Program-made: the position numbers and the translations under genes
Shown here: one piece after another, positions 1 to 45,699 of the stretch
How positions within the stretch are numbered: the first letter of the stretch is position 1
Layout: each line of letters begins with the position of its first letter
Notes under the pieces: model-generated
The model's database searches: none
Seen by the model: the letters and a program-made list of their open reading frames with translations, nothing else
What the model was told of the DNA's origin: nothing
Source: Clostridia bacterium
GTDB taxonomy: Bacteria > Bacillota > Clostridia > Christensenellales > Aristaeellaceae
Assembly (NCBI GenBank): GCA_017436605.1
Contig: JAFSCW010000086.1
Span: 1 to 45,699, forward strand
Length of the DNA: 45,699 bases
Direction of reading: 5' to 3'

Positions 1-150
1 CATCGTGATATCGGACTTTTCGCCCTTCCTGTAGCGAACGAGCGGCGTCTCCAGATTCACATTCTCCGGAATACATTCCGCAGAGGAATAGCCCGGAACC
101 AGCAGATACTCGTTAAAGGTATGAGACGGTTCAGAGAAATAATACGCCAT
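1..150 (-). CDS. guaB: IMP dehydrogenase, N-terminal fragment (cut by window edge)
   Basis: IMP dehydrogenase oxidises IMP to XMP with NAD+, the committed step of guanine nucleotide synthesis in the cytoplasm. Only the first 50 codons lie in the window. They read [20 protein letters not shown], then a stretch ending in [13 protein letters not shown]. This matches the N-terminus of the Clostridia-type GuaB (roughly 500 residues), before the catalytic barrel and CBS domains, so no catalytic residue is visible. The ATG at 148-150 follows a GAGAGGGG ribosome binding site. A consensus promoter lies about 110 bases upstream (261-289), leaving a leader of about 100 bases. The family is clear from the sequence; activity cannot be judged from the fragment. 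Confidence 0.92.
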
Positions 151-232
151 GTTTTTCCCCTCTCTCTCTTGTTCTGATCACACTTCAGCCTTGTCTTCCC
201 AATTACATTATGAAAAGATTCTGGTATTCCCA

Positions 233-248
233 ACCATATATTTATGGT
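233..248 (-). promoter_or_regulatory. Hairpin at the 5' end of the guaB leader
   Basis: On the minus strand ACCATA and TATGGT flank a four-base loop, about seven bases after the predicted guaB transcription start. It could be an mRNA-stabilising 5' stem or an operator half. The rest of the leader did not match a purine riboswitch consensus. Confidence 0.4.
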
Positions 249-260
249 ATGTGATTGATT

Positions 261-289
261 ATTATAGGACGGCGCAACCCATTTGTCAA
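261..289 (-). promoter_or_regulatory. Consensus sigma-A promoter of guaB
   Basis: On the minus strand a perfect TTGACA (284-289) is separated by 17 bases from a perfect TATAAT (261-266). Transcription would start near 254 and run into guaB. An inverted repeat (270-301) straddles the -35 box. Confidence 0.85.
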
Positions 290-301
290 TGAGTTGCGCC
301 G
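270..301. repeat. 9-bp inverted repeat straddling the guaB -35 box
   Basis: CGGCGCAAC at 270-278 pairs with GTTGCGCCG at 293-301, with 14 bases between. One arm lies in the promoter spacer and the other just upstream of the -35 box, so repressor binding here would occlude RNA polymerase. The repeat also lies 16 bases past the pgsA stop and could act as a weak terminator, but no U-tract follows it. Confidence 0.5.
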
Positions 302-316
302 CCATAAGAGAATGAA

Positions 317-865
317 TTATTTTGTTGAAACTGTATTATGCTTCTGGTCATGCAGCGACTGCGCATACCGAATCAGCGCCGCATACGAAAGCAGCACCGC
401 CAGACACAGCAGCGCATCCGCCGCAAAACGGACGTCCAGAAAGCGCAGCGTCATCGAAAGCACGAAGACGCCTGTTGTCATCTTGCCAATCGGCCGCGCA
501 CTGACGACGATTCCCCGATTCAGGGCCAGAAGGCTTCCGGCAACGAGTACCGCTTCCTTAAACAGCATCAATGCCATGGCCCATTGCACGATCTCTTCCC
601 GCTCCGCAAAGAGCCACAAGAGCGTCAGAAGGGAGAGCTTATCGGCAAGCGGATCCAGAAGCTTTCCCAGATTTGTAATCTGCCCGAGCCTGCGCGCCAG
701 ATAGCCGTCTGCGGCATCGGTGAGCATCGACAACAGATACAAAACCAGCGCGCCGCGCAGATCGCCCCTTCTGAACCGCGATACAATCGCCGGAAGAAGA
801 GCAATACGAACGCCTGTAAGAAGATTGGGAAGATTGAACGCTCTGTCTGTGCGAACACATTCCAC
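317..865 (-). CDS. pgsA: CDP-alcohol phosphatidyltransferase, PgsA-like
   Basis: This membrane enzyme transfers a phosphatidyl group from CDP-diacylglycerol, most likely to glycerol-3-phosphate, giving phosphatidylglycerol-phosphate. The complete family signature DG-x2-AR-x8-G-x3-D-x3-D is present around residues 50-76 (DAADGYLARR ... GKLLDPLADK), with all the metal-binding aspartates. Four or five hydrophobic segments follow, and 182 residues is the normal length. The start is GTG at 865, six bases after GGAGGG. The ABC-F gene ends 80 bases upstream with no obvious terminator between them, so the two may be co-transcribed. The alcohol acceptor is inferred from family membership; a cardiolipin- or inositol-type relative cannot be excluded. 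Confidence 0.88.
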   Translation of the reverse strand: MECVRTDRAFNLPNLLTGVRIALLPAIVSRFRRGDLRGALVLYLLSMLTDAADGYLARRLGQITNLGKLLDPLADKLSLLTLLWLFAEREEIVQWAMALMLFKEAVLVAGSLLALNRGIVVSARPIGKMTTGVFVLSMTLRFLDVRFAADALLCLAVLLSYAALIRYAQSLHDQKHNTVSTK

Positions 866-945
866 GGCATACCCTCCTTTTTTCTGCGGATAGTATGCCC
901 GGAAACCCGCCGCAAAGACGCTGTGCAGTCAGATTCCTATAGAAA

Positions 946-2565
946 TTACGCCTGCATGAGCGCCGCGCGCTGCTGCGCGGCAATCTCGCTGTCGAGGTAG
1001 TCGTCGTAGCTTTCGCGGCGATCCACCAGACCGCCCGGCAGAATCTCCATGATGCGGTTGGCGACAGTCTGGATACACTCGTGGTCCTGCGTGGCAAAAA
1101 GCATGGAGCCGGTAAACTCGATCATACCCTTGTTCAGCGCCGTGATGGACTCAAGGTCGAGGTGGTTGGTCGGCTCGTCGAGAACCAGAACATTCGCGCC
1201 GGAGAGCATCATGCGCGCCAGCATGCAGCGAACCTTCTCGCCGCCGGAGAGAACCTTTGCCTTCTTGAGCGCGTCCTCGCCGGAGAAGAGCATGCGGCCC
1301 AGCCAGCCGCGGATATCGCTTTCGTACTGGCTTTCGGAATACTGGCGGAGCCAGTCGATCAGGTTGTACTCGCAGCCGTCGAAGTACGGGCCGTTGTCCT
1401 TGGGGAAATAACTCTGGGAGGTCGTCACGCCCCACTTGAAGCTGCCCTCATCCGGCTCGATTTCGCCCATAAGAATCTGGAACAGCGTGGTGCGCGCAAG
1501 CTCGTCCGTGCCGACAAAGGCAACCTTGTCGCCGGGGGTCAGCACGAAGGAGATGTTGTTGAGCACCTTGCGGCCATTGACGGTCTTGGACAGGTTGCTG
1601 ACGGTCAGCAGATCGTTGCCGATGTCGCGGTCCGGCTTCCAGGAGACATACGGATAGCGGCGGGAAGACGGCATGAAGTTTTCCATCTGCAGGTTGTCCA
1701 GCAGCTTTTTGCGGCTGGTCGCCTGCTTGCTCTTGCTGGCATTGGCGGAGAAGCGCTGAATGAACGCCTGCAGTTCCTTGATCTTCTGCTCGTTCTTCTT
1801 GTTGATATCCTTCTGCTGGCGTGCTGCCATCTGGGTATACTCGTACCAGAAGTCATAGTTGCCGACATACATCTGGATCTTGCCGAAGTCGATATCGCAG
1901 ATATGCGTGCAGACCTTATTGAGGAAGTGACGGTCATGGCTGACGACGATCACGGTGTTCGGGAAATCGAGCAGGAAGTTTTCCAGCCAGCGAACGGACT
2001 GAATATCCAGATAGTTGGTCGGCTCGTCCAGCAGGAGGATGTCCGGGCTTCCGAAAAGCGCCTGCGCAAGCAGCACCTTAACCTTCTGGCTGCCGTCGAG
2101 TTCCTTCATCAGCGCGTGCTCCATATCCAGGCTGATACCCAGACCGGTAAGGATCATTTCGGCGTTGCTCTCGGCATTCCAGCCGTCAAGCTCAGCGAAT
2201 TCACCCTCCAGATAGCTCGCGCGCTCGCCATCAGCATCGGTAAAATCTTCCTTGGCGTAGAGCTCATCCTTCTCCTTCATGATCTCATAGAGGCGCTTGT
2301 GGCCCATGATGACCGTCGTCAGGACTTCGTACTCGTCAAACTCAAAATGGTTCTGCTTCAGAACCGCCATGCGCTCGCCGGGGGTGATGACAACCTCGCC
2401 GGTGCTCGGCTCCAGCTCGCCGGAAAGCACCTTCAGGAAGGTGGACTTGCCGGTGCCGTTCGCGCCGATAATGCCGTAGCAGTTGCCTGCCGTGAATTTG
2501 ATGTTGACGTTTTTAAAGAGCGGCTTGCCGCTGTAAGAAAGCGAAATATTTTGGGTAGCGATCAT
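946..2565 (-). CDS. ykpA: ABC-F ATPase of the YkpA/YbiT group
   Basis: ABC-F proteins are soluble twin-ATPase factors that bind the ribosomal E site and act in translation or antibiotic protection. This 539-residue protein has a canonical first nucleotide site (GANGTGKS near residue 35, then ILLLDEPTNYLD), a charged inter-domain linker containing SANASKSKQATSR, and a second domain with LSGGEKVR and VLVLDEPTNHLD. No membrane segments are present. The second Walker A reads GTDELARTT, with arginine at the usual lysine position. The length and the RFSANASKS linker match the YkpA/YbiT group rather than the Vga/Msr resistance groups, so housekeeping function is likelier than drug resistance. A promoter lies at 2624-2652. 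Confidence 0.9.
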   Translation of the reverse strand: MIATQNISLSYSGKPLFKNVNIKFTAGNCYGIIGANGTGKSTFLKVLSGELEPSTGEVVITPGERMAVLKQNHFEFDEYEVLTTVIMGHKRLYEIMKEKDELYAKEDFTDADGERASYLEGEFAELDGWNAESNAEMILTGLGISLDMEHALMKELDGSQKVKVLLAQALFGSPDILLLDEPTNYLDIQSVRWLENFLLDFPNTVIVVSHDRHFLNKVCTHICDIDFGKIQMYVGNYDFWYEYTQMAARQQKDINKKNEQKIKELQAFIQRFSANASKSKQATSRKKLLDNLQMENFMPSSRRYPYVSWKPDRDIGNDLLTVSNLSKTVNGRKVLNNISFVLTPGDKVAFVGTDELARTTLFQILMGEIEPDEGSFKWGVTTSQSYFPKDNGPYFDGCEYNLIDWLRQYSESQYESDIRGWLGRMLFSGEDALKKAKVLSGGEKVRCMLARMMLSGANVLVLDEPTNHLDLESITALNKGMIEFTGSMLFATQDHECIQTVANRIMEILPGGLVDRRESYDDYLDSEIAAQQRAALMQA

Positions 2566-2623
2566 GGTTTCCTGGTTCTCCTTTTATCTGGCTGATCATT
2601 CTGTTTCAACACATACCGCGCCT

Positions 2624-2652
2624 ATTATCGCATAAAAAAGCGGCTTCTTCAA
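2624..2652 (-). promoter_or_regulatory. Promoter of the ABC-F gene
   Basis: On the minus strand TTGAAG (2647-2652) and GATAAT (2624-2629) are 17 bases apart, with an extended TGC before the -10 box. It lies about 60 bases upstream of the ABC-F start codon. The rest of the 2566-2739 gap shows no clear terminator for the methionine operon. Confidence 0.65.
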
Positions 2653-2739
2653 GACCTTTTCAGGTAAAATCTCGGAAACCGCCGGATTTGATTTTTTATT
2701 GGAAAGAAAACGCTTTTTAACGCCGCGTCCTCTCCAGTC

Positions 2740-4491
2740 TTATCGGACGGCGGCCAGCGCTTCCATCACGCTGCACACCAGCTGCACGCGCTGAAACGGC
2801 GTCATGATATAAAAGCCGTCGACGAAGGGATCGATTCGCTTGGCTGCATCCCGGCAAAGCTGCACGGCCAGCCGCTCGCTCTGCGCGCGGTCAAGCCCGC
2901 GATAAGCCTCGATAATCCGTTCATCCAGCGTAATCCCCGCCACTTCGCTGTGCAGAAAGCGCGCATTCTTTTCGCTGACCACCGGAAACAGGCCGCCGAT
3001 CAGCCTGCCGGACAGTACGTCTCTTGCGCGTTCGAGGTTGCAGGCCGCCCGTTCGCTGAACACAGGCTGCGTGAGAAACGCTTCCATGCCGCATTCTTCC
3101 TTATCCTTTGCGCGCGCAAGCTCAACGTCGAAATTCACAGCGTTGATATTCAGCGCGCCGCACAGGAAAAACGGCTCTGTATCCCCGCTTTGGGACAGGC
3201 TGCGCACAAAGCGCGCCAGAACGCGCGAGTTGAACTGGAAAACGCCCTTGATGTTTTCGCGCTCGCTCGTCGGAACAGGATCTCCTGTCACGGCAAGAAC
3301 GTTGTGCACGCCTTCCATCGAAAGCCCAAGCAGCAGCGCCTTCGTCGCGTTGACGTTCCGGTCTCTGCAGGCCATATGCGGAAGCGCTTCGATGCCGAGC
3401 TCGCGCTTGATCTTGCAGGCCAGCAGACTGGAATCCATTCGGGCGCGTCCGATCGGGCAATCCGCAATCGTGATGGCGTCCGCGCCCGCATCGGCAAGCG
3501 CTCTTGCGCCGGAAAGAAACGACTCAATACCCGAATCTCTCGGCGGATCAAGCTCGACGAGCATCACGCGCTCGCCGCGGTCGAGCTTTTTGCGGATTCT
3601 GCTTCTGCATGCCTTCTCCGCTTCCTGTTCCTGCGTCCGGGCGGTATGCTGCACGGCCTTCGCCATGCGAAGCTGCGCAGCAAGCTTTCTGATATGTTCC
3701 GGCGTCGTGCCGCAGCATCCCCCGACAATCGCAGCGCCCTGCGCCGCGCAGAGCGCAACCTGCTGCGCATAATATACAGGATCGCTGTCGTAATAGGTTC
3801 TTCCTTCGACGACATGCGGATAGCCTGCATTCGGCATCGCCATCAGCAGCTTTGACATCGGCGGCATGCCCGCAAGAAGCCTGCGCATATGATAGGCGCC
3901 GCAGATGCAGTTCAGTCCCGCTGCGTCCACGTCGTCGCAGGCGTCCATCTGCGCGATCAACGCCGAGGCCGACTCGCCCAGGCGCGTAAACCCATCCGGA
4001 TCGGATGCGAAGGAAACGGCAACAAAAGCCTCCGGATCTCGCGCCTTGATCATCGCCGCAACCTCGGCAATGCCCTCGGCAGAAGGCAGCGTCTCAAAAA
4101 GGAAGTGCTTGACGCCCTCGTCCAGAAAGAGCGACGCCATCTGCATATATGCCTTTGCCGCATCCGCAGGCGCCGGTCCGATATCCGCAAAAACAAGGGC
4201 CCTTTCTCCCGCAGCGCAGGATGCAATCCGCACAGCAGCACGGACAACGCGCTCCTGCTCGCCGGCATCCGCGACAGCCAGACTGACATGCGCTGCAAAC
4301 GTATTGGTCTTAATCGCATCACAGCCCGCTGCAATATACGCCCGATGGAGCTCTTGAACCATTTCGGGAGCGGCGATGCACGCAAGCTCCACCGCGCCTT
4401 CCGGCCAATCGGGATTCGCTTTGGCATACGTTCCCGTCGCGCCGTCAAACAGCAATACGCCGCGTTCAAGCCTCTGTTTCAGGTTGACCAT
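2740..4491 (-). CDS. yitJ: Fused homocysteine S-methyltransferase / methylenetetrahydrofolate reductase
   Basis: The N-terminal half (about residues 1-290) is a zinc-dependent homocysteine methyltransferase barrel with the Cys-Cys zinc motif GGCCGTTPEH. The C-terminal half (about 300-583) is an FAD-dependent methylenetetrahydrofolate reductase barrel beginning VELDPPRDSG. The reductase would make 5-methyl-THF for the adjacent MetH; the methyltransferase may use another methyl donor. The length of 583 residues fits YitJ-type fusions. The ATG at 4491 follows GGAGGAACAAC. It is the last gene of the dprA-metH operon, 26 bases after metH, so it supplies the methyl-folate substrate in the same transcript. 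Confidence 0.93.
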   Translation of the reverse strand: MVNLKQRLERGVLLFDGATGTYAKANPDWPEGAVELACIAAPEMVQELHRAYIAAGCDAIKTNTFAAHVSLAVADAGEQERVVRAAVRIASCAAGERALVFADIGPAPADAAKAYMQMASLFLDEGVKHFLFETLPSAEGIAEVAAMIKARDPEAFVAVSFASDPDGFTRLGESASALIAQMDACDDVDAAGLNCICGAYHMRRLLAGMPPMSKLLMAMPNAGYPHVVEGRTYYDSDPVYYAQQVALCAAQGAAIVGGCCGTTPEHIRKLAAQLRMAKAVQHTARTQEQEAEKACRSRIRKKLDRGERVMLVELDPPRDSGIESFLSGARALADAGADAITIADCPIGRARMDSSLLACKIKRELGIEALPHMACRDRNVNATKALLLGLSMEGVHNVLAVTGDPVPTSERENIKGVFQFNSRVLARFVRSLSQSGDTEPFFLCGALNINAVNFDVELARAKDKEECGMEAFLTQPVFSERAACNLERARDVLSGRLIGGLFPVVSEKNARFLHSEVAGITLDERIIEAYRGLDRAQSERLAVQLCRDAAKRIDPFVDGFYIMTPFQRVQLVCSVMEALAAVR

Positions 4492-4517
4492 GTTGTTCCT
4501 CCGCTCTCAGCCAGCTT

Positions 4518-6872
4518 TCAGCCAAGAATCGCCTTGGCGATATCCGCAGCCTGCTTGGCGTCCTTAGCATAATAATCCGCACCAATCCTGCGGGCGTATT
4601 CTGCGGTCAGCACCGCGCCGCCGACAATTACCGGCGCAGAAAGACCTGACCCGCGCAGCGCTGCGATGGTCTTTTCCATATTCGGCACGGTCGTCGTCAT
4701 CAGCGCAGAAAGGCCGATCAGCTTCGCCCCGTGTTTTTCCGCCGCAGCGACCACCCGCTCCGCCGGCACATCGCGTCCAAGGTCGATTACATGAAAGCCA
4801 TAGTTTTCCAGTACAGTGCGAACGATATTCTTGCCGATATCATGGATATCGCCCTCGACTGTCGCCAGCAGAATCGGCCCTTTTCCTTCTCCCTTTGCGC
4901 CGGTTTTTTCAATCGCCCTGCGCACCTCATCAAACGCAGCGCCGGAAGCCGCCGCCGCGTTCATAAGCTGCGGCAGGAAAATCTGCTGCTTCTCATATCG
5001 CTCTCCGACCTCATCCAGCGCCGGAATCAGATGCTTCTCCACCAGATCCAGCGGCGTTTCGGTTTCCAGCATCTTCCCGGCAATCGCCGCCGCCTCCGCC
5101 TTCATGCCCTTTGAAATCGCCTCGGAAATCGTGACGTCCGCAGCATCCTTCTTATCGGCTTCTCTTTTTCCGTTCGTCTGGCTGGGGGCATGGCGTTCGA
5201 TATACGCAGCGCAGGAGGCATCCTCTCCGCTCAGCACGCGGCAGGCATCCACCGCATCCATCATTTCTCTTTGGTTCGGATTGATGATCGGCATCGTCAG
5301 TCCGCATGCGATCGCCTGCATGAGGAAAGCCTGCGTAACAAGCGTTCTGGCAGGAAGACCGAAGGAGATGTTCGACACGCCCAGCACTGTTTCAAGCCCA
5401 AGCTCATCGCGAACGCGCCGGAGCGCGTCAAGCGTTGCCGCCGCCTGCTCCTGCTGCGCAGAGACCGTCAGCGTCAGACAGTCAACCGCGACGTCGCCTC
5501 TCGGAATTCCATACTTTTCAGTTTCTGCAAGGATTTTCTGCGCCAGCTCAAAGCGCTCCTGCGAGGTCTTCGGAAGGCCGTTTTCACCCAGCGTCAGCGC
5601 AACGACCGCTGCGCCATACTTCCTGACAAGAGGCAGAACGCTGTCCAGGGACGCCTGAGTCGCATTCACGCTGTTGACAAGGCACTTGCCCGGCGCAGCG
5701 CGAAGACCGGCTTCAATCGCCGCAGGATTCGAGGAATCAATCTGCAGCGGCAGAGAAACTGCGCCGGATACAGCCGTGACCACGCGGCGCATCATCTCGG
5801 GCTCGTCGATCCCCGGAAGCCCCACATTGATATCCAGAATCTGTGCGCCCGCATCTTCCTGCTCAATGGCCTGCGATACGATGTAGTTCATATCATCTTC
5901 TCGCAGCGCCTGCTGAAAACGCTTCTTGCCCGTCGGGTTGATGCGCTCGCCAATGACGCGCACGCCCTTTCCAAACGCGCAGACCTCCCGCGCAGAGCAC
6001 ACGCCGGACAAACGCGCGCCTTCCCAGCGCGCCGCTTTTCCCTCCAGCGCATCGTGCAGCGCAGCGATAAAATCCGGCGTTGTTCCGCAGCATCCGCCGA
6101 TATACGCTGCGCCGAGATCCGTCATATCCGCACAGGCGGCGGCAAATTCCTGCGGGGTCGTGTTATACGCGCCGGTTGCCGGATCGGGCAGGCCGGCATT
6201 GGGCTTGAGAATCAGCGGAAGATCGGTCACGGCGCGCATATCACGCAGAATCGGCGCAATCTCTTTCGGCCCCAGCGAGCAGTTCACGCCTAACGCATCC
6301 ACACCCAGAGCGCTCAGAGAAATGGCCGCAGCGTCTGCTCGAACGCCGAGGAACGTCCTGCCCGATTGTTCGAAGGTCATCGAGGCGTATACGGGCAGAT
6401 CGCAGCATTCCTTTGCCGCCAGAATTCCCGCGCGGATCTCCGCAAGATCAGAAAACGTTTCAAAGAAGACAGCGTCTGCACCGGCCTTGACGCCGGCTCG
6501 GATCATCTGCGCAAAAAGGGCATACGCCTCCTCAAAGCTCAGCGTACCCAGCGGCTCAAGCAGTTCTCCGATCGGCCCGATGTCCAGCGCAACCCTCGCC
6601 TCCGTTCCGGCGCAGGCCTTTCTGGCCACGGAAACCGACGCGCTGATCACCTCGTCCACGCTGTAGCCCGTGCCGTCCAGCTTATGCGCATTGGCGCAGA
6701 ACGTATTGGCCAGCAAAAGCCTTGTACCCGCCTGAACATAGCGGCGCTGGATGCTCTCAACCACGTCCGGCGCTGTCATGGACAGCGTCTCCGGCCTGTC
6801 GCCGAGCTTCAGGCCTGCGCGCTGCAGCATCGTACCCATCGCGCCATCCAAAAGCGTGATTCTCTGTTCCAT
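4518..6872 (-). CDS. metH: Cobalamin-dependent methionine synthase lacking the reactivation domain
   Basis: MetH transfers the methyl group of 5-methyl-THF through cobalamin to homocysteine. In order it has a homocysteine-binding barrel (GVNCS and the zinc motif GGCCGTTPDF, about residues 1-290), a pterin-binding barrel (GERINPTGKK, about 305-560), a helical cap, and a B12-binding Rossmann domain with the lower-ligand motif GDIHDIGKN (about residue 660). It stops there, without the AdoMet reactivation domain of the 1200-residue enterobacterial enzyme. That domain is encoded by the preceding gene, whose stop lies four bases before this ATG. I chose ATG 6870-6872 because GAGGG sits seven bases upstream; an ATG 15 bases earlier is possible. 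Confidence 0.95.
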   Translation of the reverse strand: MEQRITLLDGAMGTMLQRAGLKLGDRPETLSMTAPDVVESIQRRYVQAGTRLLLANTFCANAHKLDGTGYSVDEVISASVSVARKACAGTEARVALDIGPIGELLEPLGTLSFEEAYALFAQMIRAGVKAGADAVFFETFSDLAEIRAGILAAKECCDLPVYASMTFEQSGRTFLGVRADAAAISLSALGVDALGVNCSLGPKEIAPILRDMRAVTDLPLILKPNAGLPDPATGAYNTTPQEFAAACADMTDLGAAYIGGCCGTTPDFIAALHDALEGKAARWEGARLSGVCSAREVCAFGKGVRVIGERINPTGKKRFQQALREDDMNYIVSQAIEQEDAGAQILDINVGLPGIDEPEMMRRVVTAVSGAVSLPLQIDSSNPAAIEAGLRAAPGKCLVNSVNATQASLDSVLPLVRKYGAAVVALTLGENGLPKTSQERFELAQKILAETEKYGIPRGDVAVDCLTLTVSAQQEQAAATLDALRRVRDELGLETVLGVSNISFGLPARTLVTQAFLMQAIACGLTMPIINPNQREMMDAVDACRVLSGEDASCAAYIERHAPSQTNGKREADKKDAADVTISEAISKGMKAEAAAIAGKMLETETPLDLVEKHLIPALDEVGERYEKQQIFLPQLMNAAAASGAAFDEVRRAIEKTGAKGEGKGPILLATVEGDIHDIGKNIVRTVLENYGFHVIDLGRDVPAERVVAAAEKHGAKLIGLSALMTTTVPNMEKTIAALRGSGLSAPVIVGGAVLTAEYARRIGADYYAKDAKQAADIAKAILG

Positions 6873-6876
6873 CCGA

Positions 6877-7536
6877 TTATCCCTCATTTCTTCTCATCGC
6901 GCAGGTATCTTTTGCGCTGCATCCCTCGCAGCCCGAAGGCCTTCTCTGAACAGGCGCATCGCTGATTCCCATGATGGCCGTAACCGATTTTCTCGGGATC
7001 ATGATGCCGCTCTGCGATACCATGAGGCCAATCCGCTGCGCCTGCAGCACGGCGCAGATTTCGTTCGTCTGGGCAAGCGGCATATCGCCATAGCCCGGAC
7101 TGAAGCGATCCGTCAGGTGTTTTCCCTCTTCGAGAAGCGACAGGCGAAGCCGCTCCTCCTGCCTGTCGCAAACGGTTTCAATCGCCGCACTCATAACCGC
7201 ATCGAGCAAAACCGCACCGGCTGCCCCAAGGCTCTGTTCCCGCAGCAGCATCCTTTCGCTCTGCGCGCCCAGCGTAGCTGCCAGCAAATAAACCTCCCTG
7301 CACGGCGCAAGCATTCTGCGCACATCCTCTCCCTTGGGAGAAAACGTCGTCCCGCAGAGCGTTCCGTTTTCTTCCAGCGAAAACCGCCTGACAAGCACGC
7401 GCGGCTCAGTTTCCTCGATCACCCTTCGCGCTTTTTCCCGGATATCTTCAAGCAGGCCATGCTCCACAGGCGTTCCCCGCCAGCCCAGAAAATGCAGCGC
7501 CTCGCGCAGCGGTATTTCATTCAGTCTGACGATCAT
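6877..7536 (-). CDS. Stand-alone MetH reactivation (AdoMet-binding) domain protein
   Basis: When MetH cobalamin is oxidised to cob(II)alamin it must be reductively remethylated with AdoMet. This 219-residue protein looks like that domain made separately. It carries the motif RFSPGYGDMPL and, near the C-terminus, RKSVTAIMGI, followed by a Cys-rich tail (CEGCSAKDTC). The methionine synthase next to it lacks the domain, so the two should work as a pair. The ATG at 7534-7536 follows AGGAGGG. The dprA gene ends 16 bases upstream and metH starts four bases downstream. The four tail cysteines could bind a metal, which is not typical of the fused domain and is my inference. Confidence 0.88.
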   Translation of the reverse strand: MIVRLNEIPLREALHFLGWRGTPVEHGLLEDIREKARRVIEETEPRVLVRRFSLEENGTLCGTTFSPKGEDVRRMLAPCREVYLLAATLGAQSERMLLREQSLGAAGAVLLDAVMSAAIETVCDRQEERLRLSLLEEGKHLTDRFSPGYGDMPLAQTNEICAVLQAQRIGLMVSQSGIMIPRKSVTAIMGISDAPVQRRPSGCEGCSAKDTCAMRRNEG

Positions 7537-7552
7537 GCACTGCCCTCCTGCT

Positions 7553-8494
7553 CTATTTATTATCAATCTGCAGCTGATCAAACAGGCTGATCTGATCGCA
7601 TCCTGCTTCCGCAAAGCACTGCGATGACAAACTGTCTTTCAAATCCAGCGCAAAGGCGCCCGCCTGAAGAAGGCCTCTGTTTCCCTCATAATCGGCGGCG
7701 TCTCCATCAATCGTCCAGACACGCGTATACGCTCCCCGCAGGCAGTCCATCGCGCCGTGCCAGCTTCCTCCGATTCCCGCGCGCGCAGCCACGACGACCG
7801 CCGCTTCGCCCATCGCATAGATCACATGATTCCGCGCAATAGCGCGCTGCGCCGAAAACCTTTCATCAGGAAGCGCATCGCACAGCAGCAAAAGCCGCCC
7901 CTGCGCCAGGGCATGCGCCAGCATCTCATCCCGAAGAATCCTCTGTACAGGCTGCGCCGGAACGAGAATCAGCTTTCCTCCATTTTCCAGCGCACCTCTT
8001 TGCACAGCTGTATCCACGCCGCGCGCGCCTCCGCTGACAATTGTCAGGCCTTCCTCCGCCGCTTTTCTGCCGAGTTCATAGGCGCATGCATAAGTCTCTC
8101 TTTGGATATCCCGGCTTCCAGCAAAAGCGATCAGCCTGCCGCTCAGCAGCTCCGCACATCCCTTCATAAACAGAAAATGCGGACGAAGGCTTTCTTTCAA
8201 GCGCCGCATCTGCAGCGGCCAATCCTCTTCCTCCGGCAGCACAACCCGGTATCCGCACTTCCCATATTCATTCAGGCAATCATACACAGCGGCGGAACGC
8301 GACAGCAGCATCCTCGCGCGATTGCGCATCGCTTCCGGGATCTCATCCGTATCCCTGATCGTCAGCCCTGTCAGCGCGCCGGCGTCGATCAGCCGGCTGA
8401 CGGCCAGCCGCGTCATGACGGGCGGCAGCGCGTCTTCCCACGCGGCCCGGGTCAGCAGGCAGAGCCGCGAGCAAATCTCTTCCACCGTCGCCAT
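7553..8494 (-). CDS. dprA: DprA/Smf-like DNA-processing protein, divergent
   Basis: DprA proteins load RecA on single-stranded DNA during transformation. This 313-residue protein has the Rossmann-like core: FAGSRDI near residue 140, SGGARGVDTAVQRGAL near 170, and ARNHVIYAMGEAAVVV near 235. It is divergent: the usual YP motif before the core reads WPLQM, and no winged-helix DNA-binding C-terminus is evident. The ATG at 8494 follows AGGAGGTG. It is the first gene of the operon with the MetH reactivation protein, metH and MTHFR, an unusual neighbourhood for dprA. A related nucleotide-binding (SLOG-type) role outside transformation is possible. Confidence 0.78.
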   Translation of the reverse strand: MATVEEICSRLCLLTRAAWEDALPPVMTRLAVSRLIDAGALTGLTIRDTDEIPEAMRNRARMLLSRSAAVYDCLNEYGKCGYRVVLPEEEDWPLQMRRLKESLRPHFLFMKGCAELLSGRLIAFAGSRDIQRETYACAYELGRKAAEEGLTIVSGGARGVDTAVQRGALENGGKLILVPAQPVQRILRDEMLAHALAQGRLLLLCDALPDERFSAQRAIARNHVIYAMGEAAVVVAARAGIGGSWHGAMDCLRGAYTRVWTIDGDAADYEGNRGLLQAGAFALDLKDSLSSQCFAEAGCDQISLFDQLQIDNK

Positions 8495-8533
8495 GCCGCA
8501 CCTCCTCTGACCTGCATTTACATGAATGTCATC

Positions 8534-8562
8534 ATTATATCGCAAAGAAATGAACAAGGCAA
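8534..8562 (-). promoter_or_regulatory. Promoter of the dprA-met operon
   Basis: On the minus strand TTGCCT (8557-8562) and a perfect TATAAT (8534-8539) are 17 bases apart, 40 bases before the dprA start. I found no SAM riboswitch, T-box or B12 element in the short leader, so methionine control is not visible here. Confidence 0.75.
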
Positions 8563-8569
8563 GGAAGGA

Positions 8570-8598
8570 TTGAAACCGCGCGAAAAAAGGCGTATACT
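8570..8598 (+). promoter_or_regulatory. Promoter of the amidohydrolase gene
   Basis: TTGAAA (8570-8575) and TATACT (8593-8598) are 17 bases apart, divergent from the dprA promoter with eight bases between the two -35 boxes. It lies about 40 bases before the amidohydrolase start. Confidence 0.75.
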
Positions 8599-8636
8599 AC
8601 TGATAATCTCCCCATTCTGCAAAAAGGAAGGATACC

Positions 8637-10238
8637 ATGCTCACCTGTTATGAAAATACCCGCGTATTCACCGCCGACGCAAAAGCAGCCGACTGCTTTG
8701 TCGTCTGCGATGATCGCTTTGTCTTCGCAGGCCAGGCAGCCGATGCGCACGCCGCCTATCCGGACGCCGACCGGGTTGATTTAAAGGGCCTCTTTGTCTG
8801 TCCCGGCTTTAATGATTCGCATATGCATCTGCTCGAACTGGGCTGCGTCCTCACGCAGGCCCAGCTGCAGCATCATACCGGTTCCCTCGAGCAGGTCATG
8901 CTCGCCGTGGATCAATTCGCCGCCGAACACCCGCAGGAAGACTGGATACTCGGCCGTGGCTGGAATCACGATTTTTTCACAGACGAAAACCGCTTTCCAA
9001 CACGGGAAGATCTGGATGCTGTCTGCCCGGACAGGCCCTGTCTGATCACACGCGCATGCGGCCATGTCGCCATAGCGAACAGCTGTGCGCTGCGCCTGTG
9101 CGGTATCGACCATGCAGCGCCCTGCGTATCCGGCGGAACCGTCAGATGCGGCGCGGATGGCCGGCCCAACGGCATTCTCGAAGAGAATGCAATCGCCCTC
9201 GTCTCCGCCCGTATTCCCGCGCCTGACCGCGAAGGAATCAAACGCAGGCTGCTTCTGGCGATGGAGACCGTCGCCTCCTTCGGCATTACCTCCGTACAAA
9301 GCGACGACTTCGGCGCGCTGGAGGTTCCGTTTGAAGAGGTCATTCTCGCCTATCAGGAACTGAAAAGCGAAGGACGGATGACCGTCCGCGTCTATGAACA
9401 ATGCCTCCTCCCGACCCAGGAGCTGCTTGAGCGCTTTCTGCGCGCCGGTTATCATACTGGATGGGGCGACGATTTCTTCCGTTTAGGTCCGCTGAAGCTG
9501 CTGACCGACGGTTCCCTTGGCGCGCGAACCGCATACCTTCGGGCGCCTTACAGCGACGCGCCCGATTCCTGCGGAACGGCAATCTATACCCAGGAAGCGC
9601 TCGATTCCATCGTCTTGACTGCACATCAGGCCGGCATGCAGATTGCCGCGCACGCCATCGGCGACGGTGCTGCCGAAGCCGTACTTCAGGCCATCGAGCG
9701 GGCGCAGGCTGCGTATCCCCGGAACGACGCCCGTCACGGCATCGTTCACGCGCAGATTCTCACCAGCGCTCAGGCGGAACGGATGAGCAGGTTGGGCATG
9801 CACGCCTATATCCAGCCGATCTTTCTGGATTACGATACGCAGATCGTCTTCCCGCGGATCGGCGATCGCGCGCTGGATGCGTATCCTGCGGCCTCCTTTT
9901 CCAGGCTCGGCGTCACGTTCTCGGGCGGTTCCGACTGCCCGGTCGAACCCTGCGACGTGATGAAGGGGCTTCAGTGCGCCGTCACGCGCAAATCCGTCAC
10001 CCGGCCCGCAGAACATCCTTATCTGCCCCATGAGGCGCTTCCGCTTTCAAAGGCGATCAGCTGCTTTACGCGGGATGGCGCTTATGCAAGCTTTGAAGAA
10101 AATGTGAAAGGCCGGATTGCCGCGGGCTATTACGCTGACTTCACCCTGCTTGGCATCGATCCTTTTGAAACTGATCCTTCCTGGATTCACAAAATCCCCA
10201 TCCGTGCGGTTTACACCGGCGGCAAAAAGGTATTCTGA
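8637..10238 (+). CDS. Amidohydrolase of the YtcJ type
   Basis: Metal-dependent amidohydrolases of this type cleave amide or related bonds; the substrate cannot be read from sequence. The 533-residue protein has the metal-binding HMH motif in FNDSHMHLLELG (about residues 60-64), a lysine candidate in LKLLTDGSLG (about 285), histidines in AAHAIGDGA and HAQIL, and the final metal aspartate in SGGSDCPVEP. The fold begins and ends with the small beta-sandwich typical of the family. No signal peptide is present, so it is cytoplasmic. The start follows AAGGAAGG. It has its own promoter and terminator, so it is a single-gene unit. Confidence 0.87.
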   Translation: MLTCYENTRVFTADAKAADCFVVCDDRFVFAGQAADAHAAYPDADRVDLKGLFVCPGFNDSHMHLLELGCVLTQAQLQHHTGSLEQVMLAVDQFAAEHPQEDWILGRGWNHDFFTDENRFPTREDLDAVCPDRPCLITRACGHVAIANSCALRLCGIDHAAPCVSGGTVRCGADGRPNGILEENAIALVSARIPAPDREGIKRRLLLAMETVASFGITSVQSDDFGALEVPFEEVILAYQELKSEGRMTVRVYEQCLLPTQELLERFLRAGYHTGWGDDFFRLGPLKLLTDGSLGARTAYLRAPYSDAPDSCGTAIYTQEALDSIVLTAHQAGMQIAAHAIGDGAAEAVLQAIERAQAAYPRNDARHGIVHAQILTSAQAERMSRLGMHAYIQPIFLDYDTQIVFPRIGDRALDAYPAASFSRLGVTFSGGSDCPVEPCDVMKGLQCAVTRKSVTRPAEHPYLPHEALPLSKAISCFTRDGAYASFEENVKGRIAAGYYADFTLLGIDPFETDPSWIHKIPIRAVYTGGKKVF

Positions 10239-10243
10239 TTCTC

Positions 10244-10290
10244 AAAGAGACCGGATGATCATCCAGACCTCCGGTCTCTTTCCCTTTCTC
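10244..10290 (+). terminator. Rho-independent terminator after the amidohydrolase gene
   Basis: AAAGAGACCGG (10244-10254) pairs perfectly with CCGGTCTCTTT (10271-10281) and is followed by a pyrimidine-rich CCCTTTCTC run. It starts six bases after the stop codon. Confidence 0.85.
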
Positions 10291-10334
10291 CCGCGTTTTG
10301 CGCAATCCCTGCCCGCTAAAATACCGGTTTCCGC

Positions 10335-10363
10335 TTTACTTTCGCGCCGCAAGACGATATAAT
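10335..10363 (+). promoter_or_regulatory. Promoter of the mobB-THEP1 unit
   Basis: TTTACT (10335-10340) and a perfect TATAAT (10358-10363) are 17 bases apart. Transcription would start near 10370, just before a compound inverted repeat. The dodecamer CAAGACGATATA occurs at the -10 box and again about 58 bases downstream, just before mobB. Confidence 0.65.
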
Positions 10364-10372
10364 AACTGCATG

Positions 10373-10408
10373 TGTTTGTGATTTACTTGACAAATCACGG
10401 CACAAACA
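10373..10408. repeat. Two overlapping inverted repeats in the mobB leader
   Basis: TGTTTGTG (10373-10380) pairs with CACAAACA (10401-10408), and GTGATTT (10378-10384) pairs with AAATCAC (10392-10398). The left arms share three bases, so the full stems are mutually exclusive in RNA. They begin at about +3 of the predicted transcript. This could be an operator or a simple RNA switch; no regulator is evident nearby. Confidence 0.5.
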
Positions 10409-10431
10409 AGACGATATAGAGGCTGAATGTT

Positions 10432-11130
10432 ATGAAAATCATCACCGTTGTCGGTATTCGCAAATCCGGAAAGACCAGCACTGTCGTTGCGCTGATTGAG
10501 GCCATCCGCCGCCGCGGCAAGAAGGTTGGCACCTGCAAAACCGTATTCTGTCCGACCTTCTCCATGGACAAAGCGACCAGCAACACCGCCAAGCACAGGC
10601 GCGCAGGAAGCGAGCTGGTCTGCGCACGCGCGCGCTTTGAAACTGCCTTCCTCTATCCCGAAGCGCTTCCGCTTTCCAAAGTGCTGGAAAACTACAAGGA
10701 TTGTGATTATGTGCTGCTGGAAGGCGATTACTTTGCCTCCGTGCCGCGCATTGTCTGCGCGCATCTGGAAGAAGATGCGCTCATGCGCATGAACAGCCGC
10801 ACGCTCGCCTTCTGCGGACGTATCAGCCAGAAGCCCGAAATTGAGCTGCCGCTGCCCCGCTTCAATGCGCTCGAAAACGCCGACGCCCTGCTGGATTACA
10901 TTGATTCCAAAGTTCCGGATATCATGCCCTGCTCCCTGCTGGACGAGCCGCTTCCGCCGGTTCCCGGCGTCACAGACGACGGTTTCTGCCAGTGCGGCTG
11001 CCATCATCACGAGAAGAAGCAGGAAAAGGAAGCGCTCCAGATCCTCTTTGAAGGCAGCGAAATCACGCTGACGGCCGCGCAGCGCGAAACGCTTCTTGGC
11101 TGGATCAAGGAGGCCAGGGATGCCGAGTGA
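10432..11130 (+). CDS. mobB: MobB-like P-loop protein for molybdopterin guanine dinucleotide synthesis
   Basis: MobB is a GTP-binding accessory to MobA, which attaches GMP to molybdopterin to make the bis-MGD cofactor of DMSO-reductase-family enzymes. The protein begins MKIITVVGIRKSGKTSTVV, with the P-loop GIRKSGKT at residues 8-15, and has YVLLEGDYF as the expected acidic strand near residue 100. Unlike short MobB proteins (about 170 residues) it has 232, with a C-terminal extension carrying CQCGCHHH at 186-193, a likely metal site. The THEP1-type gene overlaps its end by 11 bases. The mobA and molybdoenzyme genes lie about 2-8 kb away on the other strand, which supports the assignment. Confidence 0.8.
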   Translation: MKIITVVGIRKSGKTSTVVALIEAIRRRGKKVGTCKTVFCPTFSMDKATSNTAKHRRAGSELVCARARFETAFLYPEALPLSKVLENYKDCDYVLLEGDYFASVPRIVCAHLEEDALMRMNSRTLAFCGRISQKPEIELPLPRFNALENADALLDYIDSKVPDIMPCSLLDEPLPPVPGVTDDGFCQCGCHHHEKKQEKEALQILFEGSEITLTAAQRETLLGWIKEARDAE

Positions 11131-11656
11131 TCTCCCCGTCATCCGCCGCCATCTGTTCCTGACAGGAGACAAACAGGTCGGCAAATCCACGCTGCTCCGC
11201 CGGCTGATCGAAGCCAACGCGCTCGATTGTGCCGGTTTTGAAACCCGTGCTTTCTTCCTCGACGGCAGCCGAAAGGGATTTCTCCTTCACGGGCGCGTCG
11301 ATATGCCGCCTTACGAAAACGACTGCATCTGCTGCGCGCGCGTCGGCGAAAAAAAGAGCGTTCCGGTTCTGCCTGTTTTCGATGAAAACGGCGTGCAGAT
11401 CCTCAGACACAGCCTTTCTTCTCCGTCTCCGTTCATCCTGATGGACGAACTGGGCAGGCTTGAGCGGCAGGCCGATTCCTTTATCCGTCAGGTATATGCC
11501 TGCCTGGATTCTCAAAAGCGCGTGCTGGGCGTCCTTCAGAAATGCACGTCCGATCACGTGCAGGCCATTGCAGAGCGAGACGACGTTACCCTCCTGACCG
11601 TTACGCCGGAGAACCGCGAGGCAATCTTCGATCTGCTTGTCGGCCAAATCCTTTGA
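11120..11656 (+). CDS. THEP1-type nucleoside-triphosphatase
   Basis: This 178-residue P-loop protein has Walker A GDKQVGKST near residue 16 and Walker B ILMDELGRLE near residue 112, matching the NTPase (THEP1) family, which hydrolyses nucleoside triphosphates with little base preference. Its in vivo role is not established for the family. It contains a CICC pair near residue 68. The ATG at 11120 lies inside the end of mobB, six bases after AAGGAGG, so the two are translationally coupled. The coupling suggests a role in molybdenum cofactor maturation or nucleotide supply, which is inference from position. A strong terminator follows at 11716. Confidence 0.78.
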   Translation: MPSDLPVIRRHLFLTGDKQVGKSTLLRRLIEANALDCAGFETRAFFLDGSRKGFLLHGRVDMPPYENDCICCARVGEKKSVPVLPVFDENGVQILRHSLSSPSPFILMDELGRLERQADSFIRQVYACLDSQKRVLGVLQKCTSDHVQAIAERDDVTLLTVTPENREAIFDLLVGQIL

Positions 11657-11715
11657 CTTCATAAACGTCAGTTCTGATATCCAGCAAAGCTTGCACACTT
11701 CATACATCATAACGC

Positions 11716-11754
11716 AAAGATCCGATTCGGCAATACAGCCGAATCGGACCTTTT
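11716..11754. terminator. Terminator after the mobB-THEP1 unit
   Basis: TCCGATTCGGC (11721-11731) pairs with GCCGAATCGGA (11738-11748) around a six-base loop, with AAAGA before and CCTTTT after. It works best on the plus strand. Confidence 0.85.
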
Positions 11755-11773
11755 ATGCTTTACGCACGCTACA

Positions 11774-11827
11774 GTCAATTATCTGATTTACATTCTCCAG
11801 GTCAATTATCTGATTTATATTCTCCAG
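11774..11827. repeat. 27-bp tandem repeat, two copies
   Basis: Two adjacent 27-base copies (11774-11800 and 11801-11827), each beginning GTCAATTATCTGATTTA and ending TTCTCCAG, differ at one base. On the minus strand they are in frame in a short open stretch and would encode LENINQIID then LENVNQIID, but there is no convincing start or ribosome site. The block is AT-rich compared with its surroundings and lies between the mobB-THEP1 terminator and the end of the VOC gene. The rest of 11657-11913 holds only that terminator and a small hairpin. Confidence 0.75.
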
Positions 11828-11892
11828 CCAGATAAATGCGCCAAAGAGTTTTCGCAATTACCCAAATTCGCTCACCCGTGAATTCTTCAGAA

Positions 11893-11909
11893 TTTCTGCA
11901 CTGCAGAAA
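11893..11909 (-). terminator. Short hairpin after the VOC gene
   Basis: TTTCTGCA (11893-11900) pairs with TGCAGAAA (11902-11909) four bases past the VOC stop codon on the minus strand. The loop is very small and the U-tract poor, so termination is only possible. Confidence 0.35.
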
Positions 11910-11913
11910 ATGG

Positions 11914-12375
11914 TCAGTAGTTTTCAAGAAGCTCGATAAAGCACTTCAGATCTTCGGTCGCGTCGATATACGCATACTCACCGCTGGCATCACCATATTT
12001 GCCGCGCTGCGTACATGTCATGCCGGCAAGCTCGCATGCTCTGATCCTGCCCTCCATATCCCGAATCTGGAATGCGATATGATGAACGCCTTCTCCATGC
12101 TGATCGAGATGATCCTGCCAGGTACTTTTGACGCCATTGGGCTGAATCAGCTCAATCTGCATATTCGGCCCCGCATCGAAAAAAGCCATCAGGCAATTGG
12201 CATAGGGCGCCGGCTCGCCGCGATAGCGCGTTCCGGTCACCTCGTAGCAGCCGCCGTCCACGCATGCCGGCGGTTCGACGCCCAGAAAAGCGGCGAATTT
12301 CCTCTTGGTCGCTTCAACATCTCTGACAATAATTCCAACCTGTGTCACGATATTCGTATCGAGCATCCCAGCCAT
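11914..12375 (-). CDS. VOC-family protein resembling methylmalonyl-CoA epimerase
   Basis: VOC (glyoxalase-fold) proteins use paired beta-alpha-beta-beta-beta modules to hold a divalent metal. The 153 residues contain two such modules: TQVGIIVRDVEATKRKFAAF at the start and VHHIAFQIRDMEG near residue 97. Metal ligand candidates are His98 and Glu148 (in ELLENY), but the usual first-module histidine appears replaced (TQVGIIV rather than HIGI). The length and layout resemble methylmalonyl-CoA epimerase, yet no mutase or carboxylase genes lie nearby, so the substrate is open. The ATG follows AGGGGATGAG. It is 77 bases after the SRAP gene and may share its transcript. Confidence 0.8.
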   Translation of the reverse strand: MAGMLDTNIVTQVGIIVRDVEATKRKFAAFLGVEPPACVDGGCYEVTGTRYRGEPAPYANCLMAFFDAGPNMQIELIQPNGVKSTWQDHLDQHGEGVHHIAFQIRDMEGRIRACELAGMTCTQRGKYGDASGEYAYIDATEDLKCFIELLENY

Positions 12376-12452
12376 ATTCTCATCCCCTTATTTCATGTGT
12401 GCATGATCATCCGTTGTTTCCCGGGCACATTCCTGCGCTCCCCTGCGAGTTC

Positions 12453-13055
12453 CTATTGCGGTTTCACTTCCCGAAACGCCATCTGCGGCGCTGTCCGGTT
12501 CAGGAATTCCGGCAGAGGCTCCTTGCAGCTCAGCCAGTCCGCCGCGCGTTCTCCCGGAATTATCACCGGCATACGCTCATGGATAAAGCGGATTTCAGGC
12601 GCCGCTTCGCGCGTCAGGATCGCAAATGCCGGAACAGTCACCTCGCCATACCGTTCCAGATGATAGATTCCGGCGAAATAGATCATCTCGCTTTCCTGCG
12701 GACGGAGGGCATATTTCGTCTTTCCGCCTTCCTTCCGTTCCCATTCAAAATAGCTGCTCGCCGGAACCAGACAGCGCCGCCGCCTGATTCCATCCCTGAA
12801 CATCGGCTTGTCAGCAGCCGTCTCCGCTCTTGCGTTGATGATGGGCCTGCCGCCCGGAAAGGCATATCCCCATCTCATCGCAAAGGGCTGGACGCCGCCT
12901 CTGCGGTCGTTCGCAAGCACGGGCACAACGTCCGTCGGAAAAATTTCTCCGCAGGTTTTCAGGCCTTCCGGCGTCTTCTTTCGCTGAAGCGCATCCAGAA
13001 TCTGCTGCAATTCCGGTACGCTTTCACCTTGACCAAGCCAATATCTTCCGCACAT
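12453..13055 (-). CDS. yedK: SRAP-domain abasic-site DNA-protein crosslinking protein (YedK/HMCES)
   Basis: SRAP proteins form a stable thiazolidine crosslink with abasic sites in single-stranded DNA and protect them from breakage. All the key residues are visible: the catalytic Cys2 in MCGRYWLG, the asparagine in INARAET near residue 75, the glutamate in SSYFEWER near 104, and the histidine in IHERMPVIIP near 160. The length of 200 residues is typical. The initiator methionine must be removed to expose Cys2. An extended -10 promoter (13117-13125) lies upstream. I see no LexA box, so SOS control is not evident. Confidence 0.93.
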   Translation of the reverse strand: MCGRYWLGQGESVPELQQILDALQRKKTPEGLKTCGEIFPTDVVPVLANDRRGGVQPFAMRWGYAFPGGRPIINARAETAADKPMFRDGIRRRRCLVPASSYFEWERKEGGKTKYALRPQESEMIYFAGIYHLERYGEVTVPAFAILTREAAPEIRFIHERMPVIIPGERAADWLSCKEPLPEFLNRTAPQMAFREVKPQ

Positions 13056-13116
13056 GCGCTTCCCCCCGCCTCGTCATTTTCAGGCCGCATGCTTTCCATG
13101 CCGATCATCTACATAT

Positions 13117-13125
13117 ATTATAGCA
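13117..13125 (-). promoter_or_regulatory. Extended -10 promoter of the SRAP gene
   Basis: On the minus strand TGCTATAAT combines a perfect -10 hexamer (13117-13122) with the TG extension. No good -35 box is present at the expected distance. Confidence 0.55.
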
Positions 13126-13224
13126 TTGATGCGTTCCGCGCGCTATACCCAACCGGCAATCCTTAAAGCGTCGCAAGTGCGCGATTCTGCATGCTTTCAA
13201 GCGTATTATCTGAGTATTCTCACC

Positions 13225-13267
13225 CAAAAAAAAGAAAATGATCCCTTCTCCTCGGGAGAAAGAGATC
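13225..13267 (-). terminator. Terminator after mobA
   Basis: On the minus strand a stem from GATC (13264-13267) to GATC (13240-13243), containing TTCTCC/GGAGAA, is followed by a long T-rich run (13225-13238). It ends the dmsAB-ferredoxin-mobA region. Confidence 0.88.
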
Positions 13268-13302
13268 GCTTGCGGACGCTTTGGGCGCATGCCAGACGGC
13301 CC

Positions 13303-13875
13303 TTATTTTATCTGATATGCTTTCAGATCGTCGGGCGTATTCAGGTTTTCAAACACACAGCAGTTCAGATGCTCCGGCAGCTTCAGCTTTTTCATGCGCA
13401 TATCCTCAAGCATCCACATAATCTTCAGTCTGTTCGTTTTCAGATGCGCCTCCAGCACGGGCAGACAGCTCCTCGCATATATGCCGCTGAGCGGCTGCGC
13501 CCTGCCTTCGTCATCCATCAAAACCACCGCATCCAGCTCCGGTTCATACTGCGCCGCAAGGTATTCCGCCAGATCGCGGCTGTAATACGGCGCATCGCAT
13601 GGCGCAACAACCAGCGCGTCGCAGTCCGTCATGGCAAGCGCCGCATGGATACCCGCCATGGGCCCGCAGCCAGGGTACACGTCCTCGCAGCGGACAAAGC
13701 CTTCCGGCGTCGGAATCGCCGGATCATTTGCAGAAAGAATACGCTCGGCAAAGCCTTCGCCCGCTCTTGCCACGGTATCCAGCAAACGCTCGCCGTCCAC
13801 CTGAATCAAAGCCTTATGGCTGCCCATTCGCTTTGATTTTCCGCCGCTGAGCAGCAGGAATCCAATTTTTGCCAT
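13303..13875 (-). CDS. mobA: Molybdenum cofactor guanylyltransferase
   Basis: MobA transfers GMP from GTP to Mo-molybdopterin to make molybdopterin guanine dinucleotide, the cofactor of the DMSO-reductase family. The nucleotide-binding start LLLSGGKSKRMGSHKAL (residues 7-23) fits the family GGxSxRMG-x-K motif. GPMAGIHAAL (about residue 71) and the magnesium-site segment VAPCDAP (about 90) follow, and NTPDDL closes the 190-residue protein. The ATG at 13875 follows GAGGAG, and the polyferredoxin stop is 12 bases upstream. Placement beside a molybdoenzyme operon supports dedicated supply of its cofactor. Confidence 0.93.
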   Translation of the reverse strand: MAKIGFLLLSGGKSKRMGSHKALIQVDGERLLDTVARAGEGFAERILSANDPAIPTPEGFVRCEDVYPGCGPMAGIHAALAMTDCDALVVAPCDAPYYSRDLAEYLAAQYEPELDAVVLMDDEGRAQPLSGIYARSCLPVLEAHLKTNRLKIMWMLEDMRMKKLKLPEHLNCCVFENLNTPDDLKAYQIK

Positions 13876-13887
13876 GCTGTTCTCTCC

Positions 13888-14928
13888 TCATTTTTTCTTC
13901 TTCTGTCTACATGCAATGCACAGCGTTTCCTGCCCGGACGGCGAAATCGCCCTGCCGCAGCCCGCGCAGGAACGGGACGCCACCCGCGACAGCACGAGAC
14001 GATTCATATGCGGCAGGTTCATCATGCCGATTTCCTCGATACAGCCGTCCCGGCAGACCGCTTCGCACACGCCGCAGCCCGTGCATTTGTACGGCGTGAT
14101 ATAAACCGGGCGCTTCCCATCTTCTTCGCCGCCGATCTCCATCGCGCCGTTCGGGCACAGCAGCGCACAGATGCCGCAGCCAAAGCAGGCATCCGATATC
14201 CACGGAAGCGCCATCCGGCAGGAGAAATCCCGATTCTTCCGGGCAAGCTCATGCACGCGCGACGCCAGCAGGCGCCTGTAGATCATTGCATCCACAGCTT
14301 CGCCGACAAGATCATTCACGACAAGCGCCGTCGCCTTTTGGCCTCCATGCGCCATCGCGCGAAGAAACTCCCGACGGCTGACGCCCTCCTCCTGTTCCGC
14401 GGGAAGGTCATCAAAGCACGCCTGTACATGGGCGGCGTATGCATCCTCCCCCAGAAAGCATTTAAGCTGATAAAGCTGCTCTTCAAGCGTATCAAGGCAC
14501 TCCTCGTGCGGACATTCCCTGCACGGCTTCAGATTCAGAATCAGCCTGCCGCCGAGCGCAAGATACGCAAGAAATTCCCACGGAAGCAGCGCAAGGCATG
14601 CTTCTTCATGCCCCGCGCCGTTTCCGGCGCGCCCGCAGGAAAGCACAACCCTGCCCGTTTTCTCTGCCATCATCAGATGCCGCTTGGCATTGGACGGAGA
14701 GGGCGCGATGCACCGCGAAGGGCACGCCGTAACGCACAGACCGCAGTTCTGACATTCGTTCCACTTCGGCGGCGTCTTCTGCGTCCGGTCATATACGCCC
14801 CTTGGACAGATCTCCATGCAGGCGCTGCAGGTCATGTGCTTCTGCTTGCGGTTGATGCAATGAGAAAGGGACAGAAACGGATGGTCATCCACCGCATTGG
14901 TTCTGATCACATCCATAAGGAATCCCAT
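13888..14928 (-). CDS. Multi-cluster 4Fe-4S polyferredoxin with an internal twin-arginine-like motif
   Basis: This 346-residue protein should shuttle electrons through several iron-sulfur clusters. Two ferredoxin motifs sit at residues 34-42 (CSACMEICP) and 59-70 (CQNCGLCVTACP). A Cys-rich middle part (C98, C111, C136, C139, C144) follows, then two more motifs near 260-295 (CFGCGICALLCP and CTGCGVCEAVC). The tail has two CxxC pairs (CAGC, CIAC) like a zinc ribbon. SRREFLRAM at 184-192 resembles a Tat motif but is internal, with no N-terminal signal. ATG 14928 fits the AGGAG spacing better than ATG 14934. It lies between dmsB and mobA, and is a candidate electron donor to the molybdoenzyme or an assembly factor. 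Confidence 0.8.
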   Translation of the reverse strand: MGFLMDVIRTNAVDDHPFLSLSHCINRKQKHMTCSACMEICPRGVYDRTQKTPPKWNECQNCGLCVTACPSRCIAPSPSNAKRHLMMAEKTGRVVLSCGRAGNGAGHEEACLALLPWEFLAYLALGGRLILNLKPCRECPHEECLDTLEEQLYQLKCFLGEDAYAAHVQACFDDLPAEQEEGVSRREFLRAMAHGGQKATALVVNDLVGEAVDAMIYRRLLASRVHELARKNRDFSCRMALPWISDACFGCGICALLCPNGAMEIGGEEDGKRPVYITPYKCTGCGVCEAVCRDGCIEEIGMMNLPHMNRLVLSRVASRSCAGCGRAISPSGQETLCIACRQKKKK

Positions 14929-14956
14929 CCGCATCTCTCCTTTCCTGTGTGAAAAG

Positions 14957-14984
14957 GCCCGCAGCACCCTCAAGCGCTGCGGGC
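14957..14984. terminator. Hairpin between dmsB and the polyferredoxin gene
   Basis: GCCCGCAGC (14957-14965) pairs with GCTGCGGGC (14976-14984). On the minus strand CTTTTC follows, giving moderate termination after dmsB; on the plus strand TTTTTT follows. It may reduce readthrough into the polyferredoxin and mobA genes. Confidence 0.75.
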
Positions 14985-14987
14985 TTT

Positions 14988-15016
14988 TTTATCATTGCGT
15001 TCTCTGATGGAATCAA
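14988..15016 (-). promoter_or_regulatory. Possible promoter for the polyferredoxin and mobA genes
   Basis: On the minus strand TTGATT (15011-15016) and GATAAA (14988-14993) are 17 bases apart. Transcription would start inside the following hairpin, so these transcripts would escape it. The -10 match is weak. Confidence 0.4.
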
Positions 15017-15037
15017 GCGGAGCCCCGTCCGCCGAGA

Positions 15038-15625
15038 TCAGGTGTTCTTCTCTTCAAAGTCCGCGCTGAATGCGCACTGACGCGGCTTGATGAGAATATT
15101 CGGCACGGTCGCGTTACCCGCAAAGCAGTGCAGCGCGGTGACGAGGTTCGGGCCGTACTTCGCATTGAGCTCATCCACCGGGCCGAACTTGAGCGCGCGC
15201 ATCATGCAACTGGACACGCAAGCCGGCTCGCCGCCGGCAGCCACGATATCCTTGCACATGTCGCACTTGACGACCTTCTTTTCCTCGGCCTTGTAGACCG
15301 GATGATGATACGGGCAGGCCTCCACGCAACGCAGGCACGCTTCGCCCGCGCAGACCGCATTGGGATCATGATAGACCACGCCGGTCTCGGGATCCTTCAC
15401 GGTACGGCCCGTCGGGCACGCCTTCACGCATGCCGGATAATTGCAGTGACCACAGGTCTCCGCCATGTGATAGATGCCCACATCCGGGAATTCGCCGGTC
15501 TCATAGGTACGCACCTTGCGCAGAAGCTCACCGATATCCAGGCGGTTCTTGTCCTTGCAGGCGATCTGACAGGTGTGGCAGCCAGCGCACACCGTCTGAT
15601 CAAAATAGAATCCATACTGTGCCAT
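15038..15625 (-). CDS. dmsB: DmsB-like four-cluster ferredoxin subunit
   Basis: DmsB-type subunits carry four [4Fe-4S] clusters that pass electrons to the molybdopterin subunit. The 195 residues contain the expected four Cys groups: CAGCHTCQIACK (about 14-25), CGHCNYPACVKACP (about 58-71), CAGEACLRCVEACP (about 92-105), and CDMCKDIVAAGGEPACVSSC (about 121-140). There is no signal peptide, so it would be exported by hitch-hiking on the Tat-signal subunit. The ATG follows TAAGGAGGC, 14 bases after dmsA. No DmsC or NrfD membrane anchor gene follows, so the route of electrons into the complex is not visible. Confidence 0.9.
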   Translation of the reverse strand: MAQYGFYFDQTVCAGCHTCQIACKDKNRLDIGELLRKVRTYETGEFPDVGIYHMAETCGHCNYPACVKACPTGRTVKDPETGVVYHDPNAVCAGEACLRCVEACPYHHPVYKAEEKKVVKCDMCKDIVAAGGEPACVSSCMMRALKFGPVDELNAKYGPNLVTALHCFAGNATVPNILIKPRQCAFSADFEEKNT

Positions 15626-15639
15626 TGCTTTCTGCCTCC

Positions 15640-18333
15640 TTACTCAAAGAGAATCGTCTGCGGGACGTCGCAGTCCGCCGGGATCGGCTCCTGCGTCCAC
15701 TTGCTGATCTGAACGTTCAGCGAGTTGTAGCCGTCGATGCCCAGACCGGTGGCAACACTGCCGGTGATGTAGTTTTCGGAACCGCTCTTGTCAATGCCGC
15801 TTTCCTCATCGACATTGACCCACGGGCCGTGCGGCAGGGCCACAACGCCCGGATACAGGCGCGCGGTCACGCAGGCATGGCGCAGGGTATCGCCGTACTG
15901 GGAGGAGACCTTCACGGTGTCGCCATCGACGATGCCGCGCTCGGCAGCGTCGTACTTGGAGACGAATACCGGGTTGGTGCAGGCTTCGCGCAGCCACGGG
16001 ATGTTATCAAAGACGGAATGCGCGCGGCGCTGATAGTGCGGGTTGAAGCACTGCAGCGGATACTCGCTCTTGGCTCCCTTGATATCGCCGTTCACGAAGG
16101 TGGCTTCGTAGCCCTGCGCGATCGGCTGATACTTCGGCAGACCATGATACTCCGCCTCGGAGAAGCCGTGACTGTTGATCATGTCGGCATAGGTCTGGCA
16201 GTAGAACTCGATCTTGCCGCTGTTGGTCGCGATCGGGTTGTTCTCCGGATCCTCGCGGAAAGCCTGCTTGTCGATGTAGCCCAGCTTATCGCCCGGCTTG
16301 CGGTCGACGCGGTACATGCCGTCTTCGAAGTACTTCTTGATGGAGATACGGCCCTCCTGCGGCTGGCCCTCGACGCCCCATTCCTTGATGTCGTCTTCGG
16401 TGATGGAGACGAGGTTTTCCCAGGTCTCGCCGTCTTCCTTGATGACGGTGGAGGTGGCGACGGAATTGAACAGCTGCTGGGTGGCGCTCATGGTGCCCCA
16501 CATATCAGCGCTCAGGCCGAGCTTCTCGCCGATCTTGATGCTCGCCTCGGTATCGGAGACGGACTCGAAGTACGGATCGAGCACCTGACGGTTGATGAGC
16601 AGGATGTCGCGGTTGTAGTAGCCGTCCCAGATGTACGCGCCCTCGCGCTCCCAGTTGGTGGAGATCGGCAGGACGATATCGCAGTACTTGTTGGTCGCCG
16701 TCAGGAAGTGGCCCTGGCCCACGACGAAGTCCATCGCGCGGAAGACCTCGATGCCGCGCTTCGCGCCCTCGCAGCAGGTCAGCTTCGCGGAAGCGCCATT
16801 CCAGATCATCTTGACCGGAGCGGTGATGTTCTCAATCTTCTTGGACAGGTCATAGCCTTCCATGCCGCCCTTCCAGCCAAGGCCGTAGCCGTTGATCATC
16901 GTCCACAGGGTAGTCGGGTTGAACGGCTTGCCCATGCAGGCGTCCCACAGCTGGGTCTCGGATACGCTGGTCGCAGCGCCGGTGCCGCCAGCGCCGCCGA
17001 CGTCGCCCGCGGAACCCACGCGGATCAGGCGCGGACCAAAGTTGTTGGTATGGTTCCAAGCAGTCGGGCCGGTGCAGTGGCCGCTCTTGCCGATGTGGCC
17101 GCCCATCGCGCCCAGGCAGATGGCCAGCTGCGGCAGCTGCTCGGTGTTATAGTTACGGGCGGAGGCCCAGCTGGACAGCAGCGCAACCTTGTTGTCCTTG
17201 CCCAGGACGCGCGCCACCTGACGCAGGGTTTCGGCCTTCACGCCGGTAATCTCCTCGGCCCATTCCGGGGTCTTGGCGACGCCGTCGTATTCGCCCTTGA
17301 GATAGCCGAAGAAGTTTTCGCTGGTCTTCGCATCCGCCGGCATATGCTCGCTGTCGAAGCCCACGCAGCAGCGGTTCAGGAAATCCCAGTCGATGAGACC
17401 CTTCTCAGCGTCCTCCTCGAGCATCACATACGCCATGGCGAGCATCGCAGCCATGTCCGTGCCCGGGCGGATCGGCACCCACTGCGCATCGAGAATGGAC
17501 GCGGTGTCGGTGTAGATCGGGTCAAAGAGGATGAACTTGGTGCCGGCGTCCTTCCATGCCTTGGCATAGTTGGTCGCATTGCCCAGAGAGGACCAGGCCG
17601 GGTTATAACCGAAGGCCACGACATATTCGCAGTTGAACATGTCCATGCGGTCGTTGTTGCAGTTGTAGTCATAGCAGGCGTCGCCCCAGCCGAGCACGCC
17701 CGGCGCAAACCAGCCGCCCCAGGAGCCCGTACGCCAGGCGCTGAGATAGTTGATGTTCATCTTGTTGAGCACATCGGTGCCCGCGCCGTTGCACAGGATG
17801 GCGTTGTCGCCGTAGGTTTCGTTCACGCGCTTGATCTCGTCAGCGATATACTGAGCGGCCTCATCCCAGGAGATGCGCTCCCACTCGTCGACGCCGCGCA
17901 GCTGACCGTTCGGATTGCCCGGGGTCCAGTTCTTGCGCTTCATCGGATACTTGAGGCGATCCAGGCCGCGCGCCTGATACTGCTGCGAGAAGCCGCGCAG
18001 GCAGGAACGCTGCTGGCGGTTATACTGGTCGTCGGTGTTGTAATCGTCGGTCTTCTGGCGAAGGATAACGCCGTCCTTCACATAGGCCTTCACCAGACAC
18101 TTGCCGCCGCAGTTATGCCAGCAGGGCGCCGCAACCCACTTGCCGCCATCCTCGGTGACGACAGGTTCAGCAGCTGCCGGGATGGTCTCTTCGCCGGCTG
18201 CCTTAAGGGTGCTGCTCTCGGCGATGGCGGTCGCATTCAGCGCGAAGCTGGCGGTACCGATGGCAGCAGCAGAACCCTTCAGGAAATTCCGGCGGCTGAC
18301 CATGGTATCGAGCACGTTTTGAATCAATGCCAT
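15640..18333 (-). CDS. dmsA: DMSO-reductase-family molybdopterin oxidoreductase with a Tat signal
   Basis: This 897-residue protein is a catalytic bis-MGD subunit that probably reduces an S- or N-oxide or a related acceptor outside the membrane. The Tat signal is SRRNFLKG (R14-R15) followed by an Ala-rich core. The FS0 [4Fe-4S] motif uses C71, C75, C79 and C111. IPIRPGTDMAAMLAMAYVM-like DmsA segments follow (here beginning VPIRPGTD). At the place where DmsA has its serine molybdenum ligand (GDYS) I read GDAC, with Cys220 as candidate ligand. ATG 18333 has AGAGGAAACAAC before it; an upstream ATG would add 16 unlikely residues. The true substrate is unknown and DMSO is only the family name. Confidence 0.88.
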   Translation of the reverse strand: MALIQNVLDTMVSRRNFLKGSAAAIGTASFALNATAIAESSTLKAAGEETIPAAAEPVVTEDGGKWVAAPCWHNCGGKCLVKAYVKDGVILRQKTDDYNTDDQYNRQQRSCLRGFSQQYQARGLDRLKYPMKRKNWTPGNPNGQLRGVDEWERISWDEAAQYIADEIKRVNETYGDNAILCNGAGTDVLNKMNINYLSAWRTGSWGGWFAPGVLGWGDACYDYNCNNDRMDMFNCEYVVAFGYNPAWSSLGNATNYAKAWKDAGTKFILFDPIYTDTASILDAQWVPIRPGTDMAAMLAMAYVMLEEDAEKGLIDWDFLNRCCVGFDSEHMPADAKTSENFFGYLKGEYDGVAKTPEWAEEITGVKAETLRQVARVLGKDNKVALLSSWASARNYNTEQLPQLAICLGAMGGHIGKSGHCTGPTAWNHTNNFGPRLIRVGSAGDVGGAGGTGAATSVSETQLWDACMGKPFNPTTLWTMINGYGLGWKGGMEGYDLSKKIENITAPVKMIWNGASAKLTCCEGAKRGIEVFRAMDFVVGQGHFLTATNKYCDIVLPISTNWEREGAYIWDGYYNRDILLINRQVLDPYFESVSDTEASIKIGEKLGLSADMWGTMSATQQLFNSVATSTVIKEDGETWENLVSITEDDIKEWGVEGQPQEGRISIKKYFEDGMYRVDRKPGDKLGYIDKQAFREDPENNPIATNSGKIEFYCQTYADMINSHGFSEAEYHGLPKYQPIAQGYEATFVNGDIKGAKSEYPLQCFNPHYQRRAHSVFDNIPWLREACTNPVFVSKYDAAERGIVDGDTVKVSSQYGDTLRHACVTARLYPGVVALPHGPWVNVDEESGIDKSGSENYITGSVATGLGIDGYNSLNVQISKWTQEPIPADCDVPQTILFE

Positions 18334-18373
18334 GTTGTTTCCTCTCTCTTTCTCTCTCATGTTGTTATATACA

Positions 18374-18429
18374 ATATACACATCTGTATATGGTATTCAC
18401 GCTCTTTCCGCCTTCTGCATCCGAGGCGG
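18374..18429. repeat. Two inverted repeats between torD and dmsA
   Basis: ATATACA (18374-18380) pairs with TGTATAT (18385-18391), and CCGCCT (18408-18413) pairs with AGGCGG (18424-18429). Both lie in the 105-base gap. They may stabilise the dmsA end of a processed transcript or lower readthrough; no U-tract marks a terminator. Confidence 0.45.
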
Positions 18430-18438
18430 ATATCGCCG

Positions 18439-19107
18439 TCACTGTGCGGCCATCAGTTCGTCAATCACCCGCTGGTCATAGGCGATAAACTCCGCCATCG
18501 CGCGGACAAGCTGAGGATACAGCACCTTCGTTTCGGACTTGTCCATATCCTCGCAATACGCCCCCATCCAATTGAGAATATGATTTTTCTCAAAGAGCTT
18601 CTGGCCTTCCAGCAGGCTCTTATAGCCGCACAGAAGATTCTGCTCAAGACAATCCCCGGCGCGCTCCGTCGTCAGCGCGAGGAAATGCATCATCAGGCTG
18701 ATATGATCATCCGGATGGCTCGGATAGCCCGCAGGCACATAGCTGTACTGCTGATACCAGCTGCGCACCTGAAGGGTCGATTCCTGAAACAACGCGCGCT
18801 CCTTCGCCGTATAGCAGGATTCCCACGGCGGCGCAATCAGCGTATCCGGCCCGAGAAACAGCCGGGTATATTCCATCCTGGCCGCTTGAACATCCATACC
18901 GCGGCAGGAGGCAAGCACCGCCTTGAGGCCGGCTGCCGCGCGGCTGTCCTGCTCGAACAGCGCAACAGCCTGCAGGCTTTCCTCGCTGCTTACAGCATCC
19001 AAAAGCGCCTGCGTGGGCTCTCCGCCCAGCAGCTTATGGAACAGAGAAAACACATAGGCTCTGCCAGCCAGCAATGTGCTGACCACTTCTTTGATCTCGT
19101 TGTTCAC
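18439..19107 (-). CDS. torD: TorD/DmsD-family molybdoenzyme chaperone
   Basis: TorD-family chaperones bind the Tat signal of a molybdoenzyme and hold it open for cofactor insertion. The protein is all-helical and carries the diagnostic segment EYTRLFLGP (near residue 100) and PPWESCY, then YVPAGYPSHPDDHISLMMHF, matching the family's Y-x2-LF-x-GP and PDH signatures. Two starts compete. A GTG at 19107 has GAGGAG eight bases upstream, giving 222 residues. An ATG at 19149 has no ribosome site and would add 14 residues. I report the GTG form. It is the first gene after the cobalamin riboswitch terminator and lies just before dmsA. Confidence 0.88.
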   Translation of the reverse strand: MNNEIKEVVSTLLAGRAYVFSLFHKLLGGEPTQALLDAVSSEESLQAVALFEQDSRAAAGLKAVLASCRGMDVQAARMEYTRLFLGPDTLIAPPWESCYTAKERALFQESTLQVRSWYQQYSYVPAGYPSHPDDHISLMMHFLALTTERAGDCLEQNLLCGYKSLLEGQKLFEKNHILNWMGAYCEDMDKSETKVLYPQLVRAMAEFIAYDQRVIDELMAAQ

Positions 19108-19184
19108 CGCTAGATTCTCCTCAATGAATTCATCCGTATTTCTGGCCATCCGCGTTTTTCGCAAAACACACTGTTGTATTCTTA

Positions 19185-19224
19185 CAAAAACAAAGCGCAC
19201 CCCAACTCTCTTTCCGGGATGCGC
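19185..19224 (-). terminator. Terminator hairpin of the cobalamin riboswitch expression platform
   Basis: On the minus strand GCGCATCCC (19216-19224) pairs with GGGGTGCGC (19195-19203) apart from one T-G pair, followed by TTTGTTTTT (19186-19194). It lies between the aptamer and torD, as expected for transcriptional control. I did not work out the alternative antiterminator. Confidence 0.82.
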
Positions 19225-19298
19225 AGAAAGTCACCGATGTACATGTTCTTCGCTGATGATAAGGCTTCATTTCTCCATCGCCCGAGAAAAAGTCTCCG

Positions 19299-19479
19299 GT
19301 ATGCGGGGCAGGTCTCCTGACTGATTGACCGGGGAGATTCTCCCCTGCGGATACGCCTTCTCAAGCAAATTACCCAATGGCTTTCATATCCGCGACTCAA
19401 AACACAGTAATGGCTGTTGCGCCGGAATCAGACCGGCTTCCCTTTTCATCCTCAGTAACACTTCGGACACCCTGCATAC
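19299..19479 (-). ncRNA. Cobalamin (B12) riboswitch aptamer
   Basis: Read on the minus strand, this 181-base element closes with a P1 stem (19470-19479 with 19299-19308). It contains, in order, the core AAAAGGGAAGCCGGT, then GCAACAGCCATTACTGT, GAAAGCCATTGGG and GAGAAGGC. It ends with the B12 box AGTCAGGAGACCTGCC (19307-19322). These are the conserved blocks of the RF00174 class in the right order. A consensus promoter lies just upstream and a terminator just downstream, and the next gene is torD. B12 would normally switch such an operon off. Confidence 0.92.
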
Positions 19480-19500
19480 ATATTCATTTATGCTAACAAC

Positions 19501-19529
19501 ACTATATAAAAACCCTCATCTTCTGTCAA
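19501..19529 (-). promoter_or_regulatory. Promoter driving the riboswitch and torD-dmsAB
   Basis: On the minus strand a perfect TTGACA (19524-19529) and TATAGT (19501-19506) are 17 bases apart, about 22 bases before the aptamer. I see nothing else in 19530-19665. Confidence 0.85.
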
Positions 19530-19665
19530 TAAATCATACAATAACGAGATTTCTTAATCAAAGAATTAACATTTTGGCGTTTCTCTCATTTTCGCATGAT
19601 CCGCAGCCCGAACCATCTGCATCTGCGTGTCAATCCGGCCGCCTGCCTTTTGTTCCTGCTGATGT

Positions 19666-20325
19666 TCAAATCTGCGCAAGGAGGGACAGGATATCCTCCG
19701 GTCTGCGCGCAATATGGCATGCGCCCGCCTCTATCAGACTTTCTTCGCTCCTGAATCCCCAGGTCACTGCGATGCAGGGAATACCGGCATTTCTGGCAGT
19801 CATCACGTCCACATCCGAATCGCCGACGTATACGGTTTCCCCCGCCGTGACGTCCATCTGCAGCATGGCCTCAAAGACGCTGTCGGGCGCAGGCTTTTTT
19901 CTTCTGGATGGATCATCGCCCACCGCGCTGCACATCCGGCGTCCAAAGTAGTCCCTGCTGAGTTCCTTGACCGCAAAATCAATCTTATTGGAAACGATGG
20001 CAAGCTTGATTCCCTGCGCCGCCAGCGTATCCAGAACCTCCATGATCCCTTCATAGGGCGCAGTATGATCCTTGCTGTGTTCGCCGTAATGCATGATAAA
20101 GCAATCCAGCACCGCCTGAAACGCGGGATGCTGCGCTCCCGGCTCCGGCATGGCGCGCTCGATCAGCTTATGAATACCATTGCCCACGAAACGGCGCACC
20201 TCGTCCTTCGTGCGCGCGGGAAGACCGTTCGCCTCCAGCGCGGCATTCGTGCTCGCCGCAAGGTCGTCGAGCGTATTGAGCAGCGTACCGTCCAGATCCC
20301 AGATGACCGCCTTCGTTTTCATCAT
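19666..20325 (-). CDS. gph: HAD-family phosphatase, phosphoglycolate-phosphatase-like
   Basis: HAD phosphatases remove phosphate from small metabolites through an aspartyl-phosphate intermediate. The 219-residue protein has all four motifs: DLDGTLLNT (nucleophile near residue 10), IVSNK (near 112), the lysine in RRKKPAPDSV (near 145), and GDSDVDVMTARNAG (near 170). A helical cap sits between motifs I and II, as in Gph. Phosphoglycolate is the family default; the substrate is not decided by sequence. It starts with tandem ATG codons at 20325 and 20322 without a strong ribosome site. A promoter lies at 20397-20425. Confidence 0.88.
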   Translation of the reverse strand: MMKTKAVIWDLDGTLLNTLDDLAASTNAALEANGLPARTKDEVRRFVGNGIHKLIERAMPEPGAQHPAFQAVLDCFIMHYGEHSKDHTAPYEGIMEVLDTLAAQGIKLAIVSNKIDFAVKELSRDYFGRRMCSAVGDDPSRRKKPAPDSVFEAMLQMDVTAGETVYVGDSDVDVMTARNAGIPCIAVTWGFRSEESLIEAGACHIARRPEDILSLLAQI

Positions 20326-20396
20326 GTTTACACCATCCCGCTCCGGCGTTTCCGTTTTTTCTCATACAGCGCCCCTTGCGGCGCCTTTCCATCTCC

Positions 20397-20425
20397 ATTG
20401 TATCTCCGCCCCATTATGCCGTCAA
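20397..20425 (-). promoter_or_regulatory. Promoter of the gph-like gene
   Basis: On the minus strand TTGACG (20420-20425) and TACAAT (20397-20402) are 17 bases apart. A GC-rich GGCGCC-GCAA-GGGGCGC hairpin lies downstream in the leader. Confidence 0.65.
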
Positions 20426-20514
20426 CGCCTTTTTGGAAAACCGCATCTCATCAACTGTCACCCACAACATGCATATCCCATATCGCGCCTGTTCCGCCGT
20501 CATCCGTCCGGACT

Positions 20515-20835
20515 TCATTCAAGTTTTGCGCGTATGCATCCTTCATCTTCGTTGACAAGATACAGTTCTACTAAAGCATGAGGCGCAGCGGCACGCAGCA
20601 CAGCAGCATGGATCAGGTCTTCCTCATACGGCTCCATCATTCCCTCGGGATGACAGCTCAGCAAAATCACCTTATGTGCATGCCGGTCAATCCGCATGTA
20701 CTCACCGGCATAATCCGTGTCGAACAGCTGCACGGTGCCCGGCTTTCCTTCGGAATCAAGGGACACTACGGCGCTGACCCTGTGATACACGCGCCGAAGA
20801 AGCGCATTCGCAAGCAGCCCAGGCATACTTTCCAT
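20515..20835 (-). CDS. Uncharacterised 106-residue protein
   Basis: I do not recognise this family. The gene is supported by a GAGGGG ribosome site before the ATG at 20835 and by a promoter at 20876-20905. The protein is mixed charge, without a signal peptide, membrane segment or cysteine pair. It alternates predicted beta strands (RVSAVVSLD, TVQLFDTD, KVILLSCHPEGM, ALVELYLVNED) with short acidic helices, suggesting a compact alpha/beta fold. It is a single-gene unit between the gph-like gene and the DnaJ terminator. No function can be assigned. Confidence 0.7.
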   Translation of the reverse strand: MESMPGLLANALLRRVYHRVSAVVSLDSEGKPGTVQLFDTDYAGEYMRIDRHAHKVILLSCHPEGMMEPYEEDLIHAAVLRAAAPHALVELYLVNEDEGCIRAKLE

Positions 20836-20875
20836 GCCTTTCCCCTCTTTCTTGTATGTGTTATTGCATATTCGG

Positions 20876-20905
20876 ATTGTATACAGGTTTCCATTTGTAT
20901 GTCCA
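20876..20905 (-). promoter_or_regulatory. Promoter of the uncharacterised small gene
   Basis: On the minus strand TGGACA (20900-20905) precedes TATACA (20878-20883) by 16 bases or TACAAT (20876-20881) by 18 bases. Confidence 0.6.
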
Positions 20906-20935
20906 CTAACCTACAGAAGCAAAACAGCCGGATGC

Positions 20936-20966
20936 GCAAAAACGCCGCGCTTTGAAAGCGCGGCGT
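20936..20966 (-). terminator. Terminator after the DnaJ-domain gene
   Basis: A 25-base perfect dyad (20942-20966, arms ACGCCGCGCTTT and AAAGCGCGGCGT) is followed on the minus strand by a T run. It lies about 50 bases past the DnaJ-domain stop. Confidence 0.85.
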
Positions 20967-21015
20967 ATCAATTATGAAGGTTTTCGCTGCTGCCTGCGTC
21001 CTGCTGCGCCCTGCA

Positions 21016-21777
21016 TCAGATGCAGCAGCACAGCGGATAATAGATCATTCTTCCTCCGCTGCAGCAGGTACAGCAGAGCTGAAGCATCAGGAACGACCAG
21101 CACAGATTCGGCTGACTGTGGGTCTGCCGGCCATAGGACGTGCCCCGCTGGCCATACCAGGAGCCGCCGCTTTGCAGCTGGCTGAGCAGCTGCTGATAGA
21201 GCATGTTGCCCGGCTCCATCGAAACCGCCTGACGCGCATATTCCATCGCCTGCGCATTATTATGCAATCCTGCCTGGGCCAGCGCGCTGAGATAATACCA
21301 ACGCGCATTCCGCTTGCCGGGGTCGACAGAATTGAGCGCATTAAGCGCTTCAGCATAATGGCCGGTGTCGATATAATTCTTGGCCGCGCGCATTTCAATG
21401 CTGCTGTCCTGCTCCTGCTGGCGATACTGCTGCTGCTGTCCATAGTATGCGCCGCCGAAGAACTGCGCAAACGGGTCGTCGTCATACCCATAGCCGCCCT
21501 GGCCATAGCCGCCGTAACCGCCATAGCCGCCCTGACGCTGCTGCTGGCTGCCGCCGTTATAGCCGCTGCCCGCGCGCGCGCCGCCGCCCTGGCGTCTGTG
21601 CATGATCTCCTCATACGCCTGCTGGACTTCCATAAATTTCTTCTCAGCCTGAGCGGCGTCCGGCTTGCCGACATTCGCGTCCGGATGATACTTCTTGCAC
21701 AGCTGTCTGTATGCCTTTTTGACCTCGTCGTCTGTCGCTGTCGGCGATACGCCCAGCACCTGATACGGATCCGTCAT
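21016..21777 (-). CDS. DnaJ-domain protein with Gly/Tyr-rich linker, TPR-like repeat and Cys-rich tail
   Basis: J-domain proteins stimulate the ATPase of Hsp70 (DnaK). The J domain is at residues 1-65, with the essential HPD tripeptide in [11 protein letters not shown] Gly/Tyr/Gln-rich low-complexity linker (about 66-130) and a helical TPR-like region (about 130-205, [17 protein letters not shown]) follow. The tail is hydrophobic and cysteine-rich (LCCTCCSGG near 240 and a final CCCI), perhaps a membrane or acylation anchor; no zinc finger of classical DnaJ is present. The start overlaps the DUF5685 stop by four bases, so the two are co-translated and probably act together, with the client unknown. 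Confidence 0.85.
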
Positions 21778-22610
21778 TGTTCCTTCTTCGCCTTTCTTCT
21801 CTCGGTAGCGTTTTCAAACCTGAGCCAGATGCCCGAATACAGGATGTTGCGCATAATCTCTGCATCCTCCAGCAGCGGAAGGCGTTCAAACGCCATCGCG
21901 GCACGGGCCATCATATCGGAAAGCATCTGTTCGCAATCCCCGGCGAAGCTTTCCTGTCCGCTCCTTGCCAGCAGCGGATTATAGCTCCCCTTTTTGCGAT
22001 CACGCTCGACGTCCTCATAGCAGTCGCAGAGGTAAATGAACTTGCCCAGATAAAATCCGAGCTCGCGCAGATCCCGCGCATAAATATCTTCCTTCATCAC
22101 GTACAGCTCTGCGAGCATTTCGCCCGTCAGATTGGCCGCCGCATCGAGGTTCTGATCGTTTCTGTTTTCGATTTCATGAAGCCGGCGCACATAGCTTTCG
22201 ACAGCCTCGCGCTGGCGCGGAAGCCGCTCTCCTGCGCGCGCTGCAGCGCGCCGGAGCAGTTCGCTCTCCGCGAGCTTATCCACGCGCCGATCATCCTCCC
22301 AGCCGTCGCGGAGATCATAATACGACACCAGCGCGCTCAGATCCGCGCAGTAGTCGATCGCCTCATTGCCAAGCATCAGCCGCTTGCGGATCGGATGCAG
22401 CGCGCAGCGGCGCATTTCTCCAGTCGTCTCAGGCTCATACAGGGAGGTATGCAGCATCGCAAGGAACGTCATTTCAAAGCTCAGCGCCATCCGGCATGCG
22501 CTGCCGCAGCGCTTTCCGATCGCCCGGCAGAGCCCGCAGTAGTATCCGCGGTAGCGGTCGAACTCACGGAACTTCATTTCTTCCTTGCGGATGGTCATCA
22601 CGCCCAGCAT
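21774..22610 (-). CDS. DUF5685-family protein
   Basis: This 278-residue protein matches the uncharacterised DUF5685 family by its N-terminal [15 protein letters not shown] and by its helical body. Cysteines in CGLC and CDCY could bind metal. Two acidic motifs, [11 protein letters not shown] near residue 100 and [20 protein letters not shown] near 200, resemble the paired aspartate-rich motifs of squalene/phytoene-synthase-type helical enzymes; this is a resemblance, not a demonstrated activity. ATG 22610 follows GGAGGTG; an ATG eight codons upstream lacks one. It is coupled by a four-base overlap to the DnaJ-domain gene and has its own promoter at 22656-22685. Confidence 0.75.
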
Positions 22611-22655
22611 GCCGCCACCTCCTTCCCGGATCATTCCGCTCCATATTTGAAGCAG

Positions 22656-22685
22656 ATTATATCATAATCGCACACAGGCTGCCAA
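22656..22685 (-). promoter_or_regulatory. Promoter of the DUF5685-DnaJ operon
   Basis: On the minus strand TTGGCA (22680-22685) and a perfect TATAAT (22656-22661) are 18 bases apart. Confidence 0.75.
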
Positions 22686-22716
22686 GCCATGTTCGCTGAA
22701 ATGTCGTTTTCTGCGT

Positions 22717-23553
22717 TTATTTTCTGCGCATGGGCAGCGTAACGAAGTACACCGCCGCGCAGCACAGCACGACCGCCGCACCGGCAGAGGTGTTCAGATA
22801 ATAGGAAAGGACAAGACCCGCCACGCCGCACACCACAGAGATGATCACGGACAGGCGCATATACTGGCTGGCGCCTCTTGCGACATTGTGCGAGGCCGCC
22901 GCCGGGAGAATCAGCAGGGAGTTGATCAGCATGACGCCGACCCAGCGAATGGAAACCATGACGGCCACCGCAACCAGAATCGTAAACGCATACTCCGTCA
23001 TTCTCGAGCGGATGCCGCGGCTGCGCGCCAGCGGCGAATTGACGCTGGTGATCATCAGCGGATTGAACAAAAATACCCAGACGGCGCACGCAGCGGCCAG
23101 CGCGAGCAGGAGCGCGAGCAGATCCCCCTGCGTCACAGACAGCACATCGCCGACCAGCACGGAGGAATACTTGGCAAACGCACCGCCGCGGGAGAGCACA
23201 ACCAGGCCAAGCGCAATCGACGTGGACGAAAAGACGCTGATGATCGTATCTGCGCTCATTTTGGAATGATGCTTGACAAAGGTGATCAGGATCGCCCAGA
23301 TCACGCCGAAGACGAGCATCGACGCCATCTGATTCTCCCAGCCGAGCACGACGCCGATGGCGATGCCCGTCAGGGCGCTGTGTCCGAGCGCATCGGAAAA
23401 AAAGGCCATTTTGTTATCGACCGCCATCGTGCCCAGAAGACCGAACAGCGGCGTGATCAGCAGCATGGCCAGCAGCGCGTTTTTCATGAAGGTATAGCGC
23501 AGCCACTCAAAGGGCAGGAGCATGTCCATCGCCGCATAAAGCGTTTCCATCAT
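22717..23553 (-). CDS. znuB: Zinc (or manganese) ABC importer, membrane permease
   Basis: This is the permease of an ABC-3-type metal importer. The 278 residues form about eight hydrophobic helices, with the conserved early segment ALLGTMAVDNKMAFFSDALG-like (here FGLLGTMAVDNKMAFFSDAL) and WVGVMLINSLLILPAAAS near residue 205. The start at 23553 follows GGAGGG and overlaps the ATPase gene by four bases. It is the last gene of the znuACB operon. Manganese transport is possible for the family, but the His-rich binding protein favours zinc. Confidence 0.92.
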   Translation of the reverse strand: MMETLYAAMDMLLPFEWLRYTFMKNALLAMLLITPLFGLLGTMAVDNKMAFFSDALGHSALTGIAIGVVLGWENQMASMLVFGVIWAILITFVKHHSKMSADTIISVFSSTSIALGLVVLSRGGAFAKYSSVLVGDVLSVTQGDLLALLLALAAACAVWVFLFNPLMITSVNSPLARSRGIRSRMTEYAFTILVAVAVMVSIRWVGVMLINSLLILPAAASHNVARGASQYMRLSVIISVVCGVAGLVLSYYLNTSAGAAVVLCCAAVYFVTLPMRRK

Positions 23554-24386
23554 GCGCGCCCTCCCTTCGTATAAAACACCTGCTCAAACTCAGGCGAATC
23601 AAACACGACCTCTGGCACGCCCTGCTTGACAACAGTACCCTGCATCAGCACGACGCGGTCCGCATAGCGCTCCACGACGCTCAGATCATGCGAAACAAGC
23701 AGAATCGCCATGTGGTTTTTGTGCTTGAGCTCGTCGACCGTCTGATAAAACGATTCCAGACCATTCTGATCGACGCCGGAAACCGGTTCATCGAGAATCA
23801 GCAGATCCGGCTGGGGCGTCAGCGCCAGCGCCAGCAGAACGCGCTGCAGTTCGCCGCCGGAAAGGGCGCCCATCGCGCGATCGCAGAGCGCCTCGCAATG
23901 CGTGCGCGCAAGGGCTGTCATCACCCTGGCGCGCGTCTTTCTGGATACCCCGAGGAACACAGGACGGCGGGACAGCGCGCCCGCCATAAAGTCCATCACC
24001 GTTACAGGCGAGGATCTGTCGAACTCCAGCTGCTGGGGCACGTAGCCCGTGCGCAGGTCGGCAGCCGGTCTTCCGTCGCTGCTCAGATGCCGGATCGTGC
24101 CTTTATAGTCAATCTGACCGAGCAGCGCGCGCAGGAGCGTCGTCTTTCCCGCGCCGTTGGTGCCGATGAGCGCCGTCAGCTCTCCGCAGTGAATATGCAG
24201 GCTGACGTCCTTGAGCGGCACCTGGCGGCCGAAAGCAACCGTCAACTTGTCGACCTCGATTCGGCAAAGCTTGCAGCCCGCATCCGGACCGGAAAGCGGC
24301 GGATGCGCGCATGCCCGATGCTGCGTATCGCCGCTGCCCTCCGGCGCGTACTGGCTCTTGCGCAGCGGCTTGATCTTCTCCATCAT
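23550..24386 (-). CDS. znuC: Zinc ABC importer ATPase with a Cys/His N-terminal extension
   Basis: The ATPase subunit has Walker A GTNGAGKTT near residue 76, Q-loop YVPQQLEFD, signature ALSGGELQR near 175, Walker B LLILDEPVSG and the switch histidine in LVSHDLS. Before the ATPase fold (starting IEVDKLTVAFG at about residue 43) there is a 42-residue extension with H23, C26, H28, C38 and C41, which could bind zinc and gate transport; that is inference. The ATG overlaps the znuA stop by three bases, and a second ATG follows immediately. Confidence 0.92.
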   Translation of the reverse strand: MMEKIKPLRKSQYAPEGSGDTQHRACAHPPLSGPDAGCKLCRIEVDKLTVAFGRQVPLKDVSLHIHCGELTALIGTNGAGKTTLLRALLGQIDYKGTIRHLSSDGRPAADLRTGYVPQQLEFDRSSPVTVMDFMAGALSRRPVFLGVSRKTRARVMTALARTHCEALCDRAMGALSGGELQRVLLALALTPQPDLLILDEPVSGVDQNGLESFYQTVDELKHKNHMAILLVSHDLSVVERYADRVVLMQGTVVKQGVPEVVFDSPEFEQVFYTKGGRA

Positions 24387-25288
24387 TGCTCCAATGCCCC
24401 CACAAGCACGCGGGCATTTTCCCGCATGATCTGTTCATAGCTGTCCATCGCGCCGTCGCCGGATACGACGGGATTGAGCGAATACACCTTCGCGCCCGTC
24501 TCCCGCGCGATCGTATCGGCGGATTTGGTCGGATACTGCGGCTCCACAAACAGCGCCCTGATGCCATTTTCCGCGACGAGATCGCACATCTTCGCAATAT
24601 CCCGCGTACTCGGTTCCTCGCCGTCGTCCGAGGAAATCACGCCGGCAACCTCGATGCCGTATGCTGCGGCAAAATACGAAAAGGCTTCATGGAAGGTAAC
24701 GATCTTCTCTCCCTCAAGGCCCGCAAGCATCGCAGAAAGCTCTTCATCCAGCGCTTTGATCTTTGCGATATACGCGGCGGCATTCTCACGGTAAGCGGAC
24801 GCATGCGTGGAATCCGCCGCAGCAAGTCCCTCGGCGATGTTTTCGATCTGGCGGATCGCAAGCTCAGGATCGAGCCAGACATGCGCGTTGAGCATTTCGT
24901 CGTGATGCGCGTGCTCTTCGTGTCCGTGATCATGTTCGCCGCCGCACAGCATCTCAATTCCGGAAGACGCATCGATCACAGGAAGATCATCGCGCAGGGA
25001 AATGACCTTGTCCATGAACTGTTCCATGCCGCCGCCATTGATCACCAGCGCATCCGCATCCTCCAGCGCCACCATATCGCGGGTCTGCAGCTGATAATCG
25101 TGCAGACAACCGACGCTCTGGTCCGCCATGTTGGAAACCGTCACACCGGGAATTCCCGAAGCAACGTTCATCGCAAAGACATACATCGGATAAAACGACG
25201 TCAAGATGCTCACATTCTCCTGCGCGCCGGCGCAGCCGCACATGAGCGTCGCGGCGAGAAGCAGCAGCGCTGCCATGCGTTTTTTCAT
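24383..25288 (-). CDS. znuA: Zinc-binding lipoprotein of the ABC importer
   Basis: ZnuA captures Zn2+ outside the membrane and delivers it to ZnuBC. The signal peptide ends in the lipobox LMCGC (Cys19), so it is membrane-anchored. Metal ligand candidates are histidines in CLHDYQ (about 63), NAHVWLDP (about 134) and TFHEAF (about 200), and an acidic residue in VEPQYP. A His/Asp/Glu-rich loop (EHDHGHEEHAHHDE, about 118-131) is characteristic of zinc-specific members. It heads a three-gene operon with four-base overlaps. The promoter is weak: TATACA at 25330-25335 with no good -35 box. I found no clear Zur site. Confidence 0.93.
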   Translation of the reverse strand: MKKRMAALLLLAATLMCGCAGAQENVSILTSFYPMYVFAMNVASGIPGVTVSNMADQSVGCLHDYQLQTRDMVALEDADALVINGGGMEQFMDKVISLRDDLPVIDASSGIEMLCGGEHDHGHEEHAHHDEMLNAHVWLDPELAIRQIENIAEGLAAADSTHASAYRENAAAYIAKIKALDEELSAMLAGLEGEKIVTFHEAFSYFAAAYGIEVAGVISSDDGEEPSTRDIAKMCDLVAENGIRALFVEPQYPTKSADTIARETGAKVYSLNPVVSGDGAMDSYEQIMRENARVLVGALEQ

Positions 25289-25387
25289 CTATCATCAACC
25301 CTTTCTGCAAATAAGCATACCCAATCAACTGTATAATTTTCGTGCTCTTTTCCCTTTTTCCTGCTTTTGCGTCCGAGGAATGGCGAA

Positions 25388-25416
25388 TTGATATTTGTCT
25401 GCCTTTGTGGTATCAT
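25388..25416 (+). promoter_or_regulatory. Promoter of polA
   Basis: TTGATA (25388-25393) and TATCAT (25411-25416) are 17 bases apart, about 31 bases before the polA start. It is divergent from znuA. Confidence 0.7.
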
Positions 25417-25446
25417 GATGATATATGCCTTGATGAGGAGATCGCT

Positions 25447-27999
25447 ATGTCTGAAACCTTTGTTATCATCGACGGCAACAGCCTGATGCACCGCGCATTC
25501 CATGCTCTGCCGCCGCTTTCCAACGAGGATGGCCTTTACACAAACGCCGTCTTCGGCTTTCTTTCCATGCTGCTCAAGGTCGCAGGCGACGTGCGCCCGC
25601 AATATCTGGCCGTGGCGTTCGACCTGCACGGACCGACCTTCCGCCATGCCGATTACGAGGCCTACAAGGCCGGACGCAAGCCCACCGCGCCGGAACTCCG
25701 CCCCCAGTTCGGTCTGGTGCAGGAATGTCTCAGCGCAATGGGCATCCGGCAGCTGACCTGCCCGACATTCGAGGCCGACGACATTCTGGGCACGATGGCG
25801 CGCCGCTGCGAGGAAAGCGGCATCCATGCCCTGCTGGTCACCGGCGACCGGGACTCCATGCAGCTGGTCACCGAAACGAGCCATGTGCTGTATACCAAGC
25901 GCGGCGTGAGCGACGTTGTGCTGTACACCCCTGAAAAGGTTCTGGAGGATTTCGGCGTCACGCCGGCGCAGATTCCCGATCTGAAGGGCCTGATGGGCGA
26001 CGCCAGCGACAACATTCCGGGCGTACCGGGCATTGGCGAAAAGACTGCCGTAAAGCTGCTTGCGGCTTACAGCACGATTGAAAATGCGTTTGACCACGCC
26101 GAAACCGACCTCAAGGGCAAGCAGCGTGAGAAAATGATCGACGGGCGCATGTCCGGCCTGATGAGCAAGAAGATCGCCACGATCACCCGTCACGTTCCGC
26201 TGGACGACATCCGCATCGAGGACTGCCGTCTTGGCGATATGCAGGGCGGCAGAGAAATCTTTGAACGCCTTCAGCTCAAATCGCTGCTGGCGCGCCTTGC
26301 GCAGTTCGCGCCGCAGAGTGCTGAATCCGCCGCGCAATCCCTGCCCGCCATCGAATGGAAGGAAGAAGCCGCGCTGGAATCCGAAAACAGCATTGCCGCC
26401 TGGCTTGATCAGGCGCGTCATGCCGACGCTTTCTCCCTCCTGCTGCTGGAGGAAGGCTTCTCCCTCGCCGCTGCGGACGGAAGCCGCGCTTTTGTTCCCT
26501 TCGCGCAGGGGCTGCTCGGCGAAGGTCTTGATCCCCTGCAGGCAGCATCCGCGCTGTCCCCGCTGTTTTCCGGAACGAAAAAGCTGGTTCTCTTTGGCGG
26601 CAAGCGCCTGATGACGCAGCTGTCCTCCTGGGGCATTGCGTTTTCGGCCGATCTGGACGATGTGCAGCTGATGGCATACCTGCTCGCGCCGCAAAGCGGC
26701 AAATACGAAGCGCCGGAGCATGCCGCCGCGCTGTATGAGCAGTATCTTTCTTCCATAGACGCTCTGAAAACGCAGGACATGCTCGCCCTCTACCGGGATA
26801 TCGAGCTGCCGCTTCTGCATACGCTCTATGCGATGGAGCGCGAGGGCTTCCTCGTCGATCGGGATGAGCTTGCCCGCCTTGGCGCCCAGTACGCCGGTCA
26901 GATCGCAGCCCTGCGCGAGGAAGTCTTTGCCCTGTGCGGCGTGGAACCCTTCAACCTCAACAGCACCCAGCAGCTGGGCAGCGTGCTCTTTGACAAGCTC
27001 GGCCTGCCCGCGCGCAAGAAAACGCAGCGCGGCTATTCCACAGACGCCGAAACCCTGCAGGAGCTTTCCGGCATGCATCCGGCCATTGATAAAATCCTCG
27101 CCTATCGGCAGGTTACCAAGCTGAACAGCACCTACATCGAGGGTCTGCTCCGGCTCACCGGCCGTGACGGACGCATCCACAGCTGGTTCGACCAGACGAT
27201 CGCCGCCACCGGACGCATCTCCTCCAGCGAGCCGAATCTGCAGAACATTCCCGTACGCACGGAAATGGGCCGCGAAATCCGCCGCGCCTTTATCGCAAAG
27301 CCCGGCTGCGTGCTCGTCGACGCCGACTATTCTCAGATCGAGCTGCGCCTGCTTGCGCATCTTTCCGGCGACGAGGCGATGTGCGACGCCTTCAACCGCG
27401 GCCAGGATATCCACGCCCGCACGGCAGCCGAGGTTTTCGGCGTACCGATTGAGGACGTCACGCCCCATATGCGCTCCAGCGCCAAGGCTGTCAACTTCGG
27501 CATCGTATACGGCATCAGCGATTTTGGCCTCGCGAGCAACCTGCACATTTCCCGCAAAGAGGCCGCCGAATTCATTGCTCGTTACTTCGCGCGCTACCCG
27601 GCGATCCGCCGCTTCATGGACGAATGCATCGCCCGAGGAAAGGCCGACGGCTATTCTGTCACAATGTACGGCAGGCGCAGGCCGCTGCCCGAACTGAGCT
27701 CTTCCAATTATAACCGCCGTCAGTTCGGCGAGCGCGCCGCCATGAACACCCCCGTGCAGGGCGCAGCGGCGGACATCATTAAAATCGCCATGAACGCCGT
27801 ACGCAAGCGCCTCGCCGACGAAGGCCTGCAGGCCAAACTCATCCTGCAGGTTCACGACGAACTGATCGTCGAATGTCCGATCGAAGAAGAGGAACGCGTC
27901 AGCAGCCTCCTTGCCCAGTGCATGGAAGGCGCCGCAAAGCTCGCAGTTCCGCTGATCGCGGACGTTCACGCCGGCCATTCGTGGTTCGACACCAAGTAA
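25447..27999 (+). CDS. polA: DNA polymerase I
   Basis: DNA polymerase I fills gaps and removes RNA primers. The 850 residues carry an N-terminal 5' nuclease (DGNSLMHRAF at 10-19, TGDRDSMQLV near 140, KGLMGDASDNIPG near 180), a middle domain, and the family A polymerase with motif A VDADYSQIELR near 625, motif B RSSAKAVNFGIVYG near 680 and motif C QVHDELIVE near 800. The middle region (about 310-440) lacks a recognisable D-x-E proofreading motif, as in many Clostridia, so 3' exonuclease activity is probably absent. ATG 25447 follows GAGGAGATCGCT. It leads a cluster with coaE and a lytic transglycosylase. Confidence 0.96.
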   Translation: MSETFVIIDGNSLMHRAFHALPPLSNEDGLYTNAVFGFLSMLLKVAGDVRPQYLAVAFDLHGPTFRHADYEAYKAGRKPTAPELRPQFGLVQECLSAMGIRQLTCPTFEADDILGTMARRCEESGIHALLVTGDRDSMQLVTETSHVLYTKRGVSDVVLYTPEKVLEDFGVTPAQIPDLKGLMGDASDNIPGVPGIGEKTAVKLLAAYSTIENAFDHAETDLKGKQREKMIDGRMSGLMSKKIATITRHVPLDDIRIEDCRLGDMQGGREIFERLQLKSLLARLAQFAPQSAESAAQSLPAIEWKEEAALESENSIAAWLDQARHADAFSLLLLEEGFSLAAADGSRAFVPFAQGLLGEGLDPLQAASALSPLFSGTKKLVLFGGKRLMTQLSSWGIAFSADLDDVQLMAYLLAPQSGKYEAPEHAAALYEQYLSSIDALKTQDMLALYRDIELPLLHTLYAMEREGFLVDRDELARLGAQYAGQIAALREEVFALCGVEPFNLNSTQQLGSVLFDKLGLPARKKTQRGYSTDAETLQELSGMHPAIDKILAYRQVTKLNSTYIEGLLRLTGRDGRIHSWFDQTIAATGRISSSEPNLQNIPVRTEMGREIRRAFIAKPGCVLVDADYSQIELRLLAHLSGDEAMCDAFNRGQDIHARTAAEVFGVPIEDVTPHMRSSAKAVNFGIVYGISDFGLASNLHISRKEAAEFIARYFARYPAIRRFMDECIARGKADGYSVTMYGRRRPLPELSSSNYNRRQFGERAAMNTPVQGAAADIIKIAMNAVRKRLADEGLQAKLILQVHDELIVECPIEEEERVSSLLAQCMEGAAKLAVPLIADVHAGHSWFDTK

Positions 28000-28056
28000 G
28001 CCCCTGGGAAGAAAACCCGCACGAACATCGTCTGCATATCAGGAGATTTAACATCT

Positions 28057-28653
28057 ATGAAAATCGGATTGACCGGATCGATCGCCTGCGGCAAGAGCAC
28101 CGTCAGCAGCTATCTGCGCGGGCTTGGCTTCGTCGTCGCAGACGCGGACGCCATTTCGCACGAGCTGACCTCTCCGGGCGGCGCGGCGCTGCCGCTGCTT
28201 CGCGCGCATTTTGGCGAGGGCGTCTTCTCCGGAAACGAGCTGGACAGAAAAAAGCTGGCAAGCCTTGTGTTTTCCGATTCCGAACAGCGCAAGGCGCTCA
28301 ACGCCATCCTCCATCCGCTGATCATCGCCCGGATCCAGGACCAGCTTGAGGCAAACGACGCGCCGGCTACGCTCGTCTTCGGCGACGTTCCGCTTCTGTA
28401 CGAGTGCGGCATGGACGCGATGTTCGACAAGATATGGGTTGTCAGCGCGCCCAGAAGCACGCAGATCGCCAGACTCCACGAAAGAGACGGACTGACGGCG
28501 CAGGAAGCCGCCGAAAGAATCGACGCACAGATGCCGCTATGCGAAAAAGAACGCCGAGCAGACGCCGTGATCAGCACCGACGGCCCCGTGGAACAAACGC
28601 GCAGGCAGGTACGCTCGCTGATCGACGCCGCAATCCAAAGGAGGCAGGAATGA
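28057..28653 (+). CDS. coaE: Dephospho-CoA kinase
   Basis: CoaE phosphorylates the 3'-hydroxyl of dephospho-CoA, the last step of coenzyme A synthesis. The P-loop GSIACGKST lies at residues 7-15, DADAISHEL near 28 gives the catalytic aspartate region, and DVPLLYECGMD near 108 is the family CoA-binding motif. The 198-residue length is normal. AGGAG lies about 12 bases before the ATG. It is 57 bases after polA and overlaps the next gene at ATGA, a common polA-coaE arrangement in Bacillota. Confidence 0.95.
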   Translation: MKIGLTGSIACGKSTVSSYLRGLGFVVADADAISHELTSPGGAALPLLRAHFGEGVFSGNELDRKKLASLVFSDSEQRKALNAILHPLIIARIQDQLEANDAPATLVFGDVPLLYECGMDAMFDKIWVVSAPRSTQIARLHERDGLTAQEAAERIDAQMPLCEKERRADAVISTDGPVEQTRRQVRSLIDAAIQRRQE

Positions 28654-29537
28654 ATACGCCATCCCCCGCACCGCACAGAAGAAGGCGCGCCATGCAGCCT
28701 GAAGCCGACGATATCAGCCTGACAAACGCCGCGCCGGAAGACGATTCAGCTCCGCAGCCCTCCCCGCCCATGCGGCGGCGCGCTGCGCAGCAGGCGCCGT
28801 CTGCGCAGAGGAGCAGATCGGGCGGCCAGCCCCTCCCGCGGAAAAGAGCCGCCGCAGCGCAGGCCCGTTCTCCGTTTGAAGGAACGTTCCTCGAGCAGAT
28901 TCCTCTTGCCCTGCGCATTGCGCTGATCGCCGTCTGCGTCGTCATCTTCTGCGGCTGCGCCTTCGCCATCACGCGCAATTATATGCTGGAACAGGAACAG
29001 CGCAGGCGGCTTGAGGCCGAAGCCGCGGAACGCGCACAGCATCCTCTGGAATACGCCGATCTCATCGTCGAGTACGCGCTGGCGCAGAATCTGGATCCGG
29101 CGCTCGTGTCCGCCGTCATCCTGTGCGAATCGAGCTATAACCCGCTGGCGGAAAGCCGGCTTGGCGCGCGCGGTCTGATGCAGCTGATGGAGGATACCGC
29201 AGGCTGGGTCGCGCATAAGCTGGACGAAGACGACGCTTCGTATTCCTTCGATCTTCTCTACGATCCTGAAACCAACATCCGCTACGGCACATGGTATCTG
29301 GGCTATCTGTCCAGGCGTTTCGGCGGCGATGCAACCAAGATCGTCTGCGCATATCACGCCGGCCAGGGCAACGTCGACAGCTGGCTGAAGAACCCTGAAT
29401 ACAGCAGCGACGGCGTCACACTGGATACCATCCCGACCCAGGACACCGCCACCTATGCCTCCCGCGTACTGCGCGCGAGAGATGTATACCGCAAGCATTA
29501 TTTCTCTGCACCGGCCGAATCCGGCGTCAACCCTTAA
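28650..29537 (+). CDS. Membrane-anchored lytic transglycosylase (SLT family)
   Basis: Lytic transglycosylases cleave peptidoglycan glycan strands to 1,6-anhydro products. The 295-residue protein has a basic, Pro/Arg-rich cytoplasmic N-terminus (about 1-85), one membrane helix (IALIAVCVVIFCGCAFAI near 95-112), and an extracellular SLT domain from about 140. The catalytic glutamate is in VILCESSYNPLA near residue 155, followed by GARGLMQLM and the YHAGQGNV motif near 240. ATG 28650 follows AAAGGAGG and overlaps the coaE stop, so it is co-translated. Peptidoglycan growth or remodelling is the likely role. Confidence 0.92.
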   Translation: MNTPSPAPHRRRRAMQPEADDISLTNAAPEDDSAPQPSPPMRRRAAQQAPSAQRSRSGGQPLPRKRAAAAQARSPFEGTFLEQIPLALRIALIAVCVVIFCGCAFAITRNYMLEQEQRRRLEAEAAERAQHPLEYADLIVEYALAQNLDPALVSAVILCESSYNPLAESRLGARGLMQLMEDTAGWVAHKLDEDDASYSFDLLYDPETNIRYGTWYLGYLSRRFGGDATKIVCAYHAGQGNVDSWLKNPEYSSDGVTLDTIPTQDTATYASRVLRARDVYRKHYFSAPAESGVNP

Positions 29538-29552
29538 AGGAGCAAGTATCTG

Positions 29553-31127
29553 ATGCTGAAGCACACTCACCTTTTCATCATTCTGCTCATGCTGGCGCTC
29601 TGCCCCGCGCCCGCGCCGGCAGAGCCTGCGGATTATCTGTCCTGCGCCATCGTCGCCACGGATGACCTTGCCCTGCGGCCGCTGGAGCTCAACCAGCGCG
29701 ACGTCGTCAGCGTGCTCGATCTGGTCTACGAAGGCCTGTTCGCCATGGACGACAACTACATGCCCCAGCCCGAGCTGGCGTATTCGTATGAATTTGTCAA
29801 CAACGGCCAGCGTCTGAAGATCACCCTGCGCGACGATGTGACCTTTCACAACGGACAGAAGCTGACCGCGCACGACGTCATCGCAACGCTCGATTACATC
29901 TATGAGCTTTCCGGCTTCGACAAGGACCTCAACTCCCCTTACGAGCTCGCAGACCGCGGACTGTACTATTCAACCTTCTACTCCATCAAGGCCTGGGAGG
30001 CTCAGGACGATTACACGCTCCTGCTGACCCTGCGCCGCCAGAGCTTCGGTTCCCTGTATGCGCTGACCTTTCCGATTCTGCCCGCTTCCGAGGTCGCAAA
30101 CGACATGCCTTCCGGCACAGGTCCATACCGCTACGACGGCTATGAGCGCGGCAGCGCGATCTGGCTTGCGGTCAATCCCACCTGGTGGAAGCGCACGCCC
30201 TATATCAAGAATATCCGCGCCAACATCTACAGCGACGCGGAAAAGGCGCTCAGCGCATTTGACGCGCAGAACGTGGATATCGCCATGACCCGCTCGATCA
30301 ATGCGTCCCGCTATTCCGGCTCGCTGAATTCCTTCTCGCTTTCCGCGCGCACGCGCCAGCTCGAGGTTCTGCTCGTCAACCGCGCATACAAGTATTTCAA
30401 GAGCGACGAGGACGGCAAAAACCTCGTTCGTGACGCCGTCAATTACGCGATCAACCGCAGCGAGCTGATTTCCTCCGTCTATCAGGGCATGGCGACGATC
30501 GCCTACACGCCCGTGCCCACCGGCACATGGCTCTCCAACGAAACCACCATCAACGACATTTACGATCCGCTGATGGCCGAATCGCTGCTCGATCAGGCCG
30601 GATGGAAAATGGCGGACGACGGCAAGCGCTACCGCAACGGCGAAAAAATGGAGGATTTCCGCATCCTCGTCTATGATGAACCCGGCTCCACCGTGCGCAC
30701 AAACGCCGCCAACAAGATCGTCGAGCAGCTGGCTGCCGTCGGCATTCCGGCGTATGTGGCGACATGGTCGCGCGACAACGTCATCGGCAAGCTTCAGGTC
30801 GCCGACTATTCCCTCGCCCTCTGCGCGTTCAACTTCGACATCGGCCCGGATCCGGGCTTTACCGTCGCCTCGACCGGCAGCTGCAACTATACGCGCTACC
30901 GCTCCGACGACATGAACGACCTGCTCGGACAGCTCCGTTCCAGCGTCGGCTCCGCCGATTACCAGAACGCCATGAGCCTGATTCAGGATCAGTTCGAACA
31001 GGATAAACCGTACATCTGTCTGTATTGGCGTTCCGGCGCGCTGCTCTCCCGTCAGGCGTTCACCGATGCACGCGATATCCGCGAGCTCGAGCTCCTGCGC
31101 GGCATCGAAAGCTACGGCGTCAAATGA
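29553..31127 (+). CDS. Family 5 extracellular solute-binding protein (oligopeptide type), orphan
   Basis: Family 5 binding proteins deliver peptides, nickel or opines to ABC importers. This 524-residue protein has a signal peptide (LFIILLMLALCPAPAPA) and the characteristic strand-helix LVYEGLFAMDDNYMPQPELA near residue 60, LRDDVTFHNGQKLTAHDV near 100 and GTGPYRYDGYE near 190. There is no lipobox cysteine at the cleavage site, so it may be secreted freely or anchored by its signal. No permease or ATPase gene lies nearby. The start follows AAAGGAG overlapping the transglycosylase stop, so it is in the polA-coaE transcript. A link to cell-wall peptide recovery is plausible inference. Confidence 0.87.
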   Translation: MLKHTHLFIILLMLALCPAPAPAEPADYLSCAIVATDDLALRPLELNQRDVVSVLDLVYEGLFAMDDNYMPQPELAYSYEFVNNGQRLKITLRDDVTFHNGQKLTAHDVIATLDYIYELSGFDKDLNSPYELADRGLYYSTFYSIKAWEAQDDYTLLLTLRRQSFGSLYALTFPILPASEVANDMPSGTGPYRYDGYERGSAIWLAVNPTWWKRTPYIKNIRANIYSDAEKALSAFDAQNVDIAMTRSINASRYSGSLNSFSLSARTRQLEVLLVNRAYKYFKSDEDGKNLVRDAVNYAINRSELISSVYQGMATIAYTPVPTGTWLSNETTINDIYDPLMAESLLDQAGWKMADDGKRYRNGEKMEDFRILVYDEPGSTVRTNAANKIVEQLAAVGIPAYVATWSRDNVIGKLQVADYSLALCAFNFDIGPDPGFTVASTGSCNYTRYRSDDMNDLLGQLRSSVGSADYQNAMSLIQDQFEQDKPYICLYWRSGALLSRQAFTDARDIRELELLRGIESYGVK

Positions 31128-31147
31128 TCCCGGTTTCCAGAGAGCAC

Positions 31148-31202
31148 AAAGCGGCCGCTCTTCCCGGCAAGGGAAAAGAGCGGCCGCTTTATTTCTATTT
31201 TT
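31148..31202. terminator. Bidirectional terminator between convergent genes
   Basis: AAAGCGGCCGCTCTT (31148-31162) pairs perfectly with AAGAGCGGCCGCTTT (31176-31190), followed by a T-rich run on the plus strand. It serves the binding-protein gene and, from the other side, the MATE gene. Confidence 0.9.
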
Positions 31203-31208
31203 TGGCTT

Positions 31209-32603
31209 TTATTTATCCGATGCACGCAGCCACTTCCCGCCGCGCAGGCGAATCAGGAAGAGAATACCGCCGACGGTCAGATCCGAGAACATGGCAATCC
31301 ACACGCCGACAAGGCCAAGCTTCGGCGCGAGCAGCGCCGCCATGGGCAGGCGGACGCCCCACATGCTCGCAAAATTGAAGATGCTCGGCATGAGCGTATC
31401 GCCCGCGCCGCGGAACACGCCGGCTGCGACGATCGACGCGGCGAACATCGGTTCGGCAAACGCCTCGATCCTGAGCACCCGCGCGCCTAGCTCGACGACC
31501 GCCGGATCCGGACTCATTATCCCGATCATCACCGGTGCAAAGGCATACATCAGCGCGCCGCTGACCGACATCACCGCGATGCCCAGACAGGTTGTCAGCA
31601 CGCCCAGACGCCTGGCCAGATCTTTCCGTCCTGCGCCGATGCTCTGTCCAATGAGCGTCGCCGCAGCGGAAGCAATGCCGTAGCCCGGCATATAGCAAAG
31701 GCTCTCCGCCGTCACGCCGAAGGAATTTGCAGCAATGGCAATGGTGCCCAGCGGTGCGACGATGCGCGTAGCCATGACCTGCGCGCCGCTCATGATGATG
31801 CGCTCGACGCCGATCGGGAGACCGATCCGCAGGCTGCGCATCAGGAACCTGCGCTCATAACGCAGGCGTTCTCCCCTGCGTATGGACAGCATCGGCGAGC
31901 GCACAAGCAGGAAAAAGAGCATTACAAAGCCGATCACGACCTGAGAAAGCGCCGTGCCGAGCGCGGCGCCTGCAACGCCCAGACCGGCGCCCGGAATCGC
32001 AACGCCGAACAGCGTCGTTTCCGGGAAGATCAGCAGCATGTTGAACACGACGTCCAGTCCGCACATCACGACATGCAGAACGCTCGGCAGACGCATGTTG
32101 CCGCTCGCCTGAAGAAGACCGGTCGAGAGGTTATTGAGCTGAACAAACGGCAGGCTGAGCGCATAAATGAGGAAATAGCTTGTCGCTCCGGCCAGAATGC
32201 CCGCCTCGCCGCCGAGCCATCCGGGCAGCCAGCCGCTGACCGACGCGCCCGCAAGCGCGAGCACCAGCGCAAAACCGACCGCCACGAGGAAAGCCAGCTT
32301 CTGTACCGCCCTCGCCTCTCGCTGTTCCCCTGCGCCGATGCGCTGGGCAACCTGCACGGTAAAGCCGGTTACCGCTGCCTGACACATGCCGTTAAACAGC
32401 CACGTACTCGAGGCCATCAGTCCAATGGAAGCCGAAGCGGATGCGCCAAGCCTTCCGACCATCGAGGCGTCGATATACTGCATGACAATATGCGAAAGCT
32501 GGGCCATGATCGCAGGAAGGCTGAGCTGCGCGATCAGGCGCACCTGCTCCTGCCGGGAAAGCGGCGCGCCGCTGCGCAGCTGTACAAGCAAGTCCTTCTT
32601 CAT
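31209..32603 (-). CDS. MATE-family multidrug/metabolite exporter
   Basis: MATE transporters export cationic drugs or metabolites using Na+ or H+ gradients. The 464-residue protein has about 12 hydrophobic segments and the duplicated MATE architecture: an N-half start ALSLPAIMAQLS-like (here LSLPAIMAQLSHIVMQYID) with MVGRLG near residue 55, and IGLPIGVERIIMSGAQ near 250 opening the second half. The substrate is unknown. The start follows GGAG at a long spacing of 10 bases, and no strong promoter is seen in the 32604-32702 gap. It is downstream of the flavoprotein gene but separated from it by that gene's terminator. Confidence 0.9.
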   Translation of the reverse strand: MKKDLLVQLRSGAPLSRQEQVRLIAQLSLPAIMAQLSHIVMQYIDASMVGRLGASASASIGLMASSTWLFNGMCQAAVTGFTVQVAQRIGAGEQREARAVQKLAFLVAVGFALVLALAGASVSGWLPGWLGGEAGILAGATSYFLIYALSLPFVQLNNLSTGLLQASGNMRLPSVLHVVMCGLDVVFNMLLIFPETTLFGVAIPGAGLGVAGAALGTALSQVVIGFVMLFFLLVRSPMLSIRRGERLRYERRFLMRSLRIGLPIGVERIIMSGAQVMATRIVAPLGTIAIAANSFGVTAESLCYMPGYGIASAAATLIGQSIGAGRKDLARRLGVLTTCLGIAVMSVSGALMYAFAPVMIGIMSPDPAVVELGARVLRIEAFAEPMFAASIVAAGVFRGAGDTLMPSIFNFASMWGVRLPMAALLAPKLGLVGVWIAMFSDLTVGGILFLIRLRGGKWLRASDK

Positions 32604-32702
32604 CAGGATGTATCTCCATCATCATTTGATCTTAAATTACAACCATGCATCTATTCGCGGTTTCTCCTCCGTTTCCTGCCTGCGCGTTTCCCGTCCCGAA
32701 AG

Positions 32703-32737
32703 AAAAAAAGGCGATGCAGCCCGAAAGCTGCATCGCC
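32703..32737 (-). terminator. Terminator after the flavoprotein gene
   Basis: GGCGATGCAGC (32710-32720) pairs perfectly with GCTGCATCGCC (32727-32737) and is followed on the minus strand by seven T residues (32703-32709). Confidence 0.92.
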
Positions 32738-32771
32738 TGTTCATTGGCAGTGCCGGAAAGTTCCGAAACGC

Positions 32772-34556
32772 TTACTTGCCAGTCGCAGCGGACTCGCCCG
32801 CGATACGGCCGAAGACGACGGTATCGGTCAGCGCGTTGCCGCCCAGACGGTTGGTGCCGTGGATGCCACCGGTAACCTCGCCCGCAGCGTACAGGTTCTC
32901 GATGATCTCGCCGTTCTCATTGTAAACGCGGCACAGGGTATCGATGCGCACGCCGCCCATGGTGTGATGGACAGTCGGGACGCGGGCGCCGGCATAGAAC
33001 GGGCCGTTGTCGATCGGCTGGCCGAACAGGGTACGGCCGAACTGGTCAGCCTGGCCCTCGAGCTCGCCGCCGATGCAGTACTTGTTGTACTCGTCGATGG
33101 TGGCCACGAGGTTCGCAGCGTCAACGCCCATGAGCGCAGCCAGCTCCTCGAGGGTGTCGGCCTTGACAGCGCGGCCGGCCTCGACCAGCTGGTTCGCGGT
33201 CTCGCCAAAGTTGTTGAGCTCATCGCCGGTCGGATAGGTGTCGGAGTCCATGACGATCCACATGAGCGCGTCTTCCTGAGCGAACAGGTCGCGGGTCATG
33301 TCGTCACGGCGGCCGCCCTCATCGCCATAGCGCAGGCCGGACTTGTTGACGAAGATACGGGAATCAACGCCGTGCTCGATGTTGCCGGACAGGGAGCCGG
33401 TCTTCGGATCGCCCAGCGGGAGGAGCTGGATGTTGCCCATCTGCACAAAGTCAGCCTGCAGCGCCTGGAGCATCTTCACGCCGTCGCCGGTCGCGCCTTC
33501 GTGGTTGGTGGAGAGAACCTTCTCATCCAGCGTGCCCCAGATCGCGTCATACGCCATACGCAGGGAAACGTTCTTGGCGAAGCCGCCGGTCGCGACGACA
33601 ACGCTCTTCGCATTGATGGTGATGGTGTTGCCGGTTTCGCCGGTGGCGATGATGCCGCAGGCGGCGCCGGTGTCATCGGTCAGGATCTTCTCGGCCTTGG
33701 TGTTGAGCATCAGGTCGATCTTGTCGGTCTTGTCGATGTACTTGGTGTAGGTGTCAAAGAAACCGGTACCAGCGACCATCGCCGGCTTCCAGGCGCGCGG
33801 CCACAGACCGCCGGAAACGGTGAAGACAGCCTCTTCGCCGAGCCATTCCATGCCCAGCTCCTTGGTCCACTGAATGGCGTCGTAGGCATTCTCAACCAGC
33901 GTCATGACCAGCTCCGGATCGCCCTGCCAGTCGCCGCCGTTGAGGGTCTGCCAGTAGTGCCAGTACACGGAGTCGTTCTGCTTGACGGCGAACTCGCTGC
34001 GGTCTTCCACAGCATTGACAGCGCCGCCCGCCAGGATGGTGTTGCCGCCAACCTTGGGCATCTTTTCCACGACGATAACGGACGCGCCATTCTGCTCCGC
34101 GGAGATCGCAGCAGCCAGGCCCGCGCCGCCCGCGCCGATGACCACGACGTCGGCTTCGAGGGTCTCGTCAGCAGCCTTCTCGACGACAACTTCCTTCTTC
34201 TCCATCAGCGCAGTGGTGTCCACGCCGCCATTTTCCAGCGCGTTCTTGACCGCGGCGAAGATCGCATCGGAGGTCAGGGTCGCACCGGCGACGGAATCCA
34301 CATTGATGGAATTGAGTTCGACCATCTGCGCCGGGATCTTCTCGCACGGGAGTTCGCAGATGCCGGGAGTGTCCTTGCACTCGTCGACGGTAACGGCCTT
34401 GATGGAGCCGTCGTCCGCCAGGGTGACGGTCACGGTCACAGCACCGACACCGCCGATCTGGGAGTCAGCCGTTCCGGTATAGCTGGTATCAGCCATGGCC
34501 AGGACAGCGGTCATCATGAGCGCGAGCGCCAGGATGACAGAAAGAATCTTCTTCAT
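32772..34556 (-). CDS. Secreted FMN/FAD flavoprotein reductase of the fumarate/urocanate reductase family
   Basis: The 594-residue protein would reduce an extracellular acceptor of the fumarate, urocanate or acrylate type. A signal peptide (MKKILSVILALALMMTAVLAMA) is followed by an FMN-binding domain with the flavinylation motif DSVAGAT, where Thr93 is the likely covalent FMN site for ApbE. FAD-binding VVVIGAGGAGLAAA begins near residue 137. Reductase-family segments MPKVGGNT, GGRRDDMTRD and HHTMGGVRID follow. No heme motif (CxxCH) is present, so FMN replaces heme as electron entry. ATG 34556 follows AAGGAGG. It has a MerR-type promoter, and the MerR gene is immediately upstream. The acceptor is unknown. 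Confidence 0.9.
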   Translation of the reverse strand: MKKILSVILALALMMTAVLAMADTSYTGTADSQIGGVGAVTVTVTLADDGSIKAVTVDECKDTPGICELPCEKIPAQMVELNSINVDSVAGATLTSDAIFAAVKNALENGGVDTTALMEKKEVVVEKAADETLEADVVVIGAGGAGLAAAISAEQNGASVIVVEKMPKVGGNTILAGGAVNAVEDRSEFAVKQNDSVYWHYWQTLNGGDWQGDPELVMTLVENAYDAIQWTKELGMEWLGEEAVFTVSGGLWPRAWKPAMVAGTGFFDTYTKYIDKTDKIDLMLNTKAEKILTDDTGAACGIIATGETGNTITINAKSVVVATGGFAKNVSLRMAYDAIWGTLDEKVLSTNHEGATGDGVKMLQALQADFVQMGNIQLLPLGDPKTGSLSGNIEHGVDSRIFVNKSGLRYGDEGGRRDDMTRDLFAQEDALMWIVMDSDTYPTGDELNNFGETANQLVEAGRAVKADTLEELAALMGVDAANLVATIDEYNKYCIGGELEGQADQFGRTLFGQPIDNGPFYAGARVPTVHHTMGGVRIDTLCRVYNENGEIIENLYAAGEVTGGIHGTNRLGGNALTDTVVFGRIAGESAATGK

Positions 34557-34580
34557 TAGGTTCTTCCTCCTTCTCATATT

Positions 34581-34604
34581 TGATTGATAGTTAACTATCA
34601 ATCA
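34581..34604. repeat. Perfect 24-bp palindrome at the flavoprotein transcript start
   Basis: The half-site TGATTGATAGTT at 34581-34592 is mirrored exactly by AACTATCAATCA at 34593-34604, with no loop. It begins about three bases after the predicted start of the flavoprotein transcript and precedes the ribosome site. A loopless palindrome fits a dimeric repressor site better than an RNA stem. Confidence 0.8.
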
Positions 34605-34613
34605 TCTTTGTGT

Positions 34614-34644
34614 AGTATACCACCCAAAGGAACTTTGGAAGCAA
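34614..34644 (-). promoter_or_regulatory. MerR-type promoter and operator of the flavoprotein gene
   Basis: On the minus strand TTGCTT (34639-34644) and TATACT (34614-34619) are separated by 19 bases, the over-long spacing typical of MerR-activated promoters. The spacer contains the perfect dyad CCAAAGTTCCTTTGG (34624-34638). The next gene upstream encodes a MerR protein. Spacing, dyad and neighbour all agree. Confidence 0.85.
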
Positions 34645-34678
34645 GTGGAATTTTTGCAGGATTTCCATCATTTTCCGC

Positions 34679-35476
34679 TCATTTGAAGTACATATAGGTC
34701 TCGTAATAGTGCCTGCGCCGCCCATCCCGGCAATCCACGACGATCATTCTGCCCCACATGGTCCCGCGCTGCGTGAAGCGATGATCCCGCGCAAAAGCAA
34801 GCAGCGGCTTGAAAATCACATCCGGCGTTTCATACTGCTCCTCTCCGCAGGTCACGACGGCATGCAGCGCCATACCGCCCGGTATTCTGACAATCATCCT
34901 GTCATCCGCCTCAAGGCCCAATTCTCTGGCCCGCGCGGCGGAGACAACCAGCGCCGGCACGGCTCTGTCCATGGTCTCCTCGCGGCAAATCGCCACGCTG
35001 ACCGCCGGCATGGCCTCCAGCCACTGCTGCATGACCTTCTGCTCGCTCTTGTTCAGCGGTATCCTGCTGCCTGAGCTGCTTTTCAGCATGATCATATCCT
35101 CTGCGCGGCGAATATCCACCATATTGGTGTGCTCAAGCCCGTCTTCAATGGTTTCAATCAGATCGTCAAGATCCCGCACCAGACCCTCATACTGCCTGAT
35201 CGCCCGCAGCGCATCGTCTCTGCGTTCCCGCATGCGCGCGGCAACCTCTTCGCCGCTCATGCCGTCGTCGCTGAACTGCTTGGCAATATCGCGCACAGGG
35301 ACGCCCATTGCGCGATACTTCCTGGTGCTGAAAAGACGGGTTACATCCGCCTCCTCGTAATAACGCCTTCCGCTTTCTTCCTTGGGCGTATTGATGATGC
35401 CCTCTTTTTCGTAAAAGTGCAGCGCGCTTGTGGTCATGCCCAGCACACGGGAAACATCGCCGATCGAATAGCGCAA
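34679..35476 (-). CDS. MerR-family regulator with a C-terminal sensor domain
   Basis: MerR dimers bend over-spaced promoters to activate them when a ligand binds. The winged helix is at residues 1-70 (YSIGDVSRVLGMTTSALHFYEKEG, then SGRRYY). A coiled coil spans about 75-115. The C-terminal 145 residues may be a GyrI/BmrR-like ligand domain (GGMALHAVVTCGEEQYETP, MWGRMIVVD); metal-sensor cysteines are absent, so an organic ligand is likelier. The start is TTG at 35476, six bases after GGAGGTG; the in-frame TTG 15 bases earlier overlaps that site. It is transcribed toward the flavoprotein gene from 35579-35607. Its probable target is the adjacent 19-bp-spacer promoter. Confidence 0.85.
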   Translation of the reverse strand: MRYSIGDVSRVLGMTTSALHFYEKEGIINTPKEESGRRYYEEADVTRLFSTRKYRAMGVPVRDIAKQFSDDGMSGEEVAARMRERRDDALRAIRQYEGLVRDLDDLIETIEDGLEHTNMVDIRRAEDMIMLKSSSGSRIPLNKSEQKVMQQWLEAMPAVSVAICREETMDRAVPALVVSAARARELGLEADDRMIVRIPGGMALHAVVTCGEEQYETPDVIFKPLLAFARDHRFTQRGTMWGRMIVVDCRDGRRRHYYETYMYFK

Positions 35477-35578
35477 AGGTGACACCTCCAAATCAAAAGC
35501 CGCTTTTGGTTTTTTCTTGAATATGCAGTATTCATGCGCAAAAGCTTCAAGCTCGTTACAAATTTCTCAACCAGCTTG

Positions 35579-35607
35579 ATTGTACACATTCCCTGCAAAA
35601 AGATCAA
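35579..35607 (-). promoter_or_regulatory. Promoter of the MerR gene
   Basis: On the minus strand TTGATC (35602-35607) and TACAAT (35579-35584) are 17 bases apart. The spacing is ordinary, so MerR activation of its own gene is not indicated. Confidence 0.65.
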
Positions 35608-35638
35608 GAATTGAAGGATAAATTGCACCGCAAATCCA

Positions 35639-35667
35639 AAGACAAAATCGTGCGGTTGTGCTATAAT
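35639..35667 (+). promoter_or_regulatory. Promoter of mnmG
   Basis: A perfect TATAAT (35662-35667) with a TGC extension is preceded at 17 bases by AAGACA (35639-35644). It lies about 35 bases before the mnmG start. Confidence 0.7.
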
Positions 35668-35701
35668 AGCGTTTGTTTATCGCTATCGCATGGAGGATCG
35701 T

Positions 35702-37582
35702 ATGGATCGATTTGATATTGTCGTGGTCGGCGCGGGACATGCCGGCTGCGAAGCGGCGCTCGCCTGCGCGAGGATGGGCCTGCATACGCTGCTGCTCACG
35801 CTCAACCTCGACGCCATCGCCCTAATGCCCTGCAACCCAGCCATCGGCGGCACGGGCAAGGGACATCTTGTCCGCGAAATCGACGCGCTCGGCGGCGAGA
35901 TGGGCCGTGCGATCGACGACACGTTCATCCAGTCCCGGATGCTGAACACCGGAAAGGGCCCGGCTGTCCATTCCCTGCGCGCGCAGGCGGACAAGCGCGC
36001 CTACCAGGAACGGATAAAAAAAGCGCTTTTCGCCGAGAAGAACCTCGAAGTCCGCCAGGGCGAATGCGGTGAATTCATCATGGAGGGCGATACGCTGACC
36101 GGCGTGCGCACGACGACCGGCGGCGAAATCGCATGCCGGGCAGCGGTCATCTGCTCCGGCGTGTATATGGACAGCCGGATCATCATCGGCGAAAGCAGCT
36201 GGCAGGGCGGCCCGCAGGGCCTGCTCGCCTCCGCGCATCTCGCCTCTGCCCTGCGGGCTCTTGGCATCGAGCTTCGCCGCTTCAAGACCGGCACGCCGCC
36301 GCGTATCGACGAAGCATCCATCGACTTTGACGAGATGGAGCCGCAGCCCGGCGACGACGAGATCACGCCGTTCTCCTTCATGACGGACGGCGCGATGGAA
36401 AACCGCGCCAGATGTTACCTGACCTACACCAACGAAGATACGCACCGCATTATCCGCGAAAACATTCATCGCGCGCCGATGTATCAGGGAACGATCAAGG
36501 GAACAGGCGCACGCTACTGCCCCTCCATCGAAGACAAGATTATGCGCTTTGCCGACAAGGACAGGCATCAGCTCTTCCTTGAGCCGGAGGGACTGGGTAC
36601 CAACGAATGGTATGTTCAGGGGCTTTCGACCTCGCTGCCCGAGGACGTGCAGATCACCATGCTGCATACCATTCCAGGCCTGCGCCGCGCGCGCGTGCTC
36701 CGGCTCGCCTATGCGATCGAGTACGAATGTATCGATCCCCTCCAGCTTCGCGCCGATCTTTCCCTTCGTGCCCTGAACGGGCTGTATTTTGCTGGCCAGA
36801 TCAACGGAACAAGCGGCTATGAAGAAGCCGGCGCGCAGGGCATTCTTGCAGGCATCAACGCCGCGCGCTATGTTCAGGGCAAGGAAAGCGTCATCCTCGG
36901 CCGCGATCAGGGCTATACCGGCGTGCTCGTCGACGACCTGACCACCAAGGGCACCAACGAACCCTACCGGATGATGACCAGCCGCTGCGAATACAGGCTG
37001 CTCCTGCGGCAGGATAACGCCGATCTTCGCCTGACGGAGATCGGTCATGCGGTCGGCCTCGCCTCGCGCGAGCGGCTTGAGCGCATGATGAAAAAGCGCA
37101 GCGATACCGAAGAAGCGATCGCACGCCTTAAAAAGACCTGGATCGGCAAAAGCGGCCAGCGCGACGCATGGCTGCTGGCCCATGGTCAGAGCGAAGCGGC
37201 CGGAAGCGTATGCGCCGCAGATCTGATCCGCCGACCGGGCATCTGCTATGCCGATCTCAGGGATATCGATCCCACCTGGACGCCGCTCGCGCGCGAAGTT
37301 GAACAGCAGGTGAATACCTTCCTGCGCTACGAAGGTTATCTCGAAAAGGAACGCAAACAGGTTGAAGCCTTCCGGAAGGCCGAAGACACGCTCCTGCCTC
37401 AGGGCTTTGATTATATGACCCTTGACGGCCTTCGCATCGAAGCGCGCCAGAAGCTGACCGCGCAGCAGCCGCGCTCACTGGGCGAGGCAGGACGCATCTC
37501 CGGCGTTTCTCCCGGCGACATCACGGTGCTGATGGTCTGGCTCGAAAAACTCAGCAGAGAAAAGAATATTCCTTCATCTTGA
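35702..37582 (+). CDS. mnmG: tRNA U34 carboxymethylaminomethyl-modifying enzyme MnmG (GidA)
   Basis: MnmG with MnmE builds the cmnm5 group on wobble uridine 34 of several tRNAs. The 626-residue protein has the FAD-binding start VVVGAGHAGCEAALA at residues 7-21, PAIGGTGKGHLVREIDALG near 45, the conserved GTPPRID near 200, and SRCEYRLLLRQDNADLRL near 425, all diagnostic. ATG 35702 follows GGAGGATCGT; a methionine four codons upstream lacks a ribosome site. It stands alone, without mnmE or rsmG, with its own promoter and a shared convergent terminator. Confidence 0.96.
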   Translation: MDRFDIVVVGAGHAGCEAALACARMGLHTLLLTLNLDAIALMPCNPAIGGTGKGHLVREIDALGGEMGRAIDDTFIQSRMLNTGKGPAVHSLRAQADKRAYQERIKKALFAEKNLEVRQGECGEFIMEGDTLTGVRTTTGGEIACRAAVICSGVYMDSRIIIGESSWQGGPQGLLASAHLASALRALGIELRRFKTGTPPRIDEASIDFDEMEPQPGDDEITPFSFMTDGAMENRARCYLTYTNEDTHRIIRENIHRAPMYQGTIKGTGARYCPSIEDKIMRFADKDRHQLFLEPEGLGTNEWYVQGLSTSLPEDVQITMLHTIPGLRRARVLRLAYAIEYECIDPLQLRADLSLRALNGLYFAGQINGTSGYEEAGAQGILAGINAARYVQGKESVILGRDQGYTGVLVDDLTTKGTNEPYRMMTSRCEYRLLLRQDNADLRLTEIGHAVGLASRERLERMMKKRSDTEEAIARLKKTWIGKSGQRDAWLLAHGQSEAAGSVCAADLIRRPGICYADLRDIDPTWTPLAREVEQQVNTFLRYEGYLEKERKQVEAFRKAEDTLLPQGFDYMTLDGLRIEARQKLTAQQPRSLGEAGRISGVSPGDITVLMVWLEKLSREKNIPSS

Positions 37583-37589
37583 GCATGCA

Positions 37590-37623
37590 AAAAGGATCCG
37601 CTTCATTAATCGCGGATCCTTTT
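37590..37623. terminator. Bidirectional terminator between mnmG and nhaC
   Basis: AAAAGGATCCGC (37590-37601) pairs with GCGGATCCTTTT (37612-37623) around a 10-base loop. The A and T runs on both flanks allow termination in both directions. Confidence 0.9.
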
Positions 37624-37650
37624 CATATACCTGTCCTTTACTTTTCTTAC

Positions 37651-38958
37651 TTATTTATTCTTGTGCGGAACCAGATAGATACTCACCAGCAGACTGACAA
37701 GCAGCAGATACGGATAGAAGAGATTGGGCATGATGTCAAACGCCGTCAGCGCAACACCCATCTCTGCCGCCGTAGAAATGGCGACCAGCATCTGCGCGCC
37801 ATAGGGAATCAGCCCCTGGAACACACAGGAGAAGCTGTCCAGAAGGCAGGCCGCCTTCTTCGGGGAAATGCCGTAATCTCTGGCCATCTCTCTGGCAATC
37901 GGATTGGCCATGACGATGGCGACCGTGTTGTTCGCCGTCGCAATATCCATCGCGCCGACAAGCACGCCCATGCCCAGCTGGCCGCCCTTATTGCCCTTGA
38001 ACAGGCGGCTGATAAAGGCAAGCAGCGCATCAAAGCCGCCATAAACGCGAATCAGCGCACACATCGCCGCAACAAGAATGGCGACCATGCTCGTTTCGAA
38101 CATGCCGCTCGCACCGGAGCCCATGCTCGAGAGCAGATTAACCGGCGCAGTCTGGCCCGTCGCCAGCATGATGAGCGCGCCGGAAGCGATGCCGCCCAGC
38201 AAGACGAGGAACACGTTCACGCCGGCAATGCCGCCAATCAGAACCAGCACATACGGAATGATCTGAACAAGATTATACTCCCCACCCAGCTCTGCCGGCT
38301 CGGACTGCATGGAAAGAAGCAGCAGCGCGATAACCGTGACCGCCGCAGCCGGAAGCGCAATCAGGAAATTACCCTTGAATTTATCCTGCATGGCGCAGCC
38401 CTGACCATTGCAGGCAGCGATGGTCGTATCAGAAATGAAAGAAAGATTGTCGCCGAACATCGCGCCGCCCATCACGGCGCCCACGCACAGCGGAACGGCA
38501 AAGCCGGCAGCCTGTGCGACCTCGACAGCGATCGGCGTGATCAGCGTGATCGTGCCGACAGAGGTGCCCATTGCCGTCGAAATAAAACAGGCAATCACAA
38601 AGAGCATAGCGACAGCAAACTGCGCAGGAATGATGGAGAGCATAAAATACGCCACGCTCTGCGCGCTGGAACGGCCAACCACGCCGACAAACGCACCCGC
38701 AACCAGGAAGATCAGCAGCATGGTGATGATGTTCTTATCGCCCACGCCCTGACCCATGATCTCCAGCTTCTCATCGAAGGAGAGGCTGCGATTCTGGAAG
38801 CAGGCTACCATGATCGCCACAAGGAAGGCAATGACGATCGGAACGTTGTAAAAGCCCATGTGGATCTTCATGACGTACTCAAAGATCAGACCAAGTCCCA
38901 GATACATCGCAAGAAAAACGCCGATGGGCAAAAGCGCGATGGGATTACCTTTTTTCAT
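37651..38958 (-). CDS. nhaC: Na+/H+ antiporter of the NhaC family
   Basis: NhaC-type proteins exchange sodium for protons or carry small organic acids or amino acids. The 435 residues form 10 or more membrane helices, with the family segment GDNLSFISDTTIAAC near residue 170 and SMGTSVGTITLI-like (here AMGTSVGTITLITPIAV) near 135. A second conserved segment, ATANNTVAIVMANPIA, lies near 340. Malate/lactate or amino-acid antiport occurs in relatives, so the substrate is uncertain. The ATG follows GGAGGAAAACAA. A promoter lies at 39021-39049, and a small AACGT/ACGTT dyad (39003-39017) lies at the transcript start. Confidence 0.88.
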   Translation of the reverse strand: MKKGNPIALLPIGVFLAMYLGLGLIFEYVMKIHMGFYNVPIVIAFLVAIMVACFQNRSLSFDEKLEIMGQGVGDKNIITMLLIFLVAGAFVGVVGRSSAQSVAYFMLSIIPAQFAVAMLFVIACFISTAMGTSVGTITLITPIAVEVAQAAGFAVPLCVGAVMGGAMFGDNLSFISDTTIAACNGQGCAMQDKFKGNFLIALPAAAVTVIALLLLSMQSEPAELGGEYNLVQIIPYVLVLIGGIAGVNVFLVLLGGIASGALIMLATGQTAPVNLLSSMGSGASGMFETSMVAILVAAMCALIRVYGGFDALLAFISRLFKGNKGGQLGMGVLVGAMDIATANNTVAIVMANPIAREMARDYGISPKKAACLLDSFSCVFQGLIPYGAQMLVAISTAAEMGVALTAFDIMPNLFYPYLLLVSLLVSIYLVPHKNK

Positions 38959-39020
38959 TTGTTTTCCTCCATACGGACGGCTTCAAAAGCATGATTTCTA
39001 TAACGTGCCAAACGTTCTTC

Positions 39021-39049
39021 AATGTACCACAGCGTCCATGAGAAGTCAA
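39021..39049 (-). promoter_or_regulatory. Promoter of nhaC
   Basis: On the minus strand TTGACT (39044-39049) and TACATT (39021-39026) are 17 bases apart, about 63 bases before the nhaC start. Confidence 0.7.
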
Positions 39050-39102
39050 GGCAGAACCGGCATTCATGTCAGAATATTCATCCTGTTTTATGCATAATCC
39101 GC

Positions 39103-39131
39103 TTGCAATATACCCCCATGGGGTATATAAT
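39103..39131 (+). promoter_or_regulatory. Copper-responsive promoter with CsoR operator
   Basis: TTGCAA (39103-39108) and a perfect TATAAT (39126-39131) are 17 bases apart. The spacer is filled by TATACCCCCATGGGGTATA (39109-39127), arms of eight bases around three, matching known CsoR operators. Bound CsoR would block polymerase until Cu(I) releases it. Confidence 0.92.
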
Positions 39132-39158
39132 GTTGTCATGAACAGAGGAGTGATGCAT

Positions 39159-39461
39159 ATGGAGAATAACACATGCTGCTGCCCCAAGACCAAGCACAGA
39201 TCCGAAAAAGAGCTGAAGGACCTGCTCAACCGGCTCAGCCGAATCGAAGGACAAATCCGCGGTATACGCGGAATGGTCGAACGGGACGCATACTGCACGG
39301 ACATTCTTACTCAGGTTGCCGCGGCCAATGCCGCGCTCGACAGCTTTTCCCGCGTCCTACTCAATAACCACATCCGTACCTGCGTCGCGCAGGATATCCG
39401 CGAAGGCAAGGACGAAACCGTAGACGAGCTGATCGCCACGCTGCAAAGGCTGATGAAATGA
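39159..39461 (+). CDS. csoR: Copper-sensing repressor CsoR
   Basis: CsoR is an all-helical repressor that leaves its operator when Cu(I) binds. The 100-residue protein has the typical RLSRIEGQIRGIRGMVE helix (residues 25-41). The Cu(I) ligand set Cys-His-Cys appears as C45 in DAYCTDIL, H70 in LLNNHIRTC and C74. The N-terminus carries extra cysteines (NTCCCPKTKH). ATG 39159 follows GAGGAG at good spacing; an ATG six bases upstream is less well placed. It is the first gene of the csoR-copA operon, and its operator lies in the promoter. Confidence 0.94.
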   Translation: MENNTCCCPKTKHRSEKELKDLLNRLSRIEGQIRGIRGMVERDAYCTDILTQVAAANAALDSFSRVLLNNHIRTCVAQDIREGKDETVDELIATLQRLMK

Positions 39462-39510
39462 CGTTTTCTTTATTTTATATTCTTGAAGATCCATCTGAAA
39501 GGAGTTTGCT

Positions 39511-42024
39511 ATGGTCCAATACAACGTAACGGGCATGAGCTGCGCAGCATGCAGCGCCCGCGTCGAAAAGGCCGTTTCCGCCGTGGAAGGCGTGACGAGC
39601 TGTTCGGTCAGTCTGCTGACCCATTCCATGGGCGTCGAAGGCACCGCCCCAAGCGCCGCCATTATCGCCGCCGTCGAAGCGGCTGGATACGGCGCCGCGC
39701 TCAGGGGAGAAAACGCAGCGTCCACCCCGGCATCCATGGACGAGGATGCGCTGCGGGACAGAGACACCCCCGTTCTGAAGCGCAGGCTCTTTGCCTCCCT
39801 CGGATTCCTGATCGTGCTCATGTATTTCTCCATGGGCCACATGATGTTTGGATGGCCGGTTCCGGCATTCTTTGACGGTAACCCCGTCGCGCTGGGTATC
39901 CTGCAGCTTCTGCTTTCCGCGATCGTGATGATCATCAACCAGAAGTTCTTCATCAACGGCTTCAAAGGACTTCTCCATCGCGCGCCGAATATGGATACGC
40001 TGGTCGCGCTCGGCTCCGGCGCTTCCTTTGTCTACAGCACCTATGCCCTCTTCGCCATGACCGGCGCGCAGGCGCGCGGCGATGCAGCGGGTGCAATGAG
40101 CTACATGCACGAATTCTACTTTGAATCCGCCGCAATGATCCTGGCGCTCATCACCGTGGGCAAGATGCTCGAGGCGCGCTCCAAGGGCAAGACAACCGAC
40201 GCGCTCAAGAGCCTCATGAAGCTCGCGCCGAAGACTGCGGTTCTCCTGCGTCAGGGTCAGGAGATTACCGTCTCCATCGATCAGGTTCGCAAAGGCGACG
40301 TATTTGTCGTTCGCCCCGGCGAAAATATCCCTGTCGACGGCGTCGTGCTCGAAGGCGAAAGCGCCGTGAACGAATCCGCCCTGACCGGTGAAAGCATCCC
40401 CGTGGATAAGACTGCAGGCGACTGTGTCTCTGCCGCGACGGTCAATCAGTCCGGTTTCCTGCGCTGCGAGGCCACGCGTGTCGGCGAGGATACGACGCTT
40501 TCCCAGATTGTCAAAATGGTATCCGACGCAGCAGCGACCAAAGCGCCGATCGCCAAGATTGCCGACCGTGTTTCCGGCGTATTCGTCCCTGCGGTCATCT
40601 CGATTGCAGTCATCACGACTGCCATCTGGCTTCTTGCCGGCCAAAGCATGGGCTTCGCCCTCGCCCGCGGCATCTCCGTGCTGGTCATCAGCTGCCCCTG
40701 CGCGCTGGGTCTGGCAACGCCGGTTGCGATCATGGTCGGCAATGGCCTGGGCGCCAAGAACGGCATTCTCTTCAAAACCGCCGTCTCGCTCGAGGAAACC
40801 GGCAGAACCGAGATCGTCGCGCTGGACAAAACCGGCACGATCACCCGCGGCGAACCCCGCGTGACCGACATTCTGCCGATCGGCACAGTCCGCGAGGACG
40901 AACTGCTGGCCTTTGCCGCCGCCCTTGAACAAAAAAGCGAGCATCCTCTCGCCCGCGCCGTGATGGCCTGCGCAAAGGAACGCGGCATACACGCCCGCGA
41001 GGTTTCCGAATTTAAAGCGCTGCCCGGAAACGGCCTGAGCGCAGCGCTGGACGGCGAAACGCTGACCGGCGGCAGCCTGCGGTTTATCTCATCGCTTTCC
41101 GACGTCTCCCCCGACGTTATCGCCAAGGCGGAGCAGCTCTCCGAAGAAGGCAAAACGCCTCTGCTTTTCGCCGCAGGCAAGCGCCTGATGGGCATCATCG
41201 CCGTCGCAGACGTCATCAAGGAGGACAGCCCCGCCGCCATCCGCGCCCTGCAGAATATGGGAATCCGCGTCGTCATGCTCACCGGCGACAACGAGCGTAC
41301 AGCCAGGGCCATCGGCAGGCAGGCGGGCGTGGATGAAGTCATCGCAGGCGTCCTGCCCGACGGCAAGGAAGCCGTTATCCGCAGGCTGAAGCTCAAGGGA
41401 AAGGTCGCCATGGTCGGCGACGGCATCAACGACGCGCCCGCGCTCACCCGCGCGGATATCGGCATCGCCATCGGCGCCGGCACGGACATTGCCATCGACG
41501 CAGCCGACGTCGTGCTGATGCACAGCAGACTGTCGGACGTTCCTGCCGCCATCCGCCTCAGCCGCGCGACGCTGAAAAACATTCACGAAAACCTCTTCTG
41601 GGCATTCTTCTATAACGTCATCGGTATTCCGCTGGCCGCAGGACTCTGGTATCCGCTCTTCGGCCTGAAGCTCAGCCCGATGTTCGGTGCGGCGGCGATG
41701 AGCCTATCGAGCTTCTGCGTGGTCACCAACGCCCTGAGACTGAATCTTTTTAAGCTGCACGATGCGGCAAAAGATAAAAAAATGAAAGCCAGAAAACGCA
41801 AGGAGGCAAAACCCATGGAAAAGACGATGAAAATCGAAGGCATGATGTGCAAGCACTGCGAAGCCCGCGTGAAGAAGACGCTTGAGAAGATCGAAGGCGT
41901 CGCCGAGGCTGTCGTCAGCCATACCGAAGGCACCGCTGTCCTCACCCTGTCTGCACCGGTTGAAAACGACGTGCTGCGCAAGGCGATCGAGGATCAGGAT
42001 TATACGGTGCTCGGCATCGAATGA
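39511..42024 (+). CDS. copA: Cu(I)-exporting P-type ATPase fused to a C-terminal CopZ-like domain
   Basis: CopA pumps Cu(I) out of the cell. The 837 residues contain an N-terminal heavy-metal domain (C11-A-A-C14), eight membrane helices with the copper-path motif CPC (C395, C397), the phosphorylation site DKTGT (D439), the HP motif in [10 protein letters not shown], and [10 protein letters not shown] in the hinge. After the last helices (about residue 755) a Lys-rich linker leads to a second heavy-metal domain (C780-K-H-C783) equivalent to the chaperone CopZ. An internal ribosome site and ATG at 41815 could release that domain separately. ATG 39511 follows AAAGGAG. A terminator follows at 42065. 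Confidence 0.95.
41815..42024 (+). CDS. copZ: Possible free CopZ copper chaperone from an in-frame internal start
   Basis: An AAGGAGG ribosome site (41800-41806) lies eight bases before the in-frame ATG at 41815, inside copA codon 769. Translation from here gives a 69-residue protein starting [20 protein letters not shown], the exact size and layout of free CopZ chaperones, which carry Cu(I) to CopA and CsoR. The same codons are the C-terminal domain of CopA. The site is as good as those of real genes in this window. Whether it is used is inference. No separate copZ gene is visible nearby. Confidence 0.55.
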
Positions 42025-42034
42025 TCTTCTTTCA

Positions 42035-42063
42035 TTGACATTCTGCACAAACTCATTTAAACT
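42035..42063 (+). promoter_or_regulatory. Possible promoter of the COG2509 flavoprotein gene
   Basis: A perfect TTGACA (42035-42040) is followed after 17 bases by TAAACT (42058-42063), a weak -10. The start would fall inside the copA terminator hairpin, so these transcripts would not form it. Confidence 0.45.
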
Positions 42064-42064
42064 G

Positions 42065-42094
42065 GTGAAGGGTTATTTTACCCTTCGCCTTTTT
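42065..42094 (+). terminator. Terminator after copA
   Basis: GTGAAGGGT (42065-42073) pairs with ACCCTTCGC (42080-42088) around TATTTT and is followed by CTTTTT. Confidence 0.85.
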
Positions 42095-42144
42095 GCTGCT
42101 TTCAGCACAACTTCCGCATCAAAATCCGTATTGGAGTGAGCCCT

Positions 42145-43515
42145 ATGAATTACGACGTCATCATCATCGGCGCCGGTCCCGGCGGCATCTTCTCCGCGTA
42201 TGAGCTTTCTCAGCTGCGCCCCGATCTCAAAATCGCCGTCTTTGAGGCAGGTCATGCGCTTGCGAGGCGCCACTGCCCTATCGACGGCGAGAAGATCAAA
42301 TCCTGCATCGGCTGCAAAAGCTGCTCGATCATGAGCGGCTTCGGCGGAGCGGGCGCTTTTTCCGATGGCAAATACAACATCACCAACGACTTCGGCGGCA
42401 CGCTTTATGAGTATATCGGCAAGAAGCAGGCGCTGGATCTGATGCACTATGTCGACGAGATCAACATGCGCTATGGCGGAGAGGGCACCAAGCTCTATTC
42501 CACCGCGGGCACGCGATTCAAGAAGCTCTGCATCCAGCATAACCTGCACCTGCTCAACGCCTCCGTCCGTCATCTGGGCACGGATATCAACTACATCGTG
42601 CTGGAAAATCTCTATGCCGATCTCAAGAACAAGGTATCCTTCTTCTTTAATACGCCGGTCGACGCCGTTTCTGCCATCGAAAGCGGCTATGAAATCCGCT
42701 GTGGAGAGGCGACGTACAGCTGCAAAACCTGCATCGTCTCTGTCGGCCGCAGCGGCAGCAAGTGGATGGAGCGCGTATGCAAGGAGCTGAAGATTGCGAC
42801 CAAGTCCAACCGTGTGGATATCGGCGTACGCGTCGAGCTCCCTGCTGAGGTCTTCTCGCATCTGACGGACGAGCTCTATGAGAGCAAGATCGTCTATCGC
42901 ACAGAAAAATACGGCGATCTGGTCCGCACCTTCTGCATGAACCCGAAGGGCGCAGTCGTCACCGAAAACACGAACGGCATCGTCACTGTCAACGGACACA
43001 GCTACGAGGATCCCTCCAGGCAGACGGAAAACACCAACTTCGCGCTGCTGGTCGCCAAGCATTTCTCCGAACCGTTCAAGGATTCCAACGGATACGGCGA
43101 GAGCATCGCACGGCTGAGCAACATGCTCGGCGGCGGCGTCATGGTTCAGCGGTTCGGCGATCTGATCCGCGGCCGCCGCAGCAACCCCGACCGCATGCGC
43201 GACTCCTTCCTGACGCCTACGCTCAGCGCGACGCCGGGCGATCTGAGTCTGGTGCTGCCCAAGCGCATCCTCGACGGCATCATCGAGATGATCTACGCGC
43301 TGGACAAGGTCGCCCCCGGCACAGCCAACGACGACACGCTGCTTTACGGCGTCGAGGTCAAGTTCTATAACATGGAAGTGGCCGTAAGCGACAAGCTCGA
43401 GACCGATCATGAGGGACTCTACGTCATCGGCGACGGCAGCGGCATCACCCATTCCCTGTCCCATGCCTCCGCCAGCGGCATCCACGTCGCGCGCGATATC
43501 GCCTCCAAATCATAA
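42145..43515 (+). CDS. FAD-dependent oxidoreductase of the COG2509 group
   Basis: This 456-residue flavoprotein is of unknown reaction. The FAD-binding start YDVIIIGAGPGGIFSAYEL is at residues 3-21. A Cys-rich stretch CIGCKSCSIMSGFGGAG near 55-70 includes a CxxCxxC cluster, and the family hallmark GAFSDGKYN follows. The C-terminal FAD segment GLYVIGDGSGITHSLSHA lies near 430. Relatives are annotated as NAD(P)/FAD-dependent dehydrogenases without a known substrate. ATG 42145 follows TTGGAG; a GTG nine bases upstream is a poorer choice. It follows the copper operon but is probably separate from it. Confidence 0.82.
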   Translation: MNYDVIIIGAGPGGIFSAYELSQLRPDLKIAVFEAGHALARRHCPIDGEKIKSCIGCKSCSIMSGFGGAGAFSDGKYNITNDFGGTLYEYIGKKQALDLMHYVDEINMRYGGEGTKLYSTAGTRFKKLCIQHNLHLLNASVRHLGTDINYIVLENLYADLKNKVSFFFNTPVDAVSAIESGYEIRCGEATYSCKTCIVSVGRSGSKWMERVCKELKIATKSNRVDIGVRVELPAEVFSHLTDELYESKIVYRTEKYGDLVRTFCMNPKGAVVTENTNGIVTVNGHSYEDPSRQTENTNFALLVAKHFSEPFKDSNGYGESIARLSNMLGGGVMVQRFGDLIRGRRSNPDRMRDSFLTPTLSATPGDLSLVLPKRILDGIIEMIYALDKVAPGTANDDTLLYGVEVKFYNMEVAVSDKLETDHEGLYVIGDGSGITHSLSHASASGIHVARDIASKS

Positions 43516-43532
43516 GCCTGCGCAGAATACAC

Positions 43533-43568
43533 AAGCGGCTGCCTCCATTGCGGAAGCAGCCGCTTTTC
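43533..43568. terminator. Terminator between the COG2509 gene and the DUF2087 gene
   Basis: AAGCGGCTGC (43533-43542) pairs with GCAGCCGCTT (43556-43565), followed by TTCTT on the plus strand. It lies between convergent genes. Confidence 0.85.
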
Positions 43569-43588
43569 TTATGCGCTTTTATAGCGTA

Positions 43589-43882
43589 TCACAACCCCAA
43601 CCGCTCTTCTGTCGGCTGCTCTTCGTTCATGCTGTACGTTCTTCCGTCCCTGCTGCGCAGGAGGAACCCATAATCACACAGTTCCCTGCGCAGCGTCGCG
43701 GGATCATCAAACAAGTGCCACTCGCGCAGCAGCTCCCCAATCTCCCGCTCTGTATAAGCTCTTCGCGAATCGATTTTCCCGCTCAGATACAGAAGCGCAT
43801 AGAGCTTCATCTTTCGCTTTGCCGGAAAGCTTTTCAGCCGTCCCGATTCATCCAGAAAATTCTTGAGTTTTTCCTTCGGCAT
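43589..43882 (-). CDS. DUF2087-domain protein
   Basis: DUF2087 is a small, winged-helix-like domain found alone or behind helix-turn-helix regulators; no activity is established. The 97-residue protein has the family core FPAKRKMKLYALLYLSGK (residues 19-36), YTEREIGELL and TLRRELCDYGFLLRSRDG (about 63-80), covering essentially the whole domain. The ATG follows AAAGGGAG. It starts 43 bases after the Nudix gene on the same strand without a terminator, so the two are probably co-transcribed. A DNA-binding role is conceivable but unproven. Confidence 0.85.
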   Translation of the reverse strand: MPKEKLKNFLDESGRLKSFPAKRKMKLYALLYLSGKIDSRRAYTEREIGELLREWHLFDDPATLRRELCDYGFLLRSRDGRTYSMNEEQPTEERLGL

Positions 43883-43925
43883 AACGATCTCCCTTTCTGT
43901 AACGCGCCTTTCTTTGTTTACGGCT

Positions 43926-44414
43926 TCACAGCTGATCGGAGATAAAATGCACGATTCCGTTCATCCCGGACATGATGTGCGCTTTCAGCTCCTCAGGATA
44001 AACCGTAATCTTTTCCAATTCCTCCAGCGGCACCCAGCAATACGTCATGTTGATTCTCTGGCGATCCAGATCGTCATATCCACAAAAAACACCTGAATCA
44101 GGAATATCATTCCGGTTTTTCAGATGCACCCGGTAATACAATGCGATCTGATGGCACGGCCTTTTGCCCCAAGGAAAGAAGATTTCTCCCACAGCAATCA
44201 GTTCGTCTGCTTCTATCGCAGCATGGATTTCTTCATCAAATTCCCGGATCAGCGTCTTTTCCGTCGTCTCCAGCCTGGAAACATGACCGCCGATGATTGA
44301 ATACTCTTCGCCGTCCGGTTTCTGCAGAAGGATTCTTCCATCCTGAATCAAAACGCCTCCCACGCGATAGGAGAACACAAAATCCTGTTCCTTATAGAGA
44401 ATATCTCTGTTCAT
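43926..44414 (-). CDS. Nudix hydrolase
   Basis: Nudix enzymes hydrolyse nucleoside diphosphates linked to another moiety. The 162-residue protein has a Nudix box GGHVSRLETTEKTLIREFDEE at about residues 45-66. The spacing G-x5-E-x7-REFDEE matches the consensus, although the position after REFDEE is Ile-His rather than the usual residues. Substrate is not predictable. ATG 44414 is chosen because the Nudix fold begins soon after (FSYRVGGVLIQDGRILLQK), with GGGAGGGACGGG upstream. The promoter lies at 44502-44530, giving a leader of about 80 bases. Confidence 0.87.
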   Translation of the reverse strand: MNRDILYKEQDFVFSYRVGGVLIQDGRILLQKPDGEEYSIIGGHVSRLETTEKTLIREFDEEIHAAIEADELIAVGEIFFPWGKRPCHQIALYYRVHLKNRNDIPDSGVFCGYDDLDRQRINMTYCWVPLEELEKITVYPEELKAHIMSGMNGIVHFISDQL

Positions 44415-44501
44415 GCTTTCCCGTCCCTCCCTGCTCTCCTGTTGAAACAGATTTGTCCTCTGCTGTCCATTCATTTTGAAGCAGTTCCAGTCGCTGGTTT
44501 C

Positions 44502-44530
44502 AGTATACGCATCAGCTTGTGGAAAGTCAA
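44502..44530 (-). promoter_or_regulatory. Promoter of the Nudix-DUF2087 genes
   Basis: On the minus strand TTGACT (44525-44530) and TATACT (44502-44507) are 17 bases apart. Confidence 0.78.
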
Positions 44531-44550
44531 TTCCGAAGAAAAGAAGTCCC

Positions 44551-44579
44551 TTGACAGACCCATTATCCCTGCGTATCAT
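44551..44579 (+). promoter_or_regulatory. Promoter of the esterase gene
   Basis: A perfect TTGACA (44551-44556) and TATCAT (44574-44579) are 17 bases apart, divergent from the Nudix promoter. Confidence 0.78.
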
Positions 44580-44622
44580 AAAATCATCCGAACCCCATTT
44601 ATGACAATCTGAGGTGAATCAT

Positions 44623-45396
44623 ATGGCATTTCTGCAGGTTCAGTTTTATTCCAAGGCACTCGATGTCTGCTCCACCGTCAATGTCATCCTGCCCGAGGCC
44701 GATCAGGGAATCGGCGTGGACGCCAGCAAGGTCGGAACGCTGCCCAAGGTGCTGTATCTGCTCCATGGATACAGCGACGATCATTCGATCTGGATGCGCC
44801 GCACCTCGGTTGAGCGCTATGCCGCCCGGCATAATCTCGCTGTGATCATGCCTGCCGTCAATCACAGCTTCTATACCAACGAATTCCACGGCGAGCGCTA
44901 CTGGGACTATGTATCCGAAGAGCTGCCCAAGGCCATGCATACCTTCTTCCGCCTGTCCGATAAGCCGGAGGACACCTTTGTGGCGGGCCTGTCGATGGGC
45001 GGATACGGCGCCATGAAGCTGGCGCTGACGTACCCCGAGCGTTTCGGGGCCGCAGCAAGCTTTTCCGGCGCGGTCGATATCGCGGACATGTCCCATCGCG
45101 ATCCAGATAGCCTCTTGCAGATGGACCGCATCTTCGGCAGCCACGACAAGGTCGCCGGTACGGAAAACGATCTTTTCTATCTGCTTGAAAAGAACGCCGA
45201 CGCCAGGCGCAAGCCCCGTCTTTATGTATCCTGCGGCGACAAGGACTTCCTCTATCATCATCATACCAAGTTCGTCCCGGCGCTTAAAAAGCACGGCTGG
45301 GACGTCACCCGGTTTGACAAGCCGGATACCGTCCATTCCTGGGCGTTCTGGGATGAGGAGATCGCCAAGTTCATTCCGTGGATGCTCGAAAAATAA
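44623..45396 (+). CDS. Alpha/beta-hydrolase esterase, EstA/FrmB-like
   Basis: This 257-residue serine esterase resembles tributyrin esterase EstA and S-formylglutathione hydrolase. The oxyanion-hole segment YLLHGYSDDH lies near residue 47. The nucleophile Ser124 sits in AGLSMGGYGAMK. The acid is the aspartate in SCGDKDFLY near 209 and the base is the histidine in VHSWAFWDE near 238, so the triad is intact. No signal peptide is present, so it is cytoplasmic. ATG 44623 follows GAGGTG. Short-chain acyl esters are the usual substrates. It is a single-gene unit with its own promoter and terminator. Confidence 0.9.
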   Translation: MAFLQVQFYSKALDVCSTVNVILPEADQGIGVDASKVGTLPKVLYLLHGYSDDHSIWMRRTSVERYAARHNLAVIMPAVNHSFYTNEFHGERYWDYVSEELPKAMHTFFRLSDKPEDTFVAGLSMGGYGAMKLALTYPERFGAAASFSGAVDIADMSHRDPDSLLQMDRIFGSHDKVAGTENDLFYLLEKNADARRKPRLYVSCGDKDFLYHHHTKFVPALKKHGWDVTRFDKPDTVHSWAFWDEEIAKFIPWMLEK

Positions 45397-45404
45397 CCTG
45401 CATC

Positions 45405-45441
45405 AAAAAGCACCTGTTCATTGCCGGGCAGGCGCTTTTTT
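45405..45441 (+). terminator. Terminator after the esterase gene
   Basis: AAAAAGC-A-CCTG (45405-45415) pairs with CAGG-C-GCTTTTT (45429-45440) with one mismatch, and ends in six T residues. Confidence 0.85.
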
Positions 45442-45467
45442 GATTGCAGAATCTTACAGAATAAAAT

Positions 45468-45498
45468 AAACGCTGACTTGGAATCCAAATCAGCGTTT
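45468..45498 (-). terminator. Terminator after the methionine sulfoxide reductase gene
   Basis: AAACGCTGA (45468-45476) pairs with TCAGCGTTT (45490-45498), with an inner TTGG/CCAA stem. On the minus strand ATTTTATT follows. It lies about 80 bases past the msrB stop. Confidence 0.75.
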
Positions 45499-45511
45499 GA
45501 TGGCTAATCCG

Positions 45512-45578
45512 GTTTATTTTGATACAAGGGACGGTTGCACCTGGTTGGGTGCAGGAATGGGTGCAATGCACCTGTTTT
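45512..45578. repeat. REP-like cluster of GTGCA-containing short repeats
   Basis: Between the msrB terminator and the msrB stop, TTGCACC and GGGTGCA recur four times in alternating orientation within 45 bases, preceded by AAGGGACGG. The layout resembles the extragenic palindromes (GGGACGGTT...) scattered in Bacillota genomes, but this is a single fragment and may be degenerate. The remainder of 45397-45579 holds the two terminators. Confidence 0.45.
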
Positions 45579-45699
45579 TTACTGATCAAACAGATCCTTC
45601 AGATACCCGTATCCCTCCGCCTCCATGTGTGCATAGGGGATAAATCTCAGCGACGCGCTGTTGATGCAGTAGCGCACACCGTTGGGAGATTCCGGGTCA
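45579..45699 (-). CDS. msrB: Peptide methionine-R-sulfoxide reductase, C-terminal fragment (cut by window edge)
   Basis: MsrB reduces the R-sulfoxide of methionine in proteins. Only the last 39 codons are in the window. They read [20 protein letters not shown] and end GYLKDLFDQ. The [13 protein letters not shown] block is the diagnostic MsrB active-site segment, and the cysteine in it is the catalytic one. It may be the second half of an MsrA-MsrB fusion, which is common in this group, but the upstream part is outside the window. The stop codon is TAA at 45579-45581. Confidence 0.9.

Follow-up and report, generated by a model that had tools for sequence, protein, structure and literature searches.

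A cobalamin riboswitch in front of a DMSO-reductase-family operon in an uncultured Clostridia bacterium

Introduction

Cobalamin riboswitches placed before metE genes follow OFF logic, the B12-independent route being switched on when B12 is scarce. They belong to the RF00174 family (a metE example is found in PMC9600662), as does the element described here, which differs from them in its target, a molybdoenzyme operon with torD as the first gene, and for this operon the benefit in methionine is one that we infer. The corrinoid-uptake riboswitches of the same genus fall into the same clade, share the L5 sequence and carry an L13 hairpin whose loop contains GGGC, as here, but the ones examined are followed by Peripla_BP_2, FecCD, CbiK-like or ECF-type genes (the last, ECF/DUF4430-like, assigned by eye).

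Among the enzymes, MtsZ/TorZ of Haemophilus influenzae and BisC are S-oxide reductases that depend on molybdenum and use free methionine sulfoxide as substrate, and the consulted part of PMC5122715 mentions no B12 riboswitch for them. Unlike these, the DmsA-like protein of the present locus is accompanied by a DmsB-like subunit and has retained a 4Fe-4S motif at its N-terminus. With DmsABC the locus shares DmsA- and DmsB-like subunits, a TorD/DmsD-type chaperone and a Tat signal; it departs from DmsABC in scores below the NCBIfam cut-offs, in the lack of dmsC and in additional genes for a ferredoxin-domain and a MobA-like protein.

The earlier note on this DNA knew of no DMSO-reductase-family operon under a B12 riboswitch, and the open-access literature, weak evidence as it is, agrees: no publication was found there linking a cobalamin riboswitch or B12 with DMSO reductase, dmsA, molybdopterin oxidoreductase or methionine sulfoxide, and PMC11494915, in the part consulted, does not connect a cobalamin riboswitch with a DMSO-reductase-type enzyme. 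Besides B12 synthesis, uptake and isozymes, the targets of B12 riboswitches would come to include a molybdoenzyme operon, and in gut bacteria the supplies of B12 and of methionine and the molybdenum enzymes would be tied together.

Organisation of the locus

The window, that is the whole stretch of DNA analysed (45,699 nucleotides), comes from the genome (G000, about 90% complete) of an uncultured member of the Clostridia with relatives among ruminant-gut species. On its minus strand the following elements stand in this order:

19501-19529, minus strand: sigma-70-type promoter TTGACA-17-TATAGT, 11 of 12 consensus positions
19290-19489, minus strand: cobalamin riboswitch aptamer (RF00174, cmscan) with B12 box AGUCAGGAGACCUGCC
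19186-19224, minus strand: intrinsic terminator with U-run, GCGCATCCC...GGGGTGCGC-TTTGTTTTTG, hairpin 19224-19195
18439-19107, minus strand: torD-like chaperone gene with GTG start (PF02613, E 1.8e-26)
15640-18333, minus strand: dmsA-like molybdopterin oxidoreductase gene (Molybdopterin and Molydop_binding domains, TAT signal, N-terminal 4Fe-4S motif)
15038-15625, minus strand: dmsB-like ferredoxin subunit gene (4Fe-4S match; four Cys clusters, counted from the sequence)
13888-14928, minus strand: gene for a protein with two 4Fe-4S ferredoxin regions, an operon member also in the relatives G016, G019 and G003
13303-13875, minus strand: mobA-like NTP transferase gene (PF12804), in the same position in G016, G019 and G003 (by eye)

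At the level of sequence it is confirmed that an RF00174 riboswitch stands in cis to a DMSO-reductase-family operon. The complete B12 aptamer claimed earlier was recovered by cmscan over model positions 1-189 of 189 with 87.8 bits (E 1.8e-20) against a gathering threshold of 31.5 bits, and it is the sole Rfam match at that threshold in the window. The consensus promoter and the terminator reported in a row with it were likewise found; the terminator has a folding energy of -18.7 kcal/mol (z -2.5 versus dinucleotide shuffles). On the torD strand, promoter-like sites 5' of torD comprise two before the aptamer (11/12 and 9/12) and one inside it (9/12), and a scan of 19108-19185 revealed none between aptamer and torD, where a separate promoter had been considered in the earlier note. 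This speaks against the operon being read mainly from another promoter. It could also be supposed that the aptamer no longer senses cobalamin, as its L5 loop region deviates from the Rfam consensus; the same L5 sequence, CAGCCATTACTGT, is however present in same-genus transporter riboswitches, and either form of lost control is very improbable.

The torD-like protein scores under the cut-offs of the TorD/DmsD models. Its start is most likely the GTG at 19107, where orthologues begin with ATG or GTG. The domain matches agree with the earlier assignment of torD as the first gene, followed by dmsA and dmsB. That description holds for these three genes and falls short in extent, the double-ferredoxin and mobA-like genes also belonging to the operon, of which the latter is likely the last gene. 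The molybdopterin domains of the DMSO reductase family are present in the DmsA-like protein (PF00384, E 1e-29; PF01568, E 8.5e-18), although neither it nor its partner reaches the NCBIfam cut-off (TIGR02166, DmsA-like, 439 bits against 777.7; TIGR02951, DmsB-like, 174.9 bits against 214.1). Serine as molybdenum ligand is expected of S- and N-oxide reductases. Ser204 of the DmsA-like protein aligns with a serine conserved across the compared relatives, in a column which we take to be that of the molybdenum ligand, and is a likely ligand itself; the alignment made with HMMER to 1eu1 is out of register at this place. The enzyme of the operon probably reduces sulfoxides.

Conservation in a second species

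In G016, a species of the same genus with a torD 83% identical, the same operon is preceded by promoter, aptamer (93.9 bits with RF00174) and terminator. The two torD riboswitches are 72.6% identical. The upstream neighbour differs, being an RNase P RNA in G016 and a phosphoglycolate-phosphatase-like gene in G000. Both hexamers of the promoter (TTGACA-17-TATAAT in G016) are kept and the spacer has diverged, while the terminator stem differs in sequence and retains its pairing through compensatory changes. In a comparison limited to these two sequences, 31 of the 51 aptamer pairs are unchanged and paired, four are changed on both sides (compensatory) and three on one side, and 13 are non-standard in at least one sequence. 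Conservation of the element beside torD in relatives is partial: it holds for G016 and fails in four other same-genus species and in G138, of another genus, all of which have the operon without the aptamer.

Proposed switching mechanism

Two further elements lie between the aptamer and the terminator or overlap with them:

19270-19289, minus strand: L13 hairpin UUUCUC-GGGCGAUG-GAGAAA, candidate partner of the aptamer loop L5, also in G016
19208-19292, minus strand: antiterminator, with an equivalent helix in G016

The 5' strand of the antiterminator, CUUUUUCUCGGG (19292-19281), overlaps the L13 stem and pairs with CCCGGAAAGAG (19218-19208), which is part of the 5' half and loop of the terminator. 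In minimum-free-energy predictions the L13-hairpin, antiterminator and terminator folds are mutually exclusive in both G000 and G016. When the platform is folded only up to the 3' strand of the terminator, the antiterminator is favoured over the fold with L13 forced (-22.1 versus -19.1 kcal/mol in G000, -26.0 versus -19.8 kcal/mol in G016), and when the whole platform is folded, terminator and L13 hairpin replace it in both species. The L13 hairpin alone is not stabler than shuffles (z -0.28).

The literature assigns the sensing of ligand state to the L5-L13 kissing loop (PMC9600662). In both torD riboswitches CCAUU of L5 can pair with GAUGG of L13, over 5 bp only and with one G-U. Several same-genus riboswitches with the torD-type L5 have no matching L13, and other L5 types of the genus match downstream loops, for example CTCGT with ACGAG. 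With corrinoid bound, L5 would dock on the L13 hairpin and the terminator would form because this hairpin uses up the antiterminator strand, leaving the torD-dms operon off; with corrinoid scarce, the antiterminator would form and torD-dmsA-dmsB-fer-mobA would be transcribed. As the same antiterminator/terminator design, the usual one for OFF switches, is predicted in both species, transcriptional OFF control by corrinoid is implied, and control by transcription termination is very probable; its anatomy is observed in the sequence, its switching read from predicted folds. The logic suggested earlier, that the enzyme is made when B12 is scarce, fits this predicted OFF design: with a B12-sensing switch before the operon, production of the enzyme is probably limited to times when B12 is exhausted.

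Distribution and origin of the arrangement

TorD or a close orthologue was found in 6 of the 29 genomes of the genus searched, G000 included. Four of them (G019, G003, G007 and G005, with G005 and G019 in broken contigs) have torD and dmsA but no riboswitch; immediately 5' of torD stands a promoter-like sequence, TTTAC followed by TATnAT. The DmsA of G019 is about 97% identical to that of G000 over 440 residues, yet its operon lacks the riboswitch and is preceded by a promoter of its own. Other features were seen at two of these loci: in G007 a Molybdenum/tungsten cofactor riboswitch (RF01055, 60.2 bits) at L047 6881-7012, minus strand, about 5 kb from torD, and in G005 an ORF with an FMN-binding-like start (L048 1754-3637, by eye) between torD and dmsA on the opposite strand.

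Among 79 loci of DmsA relatives from GTDB genomes, six of them from the seven dmsA-bearing genomes of the family, a B12-box regular expression detected an upstream riboswitch only in L060, which is the G016 genome. The 73 loci from more distant genomes gave no B12-box motif 5' of dmsA with this expression, which would miss diverged boxes, some loci also being too short to reach upstream of torD. A further match that looks genuine, in L082, is located some 6 kb downstream of its dmsA and precedes a thioesterase-like gene and an apparent ribonucleotide reductase (by eye). TorD is rare among the Clostridia sampled (8 of 391 genomes, G000 included); cobalamin riboswitches are present in six of the other seven, none beside torD.

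A tree was built of 52 riboswitches drawn from the genus, the family and the order. In it the two torD riboswitches group closest to one another, near those of G008 (L011, preceding a Peripla_BP_2 gene, and L131), within a clade of same-genus corrinoid-uptake riboswitches. The trees of torD and dmsAB disagree, with low support (54-69). It could be assumed that a rearrangement brought the riboswitch from a corrinoid-transport gene to its place before torD and that B12 control, though real, would be physiologically incidental. The sister position to transporter riboswitches agrees with this, as does the rarity of the element (dmsA in 7 of 308 family genomes, the riboswitch with only two of these seven dms operons). 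However, two species that differ otherwise have both retained the promoter hexamers, the aptamer, the L13 hairpin and the terminator, which suggests selection, and an incidental carry-over is improbable.

Possible function

The B12 and methionine background of G000 was searched for the PF02310 domain and NrdJ as B12 enzymes. Two genes adjoin each other:

4518-6887, minus strand: metH, the only PF02310 match in the genome
2740-4491, minus strand: homocysteine methyltransferase/methylenetetrahydrofolate reductase (MTHFR) fusion

MetE, NrdJ, MsrA and MsrB gave no match in this genome of about 90% completeness; with G000 among them, MsrA was found in none of nine and MsrB in none of eleven same-genus genomes tested, and G138 has both. 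As MetH is the sole B12-domain protein found and MetE, MsrA and MsrB were not found, a shortage of B12 would bear hardest on methionine. That the only recognised B12 enzyme makes methionine is a hint that the operon serves B12-free methionine salvage. The likeliest purpose is that under B12 shortage, with MetH idle, a sulfoxide reductase would be made and methionine would be regained from free methionine sulfoxide. The earlier note had proposed such recovery, and the background just described favours it; the riboswitch-free relatives likewise have no MsrA/MsrB and MetE, so this background is supportive and not decisive, and does not on its own account for the riboswitch. A molybdenum enzyme of the DMSO reductase family from H. 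influenzae prefers free methionine sulfoxide, according to the consulted part of PMC5122715, and with this precedent the DmsA-like enzyme is a candidate methionine sulfoxide reductase. Taken together, the reading in which the B12 riboswitch controls the operon and its sulfoxide reductase recovers methionine when MetH fails has about an even chance. More tentatively, a molybdenum-dependent operon for methionine-sulfoxide salvage, run by the B12 riboswitch, may stand in for MetH without B12 in bacteria that have neither MetE nor MsrA/MsrB.

The operon may also be B12-controlled for another purpose, with the enzyme as an anaerobic electron sink for DMSO, other S- or N-oxides or another substrate under B12 limitation. 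A Tat-exported DmsA-like enzyme with DmsB-like and ferredoxin-type partners is what respiratory systems have, but no gene for the membrane anchor dmsC is found in the operon, and, MetH being the sole B12-binding-domain enzyme found, no B12-dependent energy pathway is apparent that the enzyme could take the place of; this role is rather unlikely in comparison with methionine salvage.

Other genes of the window may be mentioned. About 6 kb separate the methionine synthesis genes (2740-6887, minus strand) from the end of the dms operon. A ZnuA-like binding protein (24383-25288, minus strand) and an ABC ATPase (23550-24386, minus strand) probably belong to a metal-uptake transporter (23550-25288, minus strand); the next ORF is at 22717-23553. 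A reductase-like flavoprotein with FMN-binding and FAD-binding parts is encoded at 32772-34601, minus strand.
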